Positions 1-64,000 of a stretch of DNA of 64,000 nt are shown in pieces. Below the pieces are notes generated by a model. It was not told the origin of the DNA. It did not search any database and saw only the letters and a list, made by a program, of their open reading frames with translations. Numbering within the stretch: position 1 is the first letter of the stretch; the number at the start of each line of letters is the position of its first letter. Origin of the DNA: Methanocorpusculum sp. (GTDB lineage: Archaea > Halobacteriota > Methanomicrobia > Methanomicrobiales > Methanocorpusculaceae). The stretch covers positions 310,001 through 374,000 of the forward strand of contig NZ_JAUSPQ010000008.1 of NCBI RefSeq assembly GCF_030655665.1, read 5' to 3'. The position numbers and the translations under genes were made by a program.

Positions 1-1054
1 ACGTACATCATCAAGAAAACTGGATCATCTGCGTCTCTGCAGTGAAACCGACGTAACCGCCGGCAGTGCTGGATTTGAAGACGTCATTCTTGTACACAAT
101 GCATTACCCGAATGTGATCTTGACAGGATCGACCTCTCCGTCGATTTCCTTGGAAGAAAACTCTCCTCGCCCCTCTTCATCTCCGCAATGACCGGCGGTC
201 ACCCTGACACCAAAGAAGTGAACCGGGTCTTAGGGTCTGCTGCGGAAAAATACGGTCTTGCGATGGGTGTAGGTTCCCAGCGTGCGGCTCTCGAAAATCC
301 CGATCTTGCTGATAGTTTCAGTGTTGTGAGAGACGCCGCACCGCATGCATTTCTGTGTGGAAATCTTGGTGCGGTTCAGCTGGTCAACCATGGTATGGAA
401 TGGGTCGATGCCGCGGTCGACATGATTGATGCCGATGCACTCTGTATTCACTTAAACTTTCTTCAGGAAGCCATCCAGCCGGAAGGCGACCACAATGCGA
501 CCGCATGCCTTCGCGCCATCTCACAGGTCTGTAAAGAAGCAAATGTTCCTATAATCGTAAAAGAGACCGGATGCGGTATTTCGTCAGAAGTTGCCGCCCG
601 GCTTTTCGATGTCGGTGTTTCAGCTGTAGACACCGGCGGATACGGCGGTACGTCGTGGGCAAAGATCGAGGGTGCCCGTGCACAGAAACGGGATGCTGCC
701 GGTGATAAGACCCTGATCGGGTTGGGGGATTCTCTCATAACATGGGGAATACCTACCGCGGTCAGCGTTTTTGAGGTAGCGAAGGTGAGTAAAGGGCCGG
801 TCATTGCTACAGGCGGGTTGAAGACCGGTCTCGATATTGCAAAAGGGATCGTGCTAGGTGCAACGCTTGGAGGGATGGCTTTATCCCTCCTTGACCCGGC
901 TCTTGCCGGCGAAGAAGCCTTGGGATCTGCAATAGACACAATTCACACGGAACTCTCTGCTGCAATGTTCCTCTGCGGGGCAAAAGATATTTCCTCCCTT
1001 TCCAAGGTCAGGTATTACCTCTTAGGGGACATCAGGCAGATGATTCGGACATAA
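1..1054 (+). CDS. fni: Type 2 isopentenyl-diphosphate delta-isomerase (5' end cut by window edge)
   Basis: FMN- and NADPH-dependent enzyme of the type 2 (Fni) family that interconverts isopentenyl and dimethylallyl diphosphate in the cytoplasm. The reading frame is open from base 2 and begins with RTSSRKLDHLRLC, the conserved N-terminal motif of the family, so only a few residues including the start codon lie outside the window; the ATG at 188 is internal (MTGGH motif). Later motifs include the glycine-rich GGYGGTSW stretch and a C-terminal IATGGLKTG phosphate/flavin loop. It is followed after 19 bases by RNase J and then by a prenyl transferase, so it heads or continues an isoprenoid (membrane lipid) operon. 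Identity is secure from the motifs. Confidence 0.93.
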   Translation, partial: RTSSRKLDHLRLCSETDVTAGSAGFEDVILVHNALPECDLDRIDLSVDFLGRKLSSPLFISAMTGGHPDTKEVNRVLGSAAEKYGLAMGVGSQRAALENPDLADSFSVVRDAAPHAFLCGNLGAVQLVNHGMEWVDAAVDMIDADALCIHLNFLQEAIQPEGDHNATACLRAISQVCKEANVPIIVKETGCGISSEVAARLFDVGVSAVDTGGYGGTSWAKIEGARAQKRDAAGDKTLIGLGDSLITWGIPTAVSVFEVAKVSKGPVIATGGLKTGLDIAKGIVLGATLGGMALSLLDPALAGEEALGSAIDTIHTELSAAMFLCGAKDISSLSKVRYYLLGDIRQMIRT

Positions 1055-1073
1055 AAAAATCAGGAAACATAAT

Positions 1074-2417
1074 ATGGTAGACATAGAAGTTATAGCCGTT
1101 GGCGGATACAACGAGGTCGGGAGAAACATGACCGCGGTCCGTGTCGGCAAAGAAATCGTCATTTTTGACATTGGATTATATCTGGACCCGATAACGGGCA
1201 GCAACAACGTGGATATGGAGAATATGCACTCTCTGGATCTTATCCAGATGGGCGCCATTCCCGATGACACGGTAATGAACTCGGTCGAAGGGACCGTAAA
1301 AGCGATCGTATGTACGCACGGTCACCTTGACCACATCGGTGCGATCCAGAAACTCGCTCACCGGTATAACTGCCCGATCATCTCGACACCCTACACGAAC
1401 GAGCTGATCAAACAGCAGATCGAAGGCGAACGCAAATTCACGGTGATGAACAAGACCTTTGCGCTCAAAGCAGGCGGAAAATATACCATTTCCCAGACCC
1501 TGACCTTAGAGTTCATCCGAGTTCAGCACAGTATCATCGATTCGGTAATGGCAGTTCTCCATACCCCGGTCGGCTGCGTCGTGTATGCAAACGATTTCAA
1601 GTTCGATATGACGCCGGTGATCGGCGAAGCTCCCGACCTCGCCCGTATGCGTGAGATCGGCAAACAAGGCGTCAAGGTCCTGATCGTTGAATCCCTGAAC
1701 CTTGATGACCGCGGATACTCTCCAAGCGAACAGGTTGCCCGTCTTCGGGTCCGTGACGCGATCATGCGGTGTGAGGACGATAAAAATGCCGTCATTGTCT
1801 CTACGTTCGCTTCGCAGATCGCGAGGATCAAGACCATCACCGAGTGTGCCCGTGAGATCGATCGGATCCCGGTCCTTCTCGGACGCAGTATGGAGAGGTA
1901 CAACACCACTGCCGAGGTCCTGAAGCAGGTCGCCTTCCCGCAGGGGACAAGTATCTACGGAAACAGAAAAACCACTGACCGTATGCTCCGCCGCGTTCTC
2001 AAAGAAGGCAAGGACAAGTTCCTTCTCGTTGCGACCGGTCACCAGGGTGAACCAGGATCCATGCTTTCCCGGATCGCATTAAATGAGACCCCTCTCAAAA
2101 TCGAGAAGGGCGACAAGGTCCTGTTCTCGGCAAACATCATCCCGACGCCGACCAACTATGCCCAGCGTGCCGAGGTCGACCGCCTTCTGATCCGGCAGGG
2201 TGCCCGGATCTTCGACGGACTCCACGTTACGGGTCACGCCTACTATCAGGAGCATTACGATCTCCTTTCCATGCTGAATCCAGAACACATCATCCCGTCC
2301 CACGGTCCGTTCTCAATGAAAGCGGGTCATGTGACGCTTGGTTCTGAGTTTGGATACGCACTGAACAAAGAGATCCACATTATGCAGAATGGAGACCGCC
2401 TGGTCCTTCCCAAATGA
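1074..2417 (+). CDS. rnj: Archaeal ribonuclease J (beta-CASP metallo-beta-lactamase)
   Basis: A 447-residue protein of the metallo-beta-lactamase/beta-CASP RNase J family, a 5'-3' exo- and endoribonuclease of archaeal RNA decay. The N-terminus VIAVGGYNEVGRNM is the family signature, the zinc motif HGHLDH lies at residues 82-87, and the C-terminal HVTGHAYYQEHY and IIPSHGPF motifs supply the remaining ligands. The length is normal for archaeal RNase J, which lacks the bacterial C-terminal extension. It sits between fni and idsA, an arrangement common in methanogens, with 19- and 9-base gaps suggesting cotranscription. A role in isoprenoid synthesis is not implied; the linkage is probably historical. 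Confidence 0.93.
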   Translation: MVDIEVIAVGGYNEVGRNMTAVRVGKEIVIFDIGLYLDPITGSNNVDMENMHSLDLIQMGAIPDDTVMNSVEGTVKAIVCTHGHLDHIGAIQKLAHRYNCPIISTPYTNELIKQQIEGERKFTVMNKTFALKAGGKYTISQTLTLEFIRVQHSIIDSVMAVLHTPVGCVVYANDFKFDMTPVIGEAPDLARMREIGKQGVKVLIVESLNLDDRGYSPSEQVARLRVRDAIMRCEDDKNAVIVSTFASQIARIKTITECAREIDRIPVLLGRSMERYNTTAEVLKQVAFPQGTSIYGNRKTTDRMLRRVLKEGKDKFLLVATGHQGEPGSMLSRIALNETPLKIEKGDKVLFSANIIPTPTNYAQRAEVDRLLIRQGARIFDGLHVTGHAYYQEHYDLLSMLNPEHIIPSHGPFSMKAGHVTLGSEFGYALNKEIHIMQNGDRLVLPK

Positions 2418-2426
2418 GATGATCCT

Positions 2427-3395
2427 ATGAAACTTGATGAATATCTGAAAACTGTTGCCGCCAAAGTCAATATGGAGGCGGACGAGTATAGTAAAGCGGT
2501 CGACACGACCCTGCAGAAAGCAGCGTCCCATCTCCTTGTGGGGGGAGGAAAACGTCTTCGCCCGGCACTCGTGCTTCTCTCGGCAGACGCGGTCCGGAGT
2601 GGTGCGTCGGAAGATATTTTTCAGGCAGCCCTTGCGCTGGAATGGACACACACCTTCACCCTAGTCCATGATGATATCATGGATGGGGATTCTCTCCGCC
2701 GCGGCAGACCGACGGTCCATGTTGTTTGGAACGAAGCTACCGCAATTTTGGCGGGCGATGTTCTGTATGCGAATGCATTTGAACATCTCTGCTGTGTGAA
2801 AAAAGCGACGGCAGAATCCAAAGTCATCGCCGTCCAGATGCTTGCCCACTCCTGTCATGAACTCTGCGAAGGTCAGCAGGAGGATGTATCCTTCGAGACG
2901 AGATCGGATGTGACCCTGGAAGAATACCTCTCAATGGTCCGGAAAAAGACCGGTGTCCTCTATGCGGCCGCCGCCGGGATCGGGGCAGCCCTTGCAGGTG
3001 GAGATATCAAGCAGATCTCTGCTCTGTATACACTCGGTCTTAACACCGGTATCGCATTCCAGATCCAGGATGATATCATCGATCTTCTCGCGCCATCTGA
3101 AGTCTCCGGCAAAGATCAGGGCTCTGATCTCCGGGAAAACAAACAGACCATCCTTGCGATCCTTGCCCGCGACGGAGGCATCGACCTCTCCGCTTACCAT
3201 AAGCCTGACCTTTCGAAAGAGGAGATCGCCGATGCGATCCGTCTTCTTGAGACGTCCGGTGTTCTGGACAAAGCCCGCGGCATTGCCGAAAAACTCATCA
3301 CGGACTCCAAAGCCGGCCTCTCTGTCCTTCCGGATTCGGAAGCAAAGACGCTGATCCTGGAGATGGCGGACTTCTTCATTGCAAGAGGCTACTAA
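2427..3395 (+). CDS. idsA: Polyprenyl (farnesyl/geranylgeranyl) diphosphate synthase
   Basis: Trans-prenyltransferase of 322 residues that condenses isopentenyl diphosphate with allylic diphosphates to make the C15/C20 chains of archaeal lipids. GGKRLRP (residues 40-46), the first aspartate-rich motif DDIMD (82-86) followed by SLRRGRP, and the second motif DDIID (215-219) are all present and intact. It is the last gene of the fni-rnj-idsA group; a T-rich tract (TTCTTTTTTTT) just after the stop may end transcription. Product chain length cannot be fixed from sequence alone; bifunctional short-chain synthase is the usual archaeal assignment. Confidence 0.93.
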   Translation: MKLDEYLKTVAAKVNMEADEYSKAVDTTLQKAASHLLVGGGKRLRPALVLLSADAVRSGASEDIFQAALALEWTHTFTLVHDDIMDGDSLRRGRPTVHVVWNEATAILAGDVLYANAFEHLCCVKKATAESKVIAVQMLAHSCHELCEGQQEDVSFETRSDVTLEEYLSMVRKKTGVLYAAAAGIGAALAGGDIKQISALYTLGLNTGIAFQIQDDIIDLLAPSEVSGKDQGSDLRENKQTILAILARDGGIDLSAYHKPDLSKEEIADAIRLLETSGVLDKARGIAEKLITDSKAGLSVLPDSEAKTLILEMADFFIARGY

Positions 3396-3410
3396 CTTAT
3401 TCTTTTTTTT

Positions 3411-4024
3411 GGCGGACTGCCCGTAGGGGTGGTCTTAGCTGAGCAAATCTCTGATTTGCGAACGTGCGCCGATTCGCGGTTGGTTTTTCTCATGTGTCCA
3501 CACTCATCCCAACTACTTCCTTCTCAGAGCTTACCTATCTCCCCATCCTTCCACTCCTGTCCCACTTTTCGTGCATTTCGTGTGATGGCGGGGTGGACGC
3601 TGAAAGCGGACGACCTTAGCTGAGGCGGATCGACGGCGCAGCCGGCGATTTTAGCGGAGCAAATCTTTGATTTGCGATCAAGGCAAATGCCTTGCGAGAA
3701 TGCGCTCATCAAAAAGAATCCCGTACACGAAATCGAAAAATATCGGCTAAGGTCGCCCCTACGGGTCGTCTGCTTCGCTTCGCTCGCATCCAACCCGCCA
3801 CTCGCAAGTTTCCTTCGAAAACTTGGTCGCAAGTCTATCGACTTGCTCCGCTGAGGCTACCCCTACGTGGCAGCCCGCCTCCGCTGAGGGCGAGCCTGTT
3901 CGCAAACCTTCGGTTTGTCTCCGACTCGGGTCTACGACCCTCGCTTGACGGCTCACCCCGCCACTCGCAAGTTTCCTTCGAAAACTTGCTCAGCTAAGAT
4001 CGCCGGCTGCGCCGTCGATCCGCC
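3411..4024. repeat. Mosaic of short palindromes with 32-bp terminal inverted repeats
   Basis: This gene-free block is packed with small perfect hairpins whose arms recur: GCAAATC/GATTTGC at 3443-3459 and 3659-3675, CAAGGCA/TGCCTTG at 3679-3694, CAAGTTT/AAACTTG at 3805-3825 and 3967-3989, GCAAGTC/GACTTGC at 3829-3846, CAAACC/GGTTTG at 3903-3917. A 32-base segment at 3624-3655 (GGCGGATCGACGGCGCAGCC and on) is repeated in inverted orientation at 3993-4024 with one mismatch. A CTTAGCTGAG motif occurs at the unit edges. The same parts recur at 16372-16581 and 17231-17286. Open frames here are short, lack start signals and are by-products of the repeats. Function unknown; a dispersed extragenic palindromic or MITE-like family is the best description. 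Confidence 0.75.
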
Positions 4025-4062
4025 CCCTAAATTCATGTCATATCACGTCCAAATACTACCCC

Positions 4063-5292
4063 ATGAAGTTTTCGCGGGAAATTGAACTTCGGGGCCACAT
4101 TGTAGATTCCGGCATCCTTGCCAAGGTCATGGATACCGTCGTCGAATACAATGGTGATTTTGAAACGGAAGAGTTCACATTAGGCCGACTGAAGACGGAT
4201 CCAAGTTATGCCAGGATGCAGATATCTGCAGAGACCCCGGAGCAGCTGAGCACGCTGATAAGCGAGCTTCGCCGTTTAGGTGTCCTTGTATCCGGAGAAG
4301 CGGAAGTAGAGCTCGTCTCGGTCATAAAAGCAAAGGTCGCACCGGAAGAGTTCTACTCTACGACCAATCACCCGACCTATGTCCATTATCAGGACATCTG
4401 GATTTCAGTTGACAATATGAAAATGGATGCCCTGATCTCGGTCGATACGAAAAATATGACGGCAAAATGTGTCGTGCAGGGCAAACTTCTGCCCGGAGAC
4501 ACCGTCGTCGTCGGCGAAGAAGGCGTGCGGGTCGACTTCCCTGAGCGTCCGCGTGAGATCGGCGTTTTCGAGTTTATGGGCGGCAATGTCTCCTCTGAGA
4601 GACCCAGCCGAACCATCATCAGCCGGATCGCAAAAGAGCTCCTCTGGGTCAAATCCACCGGGAAAAAAGTCGCTCTCGTCGGCGGACCCGCGATCGTCCA
4701 CACCGGGGCAGGGGACGCGGTGGCCTCGATGATCCGTGAAGGATATCTGGATGTCATCTTTGCCGGCAACGCTCTTGCGACGCACGACCTTGAGAGCAGC
4801 ATCTTTGGCACATCGCTTGGGATGAACCTTGCGACCGGCGAACTCGTGAGCGGAGGACACCGACATCACCTCTATACCATCAATAAGATCATGAACGCCG
4901 GCTCGATCCGTGCCGCCGTCGAATCGGGACTCGTTACCCGCGGGATCATGTATGAATGTATCAAAAACGATGTGCCCTTTGTGCTTGCCGGCTCGATCCG
5001 TGATGACGGTCCCCTGCCTGACGTTATCCAGAACGTCATGGAGTCCCAGGATGCCATGCGCCGGCATATCCCCGAGTTAGGGATGGTTTTGATGGTGGCA
5101 ACCCTCCTGCACTCCGTTGCGGTCGGAAATCTGCTCCCCTCTCATGTCAAAACCATCTGCGTGGATATTAATCCTGCGTCCGTCACAAAACTTATGGACC
5201 GCGGGACCTCTCAGGCAATCGGGCTGATCAGCGATGCCGGAACGTTTATGCCGCTCCTTTTAGAAGAGTTGAGAAATCAGTCGAAACGCTGA
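4063..5292 (+). CDS. LOR/SDH-family protein, probable archaeal ornithine cyclodeaminase
   Basis: A 409-residue member of the TIGR00300/LOR-SDH domain family. Archaeal members of this family have been linked to conversion of ornithine to proline plus ammonia, which is a proline route in methanogens lacking the glutamate kinase pathway; I infer the same here. The N-terminal third (residues 1-100) is the conserved small domain starting SREIELRGHIVDSG, followed by a Rossmann-like half with VALVGGPAIVHTGAG near residue 205 and the conserved STSLGMNL-like and GHRHHLYTINKI segments. It stands alone between the repeat block and convergent genes. A TATA-like CATATCA about 22 bases before the ATG suggests a near-leaderless transcript. 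Exact reaction and cofactor are not proven by the sequence. Confidence 0.8.
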   Translation: MKFSREIELRGHIVDSGILAKVMDTVVEYNGDFETEEFTLGRLKTDPSYARMQISAETPEQLSTLISELRRLGVLVSGEAEVELVSVIKAKVAPEEFYSTTNHPTYVHYQDIWISVDNMKMDALISVDTKNMTAKCVVQGKLLPGDTVVVGEEGVRVDFPERPREIGVFEFMGGNVSSERPSRTIISRIAKELLWVKSTGKKVALVGGPAIVHTGAGDAVASMIREGYLDVIFAGNALATHDLESSIFGTSLGMNLATGELVSGGHRHHLYTINKIMNAGSIRAAVESGLVTRGIMYECIKNDVPFVLAGSIRDDGPLPDVIQNVMESQDAMRRHIPELGMVLMVATLLHSVAVGNLLPSHVKTICVDINPASVTKLMDRGTSQAIGLISDAGTFMPLLLEELRNQSKR

Positions 5293-5307
5293 TTCTCTGA
5301 GTATTTT

Positions 5308-5332
5308 TGAGGGGAACTCTTCCCTCATCTTC
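5308..5332 (+). terminator. Hairpin between convergent genes
   Basis: TGAGGG at 5308-5313 pairs with CCCTCA at 5322-5327 across an 8-base loop, preceded by a T run and followed by a pyrimidine tract, in the 57-base gap between the stop codons of convergent genes. It may end transcription in either direction. Confidence 0.4.
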
Positions 5333-5349
5333 CCCTTTCTTTGTCCGGG

Positions 5350-5766
5350 TCAGGTGAACTTCAACACGAGTACCTTCAGCAGTTTCACCGTTCCGTCCGT
5401 GAAGATCCCCCGCAGTCCTACATTTCTGGTTCCCGTGATCTGTACGGCCACTCCCGAATAGACGATCTCTCTCTCTCCTTTGGGCACATCCTGTATCACC
5501 GGAGAATATCCTTCGATTTCCAGAGAGATCTGTACGAGTTCATCGACTCTCCCTCCCTCATAGATCGTCACGATGATATCATTTCCCGATATTGCGGCAT
5601 GCATCAGGACATCAGGATCATCAAGAGATTGATCTACAATAAAGGTTGCTCCAAAGAGTAACCCTGCAAGGGAACCTGCCAGGATCAGCATAATGGTTAT
5701 GATCAGGAATACCGCCATCAATAATCGCCTGTCTTTTGGACTGCGTTTCTTATAGCGAATTACCAT
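5350..5766 (-). CDS. Small single-pass membrane protein, partner of Cache lipoprotein
   Basis: I do not recognise a named family. The 138-residue protein has a basic cytoplasmic N-terminus (RYKKRSPKDRR), one hydrophobic helix at about residues 15-43 and an extracytoplasmic beta-rich remainder with NDIIVTIYEGGRVDELV. It is a clear paralogue of the protein at 9482-9913 (shared RYKK start, SLDDPDVL/SLEDPDVL, NDxIVTIYEG, RGIFxDG). The NDIIVTIYEGG segment recalls the outer domain of archaeal type IV pilins, but no class III signal peptide site is visible. It starts 6 bases after the stop of the Cache lipoprotein at 5773-7467, the same spacing as the second pair, so the two products probably act together at the cell surface. 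Confidence 0.75.
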   Translation of the reverse strand: MVIRYKKRSPKDRRLLMAVFLIITIMLILAGSLAGLLFGATFIVDQSLDDPDVLMHAAISGNDIIVTIYEGGRVDELVQISLEIEGYSPVIQDVPKGEREIVYSGVAVQITGTRNVGLRGIFTDGTVKLLKVLVLKFT

Positions 5767-5772
5767 ATCAGC

Positions 5773-7467
5773 TCACCCTAGAATGATCAGACTGCCGACA
5801 TAGGTAGAGGCGTCTGCCGGTTCGACGTAGATCATTACATGTTCTTCTTCGTTAGTGGGTGGGATCTCCACAAGACCGTACATTACTCCTCCGCCTGCCT
5901 GGGCAAGGGATATGATCTCGCGTGTTATCGACATCCCAAATGAATTTGTAATACCCAGCTGATCTGTACCCGTCATCTCCGGGTTCAGCGCATCGGCAAG
6001 GTCCGTTCCGTTTTCCGTGACCGCAAACGGGTACAATCCAGGGATATGCAGTTCACTCTCCGGGTCCTTGATCATGTCTATGACAGACTCGATCCCTTCG
6101 GCTTGTGCCAGATATTTCATGTTTCGCACCTGATACGTCAGATGCTCCCGCTCGGTCCAGTCAATATATTGAGCCTGAGATAAGGGGTTGTCCTGGATAT
6201 ATATGCCCGAGCCGATGAGCCAGGAATCATCCACCTGCATTACATAGGACAGTTTATACTCCTGAGCATAGTTGTGATCCGGGTTTGGATACAGATAACA
6301 AACATATCCTCCGCCCTGCTCGGATCTCGCGATAACTCTCTGCACTGCCTTTACTCCGTTCGCGTCCTCCATGAACCATCGATTGCTCCCAACAAGACCT
6401 GGCTGGTAAGGAAGCGCCAGTACCTCCCCATCCATATCATAGGCGAATATATACATCTCGCCGTCAATGAACTCGCCGTTTGGATCATTGAATGCGGCAA
6501 GAGCCTGCTCTTTTCCCACCTTCTGGGCATACACATACGCCTTCTCGACAAAGGCTTTCAGCTCCTCAGTGGTCGGTGTGTTCGTGGTTTCGTTTGTGGT
6601 CTTCGTTAGAGCATTGTCGGTAATAACCATCCGCCATTCCATGCCGTATCCTGGATACACCGTGTTCCATACCGCATTGGTCTGGACGAGATTTACCCAC
6701 GAAGTATCATAGAAAAAGTACGAGACATTTCCCGACGGATTTTCGCAGATGGTTTTCGCTGCGTACTGGGTGGAACTGCTTTGATAAAGAGCATCGGTGA
6801 GTATGTTGCGGCCGATCTCTTCTGTGTCCTGATCATATATCTGAAGCCCGTTGTTTTCGGTCACCCATATCGTGTAGCCGTATGAGGTTCTCAGATATTC
6901 ATTGATCCCTGAGAAGAGATCCCATGTATTGATCCCGACTCGCAGCGTTCCGTTATAGTTTCCCTCAGTATCGTACACTGCAGTGGTGATCGTAACGCCG
7001 TTATCTCCGTTAAGTAAACGTGAATATCCTGATACGATACACTGTGATCCGGCAGCTTTGAAATCCTCTTCGGTATAATGGTTCGTTGCCCTGCTGACGC
7101 CGATCTCCATGGTTTTACCCAGGTCCTCAGTTGAGGCGATGAGTATCTCATTTGTGTCGAACAGTGTTGCCTCATACGAGTACGGGACATCGCGTCTCAG
7201 TTTGAGCAGGGCAAGGTCGACCGCGGGGTCATCGACCGACACGCCGTCAAGTTCCCGAGCGGTATTCCATACTAAACAGCATGTCTGCTCCATCTCTTTG
7301 CTGATCATATAGACCAGCGGATAGAGCGTAGTATTCATATCGCTGATCTGTTCAGCAGAAATCGGTTCCAGTTCAGCGGTGTTTTCTGCGGTAATGCACC
7401 CCGAGGTAAAAATGAAAAAGAGCAATATACCGATAATTCCGATCATCACAACTGTATGTTGTTTCAT
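5773..7467 (-). CDS. Cache-domain lipoprotein A
   Basis: A 564-residue exported lipoprotein: hydrophobic signal at residues 5-22 and lipobox TSGC with the acceptor cysteine at 24. The body resembles extracellular ligand-sensing Cache domains in tandem: an N-terminal double-Cache-like region to about residue 290, then two repeat units, one with AFNDPNGEFIDGEMYIFAYD and GGGYVCYLYPNPD, one with YPFAVTENG and REIISLAQAGGGVMYGLV. No transmembrane helix or cytoplasmic signalling domain follows, so it is not a classical chemoreceptor; binding or sensing of a small ligand outside the cell is inferred. It is about equally long as its paralogues at 7608-9302 and 9920-11593, giving a tandem triplication. 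A palindrome-overlapped TATA box lies upstream. Confidence 0.82.
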   Translation of the reverse strand: MKQHTVVMIGIIGILLFFIFTSGCITAENTAELEPISAEQISDMNTTLYPLVYMISKEMEQTCCLVWNTARELDGVSVDDPAVDLALLKLRRDVPYSYEATLFDTNEILIASTEDLGKTMEIGVSRATNHYTEEDFKAAGSQCIVSGYSRLLNGDNGVTITTAVYDTEGNYNGTLRVGINTWDLFSGINEYLRTSYGYTIWVTENNGLQIYDQDTEEIGRNILTDALYQSSSTQYAAKTICENPSGNVSYFFYDTSWVNLVQTNAVWNTVYPGYGMEWRMVITDNALTKTTNETTNTPTTEELKAFVEKAYVYAQKVGKEQALAAFNDPNGEFIDGEMYIFAYDMDGEVLALPYQPGLVGSNRWFMEDANGVKAVQRVIARSEQGGGYVCYLYPNPDHNYAQEYKLSYVMQVDDSWLIGSGIYIQDNPLSQAQYIDWTEREHLTYQVRNMKYLAQAEGIESVIDMIKDPESELHIPGLYPFAVTENGTDLADALNPEMTGTDQLGITNSFGMSITREIISLAQAGGGVMYGLVEIPPTNEEEHVMIYVEPADASTYVGSLIILG

Positions 7468-7493
7468 TTTTTTTGTACCTGGGTCTTGATAAT

Positions 7494-7522
7494 GAACATT
7501 GTGGGGGGAATGTTCTTATATC
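7494..7522 (-). promoter_or_regulatory. Promoter/operator of Cache lipoprotein A
   Basis: Read on the minus strand, a TATA-like GATATAAGAAC (7512-7522) is overlapped by the inverted repeat GAACATT (7494-7500) and AATGTTC (7509-7515). The same arrangement, GAAC-15 bases-GTTCTTATA, occurs before the paralogue at 9319-9350, and the spacer in both is purine/G-rich. A repressor binding here would block TBP access; the regulator is unknown. Confidence 0.5.
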
Positions 7523-7607
7523 TTTTTATTCTGGAAATCATTTCATAGTTTTTTGGGAAATTTGATGCTGGATATATAAAATTGTATGATTTCTGGTGCC
7601 GACCTCC

Positions 7608-9302
7608 TTACTCCAGAATCATATAACTGGCAAAGTAGGTGTCATTCCCCACTGGTTCAACGTAATCCAGAACAAACACCTCTTTTTGTTTTACCGAGTC
7701 CCAGGCAAGTGTATACATCAGACCGCCGCCGGCCTCCCCGAGCGATATTCCCTCCCGGACAAACGACATGCCGTATGAGTTTACACTGCCGAGCTGATTG
7801 GTTCCGACCAGAGCCGGGTCTTGGGAAAAGGCCAGGATCGTCCCGTTTCCGGTGACTGCAAACGGGTAGAGTCCTTCTCTCTGGAATTCACTATTCGGGT
7901 CCATCATCATCTCAGTAACCGCGGGGATGCCGTCGACCGCTGCAAGATACCGCATGGTCCTAACCTGCTGGATCAGAGCGTTTCGGGTCTGCCAGTCAAC
8001 ATTGACCGTATGGGAAAACGAGGTATTATGCACATACATTCCCGCACCGATGTACCACTCGTTATCTATCGGCAGCACATAGGACAACTTTAACTCTCTT
8101 GAGTAATCCTGATTCGGGTTTGTATACAGATATAAGACATATCCTCCTCCCTGTTCTGCCCTAGCTATTGTCCGTTGAACAAATTTTACGCCGTTTGCAT
8201 CTTCGGTGAACCAGGCATTTCTCCCGACGAGAGCCGGCTGATACGGGACCGACAATATCGTCCCATTCATATCTCCGGCAAATATATACAACTCACCGTC
8301 AATAAACTCCCCGTTTGGATCATTGAACGCCGCAATGGCTTTTTCTTTTCCTTCTGTATTGGCATAGATGTAGGCATTACTTACGAAGGCTTTCAATTCT
8401 TCCTGGGTAACGGTGAGTTCAGTGGTTTCATGGGGTAGCGGGAGATTGTCGACAAGCACAACTCGCCATGTCGCTCCGTATCCCGGATCTACGGTTTCCC
8501 ACACGGCGTTCGTCTGGGAAATTATGTGTGAGCCCGGTCTATAGAATATGTAGGATGCATGCCCTGATTCGTTGTTGAGAATATCTGCAGCTGCCTCGGC
8601 AAATGAAGGTGTATATTCCGATGACTGGGTCGTGAGGTCACCTCCGATTTGCGGCGTGTCCTCGTCATAGATCACGACCCCGTTGTCCTGAGTGACCCAG
8701 ACGGTATACCCGTATTCCGACCTGAGTTTCTCCACCGTTCCGGAGAAAAGATATCCTACATCAAAAGCTGCCTGGAGGGTCCCGTCAAAATTCCCCTCTG
8801 CGTCATAGACCGGTGCGATGATCTTGATTCCTCTGTCACCGTTTTGGAAGGTTACATACTCTGATATCAGACAATCAGGGCCGGCAACTCTTAGTTCTTC
8901 TTCAGTGTAGGGGGTGGTTATTATTTCCGTGCCGATGAGCTGTTGGTTATTCACATCCCCAGTAATGGCAGTAAGGATATTTTCCGTATCGACTCTGCCG
9001 ACCTCATAGGACAGAGGGATCTCACTTTTGAGTTTCAGTAAAGCCAGAGCGACCGCCGGGTCATCTGCCGGCACGCCGTCCAGTTCCCGTGCCGCATTCC
9101 ACACCGTCGCGGTCATCGTCTTCATTTCGTCATCTATGGTCTGGATATATGGGTAAAGGACCGTGTCCATCTCTGTATAATACTCATCAGTGACCGGTTC
9201 CAGATTTTCTGTCTCCGGGATAAAATTTATGCATCCGGAGGCGGATATGAAAAGAAGAACTATGATTATAAATACTATCTTTGAAAAAGCATGTCGTATC
9301 AT
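7608..9302 (-). CDS. Cache-domain lipoprotein B
   Basis: Second of three tandem paralogues, 564 residues. Signal helix at residues 8-22 and lipobox ASGC with Cys24. The same tandem Cache-like architecture is seen, with AFNDPNGEFIDGELYIFAGD, GGGYVLYLYTNPN, YPFAVTGNG and REGISLGEAGGGLMYTL. Unlike A and C it is not followed by the small membrane protein: only 140 noncoding bases separate its stop from the start of A. It shares its promoter/operator layout with A, not with C, so A and B seem the more recently duplicated or co-regulated pair. Extracytoplasmic ligand binding is inferred from the fold family. Confidence 0.82.
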   Translation of the reverse strand: MIRHAFSKIVFIIIVLLFISASGCINFIPETENLEPVTDEYYTEMDTVLYPYIQTIDDEMKTMTATVWNAARELDGVPADDPAVALALLKLKSEIPLSYEVGRVDTENILTAITGDVNNQQLIGTEIITTPYTEEELRVAGPDCLISEYVTFQNGDRGIKIIAPVYDAEGNFDGTLQAAFDVGYLFSGTVEKLRSEYGYTVWVTQDNGVVIYDEDTPQIGGDLTTQSSEYTPSFAEAAADILNNESGHASYIFYRPGSHIISQTNAVWETVDPGYGATWRVVLVDNLPLPHETTELTVTQEELKAFVSNAYIYANTEGKEKAIAAFNDPNGEFIDGELYIFAGDMNGTILSVPYQPALVGRNAWFTEDANGVKFVQRTIARAEQGGGYVLYLYTNPNQDYSRELKLSYVLPIDNEWYIGAGMYVHNTSFSHTVNVDWQTRNALIQQVRTMRYLAAVDGIPAVTEMMMDPNSEFQREGLYPFAVTGNGTILAFSQDPALVGTNQLGSVNSYGMSFVREGISLGEAGGGLMYTLAWDSVKQKEVFVLDYVEPVGNDTYFASYMILE

Positions 9303-9318
9303 GATCAGATTCCTTAGT

Positions 9319-9350
9319 GAACAATAGTAGAGGGAAAGTTCTTATACCTT
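9319..9350 (-). promoter_or_regulatory. Promoter/operator of Cache lipoprotein B
   Basis: GAAC at 9319-9322 and GTTC at 9338-9341 form an inverted repeat that overlaps the minus-strand TATA box AAGGTATAAGAAC (9338-9350), about 43 bases before the ATG. The layout and several spacer bases match the element at 7494-7522. Confidence 0.48.
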
Positions 9351-9481
9351 TTGTTATGGGGAACTTTTCAGGAAATCAGCGGGAATGAGATGATACCGGC
9401 ATACAGATTTTTGGGTGCCTGATCGGTAATTGTCCTTGCGAATGAGGAAATAGGTTATAATCCTCTAAAAAATGGGGTTAT

Positions 9482-9913
9482 TTATGTGAACTTCATCGTG
9501 TTCATTTTAAGGAGTTGTGTTTTGCCGTCCGAAAATATCCCGCGAACCGCAATATCTCTAACACCCGTTACTCCTTCACCGACTCCCGTAAAGTAGACTT
9601 CTCCCGTGCTGGAATTTGGTGCCGGTTTTAGTGAGGCTGAAGTCGGGAGCGAGACTCCTTCGATCTCCAGCGAAAGCATGACCAGCTCATCAATTCTGCG
9701 TCCTTCATAAATCGTTACGATCACATCATTGCCAACTACAAACACATGCAGCAGTACATCCGGATCCTCAAGTGATTTATCTATGACATACCCGGTTCCG
9801 AGAAGTACGGCCGCGGCACAGGCACCTACAATGATGAGCGAAACAATTCCCAGAATAACTATCATGATCAGGCGTTTTTCTTTCTGACTCTGTTTTTTGT
9901 ATCTTAGTGCCAT
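9482..9913 (-). CDS. Small single-pass membrane protein, second paralogue
   Basis: A 143-residue paralogue of the 5350-5766 product with the same plan: basic N-terminus RYKKQSQKEKR, hydrophobic helix at about residues 16-43, then an outer domain with SLEDPDVLLHV, NDVIVTIYEGRRIDELV and a C-terminal VRGIFSDGKTQLLKMN. It begins 6 bases downstream of Cache lipoprotein C, and the pairing is therefore conserved in two of the three units. Family unknown to me; a membrane anchor or partner for the lipoprotein is the simplest inference. Confidence 0.75.
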   Translation of the reverse strand: MALRYKKQSQKEKRLIMIVILGIVSLIIVGACAAAVLLGTGYVIDKSLEDPDVLLHVFVVGNDVIVTIYEGRRIDELVMLSLEIEGVSLPTSASLKPAPNSSTGEVYFTGVGEGVTGVRDIAVRGIFSDGKTQLLKMNTMKFT

Positions 9914-9919
9914 ATTGAT

Positions 9920-11593
9920 TTACTCCAAACGCATCATACTTCCGTAGTAGATATCCTCATCTGCAGGTTCTACAGAAATGAGTACATACACCTCTTTTTC
10001 CGCGACCGAGTCCCACACAAGAGTATACATCAGTCCTCCTCCGGATTCACCCAGGGAGATGATCTCCCGTATGGGCGACATTCCGTAAGAGTTCGTGTAT
10101 CCAAGCCGGTTCTTTCCGGTCTCAGAAGGGTCATGGGCATTGGCGAGGATGTCTCCATGTGGATTCAGGGCAAACGGATAGAGCCCTTCGACCTGGACCC
10201 CACTCTCTGGATCATTGATCATCTGCAGAATATCTTCCTGAGGGAGTAAGGTGGAGAGATATTGGAAGTTTCTCACCTGGGTGACCAACTGATCGCGTTC
10301 CTCCCAACTGTAGTTCAGGGACGTAGTTCCCGGGTATATTCCCGCTCCGATCAACCAGTCATCGTCGACGGATATAATATATGAAAACTTTAATTCGGTG
10401 ATGAAGGCGTTGTTGGGGTTTGGATACTGGTAATACACAAACCCTCCTCCAAACTTTGCTCTGTCGATAAATCTCTGGACAGGCTTTACTCCGATGATGT
10501 CTTCCCCGCTCCATCGATTTATTCCGATCATGCTCTGTTGATATGGAAGGGCAAGGGTCGTCCCGTTCATGTCATAGGCAAAGATGTAGAGTTCTCCGTC
10601 GATGAACTCACCCTGCGGATCATTGAATGCACGCAAAGCCTCCTCTTTGGTATGGGTCCGTGCGTACAAGTATGCCTTCTCGACAAATGTCTGGAGTTCT
10701 TTTGTGGTGAGCCGGGCATCTTCGCAGGTATTGGCATTGATATTGGTGTTGATATTGTCACAGAGAACGATTCTCCATTCAATGTCGTTTGGGAGCATTA
10801 AAGTATACCAAACGGCATTTGCCTGAACATACTCGGTCCATCCGACGTTTTGAAACATGTATGATATGTTCCCTTGTTTTTCTGCAGCGATCTGGTACAT
10901 GGCATTTTTGACCGTTGTTTCGCTGTACAGCGGGTCGGTCAGAGCGTTTTTGTCGAGTTCCTGAATATCCTCGTCATAGATCAGTACACCGTCCGGCTGC
11001 ATTGCCCATATGGTGTAACCTTCCTGCTTTTTCAGCTGAGATACCGGCCCGGCAAAAAGATAGGCCGGGTTCAGGGAGACACGAAGCGACGCTGTGTATG
11101 TGCCATTTTCGTCATAGATCGGGGCAACGATGAGAATACCTCTTTCTCCGGTGATAAATGTGATGGGCTTTGTGATAATGCAGCCGTTCGTCGTATTGGT
11201 GAAATCCGCATCGCTGGTCGAGATTCCAGCCTGTTTCCCAATAAGATCCTGTTTATCCTGTTTGCTGATAACCGCAAGAAAGGTGTTGTCTGCACTGACG
11301 ACATATACGTCATATGCGGCAGGGATGTCGCGGCGAAGTTGTAATAATGCTTGGTTTAATGTGGGGGTGTCTGTATTAGTTCCCGTAAGATTACCTGCCG
11401 TACTGTTTGTGAGAATGAAGATTTCGTTGAGTTGTTTTTCAAGGCTTGGGACGAACGTATCTAATGAACTCTGCATCTCGGCGATTTTTTCATCAGAGAG
11501 CGGTCCCATCTGTCGGGTCGTTATACATCCAGTGGTTAAAATGAGCGCCAGGATCAGACATACTATCATAAAATGTATTGTTTGCTGAGTCAT
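9920..11593 (-). CDS. Cache-domain lipoprotein C
   Basis: Third tandem paralogue, 557 residues, the most divergent of the set. Signal helix and lipobox TTGC with Cys23. Conserved segments include AFNDPQGEFIDGELYIFAYD, GGGFVYYQYPNPN, YPFALNPHG and REIISLGESGGGLMYTL. Its promoter lacks the inverted-repeat operator of A and B; a TATATAATT at 11613-11620, about 23 bases before the ATG, predicts an almost leaderless mRNA. The adjacent small membrane protein starts 6 bases after its stop. Extracytoplasmic binding or sensing is inferred. Confidence 0.82.
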   Translation of the reverse strand: MTQQTIHFMIVCLILALILTTGCITTRQMGPLSDEKIAEMQSSLDTFVPSLEKQLNEIFILTNSTAGNLTGTNTDTPTLNQALLQLRRDIPAAYDVYVVSADNTFLAVISKQDKQDLIGKQAGISTSDADFTNTTNGCIITKPITFITGERGILIVAPIYDENGTYTASLRVSLNPAYLFAGPVSQLKKQEGYTIWAMQPDGVLIYDEDIQELDKNALTDPLYSETTVKNAMYQIAAEKQGNISYMFQNVGWTEYVQANAVWYTLMLPNDIEWRIVLCDNINTNINANTCEDARLTTKELQTFVEKAYLYARTHTKEEALRAFNDPQGEFIDGELYIFAYDMNGTTLALPYQQSMIGINRWSGEDIIGVKPVQRFIDRAKFGGGFVYYQYPNPNNAFITELKFSYIISVDDDWLIGAGIYPGTTSLNYSWEERDQLVTQVRNFQYLSTLLPQEDILQMINDPESGVQVEGLYPFALNPHGDILANAHDPSETGKNRLGYTNSYGMSPIREIISLGESGGGLMYTLVWDSVAEKEVYVLISVEPADEDIYYGSMMRLE

Positions 11594-11612
11594 TGTGCCG
11601 TAATCCCGGTCT

Positions 11613-11620
11613 ATATAATT
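11613..11620 (-). promoter_or_regulatory. TATA box of Cache lipoprotein C
   Basis: AATTATATA on the minus strand, centred about 23 bases before the ATG at 11593; no operator palindrome of the A/B type is present. Confidence 0.5.
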
Positions 11621-11623
11621 ATT

Positions 11624-12178
11624 TTTTTACGTCTCCATGTATATAATATCTTGTCTATTTTTCCCTGGATTTTGTCCAGTTTTTTAGGAGCATGTGTTTA
11701 CTCTTTCTCCTGCAAATGGGTTGTTTTTTTCTCATTTCCGGGTTGTTCTGGGACTTTTCAAGGCCTGGTGTTTTTTGAGAGGGGGGAGAAGCTCTTTAAG
11801 CTCATGGGCGATTTCGGCTGGGATTTGGAATTAGGAGGAAATGATGAGAAATCTACCGAAAAATGATGTGATACTCACCATTAAGTTCTCAAATTTGGCT
11901 AGGTACTCGGTTCTGAGTTCACCAGGTTGTGCGGTTCTGCGCGTTTTTGTCGGAAATTGCGGTGTCAGCGGGGATTATCGATGTCACGCATAGATTTCGA
12001 GAGAGAAGGATTTGAGTTATACGTCTGCTGCGGCCTGGCGTATTCCCGAGACGCAGTTTCGGGTTATGTTGCGTCAAAGGGCACGTGGGCAGGCAATACG
12101 TCAGGGCTTATACGTGATACCTTGTTTTCCACGGAGAACTTTCCCCTTGCATGAAAAGGAAGGAGGGTTCCTTCCCGT
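11624..12178. other. 555-base intergenic stretch without a supportable gene
   Basis: The stretch lies upstream of Cache lipoprotein C and downstream of the PKD gene. The first 200 bases are T-rich on the plus strand. From about 12012 a plus-strand frame encodes a short segment (WRIPETQFRVML and on) that looks less random than the rest but has no start signal and no family that I recognise; it could be a decayed gene fragment. A weak stem (CCCTT/AAGG around 12143-12163) near the PKD stop could be a terminator. Nothing else is supported. Confidence 0.4.
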
Positions 12179-13780
12179 TCAGCTCTCATTCACAATAAAC
12201 ACATAATTCGTTGAATCGAACAGACTGTAGAAAAGATGCATGAACTCTTTGATGATGTCAAGAGGAGCCGGGATGACTATCTCTCCAATGGACAGGGTGG
12301 TAAGTGAGGCGTTGGTCGGTGTGGGGGTAGGAGTCGTGGTGGATGTAGTGACCGGGGAGTTCACGTAAATTGCCCGGGAATACGAATCTGTTGCTCCCGT
12401 ACTATCGATGACCGTCAGCTTAACTATATAGGTTCCTGCCGAGGTAAAGGTGAAGGAGGGATTCTTCGTCGCCGAAGAGCCAAGTCCGCCGAAGTCCCAG
12501 ACCCATTGTGTGGGCGAACCAGCGGATTTGTCAACGAACAAAACAGTTAATGGCATGGTTCCGGATTCGGATGAGGCTGTAAAAGATGCGTCGAGCCCTA
12601 CTTTATTCACCGTGATCACGACCGTTTTATACACCGTTCCGTTAGCATTGGTTGCCGTAAGATTTGCTGTGTAGTTCCCGACGCTCGTGTATGTGTGGGT
12701 CAGCGTACCGCTCAGTGAGGAGAGGGAAGCAGTCGACCCATCCCCATAGGTCCACGAGGTCCATGAAGTCGAGGTTGCATTGGTTATATTATACGTGAAT
12801 TTGACCGGCAGCGATACGGTACCTGAGGTAACATTTGCGGAAAGCGTGATGGTCGGCAGGATTTTTGCTGCGGTTGCCGGAAAAGTGTGGGAGATAGTAA
12901 GCAGCTGCGTGCTGGGATTTACGGTCACATATGTGGAAGAAACGGAATCTCCATTCAGCGAGACTGTAGGTTTGGCTGCAGTGAATACATACCCGGATGC
13001 GTTTTGGATCGTGATGGTCGCGGTGTACTGCGTATTTTCTCCAAATGTTGAAGCACCGGCATTCCATGATACACTGACCGGCGTCCCTCCGCCAGAAACG
13101 ACGAAGGTAGTGTCTGGCGTTGCGCTATACACCGGAGCGGTAAGTTCGGTTACGGAAAGAGAGGTGATGTTGGTAAGAGTCGGGGCTGGACTAACGGTGA
13201 TGTTGTGTGATGTTGTACTAGATTCCATTCCTTCCTTGCTCACAGTCAGACTCACAGTATATGTTCCGGCACTTGAGAAGGTATGTGTTGGATTTTGATT
13301 TAAAGAGGAATCTCCATCGCCAAAATCCCAAGCCCAACTATTAGGTGATCCGGTAGACGTATTGGAAAACTGAACACTTAGAGGAGCAGTTCCCGATGTA
13401 GGATACATGATAAAAGAGGCTGTGAGCGGGATTACTATCTCATTAACTTGAATATCAAGGGTCTTGATATCAGTCATTCCAGAAGTGGCATTTGTGGCTG
13501 TGAGAGTTGCAACATAAGGTCCAGGCGTAGAATATGTGTGAGATGCACTTGTTTGGCCGAATACATTATTTTCTGAATCAGTTGCAAAATATTTGAGTGT
13601 GAGAGATGTGGTATTATCATCAACAGAAAAAGTAAATGTCACTGGAGAATTTACATTAACTTCTATTGAATTTGCAGTGAAAGAATTAATTTTCGGTTCG
13701 TCATCTGCACTCACTGCTCCCACGCATCCCATCACAAGGAACATCGCGAGAAGCACCAGTAAACATTGTTTCAGTATCAT
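12179..13780 (-). CDS. Secreted PKD-repeat surface protein
   Basis: A 533-residue exported protein. An N-terminal signal (residues 1-25, LLAMFLVMGCVGAVSA) is followed by at least three PKD domains recognisable by WDFGDG-type motifs (WAWDFGDGDSS near 150, WTYGDGST near 340, WVWDFGGLG near 425), plus a PKD-like first module and a different beta module near 200-300. A TTSTTTPTPTPTN linker precedes a C-terminal 35-residue tail. That tail lacks the PGF motif and the basic end of archaeosortase substrates, so anchoring is unclear. A strong ribosome site GGAGGAGGT lies 7 bases before the ATG, and the gene follows the PH/Yip1 gene by 17 bases, so the pair is probably one transcript. PKD proteins of methanogens are usually cell-envelope adhesion or structural proteins. 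Confidence 0.85.
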   Translation of the reverse strand: MILKQCLLVLLAMFLVMGCVGAVSADDEPKINSFTANSIEVNVNSPVTFTFSVDDNTTSLTLKYFATDSENNVFGQTSASHTYSTPGPYVATLTATNATSGMTDIKTLDIQVNEIVIPLTASFIMYPTSGTAPLSVQFSNTSTGSPNSWAWDFGDGDSSLNQNPTHTFSSAGTYTVSLTVSKEGMESSTTSHNITVSPAPTLTNITSLSVTELTAPVYSATPDTTFVVSGGGTPVSVSWNAGASTFGENTQYTATITIQNASGYVFTAAKPTVSLNGDSVSSTYVTVNPSTQLLTISHTFPATAAKILPTITLSANVTSGTVSLPVKFTYNITNATSTSWTSWTYGDGSTASLSSLSGTLTHTYTSVGNYTANLTATNANGTVYKTVVITVNKVGLDASFTASSESGTMPLTVLFVDKSAGSPTQWVWDFGGLGSSATKNPSFTFTSAGTYIVKLTVIDSTGATDSYSRAIYVNSPVTTSTTTPTPTPTNASLTTLSIGEIVIPAPLDIIKEFMHLFYSLFDSTNYVFIVNES

Positions 13781-13797
13781 TTTTCAACCTCCTCCAT

Positions 13798-15720
13798 TTA
13801 GATCGACCCGACCGCAAACAGCAGCATATACACGATGATCAGACCAAGGAATGCGGCAACCGCAGCTTGACCGGCCCGCATATTCTGACCTGCGGTAAGA
13901 CCCTTCCAGGTCACGACCGCTGACCAGATACCAGCTGCAAACTGACCCAGGATCGGGATCCATCCGATCACCGGATACGAAAGCGTGCTTCGCATAACGA
14001 TCGCCATGATCTCTGAAAACCGAACCTCCGGCTCACAGACCCGTGCAACGATCCCGGTGATCAGTGCCTGGATCATCACGCAGATGATCCAGATCACATA
14101 CAACACCAGGACGAACAGGACCAGAAGCATCAGATCGGTCTGTAGAGCAGAAAAGATCGGGAAATCCGTGATGGAGATCCGCAAAACGACCGGGAGCACA
14201 TACGCGATCATCAGGACCGAAAGAACCGCCCACAACGCTCCCGACAACAAAAACATTCCCAGAGCGTCCCGGGGTGTCTCGCGCAGATAATAGGAAAACG
14301 CATCCGAAGGCCGGGTGATAAATCCGATCGCTCCGCCGTTATACGGCACTTTCTCACGCTTCTCTCCTCTCTCCGGTCTATCACGTTTCGCAGGTCTCTC
14401 AGCCTTCGCCCGTTTCTCCCGGCGTGCAGGAGCACGGGAAGACTCGACCGGCGGATGCAAAAGCGTCCCGCACAGGGCACAGACCTCATCATCCACATGG
14501 TTTCGTGCCCCGCACGCAGGACAGTATGTATCCTGCGAATTTCTTTGAGTCGGCTGGGCGACCGTGGTCACCGTGTACTGATGTTGCTCCGGCGCATACA
14601 TCGAATGGTCTTCCTCGGGAATGATCTCGGAAAGCTTCTGGATCCACTGTTCGCGGTCAGGCATACCGGAGAACAGCAGATGCATCTCCTTCTCTCCCTC
14701 TCTTCCCGCGATCTGCAGGGCAATGCCCGGCTCGCCGACCTCACCCGCGAGACGGATGGCCCGGACAAGCGTGTTCAGTGAAAACTCACCTAAAATTGCC
14801 GCCTTGCCCTCAATAACCATCCGGGTGTTCGTCAGATGCAGCGTAATAAAATTCCGCTTGATCCGAACGCCGCCTGTTGATAGGATCACCCGCTCACCGG
14901 CATCGGGAGCGAACAACCCGGTACAGGTCACGACCGTCGGCTCAGACGCAGCTGAGATCAGTGTCTGTCGTACCGGCAGTTTCGCTTTTATTTCCTGCAT
15001 CCAGGCACTTCGGGCGGACTCTGTCGGGAATGACAGGACCATCTGCTTTGCGCCTGTCTGCGATCCAACGGAAAGCGCGATCGCCGGTTCCCCTTCCTCA
15101 GTCTCGAACGCCGCCGCATCCATCAGCTCAGCGATCGCAAACTCCCTGCCGATCTTTCCGGTCGTATTCTGAAGGATCAGCCGGATGTTTGTCAGATATA
15201 TGGTATAAAATGTCCGTTTGACTCGGACGCCCGCCGTTTCGATAACGACTGACTCACCGGAAACAAAATCCGGACGGATACTGTTTGCCGGGATATCGGG
15301 TGCAGGAATGGAGGTTTTGATCTTCAGCTCAGGCGCAGGGATCCGAGGGGGGACTGCGGTCCGGGGCTTTGCGACCTCGCCTCCTCCTTCGGCAAACGGT
15401 TTTACCCCGCTGACCTTCGTGATCTGATCTGTCCATGCCTCCTGCTCACCGATCTTGAATGCATTCCCTACCGGGAACCCCCAAATCATTTCCTTTTGCC
15501 CGTCCGGTGTCGAGACGATAAGTTTCAGACCCGGCTCGCCTGTTTCTAGTTTACAGGGGGAGGCTGAGAGGATACTGCTGACCTTGAATTCCCTAGGTGA
15601 CGGACCCCCTTCAACAATGAGCCGTTCACTTGTCAGGGTGGCAAAAAACTGTCGGCTCTTTACGAGTATTGGTGATGCGTAATGCCGAACTTCATTTGCG
15701 TGCATCTCAACGGGAGACAT
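13798..15720 (-). CDS. Triple PH-like / zinc ribbon / Yip1-type membrane protein
   Basis: A 640-residue protein with three related N-terminal modules (about residues 5-110, 140-250, 265-370). Each has a beta-strand core ending in a helix such as ESARSAWMQEI or REQWIQKLSEI, the pattern of PH-like domains. A zinc ribbon follows (CPACG, then CALCG, about residues 400-420), then a strongly basic linker rich in KRERPA, and finally about five hydrophobic helices (residues 470-640) resembling the Yip1 domain. The PH-like part should face the cytoplasm. The gene is divergent from the DUF308 gene and upstream of the PKD gene. No enzyme motif is visible; a membrane-associated scaffold or envelope role is a guess. 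An alternative start at the second Met (codon 6) cannot be excluded. Confidence 0.75.
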   Translation of the reverse strand: MSPVEMHANEVRHYASPILVKSRQFFATLTSERLIVEGGPSPREFKVSSILSASPCKLETGEPGLKLIVSTPDGQKEMIWGFPVGNAFKIGEQEAWTDQITKVSGVKPFAEGGGEVAKPRTAVPPRIPAPELKIKTSIPAPDIPANSIRPDFVSGESVVIETAGVRVKRTFYTIYLTNIRLILQNTTGKIGREFAIAELMDAAAFETEEGEPAIALSVGSQTGAKQMVLSFPTESARSAWMQEIKAKLPVRQTLISAASEPTVVTCTGLFAPDAGERVILSTGGVRIKRNFITLHLTNTRMVIEGKAAILGEFSLNTLVRAIRLAGEVGEPGIALQIAGREGEKEMHLLFSGMPDREQWIQKLSEIIPEEDHSMYAPEQHQYTVTTVAQPTQRNSQDTYCPACGARNHVDDEVCALCGTLLHPPVESSRAPARREKRAKAERPAKRDRPERGEKREKVPYNGGAIGFITRPSDAFSYYLRETPRDALGMFLLSGALWAVLSVLMIAYVLPVVLRISITDFPIFSALQTDLMLLVLFVLVLYVIWIICVMIQALITGIVARVCEPEVRFSEIMAIVMRSTLSYPVIGWIPILGQFAAGIWSAVVTWKGLTAGQNMRAGQAAVAAFLGLIIVYMLLFAVGSI

Positions 15721-15750
15721 ATATGATTAGGTTAACTATTTCTCATCCGA

Positions 15751-15763
15751 ACTATTTATACAT
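15751..15763 (-). promoter_or_regulatory. TATA box of PH-like/Yip1 gene
   Basis: Minus-strand ATGTATAAATAGT centred about 36 bases before the start codon at 15720, in the short divergent region shared with the DUF308 gene. Confidence 0.5.
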
Positions 15764-15782
15764 GTCAACGCGTTATGCGATG

Positions 15783-15791
15783 TTTTAATAC
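15783..15791 (+). promoter_or_regulatory. TATA box of DUF308 gene; decides the start codon
   Basis: TTTTAATAC is centred 28 bases before the ATG at 15815, so transcription should begin at or just before that ATG. The in-frame TTG at 15794 would lie upstream of the transcript start and is rejected. Confidence 0.45.
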
Positions 15792-15814
15792 GTTTGCGGG
15801 TGTATTTTCATAAT

Positions 15815-16363
15815 ATGACTGACAATTCCTGTCCTATGTGCGGAAGTACCTTCGGGTCGCTTCTGGCAAAAGGCATATTGATGATCATTCTCGGTATCCT
15901 GATGATGGTCTTTACCCTGGCCTCACTGTTCGCCAGTGAGATCCTGCTTGCAATCCTGCTGATCTTTGTGGGTATCACTCTTCTGACCGCAGGAACAACC
16001 TTCTTTGGCCAGCCAAAACGCACCTGGTGGGTCGTCGTTCTCGGTATCCTTGTGATCATTTTTGGTATCCTAACCCTGATTTTCCCGGTGATCATGCTCG
16101 TTTACGCGATGTATGTTCTTGCGGCAGCAGCATTGATCGGCGGATTGACCGACCTTGCCCTTGCCCTGATGGGAAAATCCGCTCAGGTCAACCGTGGTCT
16201 TCTCGCTGTTTCCGGTATCCTCGGCATCATTCTTGGTATCCTGTTCCTGATCAACCCGGTCATTTCGGCATTCACCATCATCGAGATCGCGGGTATCTTC
16301 TTCTTTGCTTTCGGTATCGTCGCGATCATCGAAGCATTCATGGCAAAATCCGCTGCTGTATAA
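15815..16363 (+). CDS. DUF308/HdeD-family integral membrane protein
   Basis: A 182-residue protein with six closely spaced hydrophobic helices (ILMIILGILMMVF, ILLAILLIFVGI, TWWVVVLGILVIIF and later pairs), the pattern of the HdeD/DUF308 family. The N-terminus carries a CPMCG motif before the first helix, only half of a zinc ribbon. Internal repetition of a GILxIIxGIL unit is evident. Bacterial HdeD is linked to acid resistance; no such role is shown for archaea. The start is set at the ATG because of the TATA spacing. Downstream lies the repeat-rich gene-free region. Confidence 0.82.
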   Translation: MTDNSCPMCGSTFGSLLAKGILMIILGILMMVFTLASLFASEILLAILLIFVGITLLTAGTTFFGQPKRTWWVVVLGILVIIFGILTLIFPVIMLVYAMYVLAAAALIGGLTDLALALMGKSAQVNRGLLAVSGILGIILGILFLINPVISAFTIIEIAGIFFFAFGIVAIIEAFMAKSAAV

Positions 16364-16371
16364 CCGCTGGG

Positions 16372-16581
16372 GCGGCCTTAGCCGAGCAAGTTTTCGAAGG
16401 AAACTTGCGAGCAAGCGAGGCTTTCCCGCCTTTTTTTCTCATCAAAATAGACCCTCGCAAATCATAGATTTGGTCGCAAGGAAAATCCTTGCTCGCAAGT
16501 CTGTCGACTTGCTCAGCTGAGGGCGAGCCTTGAGGCTCACCCCGCCTCAGCTAAGATCGCCGGCTGCGCCGTCAATCCGCC
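16372..16581. repeat. Palindromic mosaic element, second copy
   Basis: About 210 bases bounded by GGCGG and CCGCC. The left end reads GGCGGCCTTAGCCGAG and the right end is the same 32-base segment found at 3993-4024 with one change. Inside are the hairpins GCAAGTTT/AAACTTGC (16386-16408), CAAATC/GATTTG (16458-16472), GCAAGGA/TCCTTGC (16476-16492) and GCAAGTC/GACTTGC (16495-16512), in a different order from the first copy. The DUF308 stop codon is less than 10 bases upstream. Confidence 0.72.
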
Positions 16582-16606
16582 TTCTCCTCCTCTCATTTCC
16601 CTCCAC

Positions 16607-17167
16607 TTCCACTCGAAAATAACTATTTCCACTCCAAAATCACCCTCCGATGATCAAAAACACCCCTTTTCCGACCCGATAAAACCACACCCCAAACAAA
16701 AAATACGCCCAATGCTGCCGATTTTCCCGCCAAAACACCAAAACTATATAAATAAATGCCCAGGCGCCTGAAAAAACGATAACCCCCGACAGACTACCTA
16801 CCTAGGTAGTGACCTAGAGCAGCACAAAAATCTCTCATCAATCACTTTTTTTTCGGGCGCCTGGTCTCTTATTATTATTATTTTATGTACATTGCAGAAG
16901 AGAGAGAGAGAGAGAATGAAAGAAAAAAACCAAAATGAAAATTACTTCTATATAAAGTACTACCAACCTAGGTAGGTAGTCTTTCCCGGGGTATCGTTTT
17001 TTCCAGGCGCCTCCCTACCAATTTATATATAATGAACGAACAAAAACCAAAATACGCCAGATCCTGCCGATTTCAATTTTTACCCGCCGAAAATCATCAT
17101 CAAAAATCCATCAAAAATGATTGCCGGGAGGTCAAAATGGAATAGAAACTCCTATTTTCGAGTGGAA
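16607..17167. repeat. Nested inverted-repeat element with inward-facing TATA boxes
   Basis: Outer arms: a perfect 15-base inverted repeat, TTCCACTCGAAAATA at 16607-16621 and its complement at 17153-17167. Next: a direct repeat of AAATACGCC plus CTGCCGATTT at 16701-16724 and 17050-17073. Inner arms: an imperfect 50-base inverted repeat, 16762-16810 against 16959-17012, each beginning AGGCGCCTG, running through AAAAAACGAT and ending in an ACCTAGGT palindrome. The direct repeats begin or end 38 bases from the inner arms on both sides. TATATAAAT at 16745-16753 and its inverted counterpart at 17021-17031 point inward; another TATATAAAG lies at 16949-16957. A (GA)n tract is at 16899-16914. No reading frame of note is inside. 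It may be a non-autonomous mobile element, a structured RNA gene or a DNA-binding site array. Confidence 0.7.
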
Positions 17168-17230
17168 ACACATCAATTTTTGCACAGTCAGAAGGCGTTT
17201 GCTTTTCTCCGCTTTGGGTCTTTGCCCATC

Positions 17231-17286
17231 GCAAACTTTCTGTTTGTTCGCAAGGCAAAGTCTTTCCCGCAAGTCTATCGACTTGC
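17231..17286. repeat. Partial palindromic mosaic element, third copy
   Basis: Short fragment carrying CAAAC/GTTTG (17232-17246), a degenerate GCAAGGC unit and a perfect GCAAGTC/GACTTGC hairpin (17269-17286) followed by CTCGGCTGAGGG as in the other copies. It ends about 50 bases before the ATPase gene and may carry its promoter. Confidence 0.6.
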
Positions 17287-17339
17287 TCGGCTGAGGGACC
17301 TAAAGATCCTCGCCTCATTTGAAGATACCATTATCTCTC

Positions 17340-18461
17340 ATGTGCGCAAAAGCTAAACATATGAGGCAGAAGCAACCCGGTTCCCAGATCGACCGGATAA
17401 CGATCCGCGGATTCCGCTCGATACGATCCTGCGATCTCCGGCTTCGCGACATCAATATTCTCATAGGAGCCAACGGCGCCGGTAAATCTAATTTCCTCTC
17501 GGTGTTCTGCATGATGGAACAGATATTTGCAAAACGTCTGCAGAACTATGTCACCTATAACGGAGGTCCCGACTCTCTTCTCTGGTTCGGCAGGCAGGAG
17601 ACCGAGAAGATCAGTGTCGGCATATACTTCGGAAACAACGGATACGGTTTCGATCTCAAACCCACAAAAGATAATCGGATGATGTTCGAGGATGAATGGT
17701 TCTCCTGGAATCTCCTCAAGGAGAACCGGTCACTTGGATGCGGACACCTGGAATCTTTGTATGATGCCGGGACCGGAACATTCATCGACAAATATGTGCT
17801 GAAACATGTTCATCAGTGGGTTGTCTATCACTTCAATGAAACAGGCGATCATGCAAAAGTCAAGCATATCCATGCGATCAATGATAACATTTCCCTCAGA
17901 CAGGATGCAGGCAATCTTGCCGCGTATCTCTATCTGATGAAACTGACCGCCCCGAACAATTACCAGAGGATCAGAAAAGTGATCCAGCTTGCTGCTCCCT
18001 TCTTCGAGGATTTCATCCTGCGGCCGAAACCCGAGAATCCGGATATGATCGAACTCGAATGGTGTTCTACCCATGGAAATACACTGTTCAAAGCCGCGGA
18101 TCTCTCCGACGGAACGCTCAGGTTCATCTGCCTTGCAACGCTTCTTCTTCAGCCTGTCGAGAACATCCCGGAAACGGTGCTTCTTGAGGAGCCGGAACTT
18201 GGTCTTCACCCCTATGCCCTTTCATTGCTTGCGGCCCTGATCAAATCCGCCGGTCTCGTGAAACAGATCATCGTTTCTACGCAGTCGGCTCTTCTACTGA
18301 GTGAGTTCGAGTTGGAGGACATCATCGTTGTCGACTGGCGGGACGACGCCTCAATCTTCCGCAGACTTGAGGATGACGAGGAGCTCCAGAACTGGATCGC
18401 TCAGGATTATTCTCTGGGAGAACTTTGGGAGAAGAACATCTTTGGCGGGAGACCGCAGTAA
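17340..18461 (+). CDS. AAA-family ATPase (AAA_21/OLD-like), putative defence protein
   Basis: A 373-residue ABC/SMC-like ATPase of the type paired with TOPRIM-like proteins in phage defence. The N-terminal ITIRGFRSIRSCDLRL strand leads to Walker A GANGAGKS (residues 43-50). A signature-like LSDGTLRFICLATLLL, Walker B TVLLEEPELGLHP and the switch segment IIVSTQSALLLSEF lie in the C-terminal third. ATG codons at 17340 and 17361 are both possible; neither has a clear ribosome site, and an in-frame TTG at 17319 is less likely. The DUF4276 gene starts two bases after the stop, and a GyrI-like gene follows. The nearby repeats upstream hint at a mobile or variable locus. The defence role is inference from gene pairing. 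Confidence 0.82.
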   Translation: MCAKAKHMRQKQPGSQIDRITIRGFRSIRSCDLRLRDINILIGANGAGKSNFLSVFCMMEQIFAKRLQNYVTYNGGPDSLLWFGRQETEKISVGIYFGNNGYGFDLKPTKDNRMMFEDEWFSWNLLKENRSLGCGHLESLYDAGTGTFIDKYVLKHVHQWVVYHFNETGDHAKVKHIHAINDNISLRQDAGNLAAYLYLMKLTAPNNYQRIRKVIQLAAPFFEDFILRPKPENPDMIELEWCSTHGNTLFKAADLSDGTLRFICLATLLLQPVENIPETVLLEEPELGLHPYALSLLAALIKSAGLVKQIIVSTQSALLLSEFELEDIIVVDWRDDASIFRRLEDDEELQNWIAQDYSLGELWEKNIFGGRPQ

Positions 18462-18463
18462 GC

Positions 18464-19147
18464 ATGGTCACCCTGTTCATATCCTGTGAAGGGTATACCG
18501 AAGAGGTTTTTATCAAACGCCTGATGGCAAAGGAACTGGCGCATCTGGGTGTCACTCTCATTCCCGTGATCGTGATGACTTCAAAGCGTAAGTCGGGGGC
18601 CGTGTGCAGAGGGGGCTGCTCTTCCTACGATAAGATCAGGAGGGATGTACTGAATCTTTGCAGACGACCGGGTTCCTATGTCACGTCAATGTATGATTTC
18701 TATAAGTTTCCGGCGATCCCGGGATACACGGTGTCCTACGATCTAGCCTCCCCTCTTGAGCGGGTGACCGAGATGGAAGCGGCGTTTGCAGAGGATATCG
18801 ACCGGGAAAATTTTCATGCAAACATCCAGCTGCATGAGTTCGAGACCCTGTTGTTTTCCGATCCTTCAGCGTTTTCCGTTTGCGGGATGAGCAGAAAACA
18901 GGTGAGTAAACTCGCAGCTGTCCGCAGGGATTTTCTCCCCGAAGAAATAAACGGCGGGGAGATGACCGCGCCTTCTAAACGGATACTGCGGGTCAATCCC
19001 GGATATCAGAAACCTACCGACGGGCTGACGGTCGCACGTGAGATCGGGCTTGAGACGATGTGCACAGAGTGCCCGCATTTTGGAAAATGGGTCGCATGGA
19101 TCAAAACGCTCCCCGAAACGGCAAAACAAACAGTACATGAAAGGTAA
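18464..19147 (+). CDS. DUF4276 family protein (TOPRIM-like), ATPase partner
   Basis: A 227-residue DUF4276 protein. The N-terminal VTLFISCEGYTEEVF carries the conserved glutamate (Glu9) of a TOPRIM-like fold; VTSMYDFYKFP around residue 75 supplies an acidic position, and the IQLHEFETLLFSDP motif is typical of the family. The start is the ATG two bases after the ATPase stop; the longer frame reaching back to 18425 overlaps the ATPase and is not needed. Such proteins are regularly encoded beside AAA ATPases and are suspected nucleases or nucleic-acid-binding effectors, by analogy with OLD- and PARIS-type systems. Activity is not shown by the sequence. Confidence 0.8.
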   Translation: MVTLFISCEGYTEEVFIKRLMAKELAHLGVTLIPVIVMTSKRKSGAVCRGGCSSYDKIRRDVLNLCRRPGSYVTSMYDFYKFPAIPGYTVSYDLASPLERVTEMEAAFAEDIDRENFHANIQLHEFETLLFSDPSAFSVCGMSRKQVSKLAAVRRDFLPEEINGGEMTAPSKRILRVNPGYQKPTDGLTVAREIGLETMCTECPHFGKWVAWIKTLPETAKQTVHER

Positions 19148-19152
19148 GATAA

Positions 19153-19779
19153 ATGGAAAAAATCGATTATAAAAAAGCATTTCCCGATCTGTATAAGCCG
19201 AAGACGAGTCCTTCCGCGGTGGAAGTTCCTCCTATGACGTTCATTATGGTCGACGGAAAAGGAAACCCGAATGATTCCGACGGTGAGTATCCCGCGGCGG
19301 TCGAGCTGTTGTATGGTCTGTCTTATACGATAAAAATGAACAAAAAAGGGGAGAGTCGACCGCAAGGCTACTTTGAGTATGTCGTCCCTCCACTTGAAGG
19401 GCTGTGGAGTCTGGATGAGGGGGTCGACTTCAAAAACAAAGAGAAGTTCCTCTGGACGTCCATGATCCGCCAGCCGGAGTTCGTGACGGCGGAGGTGTTT
19501 GCCGGAGCATGCCGCATGGTCGAAGAAAAGAAGAAACTGGATACGTCAAAGGCGCGGCTCGAGATATTTTCCGAAGGTCTTTGTGTGCAGTGCATGCATA
19601 TCGGCCCCTTCGATGAGGAACCTCTGACTTTGGAGAGTATGGACCAGTTCATTAGGGAAAATGGTCTGACCCCTGATCTTACCACTCGCCGGCATCATGA
19701 GATCTATCTCTCGGACCCTCGCAAAACCGATCCGGGCAAAATGAAAACCATCCTCCGCATTCCGGTAAAAAAAGCGTGA
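19153..19779 (+). CDS. GyrI-like small-molecule-binding domain protein
   Basis: A 208-residue protein of the GyrI-like family. The start MEKIDYKKAFPDLYKPK and the MTFIMVDGKGNPND segment are the family hallmark; the C-terminal half has CMHIGPFDEEPLTLESM and the KPGKMKTILR-like end typical of these stand-alone proteins. There is no HTH domain. It begins 5 bases after the DUF4276 stop, so it is probably cotranscribed with the ATPase pair; whether it belongs functionally is open. Relatives bind hydrophobic or toxic small molecules or, in E. coli, protect gyrase. It converges with comDE, 4 bases between stops. Confidence 0.82.
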   Translation: MEKIDYKKAFPDLYKPKTSPSAVEVPPMTFIMVDGKGNPNDSDGEYPAAVELLYGLSYTIKMNKKGESRPQGYFEYVVPPLEGLWSLDEGVDFKNKEKFLWTSMIRQPEFVTAEVFAGACRMVEEKKKLDTSKARLEIFSEGLCVQCMHIGPFDEEPLTLESMDQFIRENGLTPDLTTRRHHEIYLSDPRKTDPGKMKTILRIPVKKA

Positions 19780-19783
19780 ATGT

Positions 19784-20899
19784 TTATCCGGTTTCCCGGA
19801 TGAACTGTTCCACTCTTCTGCGGATCTCTTCCGGAGAGAGGGGAATATTCGGCGATGCCGAATTTCCCGGGCGGATAAGGAGATGAACGAACGAAACACC
19901 CCGTGATACGGCGCTTGATATCTCTTGAAGGGATACGGCACGTTCGACCGAGGTGATCCCGGCCGCACGTGCGAGCATCCCGATATCTGCGGTTTCATAC
20001 GCTGGACTGATCTGATTCCCGGTGCTTCCAAACGTCCCGTTGTCCAGCGCCATGATATGCAGATTCTCACATTTCTGTGCCGCGATCACCGGCAGAACTG
20101 CCGATCCGAGCAGACTTCCGTCCCCGTCGATCACATAGACTGGCGTTTTCGGTGAGGAAAACGCACAGCCAAGACCGATCGCGGACGTCTGCATATAACT
20201 GCCGAGCATGTAGAAGTTCCCTGCCCGGTCCTTTGCCGCATAGAGTTCCTTGGACGGAACTCCGATATTGGAGATGATGACCGCGTTTTCGGGAACCGCG
20301 GAGACGATTTTTTCTATCGCGTCAAGCCGTGTGAGTTCAGGTTCGGTGTATCCCGGCAGGAAAAATGTCCGGTCCGGAAGTGAACGTTTCGGATACGTAA
20401 TGGGTGCATCCTGCTGGGGATCCCAGCAGGAAGGAAGGATCAGAGCAACATACGGCGTCTGCTGTGTAAACGCACCTCTGATGACCTCTCTGATCCCTTC
20501 CAGATCCGCTGCGGATCTGCAGATCCGATACGGGATGTTATACACATCCAGCAGTTTCGGCAGCGGAGCATTGAACGGGATCTGGGCACAGATCTTCTCG
20601 TCGCATACACCCCGCCAGCTTGCAAGGATCGGCAGAGGAAAGTGATACACGCAGGAAAGCGAGAGGAGTGCGTTGAGCATATTCCCAAGGCCCGAGCTCT
20701 GGATCGAGACGAGCGGACGTTTTCCGGCGAGAACTACGCCTGCCCCGATCCCGACCCCGTCCTCTTCACGTGCCAGGTCGATGACCGGGAACTCTGTTTT
20801 TAAAAGCGCGGTGAGACGCTTGTTTTTATCACACGGCAGAGAGGCGATCATGTCGATCCCTTCTTCGTGCATGATCCGAAGAACCGTTTCTTCGTTCAT
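19784..20899 (-). CDS. comDE: Sulfopyruvate decarboxylase, ComD-ComE fusion
   Basis: A 371-residue thiamine diphosphate enzyme that decarboxylates 3-sulfopyruvate to sulfoacetaldehyde in coenzyme M biosynthesis. Residues 1-165 correspond to the alpha subunit (ComD), with the AREEDGVGIGAG cofactor-activating glutamate region at 43-54. The rest is the beta subunit (ComE), with the thiamine diphosphate/metal motif GDGSLLGS ending in LDNGTFGSTGN. In Methanococcales the subunits are separate; a fused form is typical of this group of methanogens. It is the last gene of a six-gene minus-strand operon and overlaps the cysteate synthase stop by 4 bases. Confidence 0.93.
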   Translation of the reverse strand: MNEETVLRIMHEEGIDMIASLPCDKNKRLTALLKTEFPVIDLAREEDGVGIGAGVVLAGKRPLVSIQSSGLGNMLNALLSLSCVYHFPLPILASWRGVCDEKICAQIPFNAPLPKLLDVYNIPYRICRSAADLEGIREVIRGAFTQQTPYVALILPSCWDPQQDAPITYPKRSLPDRTFFLPGYTEPELTRLDAIEKIVSAVPENAVIISNIGVPSKELYAAKDRAGNFYMLGSYMQTSAIGLGCAFSSPKTPVYVIDGDGSLLGSAVLPVIAAQKCENLHIMALDNGTFGSTGNQISPAYETADIGMLARAAGITSVERAVSLQEISSAVSRGVSFVHLLIRPGNSASPNIPLSPEEIRRRVEQFIRETG

Positions 20900-22134
20900 A
20901 ATGCCGGCACCTCGCCGGGATCGACCGTGGTGTAAACGCCTATCTGTGCAATCTCGCAGTCCTTTTTCACCCGCTCGTATCCCCCGCCGGTGATGTTTAA
21001 GAGGATCGTTGCATTTTTCCGGATAGAACCCTCTTCGGCTGCGGAGATGAGGGACGCGAAGGCAACGGCGGCGGCCGGATCGATGTCGATTCCGTTTTCC
21101 GCTTCGGCGAAGATTTTAGCGGCACTCGCCGCATCGCTGTTTTCTACGGTATACATTCGCCCGCCGCAGGCTTTCATGGCATCATACACCCCGCCGCGGA
21201 TCCCATATGGGGGTGTACGGTTCGTCAGGACATGTGCGGATACCGCGGCAATTGAAGCCTGTGCATTCGGCATATCCTCTTCGGTGATATGATCTCTGCC
21301 TGCATTCCATGCACGGACCATCGGAACGAACGGCAGGTTCTGGGAGAGATGGAGCTCCGGATATGCACTGCCGAAGCGTCCATCTCCGATCAGGCGAACC
21401 GCAGCTTCCCATGCGGCGATCCCTCCGGTTCCTGAACCGACCGCCTGGAAGTAATACTCGGGCAGTTTTCCTATCGTAACGGCGGCATCGAGCATCACGC
21501 AGCCCATCCCGTCCCGGCGGGCGATGTTTTTGCCGCCGCCTTCCGGGAAAAATCCCGGGGCTTCGCAGATTTTATCGGCTGTTTTTATTGCGTCGGTGTA
21601 ATCTCCGCGGACTGTGATAAGCCGAATATTGCTGTGATCGAAACATCCCGCGGTCCAGAGTTTGTCGGCCGAACTTTCCGGTACGACAAGGACCACGGGT
21701 GTCCCGAATTCCGCGGACATCTGGGCAAATGCCCGGCCGGTGTTTCCGGCTGACGCCACGACCAGTGTTCCGCCTCCCGCCTCATTCAGGCGGACGATCG
21801 TCGGCAGAGCTTCCAGTTCCTTGAACGAACCGGTTGGCACATAACAGCCGCGTTCCGGATAGTAGCCGGTAAAGGTGATCCAGAGATTCGGCAATCCGAG
21901 TTCGCGGCAGAGTTTCCGGTTTTGAAAGGTCACGGGTCTTGATTTGTTCGGGACAAAGCTATGGACCGGGAGCCAGTCGCTGAAACGGAAAATACCCGGG
22001 AGATTTTCCCGGACGGTCAGCTGAGAGGCTTTGTACTCGGCCCGGACAAAACCCGGATGATTGGGGCAGGCAAGGGTATAATGGTCTTCGAGAAGTTCCC
22101 CGCCGGCAAGACAGCGTAAAACGTAATCGCCCAT
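20896..22134 (-). CDS. Cysteate synthase
   Basis: A 412-residue PLP enzyme of the threonine synthase superfamily. In Methanomicrobiales and Methanosarcinales this paralogue makes cysteate from O-phosphoserine and sulfite, the entry to coenzyme M by the phosphosulfolactate-independent route. PTGSFKELEALP contains the Schiff-base lysine, VASAGNTGRAFA is the phosphate-binding loop region, and GSGTGGIAAWEA is the cofactor phosphate loop. The N-terminal CLAGGELLEDHYTLACPNHP region is characteristic of this subgroup. Position beside comDE separates it from genuine threonine synthase. It abuts the marker-16 gene directly and overlaps comDE by 4 bases. Confidence 0.93.
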   Translation of the reverse strand: MGDYVLRCLAGGELLEDHYTLACPNHPGFVRAEYKASQLTVRENLPGIFRFSDWLPVHSFVPNKSRPVTFQNRKLCRELGLPNLWITFTGYYPERGCYVPTGSFKELEALPTIVRLNEAGGGTLVVASAGNTGRAFAQMSAEFGTPVVLVVPESSADKLWTAGCFDHSNIRLITVRGDYTDAIKTADKICEAPGFFPEGGGKNIARRDGMGCVMLDAAVTIGKLPEYYFQAVGSGTGGIAAWEAAVRLIGDGRFGSAYPELHLSQNLPFVPMVRAWNAGRDHITEEDMPNAQASIAAVSAHVLTNRTPPYGIRGGVYDAMKACGGRMYTVENSDAASAAKIFAEAENGIDIDPAAAVAFASLISAAEEGSIRKNATILLNITGGGYERVKKDCEIAQIGVYTTVDPGEVPAL

Positions 22135-23361
22135 CTAAAACCTCCAAGCGCCGGAATGGATCCGGTCGCGGACCAGGATCGCCGCCCGGTCTCCCCGCAC
22201 GCGGTCGGACTGACGAAGTCCGATGGGGATATCCGCGTCCGGGATCTGCAGCGTTCCCGCGTTTGCGGAAAACACCTGATTTTTGCAGACGGTCACGCAG
22301 GTCAGGCAGCCCATGCATGATTTGCTGATCGAGAGGTCGGGCCGGATCGCCGCGACCGGACAGAGATCTTTCGCGCACTCTGTGCAGTCATCCACGCAGC
22401 GCGAAGGATCGACACGGACCCGTCGGTCGGTGTTCTGCCAGATATCCGCGTAGGTCGCGGCGGCAAATGGAGTCCTGTTCTGGATGTCGGCGACCGGGAG
22501 CGGGATATCTTCATCGAGAACGCGGAGGGCATTCAGGGTTTCGTCATCCAGTACAGGGATCGCGGTCCCGATCGAAGTCAGGCATTCGGCGCCGAGAGCG
22601 GTCACAAAACCGCCCATCATATCGGGATGCATGCCCCGCATATCCGCAGAGAGAGAAAGATTCGGTTTCTGCGGCGACGATCTCGTCCCGCACCCAAGGA
22701 TCAGACCGGGTCCGCCGTTCACGAGCGCCGCCGCTCCCGGGACGTGATAGCGTAATCCCGGATCATTTTCGAGCGGATTGATCTCCCCACAGCCGGAAAC
22801 GGACGCGCTCTGCATATCCGGTTTCATCGGGAACGTGGAAAAGATCGTGGAGATCTCCTCCCCGCTCCGGTTCACAAATCCCATGTAGTTTTTGAATGCT
22901 CCGCGGGTGACGATCAGCCTGGCGGAGGACATCTCGGCAAGGCTGACCATGCGGGTGATCTTCCCCGTATCGGTGATGATCTCTGCAGTGACCGGCTTTC
23001 CTGCGGCAAGATCTGAAAAAAGGTGTCCGCCGCCGTATGAGGGGTCGTGTTCCGCATGGGATGTCCCATACACCATACAATCGACATGTCCGTTGCTTTC
23101 ATTCGGGCAGGGACCGATGAACGCCGGGACCCCGTTCAGTGTCATGGAGACGACACGCCGGAAGGTTCCGGGAGCGCCGGCCTGGAACGCGAGCACCGCG
23201 GACGTTCCGGACATCACGCCGAACGTCCCGCAGGTCACCACGTCCACGTCATCAGGGGTGATCTTCTCCCCTTTTCGGATACGTTCCTTGAGGGTTTTTG
23301 CCGTTATAACGACCGCGGTTTTGTCGGCGATTTTCCGGTTGATATCTGCAAGCGTTTTCAT
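22135..23361 (-). CDS. Methanogenesis marker 16 metalloprotein (DUF39 + ferredoxin)
   Basis: A 408-residue protein: DUF39 homocysteine-biosynthesis-like domain (about residues 1-310) and two [4Fe-4S] motifs near the C-terminus (CVDDCTECAKDLCP and CMGCLTCVTVC). It is homologous to the aspartate-semialdehyde sulfurtransferase at 56365-57873 but has a fused ferredoxin and no CBS domains. The active-site segment reads VVTCGTFGVMSGTSA, with Cys44 where the other protein has Thr46 and Ser51 where it has Cys53. Neighbours cysteate synthase and ComDE make sulfoacetaldehyde, so I infer that it converts sulfoacetaldehyde to coenzyme M by the same persulfide chemistry. The Fe-S gene upstream overlaps it by 4 bases. 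Confidence 0.88.
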   Translation of the reverse strand: MKTLADINRKIADKTAVVITAKTLKERIRKGEKITPDDVDVVTCGTFGVMSGTSAVLAFQAGAPGTFRRVVSMTLNGVPAFIGPCPNESNGHVDCMVYGTSHAEHDPSYGGGHLFSDLAAGKPVTAEIITDTGKITRMVSLAEMSSARLIVTRGAFKNYMGFVNRSGEEISTIFSTFPMKPDMQSASVSGCGEINPLENDPGLRYHVPGAAALVNGGPGLILGCGTRSSPQKPNLSLSADMRGMHPDMMGGFVTALGAECLTSIGTAIPVLDDETLNALRVLDEDIPLPVADIQNRTPFAAATYADIWQNTDRRVRVDPSRCVDDCTECAKDLCPVAAIRPDLSISKSCMGCLTCVTVCKNQVFSANAGTLQIPDADIPIGLRQSDRVRGDRAAILVRDRIHSGAWRF

Positions 23362-23984
23362 AAGATCACGATCCCCTCCACTCTGACGTGGAGGCCGTAG
23401 GACTTCTTCAGGATCATATTGACGATGCCGGTGTGCGTCCGGTCCATCATACAGAATCCCGGCAGGAATGGATGCCTGACCCCGAATGCCGGGGGGCGGG
23501 CGATGACCCTAGCCACTCCCTCGAATCCGATCATATGGTACATCTTCAGATCAACGATATCAGCTTTGTCCCGGGAAAAAGCGGGACCGACAACATGTCC
23601 GGTGATCAGCCCGGTGGTATAATCCGCTTCGAGGACCCGTATGACATGCTGGACCGGGCATCCCGCACCCGCGGGTCTGCCTAAAACGATGTCGCCTTTT
23701 TTGATTTCCTCGCGTTCGACCAGATCAGGTCGAAACGGCAGAAGTATTTTTCGTGCTGAGGGCTCGTTCGGCAGCGCAGAAAGCACAAAGTCGTACGGAG
23801 CATTGCAGATATCCGTTCCCGAATACGATGCGGAAAGCTCTCTGCAGCTGTATTTCTGACTATCCTCATGATAATACGGGCAGGCGGCAAGGTTTTTCAT
23901 GCCGGACGCTGCCAGGATCATGAATGCATCGCAGCTTTCCGCTCCGCAGGCACCGCAGTCTTTTCCCGGAGGCGTCCAGATCAT
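23358..23984 (-). CDS. Fe-S cluster protein of the coenzyme M operon
   Basis: A 208-residue protein with an N-terminal [4Fe-4S] domain of the ACDS-gamma/PF04060 type: Cys10, Cys13, Cys18 and Cys35 in PGKDCGACGAESC and AACP. The remainder is a soluble domain with GDIVLGRPAGAGCPVQHV and IVDLKMYHMIGFEGVARV that I cannot name. No membrane segment is present. It overlaps the GTPase stop by one base and the marker-16 start by 4. Context suggests an electron carrier, or an insertion partner for the metal centre of the marker-16 protein. Confidence 0.78.
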   Translation of the reverse strand: MIWTPPGKDCGACGAESCDAFMILAASGMKNLAACPYYHEDSQKYSCRELSASYSGTDICNAPYDFVLSALPNEPSARKILLPFRPDLVEREEIKKGDIVLGRPAGAGCPVQHVIRVLEADYTTGLITGHVVGPAFSRDKADIVDLKMYHMIGFEGVARVIARPPAFGVRHPFLPGFCMMDRTHTGIVNMILKKSYGLHVRVEGIVIL

Positions 23985-24697
23985 CAGTCACCCCGGTAGA
24001 TACTGTCGGGAGCGTCGATTTGACGGATGACTCCAAAATGTTCCTGCCATCCAATCTCCTTTTTCCCGATACATATCGTGCATACGCCAAGCGGCGGGAC
24101 CCCACGGAGCATATCCTTTTCTGACGGAGCGGGCGGCATATCCGCGATCACTTTGGTGAGATACCGCATCCCGGTCCCTTGGACGGCGTTGGTTTCGATG
24201 ATGTCGATATCCGGCGCGACCTCTTTGATCCGCTCGCGGAAGACCTCCTTTTCTGCCTGGGAGACAAGATCGATCTTTGTTACCACTGCCACATCGGCAA
24301 GGGCGATCATCGGGGCCATCTTCAGCGGAGCATGGGTTCCCGACACGGCCGAGATAACACACAGACCAAGTGAGTTCTTTGTGTAGGGAGTACAGCGCAG
24401 ACAGAGGCCCGCACTTTCATACAGGAGGTAATCGGCACCGTTTTTTTTTTCTGCCCATTCCATCGCGTCCCGGATGACCATGATCCCCATATGATCCGGG
24501 CACATATCTCCAGAGTACACTTTTTTTGTTGGAATACCGAATTCCGCCGCGATCTCCTCGTCCTCCCAGGCCTGCACGACATCGATCTTGAGGTATGCGG
24601 CTTTTTTCGGGTCGGGCAGACTCCGGATGATCTGTTTGACAACGGTGGTCTTTCCCGCGCTCGGCGGTCCGGCTATGGCGATCAGTTTGACATTCAT
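23984..24697 (-). CDS. HypB/CobW-like P-loop GTPase
   Basis: A 237-residue SIMIBI-class GTPase resembling metallochaperone GTPases. The P-loop GPPSAGKTT lies at residues 10-18, the switch segment YLKIDVVQAWEDEE follows, and TKIDL is the guanine-specificity motif. Two cysteine pairs, CLRC (in LCLRCTPYT) and CTIC near the C-terminus, could bind metal. It lies between the ABC ATPase and the Fe-S protein with 4- and 1-base overlaps. HypB, UreG and CooC relatives load nickel, so I infer assembly of a metal centre for the marker-16 protein or another coenzyme M enzyme; the metal is unknown. Confidence 0.8.
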   Translation of the reverse strand: MNVKLIAIAGPPSAGKTTVVKQIIRSLPDPKKAAYLKIDVVQAWEDEEIAAEFGIPTKKVYSGDMCPDHMGIMVIRDAMEWAEKKNGADYLLYESAGLCLRCTPYTKNSLGLCVISAVSGTHAPLKMAPMIALADVAVVTKIDLVSQAEKEVFRERIKEVAPDIDIIETNAVQGTGMRYLTKVIADMPPAPSEKDMLRGVPPLGVCTICIGKKEIGWQEHFGVIRQIDAPDSIYRGD

Positions 24698-25485
24698 GCC
24701 TCGACCCCTTCGAGTCCGGAAAGCAGGTCGCCGGCACGGATGCGTTCTCTGAGATGGGTGATCTTTGCATCCATTCGGGCGATTTCTGCGAGTGTCTCCT
24801 CCTCTTTTCGTCCCGGGGTCAGGATCTTTGTTACGGCTCCATTCCCCATGACGATCCGCGTCCCGGTGAGGAGAGCGACGTAAGGATCGTGGGTCACAAA
24901 AATAATGGCCTTCTTTTCTTCACGCAGGACTTCGATGACCCGGTCCTTGAAGATGCCGGCATTTTCCACTTCATCCAGCAGAATGATCGGCGTGTTGGAA
25001 ATCACGATCGCGTCGGCAATAAAGAGCGATCTGGTCTGTCCGCCGGAAAGAGCGCTCATCCGCATATGCGGCGATATTTTCTCTCCGGTAAACTCGTTTG
25101 CGACGCTGATGGTTTTCTCCATGATCCCCTGCCCGTCCAGTTTGCGGGAACGGATATGCATCTCCAGAAACTCGGAAACGATCAGGTCGGCAAGGCATTT
25201 GGTATTCTGTGTGATCATGGCGATGGGTTTTTTGGACGGATCACGGACCAGAGCCTCGCCGGGTTCGCTGCCGTTGATTAATATTCGGCGGTTCGTGACG
25301 GTATCTCCCTGGGCAAACACTTCGATATCATTGATGAAAGCGGTTTTTCCCGAACCGGTCGGACCAACGATGGAGAACGTGTCGCCCGGACGGATAACGA
25401 TCTCATCAAATCCTTCCTTTTTTCCATCGCGGGTGGTTCCGGGAAGAATAGTGAGCGACTCTATCTCTGTGCGTGAAGAAGACAT
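24694..25485 (-). CDS. ABC-type ATP-binding protein heading the coenzyme M operon
   Basis: About 263 residues with a single ABC nucleotide-binding domain: Walker A GPTGSGKTAF, signature SALSGGQTRS, Walker B IILLDEVENAG, switch VTHD. No membrane partner is nearby, and the C-terminal tail is a short helix (EIARMDAKITHLRERI). It is half the length of the two-domain component A2 (AtwA) of methyl-coenzyme M reductase activation, so it is not AtwA. I place the start at the ATG of MSSSRTEIE (25485); a GTG seven codons upstream is the alternative. It overlaps the GTPase gene by 4 bases. A soluble, energy-coupled role in cofactor or metal handling is inferred. Confidence 0.78.
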   Translation of the reverse strand: MSSSRTEIESLTILPGTTRDGKKEGFDEIVIRPGDTFSIVGPTGSGKTAFINDIEVFAQGDTVTNRRILINGSEPGEALVRDPSKKPIAMITQNTKCLADLIVSEFLEMHIRSRKLDGQGIMEKTISVANEFTGEKISPHMRMSALSGGQTRSLFIADAIVISNTPIILLDEVENAGIFKDRVIEVLREEKKAIIFVTHDPYVALLTGTRIVMGNGAVTKILTPGRKEEETLAEIARMDAKITHLRERIRAGDLLSGLEGVEA

Positions 25486-25782
25486 ACCTGATAATATCCA
25501 CTTCACGCGTAATAATACTTTATCTACAAGCCATTATTATTAATATAAAAAGATAATATTTTCCATAAAATATAATTTTAGTATAACATTTAGTAACCAT
25601 GCCCCAATAATCTGGTCTAAGTCTGATGTGTAATTAGGACTCATTTCATGAATATTCGGGAAGTGATCCGGTATTGATGAGGTATCACGTCAATTATACA
25701 CTATTATGACATAATGAATGAAATTTGGTTCAAACGTCTGTGACTCGGAAAGATCTGAAAAAAGGGATTGGGATTTTGCGAG
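25486..25782. promoter_or_regulatory. AT-rich leader region between coenzyme M operon and rfcL
   Basis: Nearly 300 bases without a gene. The first 100 upstream of the operon are extremely AT-rich with several overlapping TATA-like stretches on the minus strand (25545-25590), the likely promoter. Further out are a perfect ATTATG-A-CATAAT palindrome (25703-25715) and imperfect inverted partners GTGTAATTAGGAC (25629) and GTCAATTATACAC (25690). These could be operators for sulfur- or energy-dependent control, but no known site is recognised. Confidence 0.35.
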
Positions 25783-27216
25783 TTAGAAAAAGTCCAGGGT
25801 CGCCTGTTTTGGGGCGATCTTTCTCTCATCCTGTGCATCCTCAGATATCTGTTCTGGTTCGGGGATGGGAGGTTTTTCCGGCACCGCTGGTTTTTGCATC
25901 CGCAGTGCGTCCAGCTGATCCTCGAGTTTCCGCATCTCTGCCCTCTTTGAGGCAGCCATCTTTTTCACCTTCGTGTCCCGCTCCTTTGCGACCTGCTGGA
26001 CTGTCTTCACTGCGGCGGCGGCGGCGACCTTGTCATGCAGAACGATTCCCATCTGATCGATGTCGAGGTCATGGCGTTCACAAAACGCTGCAGGATCCTT
26101 TTCGGCAAACCGGGAAAGCAGATCGAGATATTGACTTTGAATCTGACTCTCCGGAATGCTGTATCCTTCGGCAAGCGATGCCGCGAGCGTTCTTCTGACC
26201 GTCTTTTGCTTTTTAGCAGTACTCATCCGTTTCCAGCGGGACGGCGGCATGATCCGTGTCCGAAATCCTGCGCCCGCGTTTTCCGAAGCGACCCCAAGCG
26301 TCGTCATCGTGGAGGCATACCGCCAGAGGGTGAAATACTGGCGCCGCATCGTTCTGCCGAGGTACACATCGGCCCGTGAGATCCTGCCGTATGCCCTGAT
26401 CCGCCGTTTGGGATCATTCATCAGTGGAATAGATTCCTCGACCCACTGCATCACGGCGTCCGGTTTTTCTTCACACTCGAACGAAAGTTTCTGCAGTTCG
26501 CGGTCCGGAGCTCCGGCAAAGACCCCGCCGACCAAATCAAAGATCGTTGCCCGTTCATCTTTCTGGGCGGTATTGATGTCCCCTGCCGAGAGACTGGTCT
26601 TCCCGGTCGAGGAGCCAAACAGCATGTTTACTGCCGTACGCATATCCCCTGCCGAACTCTCGGAGATCGCCAAAAGTGCGTCTTCCCCGCAGGCGATCCC
26701 TTCGACGCGGCAAATTTCTTTCATCCGTTTCTGCAGCGTTGATCCTGCGATCGCTCTAAAAGGGACGGGATCGCAGAGTCTGCGGATCGAGTCCGATACG
26801 CCGTATGCATCGTTCGCAATCAGAACGATCGGCTGTTTTGCTTCTTTGAGAATATCCGCAATTGCCCGGGCGCCTCCCCGGTCCGCATTTCCTTCGAGAT
26901 TATCCACCTCGTCGATGATGATCAGTTTTCGTCCGGCGCCAAACAGACTGGTGGTGGTTGACGAGTTTCCGGCGACCCGTTCAATGATTGCTTTCGTGCG
27001 GGCATCCGAGGCGTTCAGTTCCAGTACTTCCCAGTCCATATCACGGGCAAGAGCAAGAGCTGCTGAGGTCTTTCCAATACCGGGTTTTCCCGTGAAAAGA
27101 AGCGGGCGTGAATCCGGTGTCCAGGTTCGTGCCCAGTCAACTATCTGTCTGACCGCGGATCCATTGCCTAAAATATCGGCAAGATGCATCGGGCGGTACT
27201 TCTCTGCCCAGTCCAT
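25783..27216 (-). CDS. rfcL: Replication factor C large subunit
   Basis: A 477-residue clamp-loader subunit that opens the PCNA ring during DNA replication. The N-terminus MDWAEKYRPMHLADILGN, Walker A KPGIGKT (residues 44-50) and Walker B LIIIDEVDNLEG mark the AAA+ domain; RFC box motifs continue through the lid. The C-terminal 90 residues are charged and proline-rich and end in the PCNA-binding PIP box QATLDFF. Length is normal for euryarchaeal RfcL. It is transcribed alone; the next gene upstream is an independent regulator. Confidence 0.95.
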   Translation of the reverse strand: MDWAEKYRPMHLADILGNGSAVRQIVDWARTWTPDSRPLLFTGKPGIGKTSAALALARDMDWEVLELNASDARTKAIIERVAGNSSTTTSLFGAGRKLIIIDEVDNLEGNADRGGARAIADILKEAKQPIVLIANDAYGVSDSIRRLCDPVPFRAIAGSTLQKRMKEICRVEGIACGEDALLAISESSAGDMRTAVNMLFGSSTGKTSLSAGDINTAQKDERATIFDLVGGVFAGAPDRELQKLSFECEEKPDAVMQWVEESIPLMNDPKRRIRAYGRISRADVYLGRTMRRQYFTLWRYASTMTTLGVASENAGAGFRTRIMPPSRWKRMSTAKKQKTVRRTLAASLAEGYSIPESQIQSQYLDLLSRFAEKDPAAFCERHDLDIDQMGIVLHDKVAAAAAVKTVQQVAKERDTKVKKMAASKRAEMRKLEDQLDALRMQKPAVPEKPPIPEPEQISEDAQDERKIAPKQATLDFF

Positions 27217-27303
27217 GTTCGTTACTGTAATATGGTCGCCGGAAGATAATAACGGTTGGGAAAAGCCCGGGAAAGGGCGCGATGCGGAATCCTGAAAAAA
27301 GAT

Positions 27304-28062
27304 TTATGAACTGATCATGACCTGATTTTTCAGAATGGTCCGGGTGATGAACTCGGCGTATATGTTGTTTTTCGTAAACACCGCCTCCTCTTCTCCCTCC
27401 CGCTCATATACTGCAAGTACCTCTTTTCTGTCTGCATAGATGATCAGTTTTGTCGGCATGGACATTTTTTTTAGGATTGGCGGCTGGAAAAGAGCATCTT
27501 TTGTGTCTTTGTCTGCCAGAAAACAGGGGAATGGTATGTTCTTTGCGGCCTTCCGGTTACTGACAACACAGTTGACAGTGACGCGTTTTGCTGCCTGAGA
27601 GAGTTCGTTTGTATATTGCTGATAAAAAATGGGGTCGTCGGAGATGATGAGGAGTTCATTTTTTGCTGTTTTCAGGAGAAGACGGATATGATTCTCAATA
27701 CCCCACTCGGTTTGGATGGTGTGGGTCTGACCAAGCTGATCTGGGCAGGTAAGAGTAGCATAGGTTTCAAGCGCCAGACCCAGGGCATCATACCTGATTA
27801 CTGCTTCCTGTTTCAGCCTTTCCATGGTGAGAGGAATGTCGGCGATCCGATAACGAACGGGTGACTGTCTGTTTGAGATGATAAAACCCTTCTTTTCCAG
27901 ATTGGTGAGCGTCTCATATACTCTCCCCCGAGGAATCTGGGTAGTCTCGTGGAGCTCCCTGGGACTTGCGGAGTTTATACAGATAAGCATGAGATACACC
28001 TTTGATTCATACTCACTCATCCCGATCCCTTTGAGCTGTACTATCATATTTTCTTCAAACAT
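27304..28062 (-). CDS. TrmB-family transcriptional regulator
   Basis: A 252-residue protein with an N-terminal winged helix of the TrmB type (IGMSEYESKVYLML, then ASPRELHETTQIPRGRVYETLTNL at about 33-56). A coiled-coil-like linker and a C-terminal phospholipase D-like effector domain follow (TEWGIENHIRLLLKTAKNELLIISD). TrmB proteins sense sugars or other ligands; no ligand is indicated. It is divergent from the marker-2/marker-4 operon, 173 bases apart, and a GTATG/CATAC palindrome lies just upstream of its start, so autoregulation or control of the divergent operon is plausible. An internal Met at codon 6 is an alternative start. Confidence 0.85.
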   Translation of the reverse strand: MFEENMIVQLKGIGMSEYESKVYLMLICINSASPRELHETTQIPRGRVYETLTNLEKKGFIISNRQSPVRYRIADIPLTMERLKQEAVIRYDALGLALETYATLTCPDQLGQTHTIQTEWGIENHIRLLLKTAKNELLIISDDPIFYQQYTNELSQAAKRVTVNCVVSNRKAAKNIPFPCFLADKDTKDALFQPPILKKMSMPTKLIIYADRKEVLAVYEREGEEEAVFTKNNIYAEFITRTILKNQVMISS

Positions 28063-28080
28063 ACACCCTCGTCAATATGA

Positions 28081-28095
28081 GTATGTTTCCCATAC
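28081..28095. promoter_or_regulatory. Palindrome upstream of TrmB-type regulator
   Basis: GTATG-TTTCC-CATAC, 19-33 bases before the regulator's start and on the side of the divergent marker operon. The size and place fit an operator; nothing beyond position supports it. Confidence 0.35.
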
Positions 28096-28235
28096 GCAAA
28101 GATAAAATTTCCCCCTGATTCGGCCTGCTGAAACACAGATATTATCATTACAGAGGGGGAATAAATAGACAAGACAACATACCAAGGGGCGGGAAAAATC
28201 CTGTCCCTTCATTCTCAAGAGGTGATCCTAAAACC

Positions 28236-29228
28236 ATGTCTGCAGATACATATACCCCCGAGTCCGTTTCAGACGCCGTCAGAAAATATGATGGTGTACG
28301 ACGCAAAAAAGCGATTGGCAATCTAGTAAAAACGCTCCACATCGATAACATTGACGTTGTTGCATCGTACGGAGAAGATGCTGCGGTCATTCAGAACGGT
28401 CGTTCGGCTCTCCTTCTGGCTGCAGACGGGATATGGAATCAGCTGATGGATCTTGATCCGTATTGGGCAGGATACTGCTCGATCCTTGTCAATATCCATG
28501 ATATAGCTGCAATGGGGGGCAAACCGATCGCGATGGTGGATGTTCTCTCTGCAGTAGACGATGAACTCATGGACAAAGTCACACGGGGCATGTGTGATGC
28601 AGCCAGAGCCTTTGACGTGCCGGTCGTCGGCGGTCATCTTCACCCCGATGCACCCCACAATGTCATCGACGTTTCGATCCTCGGGATCGCCGAGCTGGAT
28701 AGCGTGATCTACAGTACGACGGCAGAACCGGGAGATGCGATCGTCGTCGCGATCGATCTTAACGGAAGGGTCCACCCGAATGCAGGTATGAACTGGGACT
28801 CGGTCACGATGAAGGACCCAAAACTGCTCAGGTCCCAGATCGCCGTCATGAAGACGCTCGGCGAACGTCATCTCCTGACCGCAGGAAAAGACATCTCGAA
28901 TCCAGGGGTCATCGGGACGCTCGGCATGCTTCTTGAGTCCAGTAATGTCGGCGGTCTGATCGATCTCGACGCGATCCCGCGGCCTGATCTGGAGAAGCTC
29001 GGCATCGGATTCGAGCAGTGGGTACGGATGTATCCTGGTATGGGATTCATCGTAACAGCAAACCAGGGATCGGTCGATCAGGTCTGTCAGACTTTCAGAA
29101 AAGTCAATATGGCAGCTCAGGTCATCGGAACCGTAAACAATACCCGGCAGCTCGTTCTTCAGAAAGGCAGCGAGAAAGCCACGCTCTTCAACTTCTGCGT
29201 TGAGGGTATAACCAATATAACTGTATGA
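28236..29228 (+). CDS. Methanogenesis marker protein 2 (AIR synthase-like)
   Basis: A 330-residue member of the PurM/SelD/ThiL/HypE superfamily restricted to methanogens. The N-terminal YGEDAAVIQNGRSALLLAADG segment is the ATP/metal-binding glycine-acid loop, and NIHDIAAMGGKPIAMVD and VVGGHLHPDA are superfamily motifs. Relatives activate small molecules through acyl- or thio-phosphates, so an ATP-dependent cofactor step is inferred; the substrate is unknown. It overlaps the marker-4 gene by 4 bases and is divergent from a TrmB-type regulator. Confidence 0.88.
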   Translation: MSADTYTPESVSDAVRKYDGVRRKKAIGNLVKTLHIDNIDVVASYGEDAAVIQNGRSALLLAADGIWNQLMDLDPYWAGYCSILVNIHDIAAMGGKPIAMVDVLSAVDDELMDKVTRGMCDAARAFDVPVVGGHLHPDAPHNVIDVSILGIAELDSVIYSTTAEPGDAIVVAIDLNGRVHPNAGMNWDSVTMKDPKLLRSQIAVMKTLGERHLLTAGKDISNPGVIGTLGMLLESSNVGGLIDLDAIPRPDLEKLGIGFEQWVRMYPGMGFIVTANQGSVDQVCQTFRKVNMAAQVIGTVNNTRQLVLQKGSEKATLFNFCVEGITNITV

Positions 29229-29980
29229 TAACGCTTGGGATCGGCTGCGGCGCCGACGCCGAAAAGGTCTTGGCAAGTGCAAATACGGCAGCTTCAGAGG
29301 ATCTCCACATTCTCTGCTATACGAAAGTCCCGCTGAAAGGATCAGCCTTTGTCGGAACGGTCATCTCGAATCATCCGGAGGTGGCTCTCATCGATGATCT
29401 CCGTGCGGGAAAAATTGACGGCGCAGTCCGAGGGACACTTCCGGCAAATGAGACCCTCCGTTATTTGAAGACCGCATACGGTGTCTCCCATTTGGAACGG
29501 ATCGCACTGCTGGAAACAGCACACGGTGACAGGTTTTTCCTCGCACCGGTTGGTGTTGATGAAGGATGGACGGTGGAGGAGAAAGTAGCATTGATTGCCC
29601 GCGGCCGAGACCTCGCAAAGAGTTTTGGTTTGTCCGAGAAGACGGCCGTTCTCTCCGGGGGAAGGATCGGCGATATCGGACGACACCCGATCGTTGACAG
29701 ATCCATACAGGACGCGATTCTGGTTGCGGAAAAAACCGGGGCGATCCATAGCGAGATCCTGATCGAAGATGCGGTCAAAGAATGTGGGGTTATCATTGCC
29801 CCTGACGGCATATCCGGGAACCTCATTTTCCGTACACTAACATTTCTTGGAACCGGAATCGGGCATGGTGCGCCCGTTACGAATATTCCGGGCGTTTTTA
29901 TCGACAGTTCGCGCGCCTCGTTCGGATACGTCCCCGCCCTGAATCTGGCCGCGGCCCTTTCTGGAAAAAATAATCTATAA
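29225..29980 (+). CDS. Methanogenesis marker protein 4 (MtxX-like, phosphotransacetylase fold)
   Basis: A 251-residue protein of the marker-4/MtxX family, related to phosphate acetyl/butyryltransferases. GIGCGADAEKVL at the N-terminus, LRAGKIDGAVRGTLPANET near residue 70 and the C-terminal GTGIGHGAPVTNIPGVFIDSSR are conserved features. A phosphotransfer or acyl-transfer role is inferred from the fold. The 4-base overlap with marker protein 2 implies translational coupling; an ATP-dependent synthetase-like protein next to a phosphotransferase-like protein suggests successive steps. Confidence 0.85.
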   Translation: MITLGIGCGADAEKVLASANTAASEDLHILCYTKVPLKGSAFVGTVISNHPEVALIDDLRAGKIDGAVRGTLPANETLRYLKTAYGVSHLERIALLETAHGDRFFLAPVGVDEGWTVEEKVALIARGRDLAKSFGLSEKTAVLSGGRIGDIGRHPIVDRSIQDAILVAEKTGAIHSEILIEDAVKECGVIIAPDGISGNLIFRTLTFLGTGIGHGAPVTNIPGVFIDSSRASFGYVPALNLAAALSGKNNL

Positions 29981-30108
29981 TCAAGCTCTATTTTTCGATC
30001 TGGTTCTTTATGATGACTTAATCGGAAATTCGGGCGCAATGCCAAAGCAAAATATAAAATACCCTCTAAAAATCATCAGTATGATAAAAATGCTCATTTT
30101 TGGCATAG

Positions 30109-30120
30109 TTATATATATTA
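30109..30120 (+). promoter_or_regulatory. TATA box of histone gene
   Basis: TTATATATATTA, centred about 36 bases before the histone ATG; the strongest TATA in its neighbourhood, fitting an abundant protein. Confidence 0.6.
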
Positions 30121-30150
30121 TTTTGAACCATTTTCTCTTTGAGAATAATT

Positions 30151-30354
30151 ATGGCAGACTTACCAAAAGCAGCAGTTGTCAGACTTGCAAAGAAAGCTGG
30201 CGCAGTTCGTGTCGGCGAAGATGCAGCAGATGCATTAGTAGCAAAAGCAGAAGCGTACATTGAGGCTATTGCAAAGCAGGCATTTGAGCTTGCCCAGCAC
30301 GCAGGTCGCAAGACCATCAAGGCCGAGGACATTGACCTCGCCACAAAAGAATAA
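30151..30354 (+). CDS. Archaeal histone (HMfA type)
   Basis: A 67-residue histone fold protein that wraps DNA into archaeal nucleosome-like particles. The sequence runs LPKAAVVRLAKKAGAVRV, three helices, and ends AGRKTIKAEDIDLATKE, as in HMf-type histones; there are no tails. The ATG at 30151 is used; an in-frame TTG four codons upstream gives an atypical start and is rejected. The gene is monocistronic, with a strong TATA box and a hairpin terminator. Confidence 0.95.
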   Translation: MADLPKAAVVRLAKKAGAVRVGEDAADALVAKAEAYIEAIAKQAFELAQHAGRKTIKAEDIDLATKE

Positions 30355-30398
30355 CCAGATTTTATGTGGTGTGCGGGTCGAAGAGACCCGTGCATAAA

Positions 30399-30422
30399 AC
30401 AAGCCCAGGCTTGTATTTTTTT
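30399..30422 (+). terminator. Terminator of histone gene
   Basis: Perfect 7-bp stem ACAAGCC-CA-GGCTTGT (30399-30414) followed by ATTTTTTT. A second stem, GGGTC/GACCC (30375-30389), lies just before it. Confidence 0.65.
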
Positions 30423-30456
30423 ACGAGCGGTTTCTCATGAAGCCCAGATTTTTCCC

Positions 30457-30475
30457 AAAAAGAGCTATGTCTCTT
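30457..30475 (-). terminator. Possible terminator of the hisB end
   Basis: On the minus strand, AAGAG-ACATAG-CTCTT is followed by a short T run, 10 bases beyond the hisB stop. The stem is only 5 bp. Confidence 0.35.
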
Positions 30476-30484
30476 AAAAAAGTA

Positions 30485-31066
30485 TTAGAGTGTTCCTTTT
30501 GTACTTGGAACCGCAGTGTTTCCGGGACGGACTGAGAGGGCTTTCCCGAGAGCTATCCCAAACGCCTTGAAGATCGCCTCGCATTTGTGGTGATCATTTA
30601 CGCCGGAGAAGATCACATGCGCAGTGATGCCCGCATTGATACAGAGACTGTAGAAAAAGTGTTCGAATACATCGTTTGGGATACCGCCCGTAGAAATACC
30701 GGTGAAGGCACCCTCCATGACGAGATACCCCCTGCCGGAGATGTCCAGTGCCGCGGTGGCCCGTGATTCGTCCATAGGAATGATGGCATGGGCGAAACGC
30801 CGGATGCCGCGTCCATCGCCAACCGCCTCTTTGACGGCGGTTCCTAGAACGATCCCGATATCCTCAATCGTGTGATGACAGTCAACTTCAAGATCGCCTT
30901 TTGCCAGAACGGTCAGGGAGAAGCCGCCGTGACGGGCAAACGCGTTCAGCATGTGGTCCATAAATGCAACGCCTGTTGATATCTCGATCGTTCCGGGCGT
31001 ATCCGGATCGAAAACGACACGGATGTTGGTTTCTTTTGTCTCTCGGGTTTTTTCTACTGATCGCAT
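30485..31066 (-). CDS. hisB: Imidazoleglycerol-phosphate dehydratase
   Basis: A 193-residue HisB that dehydrates imidazole glycerol phosphate in histidine synthesis. The paired metal motifs CHHTIEDIG (about residue 65) and [11 protein letters not shown] (about 165) are present. The start is the ATG of [17 protein letters not shown], which overlaps the 3' end of hisA by 13 bases; the frame stays open about 110 codons further back, but only as a shadow of hisA. It is the last gene of the mat-hisG-hisA-hisB series. Confidence 0.94.
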
Positions 31067-31773
31067 ACTGCTGCCTCCAATGCTTCTTTCAGCGTGATTC
31101 GTCCGCTGTAGAGTGCCGATCCGAGAACACAGCCGGACGCACCCAGCTGTTTGAGACAGGCAACATCCTGAGACGTCGTGACGCCTCCTGCAATGATGAC
31201 CGGAATGCTGACGGCATCCAAAAGTTTTTGTACGGGTTCGCTGTCGATACCGGCCTGTTTCCCTTCCACATCTACATTTGTGTAGAGAAGAGATCCGGCA
31301 CCGAGTTCTTCGAACTTTTGTGCCCAGCCGATGTAATCGCCTGCAAGCTCCTGCCATCCGGAAACGGCGATCTCTCCCCGACGTGCATCCACGCCGGCCA
31401 TGATACATTCGCTGCCGAACTCTTTACTTAGTGTCCGGATAACGGAGGGGTCCTGGGTCGCAAATGTGCTCAGGATGATCCGGGAGACCCCGCAGTTCAG
31501 CCACCCGCGGGCATCTTCAAGACTGCGGATACCGCCGCCGACCTGAACGAAGACGTCGGTCATCTCGACCACCTCGCGGATCATCTCCGCATTCGTGCTG
31601 CTCGCGGTAAATGCTCCGTCAAGATTCACGACATGAAGATTGGAAGCACCTTCACGGATCCAGCGGCGTGCATTGTCCATCGGGGATCCGTAGACCGTGG
31701 CCGTCAGACGGTCGCCGCCGACAAGCTGGACACAGTTCCCGGAAAGTATGTCGACCGCCGGGAAGATCTCCAT
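31054..31773 (-). CDS. hisA: ProFAR isomerase
   Basis: A 239-residue TIM-barrel enzyme (HisA) that isomerises ProFAR to PRFAR in histidine synthesis. The catalytic aspartate sits in [18 protein letters not shown] at the N-terminus; [21 protein letters not shown] and IIAGGVTT are phosphate-binding motifs in the barrel order expected. It starts one base downstream of the hisG stop and overlaps hisB by 13 bases. Confidence 0.94.
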
Positions 31774-31774
31774 C

Positions 31775-32635
31775 TTATCTCACCATCCTCGTGATGTCCA
31801 GAACAAGGATATCCCGTGCTCCGGCACGTTTCAGGAGATTGATCAGCTGATACACCTTGTTGGTCGACACGACAGCGTGAAGAGCGACAGAACCGGATCC
31901 TGCAATGTCCATAATGGTTGGACCTCCAAGACCGGGGATCAGTGCTTTGATCTCCTCGAGTTTTTCGCGTTTCACATTCAGCATCAGATAACACTGACCT
32001 TTTGCCGCGATAACGCTTTCAAAGGCAAGAAGGATCTCCTCGATCTTTTCATGCTTTTCAGCGAGAGAGGTTTTGTTCGCAATGACGTTGGTAGTGCTTG
32101 CGAGTATCTCGTCAACGATCCTGAGTTTGTTGACCTCAAGAGTCGTCCCTGACGAGGTCAAATCGACGATTGCGTCGGCGATGCCGAGATGGGGTGCCGC
32201 TTCACATGCTCCTGAGACCTCTATGATGCTCACATTGACGGATCTCTTTGTAAAGAAATCTTTACAGATGTTTGGAAATTCGGTGGCAATTCGAATCCCA
32301 TCCATATTTTCCACCGAGTTGATCGGAGATTCATGCGGGACAGCGAGTACAAGTTTTGCCGAGCCGAACTTCAGGTCCAGAAGGCAGGAAACATCCGCCC
32401 GGCGTTCTGCGACCATATCTAGGCCGGTGATGCCGATATCGGCAACACCTTTTGCTACATATTCGGGTATGTCGATCGGCCTGACGAACAGGACCTCGAT
32501 CTCCGGATCTATGGTCTTTGCGATAAGCTGACGGGAACCGGTCATGTTGACATGGATACCCGCCTTGTCCATCAGATCGTTGATCGGCTCTGCTATACGA
32601 CCCTTATTTGGAATCGCCAGACGTATTTTAGCCAT
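31775..32635 (-). CDS. hisG: ATP phosphoribosyltransferase, long form
   Basis: A 286-residue HisG, first enzyme of histidine synthesis. The N-terminal IRLAIPNKGRIAEP is typical, DIGITGLDMV and LTSSGTTLEVN are in the catalytic lobe, and the C-terminal 75 residues form the ACT-like regulatory domain of the long type, so histidine feedback and independence from HisZ are expected. The ATG of MAKIRLAIPNKGR is chosen; the open frame further upstream overlaps mat and is spurious. It starts two bases after the mat stop. Confidence 0.94.
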   Translation of the reverse strand: MAKIRLAIPNKGRIAEPINDLMDKAGIHVNMTGSRQLIAKTIDPEIEVLFVRPIDIPEYVAKGVADIGITGLDMVAERRADVSCLLDLKFGSAKLVLAVPHESPINSVENMDGIRIATEFPNICKDFFTKRSVNVSIIEVSGACEAAPHLGIADAIVDLTSSGTTLEVNKLRIVDEILASTTNVIANKTSLAEKHEKIEEILLAFESVIAAKGQCYLMLNVKREKLEEIKALIPGLGGPTIMDIAGSGSVALHAVVSTNKVYQLINLLKRAGARDILVLDITRMVR

Positions 32636-32637
32636 AC

Positions 32638-33855
32638 TTAGAAGGTCTTTAATTTCCCGTCGATGACGAGTCTGGTGATGTCGGTGATGTTTTCCAGACG
32701 CTTGTTGACGAGCTCCTCGACTTCGGGTGCGAAGTCCTTGAACATGTATCCGCGTTTGGTAATGCACTGAACGCTTGCAATGTGCGGGTAGTCGATTGGG
32801 TGACCGATCTGGGAGAGGAGTCTGACATACATCTCATCGATACCATCAACTTTCTGGCATGCTTCCTTTGCAATTTCAGTAGAAAGCAGGTTGTAGATCT
32901 TGCCGATATGGTTGATCGGGTTCTTACCTGAGGTTGCTTCCATGGACATAGGTCTGTTTGGCGTGATAAGTCCGTTGCAGCGGTTTCCGCGTCCGACCGA
33001 TCCGTCGTCGCCCATCTCAGCAGAAGTACCGTTCACGGTCAGGAAAACCGAGGTCGCTTTTTTGCGGATGATATCTGCGGTATTGATCTCGACTTTCACT
33101 TTTCTGTCGGTGTACTGTCTGGCGACATTGGAGAAGGATTCTGCCATCTTCTCTTTCATCTCCACATACTCGTCGACTCCGGAACAATATCGGTCGACCA
33201 TTGCTGAGGCTACAGTGATGGTGATGGTATTGATGTCTCTGAGTCCCATGAGTTTGAGATCGTAACCGACCATCGGGTTTTTCGGACGGAACTCTTTGGC
33301 GATGTACTCGTCGAGTCCGAGGATTATCTGCTCGACTTGGGAGAAGGGAGCATGACCAACACCAAAAGAGGTGTCGTTTGCACGCGGAACTGCGGTGTGA
33401 CCTTTCTTTGTGTGGAACACATCACGAAGATCGGTGGATCCCGTACCCATACGGCAGTCGACGACTACATCGCTTTCCATATTGAAGGTGGGTATGGTTT
33501 CTCTCAGATAGGAACGTGCAGCCTCAACGGCGATAGAATCGGTGGCGAATACTTTGTCGCCGAACTGGCGGGTTGCTCTTCCGGTTAAGAGGAAGTAGAT
33601 CGGTTTGATGATCTTACCGCCGCCAAACTGCGGGAGGGATTCACCTGCAACGACTTCGCCCTGATCAGTGTTGTGGTGAAGGACTGCGCCGTCGCATTCG
33701 TCCATGTATTCTCTGCAGAGTGCCCGGGAGATCGCTTCGGCAACGCCGTCAGCAATACTGTCGGGATGACCGATACATTTGCGTTCGACCAGTTCGACTT
33801 TCTGCTTTTCCATTGGAGTCTGAGAAAGATGTGTGATGCTGATATTTCTCTTCAT
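32638..33855 (-). CDS. mat: S-adenosylmethionine synthetase, archaeal type
   Basis: A 405-residue archaeal methionine adenosyltransferase, strongly diverged from the bacterial MetK family. ERKCIGHPDSIADGVAEAISR near the N-terminus, GGGKIIKPIYFLLTGRATR, and GDDGSVGRGNRCNGLITPNRPMSMEA are family motifs. It makes SAM for methylations and radical enzymes. It leads the hisGAB genes with a two-base gap, a linkage perhaps related to the use of ATP adenine chemistry but most likely incidental. A TATA box lies about 36 bases upstream. Confidence 0.94.
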   Translation of the reverse strand: MKRNISITHLSQTPMEKQKVELVERKCIGHPDSIADGVAEAISRALCREYMDECDGAVLHHNTDQGEVVAGESLPQFGGGKIIKPIYFLLTGRATRQFGDKVFATDSIAVEAARSYLRETIPTFNMESDVVVDCRMGTGSTDLRDVFHTKKGHTAVPRANDTSFGVGHAPFSQVEQIILGLDEYIAKEFRPKNPMVGYDLKLMGLRDINTITITVASAMVDRYCSGVDEYVEMKEKMAESFSNVARQYTDRKVKVEINTADIIRKKATSVFLTVNGTSAEMGDDGSVGRGNRCNGLITPNRPMSMEATSGKNPINHIGKIYNLLSTEIAKEACQKVDGIDEMYVRLLSQIGHPIDYPHIASVQCITKRGYMFKDFAPEVEELVNKRLENITDITRLVIDGKLKTF

Positions 33856-33887
33856 TTTTGAATCACTTCAGAATAATCTGACGTTTG

Positions 33888-33895
33888 AATATAAA
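33888..33895 (-). promoter_or_regulatory. TATA box of mat-his operon
   Basis: Minus-strand TTTATATT, centred about 36 bases before the mat ATG, inside the AT-rich 169-base gap that separates mat from the diadenylate cyclase gene. Confidence 0.5.
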
Positions 33896-34024
33896 AAAGC
33901 TTTCATTACAAATCAGATAATTTTGGACCTGCGGGAAATTGAATATAAGAAATTACGGAAACTATTCATAGAGATTATCACAGTGATTCACCGGGCGGTG
34001 AACGATCATATCCATCGCGCCGGT

Positions 34025-34831
34025 TCAAAGTATCAGTTTGATATCCGTTCGGATCTGGGCAACGGACTTCCCGCCGACAAAGACGCGGATGACCCCCCCC
34101 GATTCGGAGACAACGATGCCTACCGCCTGTACGACCTTGGTGATTGCCGCGGTGGCAAGATGTCTGCCGCCAAGTCCGCTCTGCAGATTCGCATCACGGC
34201 TGTCTGCATCGAGATACCTGCCGGACGCTTCGATGATCCCGTTCCGATCGACGATAAAGACGCCGTCAAGCTGGGCAAACTCCTTCACACTCTCCCAGTT
34301 TTCCTTGACCTTTACGTCCCTGACTTCTTTTGGGTGGCCCGCATATGGATTCAGAACACCCTGATGCGACCAGCGTTTCAGTTCATCGATATCGCCTACA
34401 ATGAAAGCAGTACCAATCGATCTGCCTTCACGTCCGTCATGGGCGAGTTCAAGCGCGAGCATCAGTACTGCGTGAAGGGCTTCCGGATCGACGATATGTG
34501 CATAATTGCCGACTGAGAATGAATTGTCCTCACTTTCCACATCATAGATAAGGATCGCATACGGAAATGCGGCAACCACCGTTCCACTGTCCACGCTGGT
34601 CAGTATCTTATACTGAAGTACCGCATCGACGATCTGATTCGAACAGTAATCCACGAGAGCTATCATGCTGCGATCACGCAGGATCTCGGGCTGGATATCG
34701 ACCACGTGCACGGTAGGTGTGTCGATGACGAGCTCCTCTTCTTTTGGAAGAAAAGAAATGATGGCAAGGGCGTTCACCGTTTTTGCCAGATTGTCCGCGG
34801 CTAATAGAAGATTTCTGTTCTTATCACTCAT
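34025..34831 (-). CDS. DAC-domain protein, probable diadenylate cyclase
   Basis: A 268-residue protein of the archaeal DacZ type: an N-terminal alpha/beta region (residues 1-160) and a C-terminal DisA_N/DAC domain. The nucleotide site motifs appear as DGVFIVDRNG (canonical DGA) and GLGGRHLATAAI (canonical RHR/RHxA), so product formation is likely but the substitutions deserve a test. The expected reaction is 2 ATP to c-di-AMP, a second messenger for osmotic and potassium control. Its ATG overlaps the sucD stop by one base (TAATG), placing it in the kor-suc operon, an unusual metabolic context. Confidence 0.85.
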   Translation of the reverse strand: MSDKNRNLLLAADNLAKTVNALAIISFLPKEEELVIDTPTVHVVDIQPEILRDRSMIALVDYCSNQIVDAVLQYKILTSVDSGTVVAAFPYAILIYDVESEDNSFSVGNYAHIVDPEALHAVLMLALELAHDGREGRSIGTAFIVGDIDELKRWSHQGVLNPYAGHPKEVRDVKVKENWESVKEFAQLDGVFIVDRNGIIEASGRYLDADSRDANLQSGLGGRHLATAAITKVVQAVGIVVSESGGVIRVFVGGKSVAQIRTDIKLIL

Positions 34832-35703
34832 TATAACCCCCTGATAAGATCTGGGATCTCCGACGGGCGTGTTGCAACCGGGATGTCGAGGGCTCGCAGA
34901 CGTTCGATCTTGGATCCGGCATCTCCTTCGCCGCCTTCGACGATCGCGCCGGCATGTCCCATGCGTTTCTCTTTCGGGGCAGAAACACCGGCGATATACG
35001 AGACGATAGGCATGCCGAGGTCAAGTGCACGACGTGCTCCTTCGATCTCCAGACTGCCGCCCACCTCCCCGATCAGAACAACGGTCTTTGTCCGTCCGTC
35101 TGCATGGAACTCATCTACAACTTCGGCAAAGGTCTGACCTATGACCGCATCTCCGCCGATGCCGATAATTCCTGACTGACCAAAACCGGCCGAGGTCAGT
35201 TCGGATATGACCTGGTATGTCAGGGTCCCGCTTCGCGAGATGACGCCAACGTCCCCTTTCTTGCAGAGATTTGCCGGAATGATACCCAGTTTGCATTCAT
35301 CCGGAACAAGCATTCCCGGACAGTTCGGGCCAATAACCCGGGACCCGCGGGAACCGGCATAGGCCACTGCCCGCATGATATCATGTACTGGAACATGTTC
35401 TGTGATCGTGACAATGGTAGGAATGCGTGCATCGGCAGCTTCCATGATGGCGTCCCCGCATCCGCTTGCCGGAACGAAGATGACCGAAGCTCCGATCTCA
35501 TATTCATCCAAGGCGTCCACAACGGAGTTATAGACCGGAACGCCGAAGACATCCTGACCGGCTTTTCCGGGAGTCATACCGGCAACAACGCCGGTGCCGC
35601 CCACCTGTTTTGCATAGGCGTTCATCAGATTGATGTGGAACTTTCCCTGGGATCCTGTTGCTCCCTGCACGAGGATGCCTGTGTTCTTTCCTGCGTAGAT
35701 CAT
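34831..35703 (-). CDS. sucD: Succinate-CoA ligase, alpha subunit
   Basis: A 290-residue subunit that carries the phospho-histidine and CoA site. GATGSQGKFHINLM is the CoA-binding loop, GPNCPGM is conserved, and MGHAGAIVEGGEGDAGSK contains the active histidine (GHAGA). The ATG of MIYAGKNTG is chosen; it overlaps the sucC stop by 4 bases, while the longer open frame is a shadow of sucC. With Kor it links 2-oxoglutarate and succinate through succinyl-CoA in the incomplete reductive TCA route. Confidence 0.94.
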   Translation of the reverse strand: MIYAGKNTGILVQGATGSQGKFHINLMNAYAKQVGGTGVVAGMTPGKAGQDVFGVPVYNSVVDALDEYEIGASVIFVPASGCGDAIMEAADARIPTIVTITEHVPVHDIMRAVAYAGSRGSRVIGPNCPGMLVPDECKLGIIPANLCKKGDVGVISRSGTLTYQVISELTSAGFGQSGIIGIGGDAVIGQTFAEVVDEFHADGRTKTVVLIGEVGGSLEIEGARRALDLGMPIVSYIAGVSAPKEKRMGHAGAIVEGGEGDAGSKIERLRALDIPVATRPSEIPDLIRGL

Positions 35704-36785
35704 TGTATTACCTCCACCGCGGCCCGGATCGCCTGGTCCATAGTATCGGACATGACGTATCCGCACGCCTGAAGGAGCCGGCGGCCTTCTTCTTCGTTTG
35801 TACCGGCGATACGAACGATCACCGGCTGTGAGACGCCTGCTTCAATAATCCCTTTGGCGACTTCATCACAGCGGGTGATCCCGCCAAGAAGATTGACCAC
35901 GATCACTTTTACGCCAGGCATGGATGCAACAAGCCGGACTGCATACATAACTCTGTCTGACGCAGCCCCGCCGCCGACATCCAGGAAGTTCGCGGCTTTT
36001 CCGTGATAGTGGGATATGATATCGAGCGTCGCCATGGTAAGGCCGGCTCCATTTCCGATCACGCCGATGTTTCCGTCCAGCTCGACATAGGAGAAGCCGT
36101 GCTTCTCGGCCTCGGCCTCACGCGGGGTGAGGTCCCTGTTCTCGGAGATGCCCTGGCGGGCTAGGGAGTTGTCATCCAGAATGATCTTGCCGTCTGCTGC
36201 AAGAATACCTTTCGGCGTCATCACCAAGGGATTGATCTCCGCAAGAACTGCATCTTTAGATCGGAAAACGGCAAAGAGATCACGAACGATTTTACCTATT
36301 TCTTTTGGAGCGGTACCTATCACGTTTCGGACGATGAAATCCGGAAGGGTGACAAATGACGGATCCACATACACGCGACGGAGTGCCTCGGGTCGTTCCT
36401 TTGCGAGGGTCTCGATCTCGACGCCGCCTTCGCTGGAAAAAAGAATCAGCGGCATTTTTTTTGCACGGTCGATGGTGATGCTCAGATAATATTCATGCGA
36501 GATTTCGAGCGCTTCTTCGACCAGAATCTTTTCAACGGGAAGTCCCTTGATGGTCTTCGCAAACAGATCGCGGGCGACATCGGCAATGTTCTCTGCCGTT
36601 GCCGGAAGAATGCCGCCGGCTTTTCCTCTGCCGCCCACATCGACCTGAGCTTTGAGGACGACTTTATCAGAAACCTTGTCCAGAGCCGGTTTTGCCTCGT
36701 CGGCGGAGGTGATCAGAACGCTGTTTGGCACCGGGATTCCTGATTCCCGGAAGATCTGTTTCGCTTCATATTCGCGGAATTTCAT
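35700..36785 (-). CDS. sucC: Succinate-CoA ligase, beta subunit
   Basis: A 361-residue ATP-grasp subunit. MKFREYEAKQIFRESGIPVP is the classic N-terminus, VDVGGRGKAGGI is the nucleotide loop, and FLDVGGGAASDRV with VNLLGGITRCDEVA forms the phosphate relay site. Slightly shorter than bacterial SucC (about 388). It overlaps korC and sucD by 4 bases each. Confidence 0.94.
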   Translation of the reverse strand: MKFREYEAKQIFRESGIPVPNSVLITSADEAKPALDKVSDKVVLKAQVDVGGRGKAGGILPATAENIADVARDLFAKTIKGLPVEKILVEEALEISHEYYLSITIDRAKKMPLILFSSEGGVEIETLAKERPEALRRVYVDPSFVTLPDFIVRNVIGTAPKEIGKIVRDLFAVFRSKDAVLAEINPLVMTPKGILAADGKIILDDNSLARQGISENRDLTPREAEAEKHGFSYVELDGNIGVIGNGAGLTMATLDIISHYHGKAANFLDVGGGAASDRVMYAVRLVASMPGVKVIVVNLLGGITRCDEVAKGIIEAGVSQPVIVRIAGTNEEEGRRLLQACGYVMSDTMDQAIRAAVEVIQ

Positions 36786-37315
36786 AGTTGACTCCTGACG
36801 AGTTCCTGCCCGATCGCAAGTGCCCGTTTGTTATTCTCTTCCGTACCTTTGGGGACGCTGTCCAAAACCGCATGTTCAAGCGCATCATAGGACACGATCC
36901 CGGTCGCTTCAAGGATCCCGCCGAGCATGATCACATTGGCAAACACGGTTTTTCCCAACTGCGATTTTGATTCTGCCGTCGCCGGCACCTCATAATATTT
37001 GCATGCCGGCCGGCTGGTGACATACCCCGGGTCGATGAGCATTACGGCATTATCCTTGACCTTCGAGCCGTATTTATTGTATGCTTCCTGGGACATAATG
37101 GCATATACATCCGGATCCGTTACCTTCGGATAAAAGATCGGATCATCCGAGATGATAACCGCAGAGGCTGAGGCCCCGCCGCGGGCTTCGGGACCGTAAC
37201 TCTGAGTCTGGACAACATATTTTCCCGCATATAATGCAGCTGCCCTTCCAAGAATGACCGCCGCGGTGATGATCCCCTGACCGCCAAGACCGGAGAATCT
37301 GATTTCGGATTTCAT
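36782..37315 (-). CDS. korC: 2-oxoglutarate:ferredoxin oxidoreductase, gamma subunit
   Basis: A 177-residue gamma subunit with the signature FSGLGGQGIITAAVILG at its start and SYGPEARGGASASAVIISD. The ATG of MKSEIRFSG is chosen since it overlaps the korB stop by 4 bases, in step with the rest of the operon. Kor reductively carboxylates succinyl-CoA to 2-oxoglutarate with reduced ferredoxin. Confidence 0.93.
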   Translation of the reverse strand: MKSEIRFSGLGGQGIITAAVILGRAAALYAGKYVVQTQSYGPEARGGASASAVIISDDPIFYPKVTDPDVYAIMSQEAYNKYGSKVKDNAVMLIDPGYVTSRPACKYYEVPATAESKSQLGKTVFANVIMLGGILEATGIVSYDALEHAVLDSVPKGTEENNKRALAIGQELVRSQL

Positions 37316-38106
37316 TTCGCCGCCTCCACGCCGAGTGGCGGATTTTTCCTGCGGACGAACTGACCTACAACGAATTTTTCCGGAGAAAGCTGGATACCTT
37401 TGGCCGCATCGCGGTCGGCTTTTACCTTCAGCACGGCATTTTCCCGGAACATGTCGATCATCTGGGTCACCTGCCGCATCTTGTTTTTGCTGCCAAACGA
37501 AGTTGGACACTGGGCCATTACCTCGATGAACGAAAGACCAGGAGTCTCAAGTCCAATGCGGATCGCTTCGGTCAGTTCTTTTACGTGGAATGAGGTCCAG
37601 CGTGCAACGTAGTTTGCCCCAGCTGCCTCTGCCAATTTGCAGAGATCGAACGGCTGCTCCTGCATGCCGTAAGGTGTTGTTGTGCTGATGGCACCATAGG
37701 GAGTACAGGGACTTCCCTGACCACCGGTCATGCCGTAGATGTTGTTGTTCATACAGATCACAGTGATATCGATATTTCTTCTGCATGCATGGATGAAGTG
37801 ATTCCCGCCGATCGCAGAACAGTCTCCGTCTCCAGTAAACACGATCACATGTTGTCGGGGTTTCACCAGTTTCAGACCGGTCGCAAAGGCAAGAGCACGG
37901 CCGTGGGTCGTGTGGAGCGAGTCGGACGATGTGTATCCCGACGCACGGGAAGAACAGCCGATTCCGGATACAAAGGTCGTCTCCTCCTTTTTGAAGTCCA
38001 GCTCCTCAACGGCCCTGAGGGTACAGTTGAGGATCGTCCCGTTCCCGCATCCCGCACAGTAGATATGAGGCAGCCGATCCTGACGATACCAGTCTTCCAG
38101 GTTCAT
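37312..38106 (-). CDS. korB: 2-oxoglutarate:ferredoxin oxidoreductase, beta subunit
   Basis: A 264-residue thiamine diphosphate subunit. IYCAGCGNGTILNC is the N-terminal motif, and FTGDGDCSAIGGNHFIHA with CMNNNIYGMTGGQ is the cofactor and metal site (GDGD...NN). Cysteines in CAGCG and GIGCSSR fit the [4Fe-4S] cluster. Four-base overlaps with korA and korC. Confidence 0.93.
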   Translation of the reverse strand: MNLEDWYRQDRLPHIYCAGCGNGTILNCTLRAVEELDFKKEETTFVSGIGCSSRASGYTSSDSLHTTHGRALAFATGLKLVKPRQHVIVFTGDGDCSAIGGNHFIHACRRNIDITVICMNNNIYGMTGGQGSPCTPYGAISTTTPYGMQEQPFDLCKLAEAAGANYVARWTSFHVKELTEAIRIGLETPGLSFIEVMAQCPTSFGSKNKMRQVTQMIDMFRENAVLKVKADRDAAKGIQLSPEKFVVGQFVRRKNPPLGVEAAK

Positions 38107-39236
38107 AAGCAGACCTCAGTCACCGGTTTTTTCACGGTTTTTGCGATCTCCACTGCCTTAAGCAACTCTGCCGGCGTATGAAGAGCACCTCCGAGTTTCG
38201 GCACAACCACGATCGGAATATTGGTGTGCTGGCGCACCTCTTTTGCGATCTGTCCGAGGTTCATCTCCGGGATGATGAACGCTTTGGCATTTTTGAATGC
38301 GAGCAATGATTCATCCGGGAACGGCCAGACGATACGCAGATTCAGATGACCATATGTATCCGGAACGTCGGCTATAAGCTGCCGAACAGTACGGGTCGGA
38401 GCACCGTACGAGATGAAAACCAGCTCGGCGTCCGGATTGACTATGTCGACATCGGTTATTTCATTTCTGAAATCCTCGATCTTTCGAACCTGGCGGCGGA
38501 CCAGTTTCTCGTGGATCTCCGCAGAATCGGTCGCCGGATATCCCTTTTCATTATGGGTCAGTCCGGTGATGTGGACGTTATGACCCATGCCAAATGTTCC
38601 AAATCCGGGAACACCGTTCTCGTCCGGGGCACAGGGAAGCTCGCCCTCTTTCAACTCGCGGCGGGGTACGATCTCGACATTGCTGTGCAGCGTGATCTTT
38701 TCCCGCATATGTCCGATGGTTTCATCTGTCATCAGGAACACCGGGGTCCTGAACCGGTCGGCAAGATTGAATGCTTTCACCGTCAGGTCATACATCTCCT
38801 GAACAGAGGACGGAGACAGAGCGATCACACTGTAATCACCGTGCGAGCCGTATCTGCATTGAAGCATATCTCCCTGAGCGGCCATCGTCGGCTGACCGGT
38901 GGAGGGACCTCCACGCTGAACGTTTACGATCACAATCGGCGTTTCTGTGAAGGCAGCATATCCGATATTTTCCATCATCAGGGAAAAGCCAGGTCCCGAC
39001 GTCGCGGTCATCGTCCGGGCGCCGGCCCAGGAACCTCCGATGATCGCGGCGGCACTTGCAAGCTCATCTTCCATCTGGATGAAGGTCCCGCCGATTTTTG
39101 GCAGGCGAACTGCCATTCTCTCGGCGACTTCCGTCGAGGGGGTGATAGGGTAGCCGGCAAAGAATCTGCATCCGGCAGCCAAAGCTCCTTCTGCACAGGC
39201 AACATTGCCGTTCAGGAAATCAGTTTTGTCTGTCAA
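38103..39236 (-). CDS. korA: 2-oxoglutarate:ferredoxin oxidoreductase, alpha subunit
   Basis: A 377-residue pyruvate/2-oxoacid ferredoxin oxidoreductase alpha subunit. GNVACAEGALAAGCRFFAGYPITPSTEV (quoted in part: FAGYPITPSTEV) and TSGPGFSLMMENIGYA are diagnostic, and NVQRGGPSTGQPT is the substrate loop. Four-base overlaps on both sides bind it to korD and korB. Confidence 0.93.
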   Translation of the reverse strand: MTDKTDFLNGNVACAEGALAAGCRFFAGYPITPSTEVAERMAVRLPKIGGTFIQMEDELASAAAIIGGSWAGARTMTATSGPGFSLMMENIGYAAFTETPIVIVNVQRGGPSTGQPTMAAQGDMLQCRYGSHGDYSVIALSPSSVQEMYDLTVKAFNLADRFRTPVFLMTDETIGHMREKITLHSNVEIVPRRELKEGELPCAPDENGVPGFGTFGMGHNVHITGLTHNEKGYPATDSAEIHEKLVRRQVRKIEDFRNEITDVDIVNPDAELVFISYGAPTRTVRQLIADVPDTYGHLNLRIVWPFPDESLLAFKNAKAFIIPEMNLGQIAKEVRQHTNIPIVVVPKLGGALHTPAELLKAVEIAKTVKKPVTEVCL

Positions 39237-39505
39237 TATTCAATCACCACTTTCTGAGGCTCGAACGGTTTTTCATCAATCCAGGATATTGCCTGGTCCG
39301 GACATATCATCTGACACATCCCGCAGAGTTGGCGACCATAGAGCTTCTGCAAACGGCAGTTTGTACATCTCTCAGGATGGTCCAAAACCGGGATGATGTA
39401 GCCGCGTGAACCAGGTCTCGTCCCTTCCTGGAAAATTCCGTAAGGACAGACTTTCGTACACATATTGCAGCCTTTACACCGGCGTTCATTGATAACGAGC
39501 TTCAT
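39233..39505 (-). CDS. korD: 2-oxoglutarate:ferredoxin oxidoreductase, delta (ferredoxin) subunit
   Basis: A 90-residue ferredoxin-like subunit. The first cluster motif CKGCNMCTKVCP is complete; the second region has CTNCRLQKLYGRQLCGMCQMICP, giving a second set of cysteines with an insertion. It is the first gene of the seven-gene korDABC-sucCD-dac operon; the AT-rich stretch ATTAATACTATTAATATTA immediately upstream probably holds the promoter. Confidence 0.9.
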   Translation of the reverse strand: MKLVINERRCKGCNMCTKVCPYGIFQEGTRPGSRGYIIPVLDHPERCTNCRLQKLYGRQLCGMCQMICPDQAISWIDEKPFEPQKVVIEY

Positions 39506-39787
39506 TATTAATACTATTAATATTATGAGTCTTTAACAGGCTAAAAGTTCTTCCGTTGAGTATGCCGCACATCCCGTATATCCGAAGAAAAATAGACCTG
39601 CAGACTCTCCCCTGACGGAGGATGGAAGGAAAAATCAAGTCGGAGATCAACGGAAAACACCCTGCCTGCATGCGGAAATGATGATGGAAGAAATTGACCC
39701 CGTCCCAGCATATGGAAGGGTATGGAGTCCTATGGGAATCCTTATCCATTTTAAAAAGAAGAATTATTAACAACCAGAGGGATACGC

Positions 39788-40303
39788 TTGCAGAAAAATG
39801 TCAGAACCTCACTACGACTTGAGCTCAAAGACAAACCCGGGCAGTTACTTGCTGCAATAGAACCAATATCAAAAAGCGGGGCAAATATCATAACCATCTC
39901 CCACCAGCGAGACACGAAGTCCGTTAACGGGGCCTTAATTGTAGACATAGTCATCTCTCTTCCTGAGACACGGCTCGTTGAACTGATGGACGCTCTCCGT
40001 GCGAACGGTGTGGCCATCGTAAGAATCGGTACAGAACATCTCACCTGTACAAAAACGTTCATTCTCATTGGCCATATCCTTCACACCGATCTTACGGATA
40101 CGATCAACCGGATCGATAAGCAGCACATTGCTGAAGTGACCGAACTCGACTTGGTCATGCCCGGCATGGAAGAGCCGTCGACCGCAAAACTCACGATAAA
40201 AGCGATGAGCGAAGTTGAGATGAATCAGGCAGTGACAACGCTCAAAGAGATTGCCGTGGAAAAACATCTTCTGATCATCAATCAGATAGGAGGCGGCTTA
40301 TGA
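39788..40303 (+). CDS. ACT-domain regulatory protein (TTG start)
   Basis: A 171-residue protein with an N-terminal ACT domain (RLELKDKPGQLLAAIEPIS, then GANIITISHQRD) and a second ACT-like half. The TTG start is preferred: an AGAGGG ribosome site lies 8 bases upstream and no ATG precedes the conserved ACT motif. It overlaps homoserine dehydrogenase by 4 bases, so it probably acts as a detached allosteric subunit binding threonine, methionine or a related amino acid. A TTTTAAAA box about 35 bases upstream may be the promoter. Confidence 0.85.
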   Translation: MQKNVRTSLRLELKDKPGQLLAAIEPISKSGANIITISHQRDTKSVNGALIVDIVISLPETRLVELMDALRANGVAIVRIGTEHLTCTKTFILIGHILHTDLTDTINRIDKQHIAEVTELDLVMPGMEEPSTAKLTIKAMSEVEMNQAVTTLKEIAVEKHLLIINQIGGGL

Positions 40304-41286
40304 AAACATGGAACATCGCCCTGATCGGTCTTGGCTCGGTCGGACGCGGCGTGGCTGAGGTCCTTTTAGGAGATGGCAGATTCCGTATAGTTGCCGCCGC
40401 TGATTCAAAAAGCGGTGTCTTCGATTCCGCAGGCCTCAATATAGATGAAGTTCTTGCAAAGAAAAAGAAGACCGGACGCTGCGGAGATCCTGCCTGGCCG
40501 GCAGCACGTATCGCGGCCGAAGCTGAATATGATATCCTGGTCGAAGCTACCCCAACCAACGCCGAAACCGGCGAACCGGCACTTTCCATCATAAAATCCG
40601 CGATCATGCGGGGGAAACATGTCGTCACCTCGAATAAAGGTCCGGTCTCACTTGCCTCAGCAGAACTGCTCAGACTTGCGGAACAAAATAACGTCGGGTT
40701 CCTTTTCGAAGGTACCGTGGCAGGCGCCGTTCCAATTCTTCGCGGGATAAAATACGGACTTGCCGGCAACAAGATCAAAGCACTGTACGGTGTTTTGAAC
40801 GGGACCTGTAATTATATCCTGACCAGAATGGAGGAGGAAGGTCTGACCTATATCCAGGCACTCGCCGAAGCACGCGATCTCGGATATGCCGAGGCTGATC
40901 CAACATATGACATCAACGGAACCGATGCCGCGATCAAACTCGTCATCCTTGCAAACACCATGCTTGGGATGGATGTCAAACTTGCCGATGTGAAACGTAC
41001 CGGCATCTCCGACCTGACCGTTGACGCACTTTGGATGGCAGAAGAAACCGGACACTCGATACGTCTTATCGCGAGCCTATATCCAGAAAAGAATCTGCTT
41101 GAAGTATCGCCCCGCCTCATCTCGAAGACCAATCCGCTTGTGGTTTCCGGAACTCTGAATGCGGTGACCGTCGAAACCGAGTATGCCGGCGCGATCACGT
41201 TCATCGGACGCGGCGCAGGGTCGGTCGAAACGGCGAGTGCGATCCTGGCGGATCTCCTGTTCATCACAGATAAATATGACCGGTAA
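40300..41286 (+). CDS. hom: Homoserine dehydrogenase
   Basis: A 328-residue NAD(P)-dependent enzyme reducing aspartate semialdehyde to homoserine. The Rossmann motif GLGSVGRGVAEVL lies at residues 10-22; SNKGPVSLA and the catalytic GTVAGAVPILRG, NGTCNYIL and EADPTYDINGTDAAIKLVIL motifs are intact. The C-terminal ACT domain of bacterial enzymes is absent; the separate ACT protein upstream supplies one. Aspartate semialdehyde is also the substrate of the sulfurtransferase encoded at 56365-57873. Confidence 0.94.
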   Translation: MKTWNIALIGLGSVGRGVAEVLLGDGRFRIVAAADSKSGVFDSAGLNIDEVLAKKKKTGRCGDPAWPAARIAAEAEYDILVEATPTNAETGEPALSIIKSAIMRGKHVVTSNKGPVSLASAELLRLAEQNNVGFLFEGTVAGAVPILRGIKYGLAGNKIKALYGVLNGTCNYILTRMEEEGLTYIQALAEARDLGYAEADPTYDINGTDAAIKLVILANTMLGMDVKLADVKRTGISDLTVDALWMAEETGHSIRLIASLYPEKNLLEVSPRLISKTNPLVVSGTLNAVTVETEYAGAITFIGRGAGSVETASAILADLLFITDKYDR

Positions 41287-42409
41287 GGAAAAAACCGGCG
41301 GTGTCCTCGAACGCCGCGGAGCATTTCTCTCAGCCACGAGACAGATGACCTTTGAATCAGGTCACTTCACCACCGCCGATCTGGCGGCTTCCGCGAACGT
41401 TCCGCGTTCAACGGCACAGGACTGGATCAACCGGCTGATCAAAGAAGGCTGTATCTTCATCAAGGAAGAGCCTCACGGCAGAAACCCGGCACACTACGCA
41501 TCCAGAAGTGCACTCCCGCAAACCACGTGTAAACGGATATTTACGACCCTCGACGGCAGTGATGTGGAGATCTTCCATGAATGTCTCTCGAGCGGATGTG
41601 CAGGGTTTTGTGAGTTCCATCACCGGAAGGCCTGCGGCGCGGCGCTCTCTGTTACCCGTGACGGAATGATCTTTCGTGAACGGGCAAGGATCGGCGAAGC
41701 AGGGAACCTCAGACTTGATATTGCCGCAGTCGGCCTTGCTTCTGTGAAAACAGACGGGGACGACATCATCCAGACGATCAGTTCGATCCCCGGAGGGCCG
41801 GCATACTCATTATCAGCAATGATGAGCCATGCAAAAGGGGTAAAGGGCGTACAGATCATGGCTGCCAACGGGGTAGTAACCGGCGAAGTCAGAACCCTTG
41901 CGCTAAAGGCAGTCACGATCGGCGTGGATGATACCGACCGGAAAGGATGCGGAGGTGCGACCTTTGCTCTTTCTCAGGCACTCATGAAATATCTGACAGA
42001 CCCGGGAAGCGTGATCGGGATCAGACATCAGGTCGCGGTACTATGTCAGGATATCGAAGAAAAAACCGCCGGAAACTCCTGCAGTTTTATTGAACTTGCC
42101 GTGGATCCGAGTGTTTTCGACTCACTTGCCGCAAAGGTCTGCAGGTTTGTCGAAGAGGAGAGCGTTTCCGATAATTGGGGGGTCGCGATCCTCACCAGCA
42201 TCACTGTACCCTCGGATCTCCTTATGCTTGGGAAAAAAATCAGGCAGGAACGGGTGTCAATGGAGGAAGTCCTGGAAATCGCAAAACGTACCGGTGTTCG
42301 TGTCTACGGCAAAAAAGGCATCATCGGAGCGGTCGGAGCAGTGAGCCTGAAATCCCAGCCCCAGGAAGTCCTTTTGGATCTGGCAAACCCTATTGTCATG
42401 GGACAATAA
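41276..42409 (+). CDS. Winged-helix + IGVDDTD-domain protein (TiaS-/marker 11-like)
   Basis: A 377-residue fusion. Residues 15-75 form a winged helix (HFTTADLAASANVPRSTAQDW), followed by a cysteine/histidine-rich patch (CLSSGCAGFCEFHHRKAC). The C-terminal half contains VTIGVDDTDRKGCGGATFAL, the motif of the TiaS N-terminal fold and of methanogenesis marker protein 11, and a final VRVYGKKGIIGAVGAVSL. The assignment to marker 11 is tentative. The ATG at 41276 overlaps the hom stop by 11 bases, suggesting coupling to the ACT-hom operon; an earlier in-frame start at 41183 would lie inside hom and is unlikely. A regulator using a nucleotide-binding domain is one possible reading. Confidence 0.65.
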   Translation: MTGKEKTGGVLERRGAFLSATRQMTFESGHFTTADLAASANVPRSTAQDWINRLIKEGCIFIKEEPHGRNPAHYASRSALPQTTCKRIFTTLDGSDVEIFHECLSSGCAGFCEFHHRKACGAALSVTRDGMIFRERARIGEAGNLRLDIAAVGLASVKTDGDDIIQTISSIPGGPAYSLSAMMSHAKGVKGVQIMAANGVVTGEVRTLALKAVTIGVDDTDRKGCGGATFALSQALMKYLTDPGSVIGIRHQVAVLCQDIEEKTAGNSCSFIELAVDPSVFDSLAAKVCRFVEEESVSDNWGVAILTSITVPSDLLMLGKKIRQERVSMEEVLEIAKRTGVRVYGKKGIIGAVGAVSLKSQPQEVLLDLANPIVMGQ

Positions 42410-42454
42410 TTCCTACAATAACCGCAGTTTTTTTCAAAAAAAAGTTATCGGGAG

Positions 42455-42853
42455 TTAGTGCACCCATTCTCCCCGGGCGTTTCCGGAGAGTTCTTGTTTC
42501 CAGATAGGTACTTTTTCCTTCAGACGCTCGATGATAAAACGTGAGCCCTCATAGGCCTCAGGACGGTGGCCAGCTCCCACCAAAATGACGACGATCGTTT
42601 CACCCAGAGCAAGGCGTCCGTACCGGTGAATAATATCCACAGAATTCAGCCCGAATTTATTCGTTGCCTCCTCCGCAATATATGCGAGGTCTTTTTCCGC
42701 GACCGGAACAAACGCTTCGATCTCGAGGGCGTCCATGTTCCCGTCGTCCCTCACACACCCAACGAAAACGATCTGGGCGCCGTCATTGTTCGTACGTGAG
42801 GCACTGATCAGAGCGCCGATATCGATATCTTCCTTTTGTAATGCGAGAACCAT
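42455..42853 (-). CDS. moaE: Molybdopterin synthase catalytic subunit
   Basis: A 132-residue MoaE that inserts dithiolene sulfur into precursor Z. VFVGCVRDDGNMDALEIEAFVP and HRYGRLALGETIVVILVGAGHRPEA are family motifs; the conserved lysine segment appears as ERLKEKVPIWKQE. Molybdenum or tungsten pterin is needed by formylmethanofuran dehydrogenase in methanogens. It starts 3 bases after the moaD stop. Confidence 0.92.
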   Translation of the reverse strand: MVLALQKEDIDIGALISASRTNNDGAQIVFVGCVRDDGNMDALEIEAFVPVAEKDLAYIAEEATNKFGLNSVDIIHRYGRLALGETIVVILVGAGHRPEAYEGSRFIIERLKEKVPIWKQELSGNARGEWVH

Positions 42854-42856
42854 ATC

Positions 42857-43135
42857 TTACCCTCCTGAAACCGGCGGATAAATGACGATCTCGTCATCTT
42901 CAGCCACCAGAATCGTTGCTGCATCGTCGGAGTCGATCCGCTCCCTGTTGTACATAAGGATGATATGGGACCTGAGTTCGGCATCGGCGAAGAGTTGGTC
43001 CATTCCTTCACTTCGTGTCTTTGCAAAAGCCAGAAGGGCGCCGAGGACGGAGGTCCCGTTCGGGACGCTCAGGGTGTTCTTCTCACCGAAGAACTCCCGG
43101 AACTTAGCAAATGAGCGTATGGTTATCTGCGGCAT
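42857..43135 (-). CDS. moaD: MoaD-family sulfur carrier protein
   Basis: A 92-residue ubiquitin-fold protein ending in the obligatory Gly-Gly (YPPVSGG), which is thiocarboxylated to carry sulfur. ITIRSFAKFREFFGE at the start matches the archaeal MoaD group. Immediately upstream of moaE, so the two form molybdopterin synthase; dual use in tRNA thiolation is possible in archaea. Confidence 0.9.
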   Translation of the reverse strand: MPQITIRSFAKFREFFGEKNTLSVPNGTSVLGALLAFAKTRSEGMDQLFADAELRSHIILMYNRERIDSDDAATILVAEDDEIVIYPPVSGG

Positions 43136-43173
43136 GTTCGTTGATAAGATGTTGGCACTGCAGATATGAATAA

Positions 43174-43617
43174 TTACGCGTCGGATTTTGCTTCGAGGAT
43201 CTCAGCCAGAGTGATAGTAAACACAAGGGTTTTGCCTGCGAGAGGGTGATTTGCATCAAGAGTCACCGTCTCTTCATCGATCTTTGTGATGGTGACAGGA
43301 ATCTGATTTCCGTCCCCAAGCTGGATCATAAGCTGCTCGCCGGGATTTGCAGTAAAATCTTCCCCGAATTCTTTTCGCGGAATGTCCACAGTCATTTCGT
43401 CGGTCTTTTCGCCGTATGCTTCTGTTGGGAGGATCGTGACCGACTTCCTCTCGCCGATCTCCATCCCGATAACTGCGGCATCGAATCCGGGAACGACCAT
43501 TCCCGAACCCACGGTAAACTCAAGAGGATCACGATCCTCTGATGAGTCGAAACGGGTCCCGTCGGTCAATTCTCCGATGTAGTGTACGCGTATTGTATCG
43601 CCGTTTTGTACTGACAT
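43174..43617 (-). CDS. FKBP-type peptidyl-prolyl isomerase (SlyD-like)
   Basis: A 147-residue FKBP with the inserted-flap chaperone domain of SlyD/archaeal FKBPs. VQNGDTIRVHYIGELTDGTRFDSS, VGSGMVVPGFDAAVIGMEIGE and DANHPLAGKTLVFTITL are diagnostic. The ATG of MSVQNGD is used; a longer frame exists but adds an unconserved N-terminus. It catalyses prolyl isomerisation and holds unfolded proteins in the cytoplasm. No His-rich metal tail is present. Confidence 0.92.
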   Translation of the reverse strand: MSVQNGDTIRVHYIGELTDGTRFDSSEDRDPLEFTVGSGMVVPGFDAAVIGMEIGERKSVTILPTEAYGEKTDEMTVDIPRKEFGEDFTANPGEQLMIQLGDGNQIPVTITKIDEETVTLDANHPLAGKTLVFTITLAEILEAKSDA

Positions 43618-43794
43618 ACCGAGAAGGTGGGATTTAACGGTATAAGTATTTGGCGGGACCACATCACCATACAAAAATCATCCAACGAACACACCGATTT
43701 AGCACAATAATTGATGGGATAAAATGCCCGGATATGGCAGTTCGTTCTGCCGAGACCAAAATCCTATATCATACCACATCAAATATATTTTATC

Positions 43795-44658
43795 ATGTTA
43801 GTTTACATAAACGGGAAATATGTGCCTGAAGATCAGGCTGCTGTGTCGATCTTTGACCACGGGTTCCTTTACGGAGACGGTGTGTTTGAAGGAATCAGAG
43901 CATACAATGGACGTGTGTTCCGCCTTCAGGAACACGTGGACCGTCTCTTTGACTCAGCGAAAGCGATAGACCTCAATCCCGGGATTACACGTGCCGAGAT
44001 GGGCGAGATCATCAAGGAAACTCTGCGCAAAAACGATCTGAAGGATGCCTACATCCGGCCGATCATCACGCGGGGCATTGGTTCGATGGGGCTCGACCCG
44101 CGTCACTGCGCAAACCCCTCGATCATCTGTGCTGCTTCCGCCTGGGGGGCGATGTACGGTGATCTGTATGAAACCGGTCTTACCGCGGTGACGGTTTGTG
44201 TGAGAAGAAACCCGCCGGACACCCTCCCGCCGAACATCAAGTCCCTCAACTACCTGAACAATATTCTTGGAAAGATCGAGGCAAACTACAAGGGTGGCGA
44301 TGAAGCCATCTTCCTTGATCGGACCGGCAAACTTGCTGAAGGTTCAGGCGACAACATTTACCTTGTGAAAAACGGTTTCCTCTACACCCCTCCGACCATC
44401 AACAATCTCAAAGGCATCACTCGCTCTGTTCTTCTTGATCTCTGCGCGAAGATGGGGATCACCTATGAGGTCTGTGAACTCGGACTCTTCGATCTCTACA
44501 CCGCAGATGAGGTCATGGTCACTGGAACGGCCGCAGAAATCTGTGCGATCACGAAAATAGACGGCAGAGTTATTGGAAACGGAATGCCGGGTCCAGTCTA
44601 CAAAAACCTTCTTGCAGCATTCCAGGCGGAGACACAGAACTCCGGCGACGCATACTGA
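43795..44658 (+). CDS. ilvE: Branched-chain amino acid aminotransferase
   Basis: A 287-residue fold-type IV PLP aminotransferase for valine, leucine and isoleucine. The start [33 protein letters not shown] is typical ([14 protein letters not shown] quoted), [14 protein letters not shown] contains the PLP lysine region, and [15 protein letters not shown] is the cofactor phosphate site. A CCTATATCAT box about 22 bases before the ATG points to a near-leaderless transcript. D-amino acid or 4-amino-4-deoxychorismate family members share the fold, but the length and motifs favour IlvE. Confidence 0.92.
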
Positions 44659-44689
44659 TCCCAAATCATCAGGGATCAAACGACAATCT
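44656..44689 (+). terminator. Terminator of ilvE
   Basis: TGATCCC (44656-44662) pairs with GGGATCA (44672-44678) across a 9-base loop; the ilvE stop codon is the first three bases of the stem. A CTTTTT tract follows near 44689. Confidence 0.45.
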
Positions 44690-44690
44690 T

Positions 44691-44700
44691 TTTATAATAC
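44691..44700 (+). promoter_or_regulatory. TATA box of tRNA-Glu
   Basis: TTTATAATAC centred about 31 bases before the mature tRNA 5' end, the usual archaeal spacing. Confidence 0.55.
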
Positions 44701-44726
44701 AGCGTTGACTATTATAGGCAGTTTGG

Positions 44727-44799
44727 GCTGATATAGTGTAGAGGCCAATCATGCCGGCCTTTCACGCCGGCGACTCGGGTTCGAATCCCGATATCAGCA
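44727..44799 (+). tRNA. tRNA-Glu (anticodon TTC)
   Basis: A complete 73-nt cloverleaf. The acceptor stem GCTGATA (44727-44733) pairs with TATCAGC (44792-44798), with discriminator A at 44799. The anticodon stem CCGGC/GCCGG encloses the loop CTTTCAC (anticodon TTC), and the T arm is TCGGG-TTCGAAT-CCCGA. The D arm has a short GTG stem. There is no intron, and CCA is not encoded. Confidence 0.95.
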
Positions 44800-44834
44800 T
44801 TCACCGGCGGCACTGATGTGCTGCCCAGTCAAAA

Positions 44835-44851
44835 CATGACTCTTGGTCATG
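44835..44851. promoter_or_regulatory. Inverted repeat upstream of TPR gene
   Basis: CATGAC-TCTTG-GTCATG, 23 bases before the ATG of the TPR gene. It could be an operator for the downstream module or a stem ending the tRNA transcript; it lacks a T run right after the stem. Confidence 0.35.
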
Positions 44852-44873
44852 AGTATTTTCCTGCAATTTTATC

Positions 44874-45194
44874 ATGTCATTTCACCCAACCAACAACCCT
44901 GTCTTCTGGAAGACGACCGCAGACAACCTTCTTGCGGATGAGCGCTATGAGAAAGCAGCGGAAGCGTACCTCCGGTTAACAGAACTTCTGCCAAGCGATG
45001 CAGATGCATGGAAAGGAAGAGGATCTGCCCTGTTCGGTCTCGAAAAATACGGGGATGCCGTGAGCGCATTTGAGATGGCACTGATTCTCCTCCCGGACGA
45101 CAAATTCTCTCTTGAAAAATTAGCCGAATGTTTTGACAAACTTGGAGCCTCAGAGAAAAGAACGGCATGTCTCATTCGTCTCTCTGAACTGTAG
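44874..45194 (+). CDS. Small TPR-repeat protein
   Basis: A 106-residue protein with two to three tetratricopeptide units: NLLADERYEKAAEAYLRLTELLPSDADAWKGRGSALFGLEKYGDAVSAF is partly quoted here as KAAEAYLRLTELLPSDADAW and GLEKYGDAVSAFEMAL. No signal or membrane helix. It lies 48 bases before the first zinc-ribbon gene and may belong to that module as a protein-protein adaptor. Confidence 0.82.
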   Translation: MSFHPTNNPVFWKTTADNLLADERYEKAAEAYLRLTELLPSDADAWKGRGSALFGLEKYGDAVSAFEMALILLPDDKFSLEKLAECFDKLGASEKRTACLIRLSEL

Positions 45195-45242
45195 ATAACT
45201 GCAGAGAGATATCCTTATCCGCTTGGAAATCAAGAAAAATAT

Positions 45243-46016
45243 ATGCCCGATTTTAAGTGTCCAAAGTGTGGCGCGGTACTTCAAGTCAAACCGGGTACAC
45301 AGATGGCGACCTGTCCATTCTGTGGTACGGTCACTTATATTGATCGAAGTTCTGCGTTATTCTTTTATCTGCTTCCCTTCTCCATAGAGGAGAGTGCAGC
45401 AAAAGGGATTTTTAAACGCTGGACTGCCGGTCCCGCCCAAGCTAAAGATCTCGAGTCAACAGCAAAGATCACGAAACTCACGAAAGAATTCTTTCCGGTT
45501 TTCCGATTCCGCCGGACTGTGAACGGGAAAGAAACTGTTTTTGCAAAACCTGCGAAAGGAACACTTCTTCCCGGAATGCAGGACCTCACGATTCCCCCAG
45601 GAAACACTGTAGTTTATGATGCGAAAACATCCACCGGAGGGGCCGAAGTGATCCAGCCGGATATCACGCTCGATTCCTATCTTCCCGAACTCACTGGGAC
45701 TTCCATTGATCAGGCACTCGTGTACTTCCCGATTTATGAGATCTCCTATGATTACAAAGGCTCATCCTATCAGGCAGTCATTGACGGATCATCTGGAGCA
45801 GTCTACACGACCTCATCCCCGACCCGCAGTTCCGGAGCCTATGTTGCCGTAATGGGACTTGCGTTTGTTCTGGGACTCCTTGGAGGAGTTCTCGGTATCA
45901 TGGTGAATCCGATATTTTTCGTTCTGATCATTGCCGGATTTTTTGCAGGGAAACTTCTTGCATCCAAAGTTGTCGGGCGGGAAAAACCCGCTGATGCGGG
46001 GGTGAAAGTAAAATGA
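45243..46016 (+). CDS. Zinc-ribbon membrane protein 1 of the SPFH module
   Basis: A 257-residue protein. An N-terminal zinc ribbon (CPKCG at 6-10, CPFCG at 25-29) precedes a soluble beta-rich region with TAGPAQAKDLESTAKITKLTK, then two C-terminal hydrophobic helices (about 200-245). It is paralogous to the next gene (shared GPxAKDL, PVFRF/PLYLPFWR, FPIYEISYDYKGSSY / YYPFWIVRYTYEGRTY). The layout recalls bacterial YdjG-like proteins encoded near SPFH proteins. Its stop overlaps the next start by 4 bases. Function unknown. Confidence 0.75.
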   Translation: MPDFKCPKCGAVLQVKPGTQMATCPFCGTVTYIDRSSALFFYLLPFSIEESAAKGIFKRWTAGPAQAKDLESTAKITKLTKEFFPVFRFRRTVNGKETVFAKPAKGTLLPGMQDLTIPPGNTVVYDAKTSTGGAEVIQPDITLDSYLPELTGTSIDQALVYFPIYEISYDYKGSSYQAVIDGSSGAVYTTSSPTRSSGAYVAVMGLAFVLGLLGGVLGIMVNPIFFVLIIAGFFAGKLLASKVVGREKPADAGVKVK

Positions 46017-47044
46017 GTGAAGCTCAGAAGATCCTTGTTTCGATGACCTGCCCATCATGCGGCGGTCAGGTGCAGTGTGAAGAAGGAGAGGACCTGGTTC
46101 TCTGTAAGTTCTGTGAATCCGTGTTCGCCTTGACAACCGACGAGGGTTCGAATAAGGTCATGTACAAAATGACCGTTGATAAGGACAAGGCCCTCGCAAA
46201 AGTGAAGGCATGGTTCGGGACTGGACCTAAAGCAAAAGATCTCCCGAATACTGCGCAAGTAACCGAGGCATATCCCCTGTATCTTCCGTTTTGGCGTCTG
46301 ATCGCAAGAGGAAAAGCCTGTGTCTGCGGTATCGAAGAGCAGAGGACCGGAAAAGATAATCAAAAGGTTGAGATCCCGCGTGAGGCACTCATCAACCGTG
46401 AGTACATCTACTCGGAGATCGCCTGTGAGGCAGGAGATCTTGGTATCCAGAGCATTGTGATTCCAGACCGTGCAGAGGCAATATCCTATGATGATCAGGA
46501 GATCGTCACATTCGGTGTGACCTCATCAAGGGATGCGGCATACGAGGTAGGAGGAAAAGCTATCAGTCAGATGGCAGTGAAAGACGGCAGCGGTCGTATG
46601 ACTAAGGTCTACTTCTCGAAGTCGTTCTTCTTCCCCAAAGCATTCACGCTGATCTATTATCCGTTCTGGATCGTCAGATATACCTACGAGGGACGCACCT
46701 ATTTCGCGACCGTTGACGGTATCTCGGCACACGTAGTCTCTGGAAGAGCTCCAGGAAATGCCGGAAGCCAGAGTACTTCTGCTGGTATCGGCGGAGCAGT
46801 ATCCGGCGGAGCGGTGGGTCTTGGCCTTGGTCTCGTCATCGCGACCCAAGGAGCTGATGTTGGTGTCGGCGTCCTTGTGGTTGGAGTCGTTGCGGCCATC
46901 GCACTTATTGGATATTTCTATAAGAGATTCAGGTATGGCGACGAGATCCTGGAGGGAGCATTGAATGGGAAAGGTCTGAAATCAGGCAGGACCCAGGAGA
47001 AAGTACAGTCCATCCACAATGAAACATATGACTACTTTAAATAA
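46013..47044 (+). CDS. Zinc-ribbon membrane protein 2 of the SPFH module
   Basis: A 343-residue paralogue of the preceding product. N-terminal ribbon CPSCGG and CKFCE (residues 14-36), a longer middle domain with two FWxx-YxYEGRTYxAxxDG type modules, then a glycine-rich stretch and hydrophobic helices (AVGLGLGLVIATQGADVGVG, VLVVGVVAAIALIGYFYKRF, about 255-305). A short charged C-terminus faces the cytoplasm if the ribbon does. No enzyme motif is seen. Confidence 0.75.
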   Translation: MSEAQKILVSMTCPSCGGQVQCEEGEDLVLCKFCESVFALTTDEGSNKVMYKMTVDKDKALAKVKAWFGTGPKAKDLPNTAQVTEAYPLYLPFWRLIARGKACVCGIEEQRTGKDNQKVEIPREALINREYIYSEIACEAGDLGIQSIVIPDRAEAISYDDQEIVTFGVTSSRDAAYEVGGKAISQMAVKDGSGRMTKVYFSKSFFFPKAFTLIYYPFWIVRYTYEGRTYFATVDGISAHVVSGRAPGNAGSQSTSAGIGGAVSGGAVGLGLGLVIATQGADVGVGVLVVGVVAAIALIGYFYKRFRYGDEILEGALNGKGLKSGRTQEKVQSIHNETYDYFK

Positions 47045-47053
47045 AGGTGATCA

Positions 47054-47647
47054 ATGATGTTGTTAAAAGAACTTAAATGTCCTGGCTGCGGCGCTCCGCT
47101 CAAATCCAAGGAACGTGACATGATGCTGACCTGCAGTCACTGCGGGAGGATCAGTCTGTATGCAGACGGTAAGGTGGGTGATGTTGCTTACTCTATCGCC
47201 GGACCCACAAAGGAATCTCCAGGTGAACTGGTCTACGTTCCCTTCTGGATAGTAAATGCCGACCTGAATGTACGCAAAGAAACTATTTCCGGCGGCAAGA
47301 TCTCCCGGTTTGTTACGGATAAAAAACAGATGCGGGGAACCCGCGACTTCTATGTCTGTGCCGCAGCAATTCCTGAGGAGTTCGGCCGGAAATGGAACAT
47401 GGACCTTACACTTGACCAGCCAGGGCTGAACCTTATTTCCGGCTTCAAGGGCGGAAAACGTGCAGTAATGAAGATGGAAAAAGGCATAGCAGGAGAAAAT
47501 GCGGAATTTCTGTTCCTGAGATATGAAACGGAGATCCCCGGCACGCTCCAGAAGCTTGAGTATGACTTCAAGATAAACAGCACAAAAGTGCTTTATCTTC
47601 CAGCATACAAAACCAATGACAAATATGTATTAGGTATTTCCTCATGA
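47054..47647 (+). CDS. Zinc-ribbon protein 3 of the SPFH module (no membrane helix)
   Basis: A 197-residue soluble relative of the two preceding proteins: ribbon CPGCG and CSHCG at residues 9-30, then VYVPFWIVNADLNVRKETISGGK, corresponding to the FPIYEISYDYKG region of its neighbours. It ends with LYLPAYKTNDKYVLGISS and lacks the C-terminal helices, which the next gene (four helices) could supply in trans. It overlaps that gene by 4 bases. Confidence 0.75.
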   Translation: MMLLKELKCPGCGAPLKSKERDMMLTCSHCGRISLYADGKVGDVAYSIAGPTKESPGELVYVPFWIVNADLNVRKETISGGKISRFVTDKKQMRGTRDFYVCAAAIPEEFGRKWNMDLTLDQPGLNLISGFKGGKRAVMKMEKGIAGENAEFLFLRYETEIPGTLQKLEYDFKINSTKVLYLPAYKTNDKYVLGISS

Positions 47648-47988
47648 GTGATATTGAAGATAAACGCATGCACCTGATATGGGCATCGGTCATTTTGATG
47701 CTCGGTGTTTCAATTCTGGTAACATTTCTTGTAGCCGCGATCGGCTTCTGGGAAGGGACCGGCATCTTTCTGACAGGAGTTGGAGTGATCTCCTTCTGTT
47801 TAGTTATGTTCATGGGCGTTAGGGCCACACCGGTTTTCCCGCTGTTCCTTGTTCTCGCAGGAGTACTTCTCCTCGTTCAGGGACTGCTGACCACAATGTT
47901 ACCGATTCTCACTGCACCGGTCCTGATTGGAGCGGCATTAGTGATTGCGGCATTAGGTGCCATATTATTCCTTGTACTGAAAAAATAG
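47644..47988 (+). CDS. Four-helix membrane protein of the SPFH module
   Basis: A 114-residue protein made almost entirely of four hydrophobic helices (LIWASVILMLGVSILVTFLV, then three more, to residue 113). Short charged N-terminus SDIEDKRMH. No family recognised. Tight coupling with the zinc-ribbon gene before it (4-base overlap) and 7 bases to the next suggests a complex. Confidence 0.7.
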   Translation: MSDIEDKRMHLIWASVILMLGVSILVTFLVAAIGFWEGTGIFLTGVGVISFCLVMFMGVRATPVFPLFLVLAGVLLLVQGLLTTMLPILTAPVLIGAALVIAALGAILFLVLKK

Positions 47989-47995
47989 GTAAACC

Positions 47996-48535
47996 ATGAC
48001 AGTAGATTTACGAAACAAAGTTGAGGATGACCGCGGTCTGATCAAAAAAATCCAGTTATGCATCCCGGGATTCCGAGGATACAGGCAGAAAGAGGATATC
48101 CGACTTGCAGACGCCTTGCTCCGCCAGCAGCTTGCGGACGAACTGAAAAACAACGTCCTCCTGCCCCTGGAACAAACCCGTGAGTCAGCCAGTCGGGCAC
48201 TCGAGCTTGATCTGATGAATGATCTTGCCGCCGTGATCTCACAGGCAAAGACTGCAGAAGCAAAAATTCGCCATGCAGAGCAGGGATACACCGGAGTTTC
48301 CCCGGCAAACCGTATCAAAAAAGCTGAGCTGAACACGCTGTATGAGTATGATCTCGCACTGATCGATGGTATCCGCGGACTCGGTGATCTGGCAAAAGCC
48401 GCATTCAGCTCTGCTGATGCCGGCAGCTTTGACAGCGTCAAGGAAAAAATTCGGGAGATCAGGTCTGGATTCAGCGAGTTCACCGTGATGTTTGACAAAC
48501 GCAGTGTGGAGATCGCAGGGATAGGTGCATTCTAA
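47996..48535 (+). CDS. Helical protein of the SPFH module
   Basis: A 179-residue, mainly helical cytoplasmic protein with heptad-like stretches (DALLRQQLADELKNNVLLPL, ALELDLMNDLAAVISQAKTA). No signal or membrane segment and no recognised family; it is reminiscent of the coiled-coil components found with SPFH and PspA proteins in bacterial envelope-stress operons. Its stop codon overlaps the SPFH start (TAATG, one base). Confidence 0.65.
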   Translation: MTVDLRNKVEDDRGLIKKIQLCIPGFRGYRQKEDIRLADALLRQQLADELKNNVLLPLEQTRESASRALELDLMNDLAAVISQAKTAEAKIRHAEQGYTGVSPANRIKKAELNTLYEYDLALIDGIRGLGDLAKAAFSSADAGSFDSVKEKIREIRSGFSEFTVMFDKRSVEIAGIGAF

Positions 48536-49791
48536 TGGGATTATTCTCAAAAACAAATAAGACGATCGGCTCAGGTTCAGATATTGAAGGTGCAGACTCG
48601 AGAAAAGGATTCTACTGGGTTGAGGATCAAAAAGGCGAGAACGTCATGTGGCGTCTCCCCCGGAACATTATGTGGAACGATAACGTGCTCGTCCGTGAGG
48701 ATGAGTATGGTATCTTCTTCCGTGACGGAAAAGCCCTCGTTGTTTTTGACCGTCCGGACCGGTATGCCCTGACGACCGAGAACATCCCTGTCCTGAAGAG
48801 CATTCTTGGAACTGTGGCCGGAAACGTCCAGATTGGAGAGTTCTACTGGGCACAGAAACGTGAGTTCCGGGATAAGTTCGGAACACCACAGCCGCTCGCA
48901 TTCCGTGATGTGGACTTTGGTGTCGTTCAACTGAGGATCTTCGGTCAGTTCTCATACAAAATCGTCGATCCGCTTCTCCTGATCACCCAGTTTGTCGGAA
49001 CAAAAGGTCTGACAAAATCCGAGGAAATCGTTGAGTGGCTGAAGTCCCAGGTCATCATGGTCCTGAATGATACCCTCGGCGAGCTGAAGAGCAAGAAGCA
49101 GATGGGTGTTTTGGATATGCCTGCATATCTGCAGGAGATCGAACAGCTCTGCCTTGGCAAACTGACGACCGAGACGGAAATTTATGGTCTGAAGATCATG
49201 AGGTTCGCCGGCCTGAACATCAACATGCCCGAAGAGGTTCAGGAAGCGATCAACAAGCGCGGAGCTATGTCCGCCCTTGGCGTGAACTATATCCAGTATC
49301 AGTCCGGTAAAGCCATCGAAGGTATCGGACAGGGTGCTGCTCAAGGCGGCGAGGGATCCGGATTTGCCATGATGGGTGCCGGAATGGGTGCCGGAATGAG
49401 CATGGGTGGGATGATGACCCAGAGCATGGCAGGCGGCGGCGGTCAGCCAGCTCCCTTTGGCGGCCAACAGGCAGCTACCCCCCAGACAGCAGCTGTACCT
49501 CAGGCACCTGCACCCCAGACAGCGGCACCGAAACAGGCAGAACCGATGGATAAATGCAATAACTGCGGAGCCGAGTTTTCAGCCGGCAAGAAGTTCTGCC
49601 CGGATTGCGGACAGAAGATGACGCCTGCCGGAAGCTTAACTTGTGCAAAATGCGGAACTGCCCTTTCACCAGGAGCAAAATTCTGTCCGGAATGCGGTAC
49701 AAAGGTCGAGACCGTTCGGAGATGTCCGCGGTGCGATTCCGTGGTCCCTGCCGGAACAAAGTTCTGTCCCGAATGCGGACAGAAACTCTGA
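48535..49791 (+). CDS. SPFH-domain protein with three C-terminal zinc ribbons (YdjI-like)
   Basis: A 418-residue protein related to the virion-core-like SPFH family (YdjI). The SPFH/Band 7 domain spans about residues 25-250, with FGQFSYKIVDPLLLITQFVG and LGELKSKKQMGVLDMPAYLQ. A Met/Gly-rich linker (MMGAGMGAGMSMGGMM) and an Ala/Pro/Gln linker follow. Three zinc ribbons close the chain (CNNCG/CPDCG, CAKCG/CPECG, CPRCD/CPECG). There is no N-terminal membrane helix, so membrane association may need the neighbours. In bacteria such proteins sit with PspA-like partners in membrane-stress operons; no PspA is present here. Confidence 0.85.
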   Translation: MGLFSKTNKTIGSGSDIEGADSRKGFYWVEDQKGENVMWRLPRNIMWNDNVLVREDEYGIFFRDGKALVVFDRPDRYALTTENIPVLKSILGTVAGNVQIGEFYWAQKREFRDKFGTPQPLAFRDVDFGVVQLRIFGQFSYKIVDPLLLITQFVGTKGLTKSEEIVEWLKSQVIMVLNDTLGELKSKKQMGVLDMPAYLQEIEQLCLGKLTTETEIYGLKIMRFAGLNINMPEEVQEAINKRGAMSALGVNYIQYQSGKAIEGIGQGAAQGGEGSGFAMMGAGMGAGMSMGGMMTQSMAGGGGQPAPFGGQQAATPQTAAVPQAPAPQTAAPKQAEPMDKCNNCGAEFSAGKKFCPDCGQKMTPAGSLTCAKCGTALSPGAKFCPECGTKVETVRRCPRCDSVVPAGTKFCPECGQKL

Positions 49792-50021
49792 TATTTTTTT
49801 GGAATCTCTTTTTTTTATTTTTTAATCAGACTTATGTGTCGAGAAAAACAGCTATCAGTTTATGAATGATGAATTTCATTTTTCCTTCTCAAAATAGCGT
49901 CCAGTAATTTTTTTTGTAGAGTGTCCTTGCGACCTGAACCTGTTCCTTATCAGATATCCTGGTAAAAAATCTTGGGAAACCGGAAATACCGTTTGAAATT
50001 TGATGAAAAAAAAGAAAAAAA

Positions 50022-51272
50022 TCAGGTACGCCGGATCGTTACCGATGCGGCATGGGCTGCAAGTCCTTCGGCCTCGGCCAGGATCTCCACGATATCACCG
50101 ATCGTTTCAAGCCCTTCTTTCGTGACCATCTGGACCTGTGAACGTTTCATGAAGTGGTGAACATCCAGTGCCGAATAACTCTTTGCATATCCGGCCGTTG
50201 GAAGAACATGGTTCGTTCCGGATGCATAATCCCCGCAGGCAACCGGCGTGTATGGACCGATGAAAATCGAACCTGCGTGACGGATCTTTTCAAGCGTCGC
50301 AAGCGGATCAGCGGTCTGGATCGAAAGATGCTCAGGAGCGATCTCATTCATCAGATCGATCGCAAGGTCCTGATCCCCGGCGATCACATAACCCGAGTGG
50401 GCCAGAGCCTTTTCCATGATCTCCCGACGCGGAGCGAACTCGATCTGCTTTTCGATCTCGATCCCGACCTCCTGAGCAATCCTTTCGGAGGTGGTCACGA
50501 GAACACAGGCCGCGTTCGGGTCGTGCTCTGCCTGAGCAAGGATGTCGGCTGCGATGAATGCAGGGTTTGCCGATTCATCCGCGAGAACACCGATCTCGCT
50601 TGGACCAGCAGGGAAATCGATCTCAGCATGTTCGCGCAGCAGCATCTTTGCCTGCGTGACAAACACATTTCCCGGCCCGACGATCTTCTGGACCGGACGG
50701 ATCGTTTCCGTTCCAAGAGCCAGAGCCGCAATGGCCTGGGCCCCGCCGATGGAGTAGGCCTCCGTAACGCCGGCAATGTCGAGAGCGACAAGGGTCAGCG
50801 GGTTTACCGGCGGCGGCGTACAGAGAACGATCTCAGGAACGCCGGCGACGCGGGCCGCGACAGTGGTCATAAGGACCGTTGATGGATAGGCCGCCCGTCC
50901 GCCGGGAATATATGCGCCGACACGGTCAAGAGGCGTTGTCTTCACGCCGAGCGTGATGCCCGGTTCCGTCTCCTCGAGCCAGAGAGATTTATCCATCTGC
51001 AGTTCATGGAACCGGGTGATGCGTGCCTCGGCCTCGATCAGTGCCTGGACGAGAGCAGGATCGACCTCATCATACGCCTCGTCGATCGCTTCACGGGAGA
51101 TCCTGAGTGAGGAGAGTTTCTGCTTATCGAATTTTTCCGTCAGCGCAAAAAGAGCAGCATCGCCATTTTTACGAACATCCTCAATAATTGCCTCGACTGA
51201 TTCCTTTACGTCGGCGAGTGAGCCGCGACGCATCGAAACCCACGACTCAACATTAAGCGGCTGCCATATCAT
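50022..51272 (-). CDS. hisD: Histidinol dehydrogenase
   Basis: A 416-residue zinc enzyme for the last two steps of histidine synthesis. GAYIPGGRAAYPSTVLMT, the NAD/zinc region VGPGNVFVTQAKMLL, EIDFPAGPSEIGVLAD and the terminal DVHHFMKRSQ are intact. It is separate from the hisGAB cluster. An AT-rich 230-base gap after the SPFH gene, with long T runs at 49794-49823, lies downstream and holds no gene. Confidence 0.95.
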   Translation of the reverse strand: MIWQPLNVESWVSMRRGSLADVKESVEAIIEDVRKNGDAALFALTEKFDKQKLSSLRISREAIDEAYDEVDPALVQALIEAEARITRFHELQMDKSLWLEETEPGITLGVKTTPLDRVGAYIPGGRAAYPSTVLMTTVAARVAGVPEIVLCTPPPVNPLTLVALDIAGVTEAYSIGGAQAIAALALGTETIRPVQKIVGPGNVFVTQAKMLLREHAEIDFPAGPSEIGVLADESANPAFIAADILAQAEHDPNAACVLVTTSERIAQEVGIEIEKQIEFAPRREIMEKALAHSGYVIAGDQDLAIDLMNEIAPEHLSIQTADPLATLEKIRHAGSIFIGPYTPVACGDYASGTNHVLPTAGYAKSYSALDVHHFMKRSQVQMVTKEGLETIGDIVEILAEAEGLAAHAASVTIRRT

Positions 51273-51319
51273 GATAAACAGTATGGGATGTGGATAGATT
51301 TAGAGTATGGGGATTACTA

Positions 51320-51784
51320 TCACCGGTCTGCTTCCCATTCGTCCAGCTTTTTCTCGAGGATCAGAGCGGCCGACTCCACCAGTTTTGGACAGATCGTTTT
51401 AAACAGGCATTTCTCCTTGATGATCGCGAGTTCATTCTCCTTCAATATATCGTATCCAAGGAGATCCCGGCAGAGAATCGAGCCGTTTTCCGCTTTGAAC
51501 GCATCGAGAAATTCCACGGTTTTTTCATTTGTATCCGCCTTCGCTTCAAGATCTTCGCCAGTGGAGGGGCCATATTTCAGACCGATGACCATCAGCGCAC
51601 CCGTGACGGCGCCGCAAACTTCGCCGTACCGCATGCCTGAGCCGAAACCTCCGGCGATTTTCTTTGCGGTATTTTCATCGACACCGAGGTCGTTCGAGAA
51701 TGAGGAAAACACCGACTGCGCACAGTTTAACCCTTGGGAAAACGTGACTACTGCTTTTTCTGCATGATCCATAAGTAAATCCAT
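51320..51784 (-). CDS. C_GCAxxG_C_C family redox-active protein
   Basis: A 154-residue protein with the cysteine pattern of the C_GCAxxG_C_C family: NCAQSVF near residue 20, GGFGSGMRYGEVCGAVTGAL near 45-64, then CRDLLG and C-terminal CLFKTICPKLVE. These cysteines probably bind a metal cluster or undergo redox exchange; precise function is unknown. The start may be the ATG of MDHAEKA, four codons in. It is 28 bases from the HD gene and 47 before hisD. Confidence 0.82.
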   Translation of the reverse strand: MDLLMDHAEKAVVTFSQGLNCAQSVFSSFSNDLGVDENTAKKIAGGFGSGMRYGEVCGAVTGALMVIGLKYGPSTGEDLEAKADTNEKTVEFLDAFKAENGSILCRDLLGYDILKENELAIIKEKCLFKTICPKLVESAALILEKKLDEWEADR

Positions 51785-51812
51785 TAAAGATATCGCACTG
51801 ATCAGAAAAAAA

Positions 51813-52292
51813 TCATTCGGCGAGCAGTTCGACTTCTATTGAAAGACGCCAGATATTTCGTTTCGAACGGGCAGGCAGATCGGCGATCTGCATCATGCGG
51901 TGATAGATCGTGACCTCACGGGAACTTTTCACCAGATTGTCCGCGTGTGCGACGATCTTCTCCTCAAGTGTCTCAGGCATCGCAGAAATAGGGGGCAGAC
52001 CCAAAAGAACGGATTCGTCTTCGGTCAGACCAGCGCCCGTATGCCGCCCGACAATGTTGACGATCTCCTCGGAAAGGTCCAGGCGGCGGCAGATCTTTGC
52101 CCCTTTTCCGGCATGTTCGATTGAGTGAGTCTTTGACCTCCCGATATCATGCAGCATTGCCCCGGCATATACCAGATCAGGATCGACAGACTCGCCAGTA
52201 TAGCGTGCGGCGACCTCAGCAACTTTTGCACAGTGAGAAACGACCCCGGCGTCACAGCCGGCGGAAAAAAGAGTGAGAGAATATTCAGGCAT
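51813..52292 (-). CDS. HD-domain (HDIG) phosphohydrolase
   Basis: A 159-residue single HD domain. The histidine/aspartate metal site is H20 and MLHDIGRSKTHSIEHAG, followed by IVGRHTGAGL and AHADNLV. The family hydrolyses phosphate esters of nucleotides or similar; substrate unknown. Its start overlaps the TFE stop by 8 bases, so the two are cotranscribed. In several methanogens a comparable HDIG protein accompanies TFE. Confidence 0.85.
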   Translation of the reverse strand: MPEYSLTLFSAGCDAGVVSHCAKVAEVAARYTGESVDPDLVYAGAMLHDIGRSKTHSIEHAGKGAKICRRLDLSEEIVNIVGRHTGAGLTEDESVLLGLPPISAMPETLEEKIVAHADNLVKSSREVTIYHRMMQIADLPARSKRNIWRLSIEVELLAE

Positions 52293-52920
52293 TATCCAGT
52301 GCGTTCTGCATCTTGGCCAGGCGTTTTTTCAGTGCAGCAACGATAAGATCGTCATCAAAATGCACCAGCATGGTCCCGCACTGAGAACAGGAGAAGTTGG
52401 TCGTCATCGCGTTGTTGAAGGTCGTCGTGATTCCGCAGTTTTTGCACTGATAGAAGTCATTCGCCTCGTCATATCTCAGCCGTCCCGCAAGTTTCCCTGC
52501 CGCGACTTCCATCTCGTTACGCAGGACCATGCTCATATGATCCATACGCATCAGCCAAAGATACGTGAGCCAGCCGGTCTCATTGTTTTTGATCCTGCGA
52601 TATTCAGCAAGACGGTGTTCGTATAAGTTATAGAGAGTGTGGCGAACCGAGTTCAGATTGATGCCGGTGAGTTCAGCGATCTCTTCGTCGCTACGTTCCG
52701 CACTGATAAGCTCCTCATCGGAATGCTTGATCTCAGCCGTGAACCTTACTCTGTCGGATGCCTTGAGATCTTCACTGCTCAGCTTTCCCTCCATCCACCT
52801 GCGCGTGTATTCCACGCTTGACCAGCGGCGAAGGAGTTCAAGACCCTCTTCACCGACGAGTTTCAACAGATATTGATAGATTGCCGGATTCCCGAGTTGC
52901 TCTTCTGTGATGACCGTCAT
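52285..52920 (-). CDS. tfe: Transcription factor E, alpha subunit, with insertion
   Basis: A 211-residue TFE that helps RNA polymerase open promoters. The winged helix has LVGEEGLELL (residues 21-30) and SDEEIAELTGINLNSVRHTLYNLYEHRLAEYRR (start at 77; quoted in part: GINLNSVRHTLYNLYEHRL). The zinc ribbon is CKNCG and CSQCG near 140-165. Between the first two helices lies an extra segment of roughly 35 residues (about 33-75, WMEGKLSSEDLKASDRVRF) not found in typical TFE of about 170-180 residues. Both metal motifs are intact, so the protein should be functional. Confidence 0.9.
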   Translation of the reverse strand: MTVITEEQLGNPAIYQYLLKLVGEEGLELLRRWSSVEYTRRWMEGKLSSEDLKASDRVRFTAEIKHSDEELISAERSDEEIAELTGINLNSVRHTLYNLYEHRLAEYRRIKNNETGWLTYLWLMRMDHMSMVLRNEMEVAAGKLAGRLRYDEANDFYQCKNCGITTTFNNAMTTNFSCSQCGTMLVHFDDDLIVAALKKRLAKMQNALDNA

Positions 52921-53990
52921 TCCTTAGTAAATTGTAGTGCATCCCTAATATGTTTATCCAGTGAGGAGAAGGCATCCTCGCGGGTCGCCCCGGAACCGGT
53001 CACGGAAAACATCACCTCACCCTCTTCAAATGATGTGCCTGGATGCGGAATGTCGGTGATCGTCTCACGTAAAGCGGACATCTCTTTTTGGATCGTGATA
53101 TCCCGGGGTGCGGCAAGGATACGCCGGACCGCAAAACATGCTGGTTCCGGCCGTTTCTTTGGCAGGACGCCTCTGCATGCATCTGCGTGCAGGGAGAAGA
53201 GATTCACGCCGAGCGCTCTCTCGACCGTCTCAACGGTGCCCTGGAACCGCGGATTTATTTCGATCGCGTAGGCCTCATCATCGGTCAACACAAAGTCCAC
53301 CCCAACCGACCCCACACAGCCGCTTGCAGCAACGATCTTCTCCGCAAGCTCCATCATCCGGTCTGCAAGAGGATGTCTGCAGGGAGTGAGTGAGCCGGAG
53401 AATGCATAGGCACAGGTATCCCCGCCCCGGAGGATCTGCTCGTTTGCACAAAGAGCCATAGCAGCGTCCCCGGTGCCGAGGCACGAGACGCTTGCCGGTT
53501 GACCTGAGATGGGTTCCTGCGCCATAGAGGGGAGATGCTCCACGAACTCCTCCCATGCCTCGCGTTCCTCATCCGAATGCACACAGGCGTTCCGCCATCC
53601 GCCTGCACCGGAGAGGGTCTTCATCATTGCCGGATACTCCCCGGGACCAAGTCTCCGGGGGACCGGCACACCGATCTCCTCGAAGAAATCCTGGGTCTTT
53701 CCCTTATCCATGAATCGTTCGGCAACATTCACGGGGGTTCCGAGCCTGTCACGCACAGGCAGAAGTTCGGCCCCAGATGTGGTCACGACATGATCGATAT
53801 CATGAGCATCGAGCATCTCTTCAACTGCAAACGGCAGTTCGTTCAATTCATCGAAAGCAAGATGATCCTTCGTGCACCAGATAAGATCCTGATCGCAGAA
53901 ATGGTCTACGGCATAGACATCATACCCTGCACGGGCTGCCGAGGCGGCAACGTGGCGGGTAGTATATCCAGCGACAAGAATACTCTTCAT
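52917..53990 (-). CDS. ATP-grasp domain protein
   Basis: A 357-residue carboligase-like protein of the ATP-grasp superfamily. The N-terminal [24 protein letters not shown] is a Rossmann-like preATP-grasp fold, followed by [16 protein letters not shown] and the metal-binding [26 protein letters not shown] (EINPRFQG is the signature). Relatives ligate amino acids or other carboxylates to amines; in methanogens some act in cofactor side-chain synthesis. Substrate unknown. Four-base overlaps tie it to trm56 and tfe. Confidence 0.85.
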
Positions 53991-54538
53991 AGGTTTTCTT
54001 CGTGCTCGTGTTTGATCGTGGTTTTGCCGATCTTCGTCGGCAGGACTTCAAGCTCGGCATCCGGGAAAGCCAGGTCCAGCTCCTTTCCTTCATACAGATG
54101 ATCGAGACAAAGGGCAAGAGCAGAGATCTCGGAGTGAGGCTGGTTCGCGACTGCCACATTGTAGTCGGCAAGCTCGTAGAGATCGCCCGGGACCTTTTCC
54201 GCACCGACGACGATCATGACCTTCTCCTCCTTTCTTATATCGGCAATGACGTCCTGGAGTCGAAGACCGTACATCGTTAGGTGGACAACCTTTCCGCCGT
54301 TCTTTTTGAACTGTGTGATACAGGACTTCCATTTGACATTGTTTTCGCAGAAGAATGTCCCGCCGAATCTTGTTGCAACATCAGTGATACTGCCGGCAAC
54401 CTTCGCATCATCGGCTGCAAGATACATGCCGCTTGCCCCGAGAGCGCGGGAACTTAATCCGACATGGGTGGTGACACGCTGATCCCGTTCGGGTCGGTGA
54501 CCTATTCTGAGGATATAGGATTCGGGTTTGAGATTCAT
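53987..54538 (-). CDS. trm56: tRNA (cytidine(56)-2'-O)-methyltransferase
   Basis: A 183-residue SPOUT-class enzyme that 2'-O-methylates C56 in the T loop of archaeal tRNAs. [26 protein letters not shown] is typical ([18 protein letters not shown] quoted), and [35 protein letters not shown] is the knot and SAM-binding region. Placed in a run of overlapping genes with a winged-helix protein, ATP-grasp and TFE. Confidence 0.93.
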
Positions 54539-54801
54539 TTTCTTACCTTGATAACGCCGTTTTCGATGTAGATATCCGAGGGGGTGTTCCTGATTTCGTT
54601 CATCATGAACATATCGTTGAGAGAGAGGGGGCAGACATTCTCACATTTTACATAGATTAGACCGGCTTTCTCGAGCCGTGCAAGGGAAGCCCTGACTTCA
54701 TCTACGGAAAGACACGATCGTTCCACCAGTTCGGTGATCGTCGGCGTTCCATTATCAGGGATCATATGATATAGGGCCCAGTCCACGTCCTCATTTCTCA
54801 T
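54535..54801 (-). CDS. Small winged-helix DNA-binding protein
   Basis: An 88-residue winged helix: [31 protein letters not shown] is the recognition region (quoted in part: [18 protein letters not shown]). A CxxxC-type pair appears as CENVC near residue 54. It leads the operon and starts 31 bases from a minus-strand TATA box, so it may regulate the genes that follow. Target unknown. Confidence 0.8.
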
Positions 54802-54827
54802 GTCCTAACAAGTTGGAGGAGAGAGAC

Positions 54828-54840
54828 ATTATACTTTATT
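54828..54840 (-). promoter_or_regulatory. TATA box of the winged-helix/trm56/tfe operon
   Basis: Minus-strand AATAAAGTATAAT, centred about 31 bases before the ATG at 54801, in the 66-base divergent gap shared with the gene at 54868. Confidence 0.5.
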
Positions 54841-54867
54841 GATTCACACAACAGAAAAGTACATTAT

Positions 54868-55275
54868 ATGGCGTACACCTCCAACTCCGGGCTTGACTCT
54901 CTTGCCGATGAACTGTATGAAGCATCGGGGGACGATGACTTCAGACTCGCGGATCTGCTCCGCCAACTACCAAAAGAGACGGCGGTCCTGCTCTGTACGT
55001 CTGATCTTACCAATGCCCTGCAGACCTACATTTACGCATTTGAAGAAGAGCCGGAGATCGATATCTATGAACTTCTCCTGCTCCAGCCTTCCTCAATGAT
55101 CCCCCGCGGGATCAAGATCGGAAATGTGGAGCTCGCCGACATCGTCTTCGGGTTTGACAAAAAAACGAACCTGTTTTTCATCGCGGTCTGGAATGGAGAG
55201 AAGTTTCTCAAAGCCTTCTCCGGTCCCGGCGCTTACCGGGAAGCGGTGAAGTGTGCAAAAGAGCAGTGTGCCTAA
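54868..55275 (+). CDS. Conserved hypothetical protein, 135 residues
   Basis: Acidic soluble protein without recognised domains: SLADELYEASGDDDFRLADL, EEEPEIDIYELLLLQPSSM, then VELADIVFGFDKKTNLFFIAVW resembling a beta hairpin found in adaptor proteins. No signal, membrane or metal motifs. Divergent from the winged-helix gene; its 3' end overlaps the UPF0280 gene by 4 bases in convergent orientation. Codon use looks like that of its neighbours, so it is probably a real gene. Confidence 0.7.
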   Translation: MAYTSNSGLDSLADELYEASGDDDFRLADLLRQLPKETAVLLCTSDLTNALQTYIYAFEEEPEIDIYELLLLQPSSMIPRGIKIGNVELADIVFGFDKKTNLFFIAVWNGEKFLKAFSGPGAYREAVKCAKEQCA

Positions 55276-55982
55276 CCTTTCGTGATCAGATCATACCTGA
55301 CATCCGCAGGAACGATCCTGGGCAGATCCCCCCACCGCCCGATCCATTCCCCGATCACGGCATACACGGCGAAGACCGATGACCCCTCAACTTTTTTCAT
55401 GACCTCGTCAAAGTTTTCCGGCGTGAGGATATTACAAAGACCCGTGGCCCAGGCATCCGCCTTTGCAGGATCATGGGAAAAACAGGTCACCGAATCCGCG
55501 GTCCCAAACGAGACCGAAGGCCCAACAGTCGCGGAGGAGGTACAGATACCAAGTATCTCGGTCTGCGGAGGCACGATAAAGGCAAACTTTCCCGAAGAAG
55601 GGGCAGAGCCAGCGTAGATACCGACCCGAAGATCACGGTCCGAAAACAGCACGATATCCCCGCCGTTGTCGATCAGACCGAATGAAGCCCCGGCATCCCG
55701 CATCGCCCGAACGCCCGCCCATCCGATCGTGGCCGCGACGGCCGCCATCGGACCGACATCCGCCTCGAACGAGGCATCAGCCATCTGCCTGACCGATTCC
55801 GACGCACCGTCTGATGCCGGAACTGGACCATAACTCATCTGAAAAAAAGGGTCGGTCGTGAGATAATGCTCAAGACCGGTCCGTGCCGCGATCATCCCGT
55901 CCTTTGCCGCTTCGATGTGCAAAGCATCGTCGGCAAGGATCGTGGTGATCGTTTCGCGGTACGCGAAGTGTTCGCGGAACAT
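55272..55982 (-). CDS. UPF0280 family ApbE-like protein
   Basis: A 236-residue protein of the UPF0280 family, distantly related to ApbE flavin transferases. GPMAAVAATIGWAGVRAMRDAG and NGGDIVLFSDRDLRVGIYAG are conserved. The ATG of MFREHFAYRET is used; it overlaps the ferredoxin stop by one base, while the longer frame is a shadow. In Methanosarcina the homologue is encoded with the DUF39 sulfurtransferase and NIL-ferredoxin in homocysteine synthesis, though its exact role is unsettled. Confidence 0.88.
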   Translation of the reverse strand: MFREHFAYRETITTILADDALHIEAAKDGMIAARTGLEHYLTTDPFFQMSYGPVPASDGASESVRQMADASFEADVGPMAAVAATIGWAGVRAMRDAGASFGLIDNGGDIVLFSDRDLRVGIYAGSAPSSGKFAFIVPPQTEILGICTSSATVGPSVSFGTADSVTCFSHDPAKADAWATGLCNILTPENFDEVMKKVEGSSVFAVYAVIGEWIGRWGDLPRIVPADVRYDLITKG

Positions 55983-56368
55983 TACTTCTGGATACTCAAC
56001 GCACGCTGAGGGCAGTAGGTGGCACATCTGCCGCAGAGGACACACCGCTCAGAATCGACGACAAGCTGCCAGTTTTCATCGAAGGAGAAGACCTGCTTTT
56101 GACAGATACTGATGCACAGTCCGCAGTCAACACAGTCCGTACGGTTGTGAGAAACCGCGTCCTTCTGGATACGGATAGACACGCCTTTTCTGGAGAGGGC
56201 GGTGATGAACATGTCTGCATCCTTGTCATCAACGTCAAGAAGGGCCCAACCCTCGTCCCCGTCGATCAATGCACGTTCAACATTCACCATCACGCCAGAC
56301 CTGAGTATGGCCGCGGCGATATTTGGATACTGGACTCCGTCGGAGTCAAACTCGACCATCAATTTCAT
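55982..56368 (-). CDS. NIL-domain / 2[4Fe-4S] ferredoxin for homocysteine synthesis
   Basis: A 128-residue protein. Residues 1-70 form the small NIL (ACT-like) domain. A dicluster ferredoxin follows with Cys79, 82, 85, 89 and Cys109, 112, 115, 119. It works with the DUF39 protein, probably donating electrons for reduction of the persulfide or thioaldehyde intermediate. Overlaps of 4 and 1 bases with its neighbours make a compact three-gene operon. Confidence 0.92.
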   Translation of the reverse strand: MKLMVEFDSDGVQYPNIAAAILRSGVMVNVERALIDGDEGWALLDVDDKDADMFITALSRKGVSIRIQKDAVSHNRTDCVDCGLCISICQKQVFSFDENWQLVVDSERCVLCGRCATYCPQRALSIQK

Positions 56369-57873
56369 CTTCGTCCCCTCCCGCCGACAAGATCACCAAG
56401 ATCATACGAGTTGAGCATGCCCAGGATATGCCTGGACGAGTCGATCACCACTAAGGCACCGATATTGTGCTGCTGAAGGGTGCGTGCGGCAAAATCGACC
56501 GGGGCGTCCGGGGCGATGGTGATGACGTTCTTGGTCATGATCTCAGAGACGGACATATCCTGTTCATCCTTTGCGAAGGCTTTGGAGACATCATAGGTCG
56601 TAACGATACCGATCAGCCTGTTTTCCGAATCGATCACCGGGAGATGGTTCGTTTCGCCTTTCAGCAGCCGTTTGGCAGCTTCTTTAACGCTTTCCTCACC
56701 CGTAATGGTGACGAACGTTGAGACCATCATCTCGTTGACATGGCAGACATATCCCTTCTCCGCCATGGGCTTGTTTATCTTATGGGAATCGATCGGTCGG
56801 GTAGCGAGGGCCATGGTGAAGGACCCTGTTTCTATACGTGTCTTCAGTTCGGCCGCGACTTCACGTGCCTTCTTATAACTCGAGAGAGGGGAGCAGCGCA
56901 CTTCCTCGCCGTCGATCTCGACCGACCCGCTCTTGAGCTGGGCATATGTGACCTCCCGGATCACAGGTCTGTCCCTGAACGGCGTACCGTAATCGACGAT
57001 GTTCGTTTTCAGATCCTCGTCGCGGACCGCAGTGTGCCTGACGATCTCCTCATTTAAGAGAGGGATCGGGATGCCTACGCCGACGTACATTGTCACGCCG
57101 TATCCGGTCATGGTAGCGGCACGGATGTAATCAGATGACATCTCCTTCATATTACCGGAGGTCATGAGTGTCCCAAACCCGGCTCCCGGGGAGGACTGTG
57201 TGCCCTCCCCGACAACGACACCGTTCGCCCCGCCGATAAAGATCGGGGTGCCGGAACCGATGACGGAAAGGGTCGGATCATTTGCGAGGGGGGAGAGGCA
57301 GCCGGCTCCCGAATACGTGATATTCCGGTGAGAGGGGAGAAGGAATCCCATATAGGTCTTTATTGCCTGATCGCTCATATTGGTGGCAGCATTATAGGAT
57401 TGATATGAGTTTCTCGGGTTGAGCATGATGGCCTGATTCAGTTCCTGCAGAGTAAACTCATTCGTTATAGATGTTCTGGGATAACAGTCGGTCCCCTTTG
57501 CCCGTGCATGAAGTTCTACGGACTTTCCGGCGATCAGATCCTCTATCACATGTGCCCCGCCGTACTCTGAGTGCCGAGTGGTGGATTCCTGAGTTGCCCC
57601 GATAAAACAGTCAACGGCCGCGATACCCGCATATGCCTCGACATTGTTCAGCCACATCTTCTCCATTCTGATCGGTATCTCAGAATGCCCAAAGTTTAGA
57701 AAAGCGCCTGACGAGCACATCGCGCCGAAAGTACCGGTGGTGACCACATCTACGTCACGAAGTGCCCCGGTAACGCCGAGTTCGTCGACGATATTCGGCA
57801 TCTCTTCAGCGCTGACCACACGGACACTTCCATCACGAATACGCTCATTTATTTCGTCGATGGATTTGTACAT
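56365..57873 (-). CDS. L-aspartate semialdehyde sulfurtransferase (DUF39-CBS)
   Basis: A 502-residue protein for sulfide-dependent conversion of aspartate semialdehyde to homocysteine, the methanogen replacement for the O-acetylhomoserine route. The DUF39 (HcyBio) domain occupies residues 1-370, with the persulfide cysteine in VVTTGTFGAMCSSGAF (Cys53). A pair of CBS domains fills the C-terminus (GEESVKEAAKRLL, HLPVIDSENRLIGIVTTYDV and a second copy), likely binding adenine nucleotides or SAM as a regulatory input. It is homologous to the marker-16 protein of this window. A TATA box lies 28-35 bases upstream. Confidence 0.93.
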   Translation of the reverse strand: MYKSIDEINERIRDGSVRVVSAEEMPNIVDELGVTGALRDVDVVTTGTFGAMCSSGAFLNFGHSEIPIRMEKMWLNNVEAYAGIAAVDCFIGATQESTTRHSEYGGAHVIEDLIAGKSVELHARAKGTDCYPRTSITNEFTLQELNQAIMLNPRNSYQSYNAATNMSDQAIKTYMGFLLPSHRNITYSGAGCLSPLANDPTLSVIGSGTPIFIGGANGVVVGEGTQSSPGAGFGTLMTSGNMKEMSSDYIRAATMTGYGVTMYVGVGIPIPLLNEEIVRHTAVRDEDLKTNIVDYGTPFRDRPVIREVTYAQLKSGSVEIDGEEVRCSPLSSYKKAREVAAELKTRIETGSFTMALATRPIDSHKINKPMAEKGYVCHVNEMMVSTFVTITGEESVKEAAKRLLKGETNHLPVIDSENRLIGIVTTYDVSKAFAKDEQDMSVSEIMTKNVITIAPDAPVDFAARTLQQHNIGALVVIDSSRHILGMLNSYDLGDLVGGRGRR

Positions 57874-57900
57874 ATAAATAATATTTAATCCCGCTCATCC

Positions 57901-57908
57901 TATATAAA
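57901..57908 (-). promoter_or_regulatory. TATA box of homocysteine operon
   Basis: Minus-strand TTTATATA, 28-35 bases before the start codon at 57873. Confidence 0.6.
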
Positions 57909-57913
57909 TCGCG

Positions 57914-58288
57914 TTATTCTATGTGTGGATAATCCTGTTTTGCCCGAATTACGGCCCGTATTCCCCCGCGGGGATTGGGAACATCTCCTGTATACCTTGG
58001 GATGAGATGCAGATGAGCATGCATCACGGTCTGACCGGCGGCCACCCCGCAGTTCACCCCGATATTGTATCCCGCAGGCGAGTACACAGCGTCCAGATGC
58101 TCTCTCGCAAGCCCAATCAGTTCACTTACGGCCGCATGCTCCTCGGAAGTAAGATCGAACCAGGAGGAGATATGCCGACGGGGAATGATCAGGACATGAC
58201 CCGGTGAGACTGGGTAGAGATCCCATTTTACATAGGCGAGGGCATTCCCGAATAAGCAGGGTTTGTCTGTGCAGAACGGACATTCCAT
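57914..58288 (-). CDS. HIT-family protein
   Basis: A 124-residue histidine-triad hydrolase. The triad is HAHLHLIP (HxHxHxx) at about residues 90-97; an upstream GHVLIIPRRHISSWFDL motif and an N-terminal CPFCTDKP complete the pattern. It probably hydrolyses nucleoside phosphoramidates or dinucleotides. Starts two bases after the archaeosortase stop. Confidence 0.92.
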   Translation of the reverse strand: MECPFCTDKPCLFGNALAYVKWDLYPVSPGHVLIIPRRHISSWFDLTSEEHAAVSELIGLAREHLDAVYSPAGYNIGVNCGVAAGQTVMHAHLHLIPRYTGDVPNPRGGIRAVIRAKQDYPHIE

Positions 58289-58290
58289 AG

Positions 58291-59145
58291 TTATGTCCGC
58301 GGTCCTTTACCGAGCATCGACCTGAGATCATCTCTGTAGACTAGCAGGATCTCCTGGATATTGCTGATCAATCCGGGTGAGGACCGGAACAGGAGGTAGG
58401 CGATCAGGAGGATAAGAAGGAACGCCGCCCCTTCGCAGATGACATTGTGGGACCAGAAAAAACTTGCATACCCGGGGATCGTCGGATGGGAAAATACATC
58501 CTCGTACCAGGGGAACCACTGCGAAAAGTATGCCATGATCACAAACACGTTTCTGAAGATGTTGATGATGAAGATCGGCACCAAGACAAGGAGGGTCAGA
58601 CCGATCTTCTGTTTCCAGGAGGTCTTCGTGAGAGCGATCACGCCGAGGAGGATCGCGATCGCCGTTATCCCGGTACATCCGAGAATGATCTGATCCATAT
58701 AGCCGTATGTCTGACCCGGGATAACCCATACCGACTCGAACATGTCCCAGGCCGCCATGGTGTATTGGAAACCGATCAGATCGAATACCCACCTGATACA
58801 GAAAACCACCACTGAGATAAGCCAGTTGCCGAGAACAGTGAACATCGCAAACGGAGCATATATGATCCCGGCGATTGCGGCGGCATAGGTGAGCCTAAGG
58901 ATCCGCAGATCCCGGACGAGCAGGCGTTTTACGGTAATATATATGAGCGGTATTCCTACGATGGCGAGCATCGGATAGAAGAAGTTCCCCTCTTCGAGGA
59001 GGGACGGAAGCATCAGAAGGAAACTGAATTCCAGCATGATCCAGCCGACGACCGCGGTGTATTTATCATATTTTCCCGGAATCAGCGTGAGAACAAATGC
59101 AATCAGACTGACGGTAAGTGCACAGAAAATCAAAGTATCCAGCAT
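58291..59145 (-). CDS. artA: Archaeosortase A-type transpeptidase
   Basis: A 284-residue protein with about eight transmembrane helices. The catalytic triad of archaeosortases/exosortases is visible: Cys in LGCTGITAIAILL, Arg in INIFRNVFVIM, His in FFWSHNVICE. ArtA cleaves PGF-CTERM proteins and transfers them to lipid anchors at the outer face of the membrane. No PGF-CTERM protein is encoded in the window. A 2-base gap joins it to the HIT gene. Confidence 0.88.
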   Translation of the reverse strand: MLDTLIFCALTVSLIAFVLTLIPGKYDKYTAVVGWIMLEFSFLLMLPSLLEEGNFFYPMLAIVGIPLIYITVKRLLVRDLRILRLTYAAAIAGIIYAPFAMFTVLGNWLISVVVFCIRWVFDLIGFQYTMAAWDMFESVWVIPGQTYGYMDQIILGCTGITAIAILLGVIALTKTSWKQKIGLTLLVLVPIFIINIFRNVFVIMAYFSQWFPWYEDVFSHPTIPGYASFFWSHNVICEGAAFLLILLIAYLLFRSSPGLISNIQEILLVYRDDLRSMLGKGPRT

Positions 59146-59215
59146 GTAGATGCTTATTGATTGGAGCCAGTTGGATAAATGGGTTTGCCAGGGAGTTTAT
59201 CCCCATCCATAAGAG

Positions 59216-59222
59216 TATTTAA
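59216..59222 (+). promoter_or_regulatory. TATA box of TFS gene
   Basis: TATTTAA centred about 29 bases before the ATG at 59248, a spacing that supports that start and rejects the longer frame beginning at 59179. Confidence 0.45.
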
Positions 59223-59247
59223 CTTGGTAAAACCAATAGTAAAGTCT

Positions 59248-59568
59248 ATGATGTTCTGCCCAACTTGCGGGAAGCTGATGAAAACGAAGGACGGTCTGTT
59301 ATGCTGTTCTAAATGTGGATATACCGAAACCATCACCGCCGAAAATAAGGAGCAGATGAAAAAAGTTGCGTACATGCAGGAAAATGACATTCTGATTGTG
59401 GAAGAGGGCGCGGATATCGGAACGAAACCTACTATTGCGATCAAATGTCCGAACTGTGGTCACAATCTTGCTGAGTGGTGGCTCCGCCAGTTACGCAGTG
59501 CTGATGAGTCTGAGGTCAGATTCTTCCGTTGCACGAAATGCAAACACACCTGGCGTGAATACGACTGA
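59248..59568 (+). CDS. tfs: Transcription factor S (archaeal TFIIS-like)
   Basis: A 106-residue protein that stimulates transcript cleavage by stalled RNA polymerase. The N-terminal ribbon has CPTCG/CSKCG (residues 4-25), and the C-terminal ribbon has CPNCG and CTKCKHTW. The acidic tip that reaches the active site appears as RSADESEVRFF (Asp-Glu) between them. ATG codons at 59248 and 59251 are adjacent; either could be used. Confidence 0.93.
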   Translation: MMFCPTCGKLMKTKDGLLCCSKCGYTETITAENKEQMKKVAYMQENDILIVEEGADIGTKPTIAIKCPNCGHNLAEWWLRQLRSADESEVRFFRCTKCKHTWREYD

Positions 59569-59609
59569 TCAGGTTTCTTCTCTCCTTTTTTAAGCAGGCG
59601 ACACGAGTA

Positions 59610-59618
59610 TTTATATAC
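59610..59618 (+). promoter_or_regulatory. TATA box of tbp
   Basis: TTTATATAC, centred 27 bases before the ATG at 59641; implies a nearly leaderless transcript and possible self-control by TBP. Confidence 0.6.
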
Positions 59619-59640
59619 TTACCTGTAATATCTTATAAAT

Positions 59641-60210
59641 ATGTCAAACCTTCCCGAAGACTCACTGAAGATTGAGAATATTGTCGCATCAACTAAGGTG
59701 AATGACAGTCTGGACCTGGTGGCGCTCGCTGCCCAGATTCCGGGAGCGGAATATAATAAACAGCGTTTCCCGGGGGTAGTTCTACGTATGCAGAACCCGA
59801 AAATAGCCGCACTGGTTTTCGGATCAGGTAAAGTTGTTCTGACCGGGGCAAAAAGTCTTGAGAATCTTACCAAAGGACTGGAATATCTCGTCACGCTTTT
59901 AAAGGATCTGAAAATCGATATCCTGGATAACCCGACATACACCGTACAGAACATCGTCACTTCAGCGGATCTGGGAAGCCGCATCAATCTGAACAAGATC
60001 GCCATGAGTTTCAATCTCGACAAGATCGAGTATGAACCCGAGCAGTTTCCGGGACTCGTGTACAGGCTCGACGATCCGAAGGTGGTCGTTCTGCTCTTCG
60101 GTTCGGGAAAACTGATCATCACCGGCGGGAAGAAAACGGTCGATGCACAGCGTGCGGTCAAGAAGATCTATGAAGATCTGATCGCTTTGAAACTTCTACA
60201 GATAGAATAA
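59641..60210 (+). CDS. tbp: TATA-box-binding protein
   Basis: A 189-residue archaeal TBP with the two-fold repeat: IENIVASTKVNDSLDLVALA ... FPGVVLRMQNPKIAALVFGSGKVVLTGAKS and VQNIVTSADLGSRINL ... FPGLVYRLDDPKVVVLLFGSGKLIITGGK (segments abbreviated). Both FGSGK-type strands that contact the minor groove are intact. No acidic C-terminal tail. It is monocistronic beside tfs. Confidence 0.96.
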   Translation: MSNLPEDSLKIENIVASTKVNDSLDLVALAAQIPGAEYNKQRFPGVVLRMQNPKIAALVFGSGKVVLTGAKSLENLTKGLEYLVTLLKDLKIDILDNPTYTVQNIVTSADLGSRINLNKIAMSFNLDKIEYEPEQFPGLVYRLDDPKVVVLLFGSGKLIITGGKKTVDAQRAVKKIYEDLIALKLLQIE

Positions 60211-60297
60211 TCCAATAACGACCTTCAACAAATCTTTTTTCAAGATTTTCCGTGCCGCTGATGAAAGCGGATGCGGAGAAAAAAAATATAGGGATCC

Positions 60298-60756
60298 TTA
60301 TCCCTGATAGATGACCTCAAGACTGCCGTGGGCGGTGGTCTTGCCGTCGCGAAGTGCCCCGATGACCTCATCCATCTTTGCATTCGCCGAGATGATCAGC
60401 GGCTCAGCCCTGCCAAACACCTGGAACAGAAGTCTGTCTGTCGTGCCGAGTCCCGGAGACGGACCATGCCAGGCATGCTCGCCGAAATCGTTCATCCCCT
60501 GGACAGCAGGGAACGGGAACTTCGGCGCCGGTCCTGCATCATATCCGGGAGAGATGTACCCAACCGACGGAATATTCCAGATAGACCAGAGACATTTGTA
60601 GGCCTCTACACCGGATTTATCCTGGACGATCATTGCCACATACTGGACATCCTTAGGGACACCCATGAGTTCGATCTTCGGGGAGATGTTCCCGCCGGCA
60701 AACGTACTCGACGGAGTCAGGCCTTGTTTTCCTAAATGAATAGTAATAGGGTCCAT
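60298..60756 (-). CDS. YbhB/YbcL-family (PEBP-like) protein
   Basis: A 152-residue phosphatidylethanolamine-binding-protein homologue. Conserved DKSGVEAYKCLWSIWNIPS, a GHxFxxxxYxG-like region and HAWHGPSPGLGTTDRLLFQVF mark the ligand pocket. There is no signal peptide. Cellular role unknown; family members bind phosphate-containing ligands. It is divergent from the RNase H-TrmO gene, 53 bases apart. Confidence 0.85.
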   Translation of the reverse strand: MDPITIHLGKQGLTPSSTFAGGNISPKIELMGVPKDVQYVAMIVQDKSGVEAYKCLWSIWNIPSVGYISPGYDAGPAPKFPFPAVQGMNDFGEHAWHGPSPGLGTTDRLLFQVFGRAEPLIISANAKMDEVIGALRDGKTTAHGSLEVIYQG

Positions 60757-60809
60757 GAAGTATACTCAGACAGGCAAATTAATTAAAGTTTAGGTCGAGT
60801 TACTATTCC

Positions 60810-61649
60810 ATGGACCAGTTGACGATCTACACCGATGGAGCAAGCCGGGGAAACCCGGGACAGGCCGCCTCCGCCTGGCTGATTTTACGGGGAGATGAAG
60901 TACTGGAATCTGATGTCCTCACACTTGGACGGGCGACCAATAATGTTGCCGAATACTCGGCACTGAATGCTGCTCTCCGGCGGGCAGCACGGTTTTGCAC
61001 CCCGAAAGAGACCCGGGTCGAGGTCTTCTCGGACAGTAATCTGATGATCTCCCAGATGACTGGGAGATATGCGGTCAGGTCGGAGGATCTTCGCCCGCTG
61101 TATGAAAAGGCAAAAGAGCTGGCATCGGTGTTTGCCTCGGTGAACTACACCCATGTCCCGCGGGAGAATGCCTATGTGGGTTCATGCGACTGGTTATGCA
61201 ATAATGCACTGGACCTTCTCTCACAGAAACCAGCGCCGGTCCAAAAAAAGATTGAGTGCGTGCCGATAGGTATCGTTCACTCGCCGTTCACCAATCCCGA
61301 GGATGCGCCCAGACAAGGGATCTTCACCGACAAACCAAGCAGGATCACGATCTATGAAAAATACCGGGATGGTCTCTTTGGTCTTGCCGCCGGGGACAAA
61401 GTCTTCATCCTCTGCTGGTTCGACCGGGCGGAACGCGACATCCTCAAAGTAAAACCGCATGGTCACGGGAAAGGCGAGATGCGCGGCGTTTTCTCGACAC
61501 GTGCCCCGGTCAGGCCAAATCCGATCTCCCTGACCCTCGTTACGATCATCAGCATAAATGACCTCGTCCTCACCGTCAAGGGACTCGAGGCGCTTGACAC
61601 CACGCCGGTCCTCGACATCAAACCGTATTACGGGGATATCGACAGCTGA
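60810..61649 (+). CDS. RNase HI - TrmO (TsaA-like) fusion
   Basis: A 279-residue two-domain protein. Residues 1-140 are an RNase HI domain (YTDGASRGNPGQAA, NNVAEYSALNAAL, VFSDSNLMISQMTG, HVPRENAYVG), with the catalytic Asp9, Glu and Asp residues present. Residues 148-279 are a TrmO/TsaA-type domain (IGIVHSPFTNPEDAPRQG, RGVFSTRAPVRPNPISLTLV, LDTTPVLDIKPY). The first cleaves RNA in RNA-DNA hybrids; the second is a SAM-dependent N6-methyltransferase for t6A-modified tRNA in bacteria. Its 3' end overlaps the convergent exonuclease-like gene by 32 bases. No frameshift or internal stop separates the domains. Confidence 0.87.
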   Translation: MDQLTIYTDGASRGNPGQAASAWLILRGDEVLESDVLTLGRATNNVAEYSALNAALRRAARFCTPKETRVEVFSDSNLMISQMTGRYAVRSEDLRPLYEKAKELASVFASVNYTHVPRENAYVGSCDWLCNNALDLLSQKPAPVQKKIECVPIGIVHSPFTNPEDAPRQGIFTDKPSRITIYEKYRDGLFGLAAGDKVFILCWFDRAERDILKVKPHGHGKGEMRGVFSTRAPVRPNPISLTLVTIISINDLVLTVKGLEALDTTPVLDIKPYYGDIDS

Positions 61650-62295
61650 GCAGCATTCGGTTCGCGATCTCCACCATCTCCCTGACCTCGGATTCGCACC
61701 GACGTTCGACTGCCCCGTAATCCTTCGCGTCCATCATCTCCCACACCTTTTTTCCAGTCGGTTTCCTCTCCCGTTCCGGGAGCAGTGCATCGGCCAGCTG
61801 ATTGTGCGAGCAGGGATGCAGGATAGGATTCTGTGTCGGAATAAAACCGATCCCCGCAACGGAAAGATCAACGACCCGGCACTTGCCGATCGTGTTGTAG
61901 ATCTCCTCCAGGGGAGCCACCTGATACTGAAGACATTTCGCGAGCAGAAACGGCATATCAAAGGTCGAGATCCCGACCCCGCAGACAACAGGATCTGCCT
62001 GGATCATCTTCTTGTCTTTGACATTGGCCCACATATTCGCAAAAACCTGATAAAGAGAAGTCACCACCTCTCTTTCGCCGCCCTCACGCCACATCCAATG
62101 ATGCGTGTAGTTATGAACAACCTCGCCGGCGATCGGGCGGCTGCCGTAGACCACGCCGCCGAGGAGAGTATGGCCTTCGCGAAATGCATTTACGGCAAGG
62201 GAGGCGCCGGTCCGTTTCCTCCGGTCAGCCGGCGGCACGAATGCCTCCAGATCAAAAACGAGGAACTCCGTCAGTGAGGGGCTGAACATCACCAT
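61618..62295 (-). CDS. DEDD exonuclease-like protein
   Basis: A 225-residue protein resembling the 3'-5' exonuclease domain of DnaQ/PolB type. FLVFDLEAFVP supplies DxE, CGVGISTFDMPFLLAK the second aspartate, and SHNQLADALLPERERKPTGKKVWEM region the third acid; the final motif is weakly conserved. The start at 62295 (MVMFSP) leaves 2 bases after the marC stop; a second Met two codons on is also possible. The longer frame upstream lies within marC and is rejected. It overlaps the RNase H-TrmO gene tail-to-tail. Confidence 0.7.
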   Translation of the reverse strand: MVMFSPSLTEFLVFDLEAFVPPADRRKRTGASLAVNAFREGHTLLGGVVYGSRPIAGEVVHNYTHHWMWREGGEREVVTSLYQVFANMWANVKDKKMIQADPVVCGVGISTFDMPFLLAKCLQYQVAPLEEIYNTIGKCRVVDLSVAGIGFIPTQNPILHPCSHNQLADALLPERERKPTGKKVWEMMDAKDYGAVERRCESEVREMVEIANRMLLSCRYPRNTV

Positions 62296-62297
62296 GA

Positions 62298-62933
62298 TCA
62301 GATGACCGAGATGGCGATCAGTCCGAGGATACCGGTCCAGATCGTGTGTACGGCGATCGCCGTCAGAAGAAGACCGACGATCTTGGAGAGGATCACGAGC
62401 ACGGTTTCCCCGAGCAGTTTCTTGATCTGCGCCGAGAAGATCAGGATCAGCCAGATACAAAACAGGGCAAGGAGCACCGCGACGAGGGTCAGAAGAATAC
62501 CGTTCTGCGCCCCAAGGATCATCACTGTCGTGATCGTTCCCGGCCCGCACATCACCGGCGTGCCGATGATGACGCCGGCCATCGACTTCTTCCCGATCCG
62601 ATCCGAACTCTCCAGATTTTTGTGTCCTGCCGAGGAGCCGCCGATGTCCAGGCCAAGAACGATCTGCAGACCGAGAATAAAGAGGATTATACCTCCGGCG
62701 ACCTTGAAACTCTCCAGCTCGATGCCGAGCATATCGAACAAAATATTATTGAATATCAGAAATGTCAGCATTAGAGCGCCGGCAACTCCGGTTGCAACGA
62801 ACGCCTGCCTGATCATCTCGGGTTTTTGGAGATCCCGGGTCAGGTTGATGAACATCGAGACCGAGAGGAGAGGATCCAGAATAATGATCAGGGTAAACGC
62901 GGCAGATATGACGGTCACCAGTAGTTCGAGCAT
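62298..62933 (-). CDS. MarC-family integral membrane protein
   Basis: A 211-residue protein with six hydrophobic helices in the two-fold MarC pattern: IILDPLLSVSMFINLT near the start and GVIIGTPVMCGPGTITTVMIL (GTPVMCGPGTITT quoted) as the second-half counterpart. Function of the family is not established. A minus-strand TATA box lies about 29 bases upstream. Confidence 0.9.
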   Translation of the reverse strand: MLELLVTVISAAFTLIIILDPLLSVSMFINLTRDLQKPEMIRQAFVATGVAGALMLTFLIFNNILFDMLGIELESFKVAGGIILFILGLQIVLGLDIGGSSAGHKNLESSDRIGKKSMAGVIIGTPVMCGPGTITTVMILGAQNGILLTLVAVLLALFCIWLILIFSAQIKKLLGETVLVILSKIVGLLLTAIAVHTIWTGILGLIAISVI

Positions 62934-62957
62934 ATAAGTAGTATTGAGCGTTCCCGC

Positions 62958-62966
62958 ATATTATAC
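62958..62966 (-). promoter_or_regulatory. TATA box of marC
   Basis: Minus-strand GTATAATAT, centred 29 bases before the ATG at 62933. Confidence 0.5.
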
Positions 62967-63088
62967 CTCGGCATGACTGACTTTTCTGCAGGAATCATGA
63001 TGAAACCTGAGTCAAGATCCGGGGTCGAAAAAAACCATATACCTCTTCTCCCGCAGTTGGTGAGGGAAAGCGCCTGCCGTCTCCCACA

Positions 63089-63100
63089 GATATAAAATAG
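63089..63100 (+). promoter_or_regulatory. TATA box of pirin gene
   Basis: GATATAAAATAG centred about 29 bases before the ATG at 63124; an intact promoter before a frameshifted gene. Confidence 0.5.
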
Positions 63101-63123
63101 ATGGGGGAGTTGTATTCTGATTA

Positions 63124-64000
63124 ATGGAAATGGCAGAGAAAGAAGATATCCGTATTGAGAAACTCGGATTTCCGTTTGAGACGGAAAACCCGTTTCTATT
63201 CTGTGCGCATCATAAGGACAGGTATCCAAAAGGGGAACGGGATCTCGGACCGGCAGTCACGCTCTCTGGTCGGAATCTGGGAAACGATTTTATCATAAAA
63301 AAACGGATTTCGGATGTATCACGGCCAGCGGATCCCGGGATTCCCAAAACATCCCCACCGGGGATTTGAGACGATCACGGTCACTCTTCAGGGATATGTG
63401 GACCATGCAGATTCGCTCGGGGCCGCGGGGAGATACTGTAACGGCGATGTTCAGTGGATGACCGCCGGGAGCGGCTGTCAGCATGCGGAGATGTTTCCGC
63501 TCGTGCATCAGGACCAGGAGAACCCGCTTGAACTTTTCCAGATATGGCTGAATCTTCCGGCTAAAGATAAATTCGCACAGCCGCATTACCGCATGCTCTG
63601 GGCCGAGGATATACCCGTCCTGACCTCCACGGACGCCCATGGGCGGGCGAGCACGGTCCGGCTGATCGCCGGTGAGTGGGACGGAGCAAAAGCGCCAGCC
63701 CCCTCACCCGCCTCATGGGCAAACGACCCGAACAACCATGTCCGGATCCTCCTCATCCGGATGGATCCGGGAGCCGAGATCCGGATCCCGGCCGTTACGC
63801 CAACGATCTCCCGGAACCTGTACTTCTACGAAGGGGATAAGATCAGGATCAGCGGAAAGGAGATCCTCCCCTATACACGGGCAGTACTCGCCGGGGATAG
63901 GGATCTCCGGATACAGGCCGGGAACGCCCAGTGTTTCCTTCTTCTCCTCGAAGGCGAACCGATCAATGAACCGATCGCGAAGTACGGGCCGTTTGTCATG
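63124..64000 (+). pseudogene. Pirin-family protein, frameshifted at an A7 run, 3' end outside window
   Basis: The first frame (63124-63369) encodes ENPFLFCAHHKDRYPKG and GRNLGNDFIIKK, then leaves the pirin sequence and stops. From about 63304 the next frame continues the family: NGFRMYHG, FPKHPHRGFETITV, DSLGAAGRYCNGDVQWMTAG and onward to the window edge. The switch is at a run of seven A bases (63297-63303); with six the reading would be IKNGFRMYHG, the expected junction. So this is one A inserted by mutation or sequencing error. Pirins are cupin iron proteins; HPHRGFE carries the metal ligands, here in the second frame. No other damage is seen in either part. Confidence 0.8.

Follow-up and report, generated by a model that had tools for sequence, protein, structure and literature searches.

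What do an ABC ATPase, a GTPase and an Fe-S protein contribute at the head of an operon for the synthesis of coenzyme M (CoM)? The question is raised by a locus of Methanocorpusculum sp. found in the 64,000-nucleotide stretch of DNA analysed in this work (hereafter the window). Biological methane formation cannot proceed without CoM, which archaea make by two routes, each starting from sulfite. The sulfite is added to phosphoenolpyruvate by ComA (PMC3087415) and used together with phosphoserine by cysteate synthase (CS; Graham et al., 2009, as cited in PMC12068725 and in PMC6286981). The source of the sulfite used for CoM by methanogens has been described as unsettled (PMC3448663; PMC6286981), and the siroheme enzymes proposed are missing from some methanogens (PMC3448663).

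The gene cluster itself is not new, since its colocalisation with CoM genes was reported by Chadwick et al. (2025; PMC12068725), who showed the methanogenesis marker 16 protein (MMP16) to be the principal CoM synthase of Methanosarcina acetivorans. The legend to their Fig 2 records frequent colocalisation with CoM genes for three others, whose products are an ATPase, a Ni2+-binding GTPase and a COG2000 Fe-S protein, and the cluster of their Fig 2B has the same three gene types and the same colocalisation as observed here; the COG2000 label used below for the Fe-S protein is taken, by name, from that paper. The passages of the paper that concern the three genes (hereafter the trio) give them no role and contain neither a link to the sulfite-using enzymes nor any mention of joint gene loss, of paralogous ABC-GTPase pairs or of a Cys2His2 set. 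The change of partner enzyme between lineages is added here, together with these last three observations.

The operon and its products

The six genes lie on the minus strand at 19784-25485, in the order ABC-GTPase-FeS-MMP16-CS-ComDE. All six reading frames are free of internal stops, and the successive junctions are overlaps of 4, 1, 4, 0 and 4 bases, which confirms the tightly joined array (junctions of 0-4 bases) described in the first-pass annotation. The features are the following, the COG1900a-type homologue being listed for later reference:

25486..25782, minus strand: AT-rich leader, presumed promoter region (from the sequence), between the operon and a replication factor C large-subunit-like gene
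24694..25485, minus strand: stand-alone ABC ATPase, 263 aa (PF00005, 49.6 bits against a gathering score of 25)
23984..24697, minus strand: G3E (CobW/HypB/UreG) GTPase, 237 aa (PF02492, 57.2 bits, above the gathering score)
23358..23984, minus strand: Fe-S protein (COG2000-type), 208 aa (PF04060, 31.6 bits against a gathering score of 23, plus four cysteines)
22135..23361, minus strand: MMP16/ComF, methanogenesis marker 16 metalloprotein, CoM synthase (TIGR03287, 467.8 bits against a cut-off of 363.95; PF01837)
20896..22134, minus strand: CS, O-phosphoserine + sulfite to cysteate (TIGR03844, 656.5 bits against a cut-off of 324.9)
19784..20899, minus strand: fused sulfopyruvate decarboxylase ComDE (TIGR03845, 210.7 bits against 147.95, and TIGR03846, 225.6 bits against 221.5, both in one ORF)
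56365..57873, minus strand: COG1900a-type L-aspartate-semialdehyde sulfurtransferase homologue, HcyBio + CBS (PF01837, 469 bits, and CBS)

The identities first given to MMP16, CS and ComDE are thus upheld by scores above curated NCBIfam cut-offs, whereas the three leading proteins, all above their Pfam gathering scores, reach no curated NCBIfam equivalog cut-off. GC content is highest at the third codon position in each operon ORF (in CS the third position equals the first). The ABC ATPase starts with an ATG at 25485, an alternative upstream GTG at 25506 being possible, and an Rfam scan of the window, whose sole match was a tRNA elsewhere, found no riboswitch or other RNA element in the leader. 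The same six-gene order recurs in most of the other Methanomicrobiales loci that were read, where the trio proteins share about 50-70% identity, and for this reason the operon represents more than a chance association.

The ABC ATPase displays a Walker A motif (GPTGSGKT, residues 41-48), LSGGQ (146-150), a Walker B motif with D171 and E172, ENAG (174-177) in the D-loop position and H199 as H-loop, all of them fully or almost fully conserved across 26 homologues, paralogues included. No permease gene is present among the six operon genes, no conserved permease partner was found in the trio loci of other methanogens, and the protein reaches no cut-off of the NCBIfam transporter families. SufC and its kin are soluble stand-alone ABC ATPases with complete motifs and no membrane partner, features that the trio protein shares. 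Unlike SufC, it has no SufB/SufD partner and is accompanied by a G3E GTPase, and its scores for the NCBIfam ABC families listed all lie far under the respective cut-offs.

The GTPase has in common with HypB and UreG the PF02492 domain, the P-loop and aligned C/H/C metal ligands. In an alignment with seven HypB sequences, its P-loop and residues C66, H69 and C102 fall on or beside their HypB counterparts, H69 being offset from the HypB histidine by a two-residue insertion. The alignment of homologues shows as invariant candidate metal ligands these three residues plus C99 and C206xxC209; C99 and the C-terminal CxxC distinguish the trio GTPase from HypB and UreG, as does an ABC ATPase that was always adjacent in the loci read. 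The initial description of this protein as HypB-like holds for the domain and the ligands, but it is not HypB itself (TIGR00073, 62.9 bits versus an equivalog cut-off of 121.2), nor does it reach the level of UreG (TIGR00101, 25.9 versus 204.2), and in the GTPase tree HypB occupies a clade separate from the trio GTPases with support of 100/100. Nucleotide hydrolysis and metal binding are predicted for it from its family.

The Fe-S protein combines an N-terminal CFeSP-type [4Fe-4S] motif (C10, C13, C18 and C35) with a second domain in which C109, H113, C178, H184 and E203 are invariant; both residue sets are the same in all 31 proteins compared across distant lineages of methanogens. The latter set constitutes a candidate second metal site. 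The PF04060 four-cysteine motif is common to the N-terminal Fe-S domain of the corrinoid Fe-S protein large subunit (CdhE/AcsC), and the best PDB profile match is 4djd_C (E 2.4e-7), but the likeness is limited to about the first 45 residues, and the model of the subunit family, with a cut-off of 306, gives the protein 18.5 bits. AlphaFold, run on the single sequence, returned a pLDDT of 33 and no usable fold model. A search of the plasmid collection turned up no COG2000-like protein.

A second ABC-GTPase pair is present in the genome of the window (L031, 9889-11627; G000:C7), where it adjoins a DUF4213-DUF364 protein, annotated in Pfam as putative heavy-metal chelation, with a ModA-like gene near. 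In other methanogens, such pairs stand beside a DUF1858-SBP_bac_6 or an SBP_bac_6 protein, one of them lying next to Peripla_BP_2 and permease-like genes, and in Fusobacterium vincentii genes for a DUF1858-SBP_bac_6 protein, the GTPase and the ABC ATPase are found close to ZnuA-type genes. ABC-GTPase pairs are therefore a family common to methanogens and at least one bacterium. The paralogous pairs form one well supported clade in the GTPase tree, which leaves the deep branches, including the monophyly of the CoM type, without resolution. These pairs probably load metals onto differing client proteins, and their recurrence with different metal-handling or solute-binding-like third partners points to the Fe-S protein as the one that the pair would serve in the CoM operon.

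Distribution of the trio in methanogens

The GTPase, MMP16, CS and the Fe-S protein were searched in 147 Halobacteriota genomes, evenly drawn and at least 90% complete, and methanogens of other phyla were sampled through an McrA bait scan of genome contigs; all presence and absence counts given here are raw per genome, with phylogenetic kinship ignored. The CoM-type GTPase and the Fe-S protein occurred in exactly the same 40 of the 147 Halobacteriota genomes (40/40 co-occurrence). CS was present in all 40 of these and MMP16 in 38, while the trio was missing from 26 of 66 genomes with CS and from every one of the MMP16-positive, CS-negative genomes (0/9). The first-pass annotation had stated that absence of the trio from most genomes with both CS and MMP16 would speak against its proposal, and this was not seen, as 38 of 62 such genomes have the trio.

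Agreement is full in the Methanomicrobiales, where among 30 genomes from several families 21 have CS with an intact trio and nine have neither. In G003, from family f2 of this order, the CS, MMP16 and Fe-S genes are absent genome-wide, and a decayed locus (L199) shows an ABC gene broken by frameshifts and stops and the N-terminal half of a GTPase, which runs directly on into the C-terminal portion of ComDE. This fusion indicates that the intervening part of the operon was deleted, and hence that the lineage once had the GTPase and ComDE in one operon. The dedication of the trio to CoM synthesis is thus well supported. The earlier claim of a new part of the pathway stands as far as this dedication is concerned (40/40 with CS; 21/21 versus 0/9 in Methanomicrobiales), but the colocalisation had been published in 2025 (PMC12068725).

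As for gene arrangement, the trio lies within 6 kb of CS in 37 of the 40 Halobacteriota trio genomes. The family f21 (Methanothrix-like) has a CS-ABC-GTPase-FeS unit with MMP16 not nearby, and in family f8 the unit is CS-ABC-GTPase-FeS-ComD-ComE, MMP16 being on the opposite strand, either convergent or close by. The trio is absent from genus g61 and from its relative g67 (six genomes); the CS/MMP16 arrangement in these genomes fits Methanosarcina, and as likely congeners they stood in for M. acetivorans in the search. In M. acetivorans itself the genes cs, comDE and MMP16 follow one another as MA3297-MA3299 (PMC12068725; PMC12713407).

Outside the Halobacteriota, the trio was detected in 16 of 97 Methanobacteria genomes, in 18 of 36 Methanococci genomes and in two Methanopyri-like genomes, in neither of which the locus shows CS or ComA adjacent; it was not found in Methanocaldococcus sp. 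SG1, a congener of M. jannaschii. The order comA-ABC-GTPase-FeS is found in 16 of 16 Methanobacteria trios (four read directly, all by an FeS-ComA distance of 2.1-2.4 kb, with the comA product checked by PF02679) and in 13 of 17 readable Methanococci loci. In Methanobacteria the trio and MMP16 are separated by at least 11 kb, and Methanococci have MMP16 at a distant site or on a different contig; comA and MMP16 are side by side in some Methanobacteria that lack the trio (e.g. G199). Over the three groups together, 66 of the 74 trio genomes have the trio close to CS or ComA and 30 have it close to MMP16, so that the adjacency to MMP16 noticed at the outset is real but the sulfite-using enzyme is the more frequent neighbour. 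The eight trios not shown beside CS or ComA belong to three Halobacteriota and five Methanococci, one of the latter at a contig end.

The sulfite step and other possible targets

Homologous trios accompany ComA in some lineages and CS in others, and since sulfite is the common substrate of these unrelated enzymes, the trio genes are candidates for the sulfite source. The hypothesis that we rate highest, with a probability of somewhat more than one in three, is that the trio is an accessory module which serves the sulfite-incorporating step and not MMP16, its ABC-GTPase pair loading the Fe-S protein. According to this hypothesis, the ABC ATPase and the G3E GTPase would work as a fixed pair whose nucleotide hydrolysis loads a metal or a cluster onto a third partner. 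In the CoM operon this partner would be the COG2000 Fe-S protein, with its one [4Fe-4S] domain and second, invariant Cys2His2 set, and the loaded protein would make, hand over or control sulfite for CS or, in the phosphoenolpyruvate pathway, for ComA. What gene content and sequence show is the presence, order and conservation of the genes, their joint loss and their change of partner; both the sulfite role and the Fe-S protein as client are points that we only infer. That the trio is an anaerobic system forming or delivering sulfite for CoM in many methanogens, with the loaded COG2000 protein converting reduced sulfur to sulfite, seems distinctly unlikely to us. In a single genome (G009), a class-V aminotransferase gene with a NifS/IscS-like start is located between the GTPase and Fe-S genes, which fits sulfur handling. 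The association of the trio with two unrelated sulfite-using enzymes makes the question of the origin of sulfite open to direct genetics in organisms of the Methanococcus type.

A role at the sulfite step would have to be replaceable, because about two thirds of the MMP16-positive genomes and 74 of 90 ComA-positive Methanobacteria lack the trio. A scan for NIR_SIR domains (PF01077, sulfite-reductase-type) did not separate trio from trio-less genomes, and thus no complementary pattern for an alternative sulfite source appears. A role for CS only was rejected, since the trio also occurs beside ComA.

Adjacency to ComA and CS could also reflect pathway order only, both being first committed enzymes. 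This leads to the somewhat unlikely alternative that the trio has a different target within CoM synthesis or exerts control there, for example through metal or sulfur sensing that sets the flux of the first committed enzyme, or by assembling a cofactor for some other step. The strong dedication to CoM, with an exact partner known from the neighbourhood only, agrees with it, but regulators are not usually built from a nucleotide-hydrolysing pair and a cysteine-rich protein, and Pfam and NCBIfam scans of the trio proteins found no DNA-binding or ligand-sensor domain. Activation of the nickel enzyme MCR, or nickel homeostasis, by a trio merely co-transcribed with CoM genes is very improbable. The HypB-type family of the GTPase is what suggests it, and ATP-dependent MCR activation does use an ABC-type component (A2). 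Yet the same genome has the gene of a genuine HypB at another location, and the nine Methanomicrobiales genomes without CS and MMP16 are also without an intact trio, though the order is methanogenic; we rate this explanation low because the trio was lost together with CoM synthesis.

The first-pass annotation had favoured MMP16 as the target, proposing that the trio matures or energises it. Such a trio would mature or metallate MMP16 (ComF), or supply electrons to it, for the reductive thiolation of sulfoacetaldehyde, a reaction that needs two electrons, and the ferredoxin-like motifs at the C-terminus of MMP16 are in keeping with this. Gene neighbourhood is divided on the matter: the trio is adjacent to MMP16 in 30 of 40 Halobacteriota trios (Methanomicrobiales and family f8) and in G093 stands beside a second MMP16 copy, but none of the 34 trio genomes of Methanobacteria and Methanococci has the two within 11 kb of each other. 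Moreover, approximately 123 of 194 MMP16-positive genomes have no trio (33/71 in Halobacteriota, 72/87 and 18/36 in the other two groups), and G046 has kept the trio, CS and ComDE with MMP16 absent. Experimental work points in the same direction, as E. coli with MJ1681 alone makes CoM (White, cited in PMC12068725) and the MMP16 of M. acetivorans works from a trio-less locus (PMC12068725). This target therefore looks unlikely, and a role restricted to MMP16 is disfavoured by the distribution; maturation of MMP16 is possible where its gene is in the operon, but it leaves the other lineages unexplained.

The COG1900a-type homologue at 56365..57873, about 31 kb from the operon and outside it, is a weaker match to TIGR03287 and corresponds to the enzyme proposed as the backup CoM synthase.

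Trio operons with altered coenzyme M genes

In G046, the trio of ABC ATPase, HypB-like GTPase and Fe-S protein genes occurs together with those for cysteate synthase and ComDE (L059), and no gene for the coenzyme M (CoM) synthase MMP16 was detected in the operon or, over the cut-off, genome-wide. The CoM synthase of G046 would have to be a different protein, e.g., one of the COG1900a type. The window itself encodes MMP16 and also a homologue of this type:

56365-57873, minus strand: COG1900a/CBS homologue (L-aspartate semialdehyde sulfurtransferase type), proposed backup CoM synthase

G093 carries two MMP16 copies, on contigs C96 and C149 (L066 and L198), one adjoining the trio and the other, on a different contig, adjoining cysteate synthase-ComDE. 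In G009 (L067), a gene for a class-V aminotransferase (8464-9627), NifS/IscS-like at its start, separates the GTPase and Fe-S genes, and more IscU/IscS-like genes lie close to it.

A decayed remnant of the CoM operon is present in G003 of the Methanomicrobiales (L199, C1:605001-625000, at about 8400-10600), where the ABC gene is frameshifted and a deletion joined the N-terminal half of the GTPase to the ComDE C-terminus; cysteate synthase, MMP16 and Fe-S genes are missing genome-wide.

Related GTPase-ABC pairs

At L031 (G000:C7:18001-38000, 9889-12372), the window's genome encodes a second, paralogous GTPase-ABC ATPase pair, adjoining a DUF4213-DUF364 protein gene, with a ModA-like gene close by. 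In other methanogens, DUF1858-SBP_bac_6 proteins accompany the same pair type. The bacterial counterpart, DUF1858-SBP_bac_6 with GTPase and ABC ATPase, was observed in Fusobacterium vincentii (NZ_CP084075.1, L207, 6866-12454), its ABC ATPase sharing 40% identity with that of the window; two ZnuA-type metal-binding protein genes lie near this set.

A candidate defence gene pair

One gene pair of the window matched HEC-01 A/B, a candidate defence system in PADLOC (454.8 and 221.1 bits):

17319-19147, plus strand: AAA_21 ATPase and DUF4276 genes
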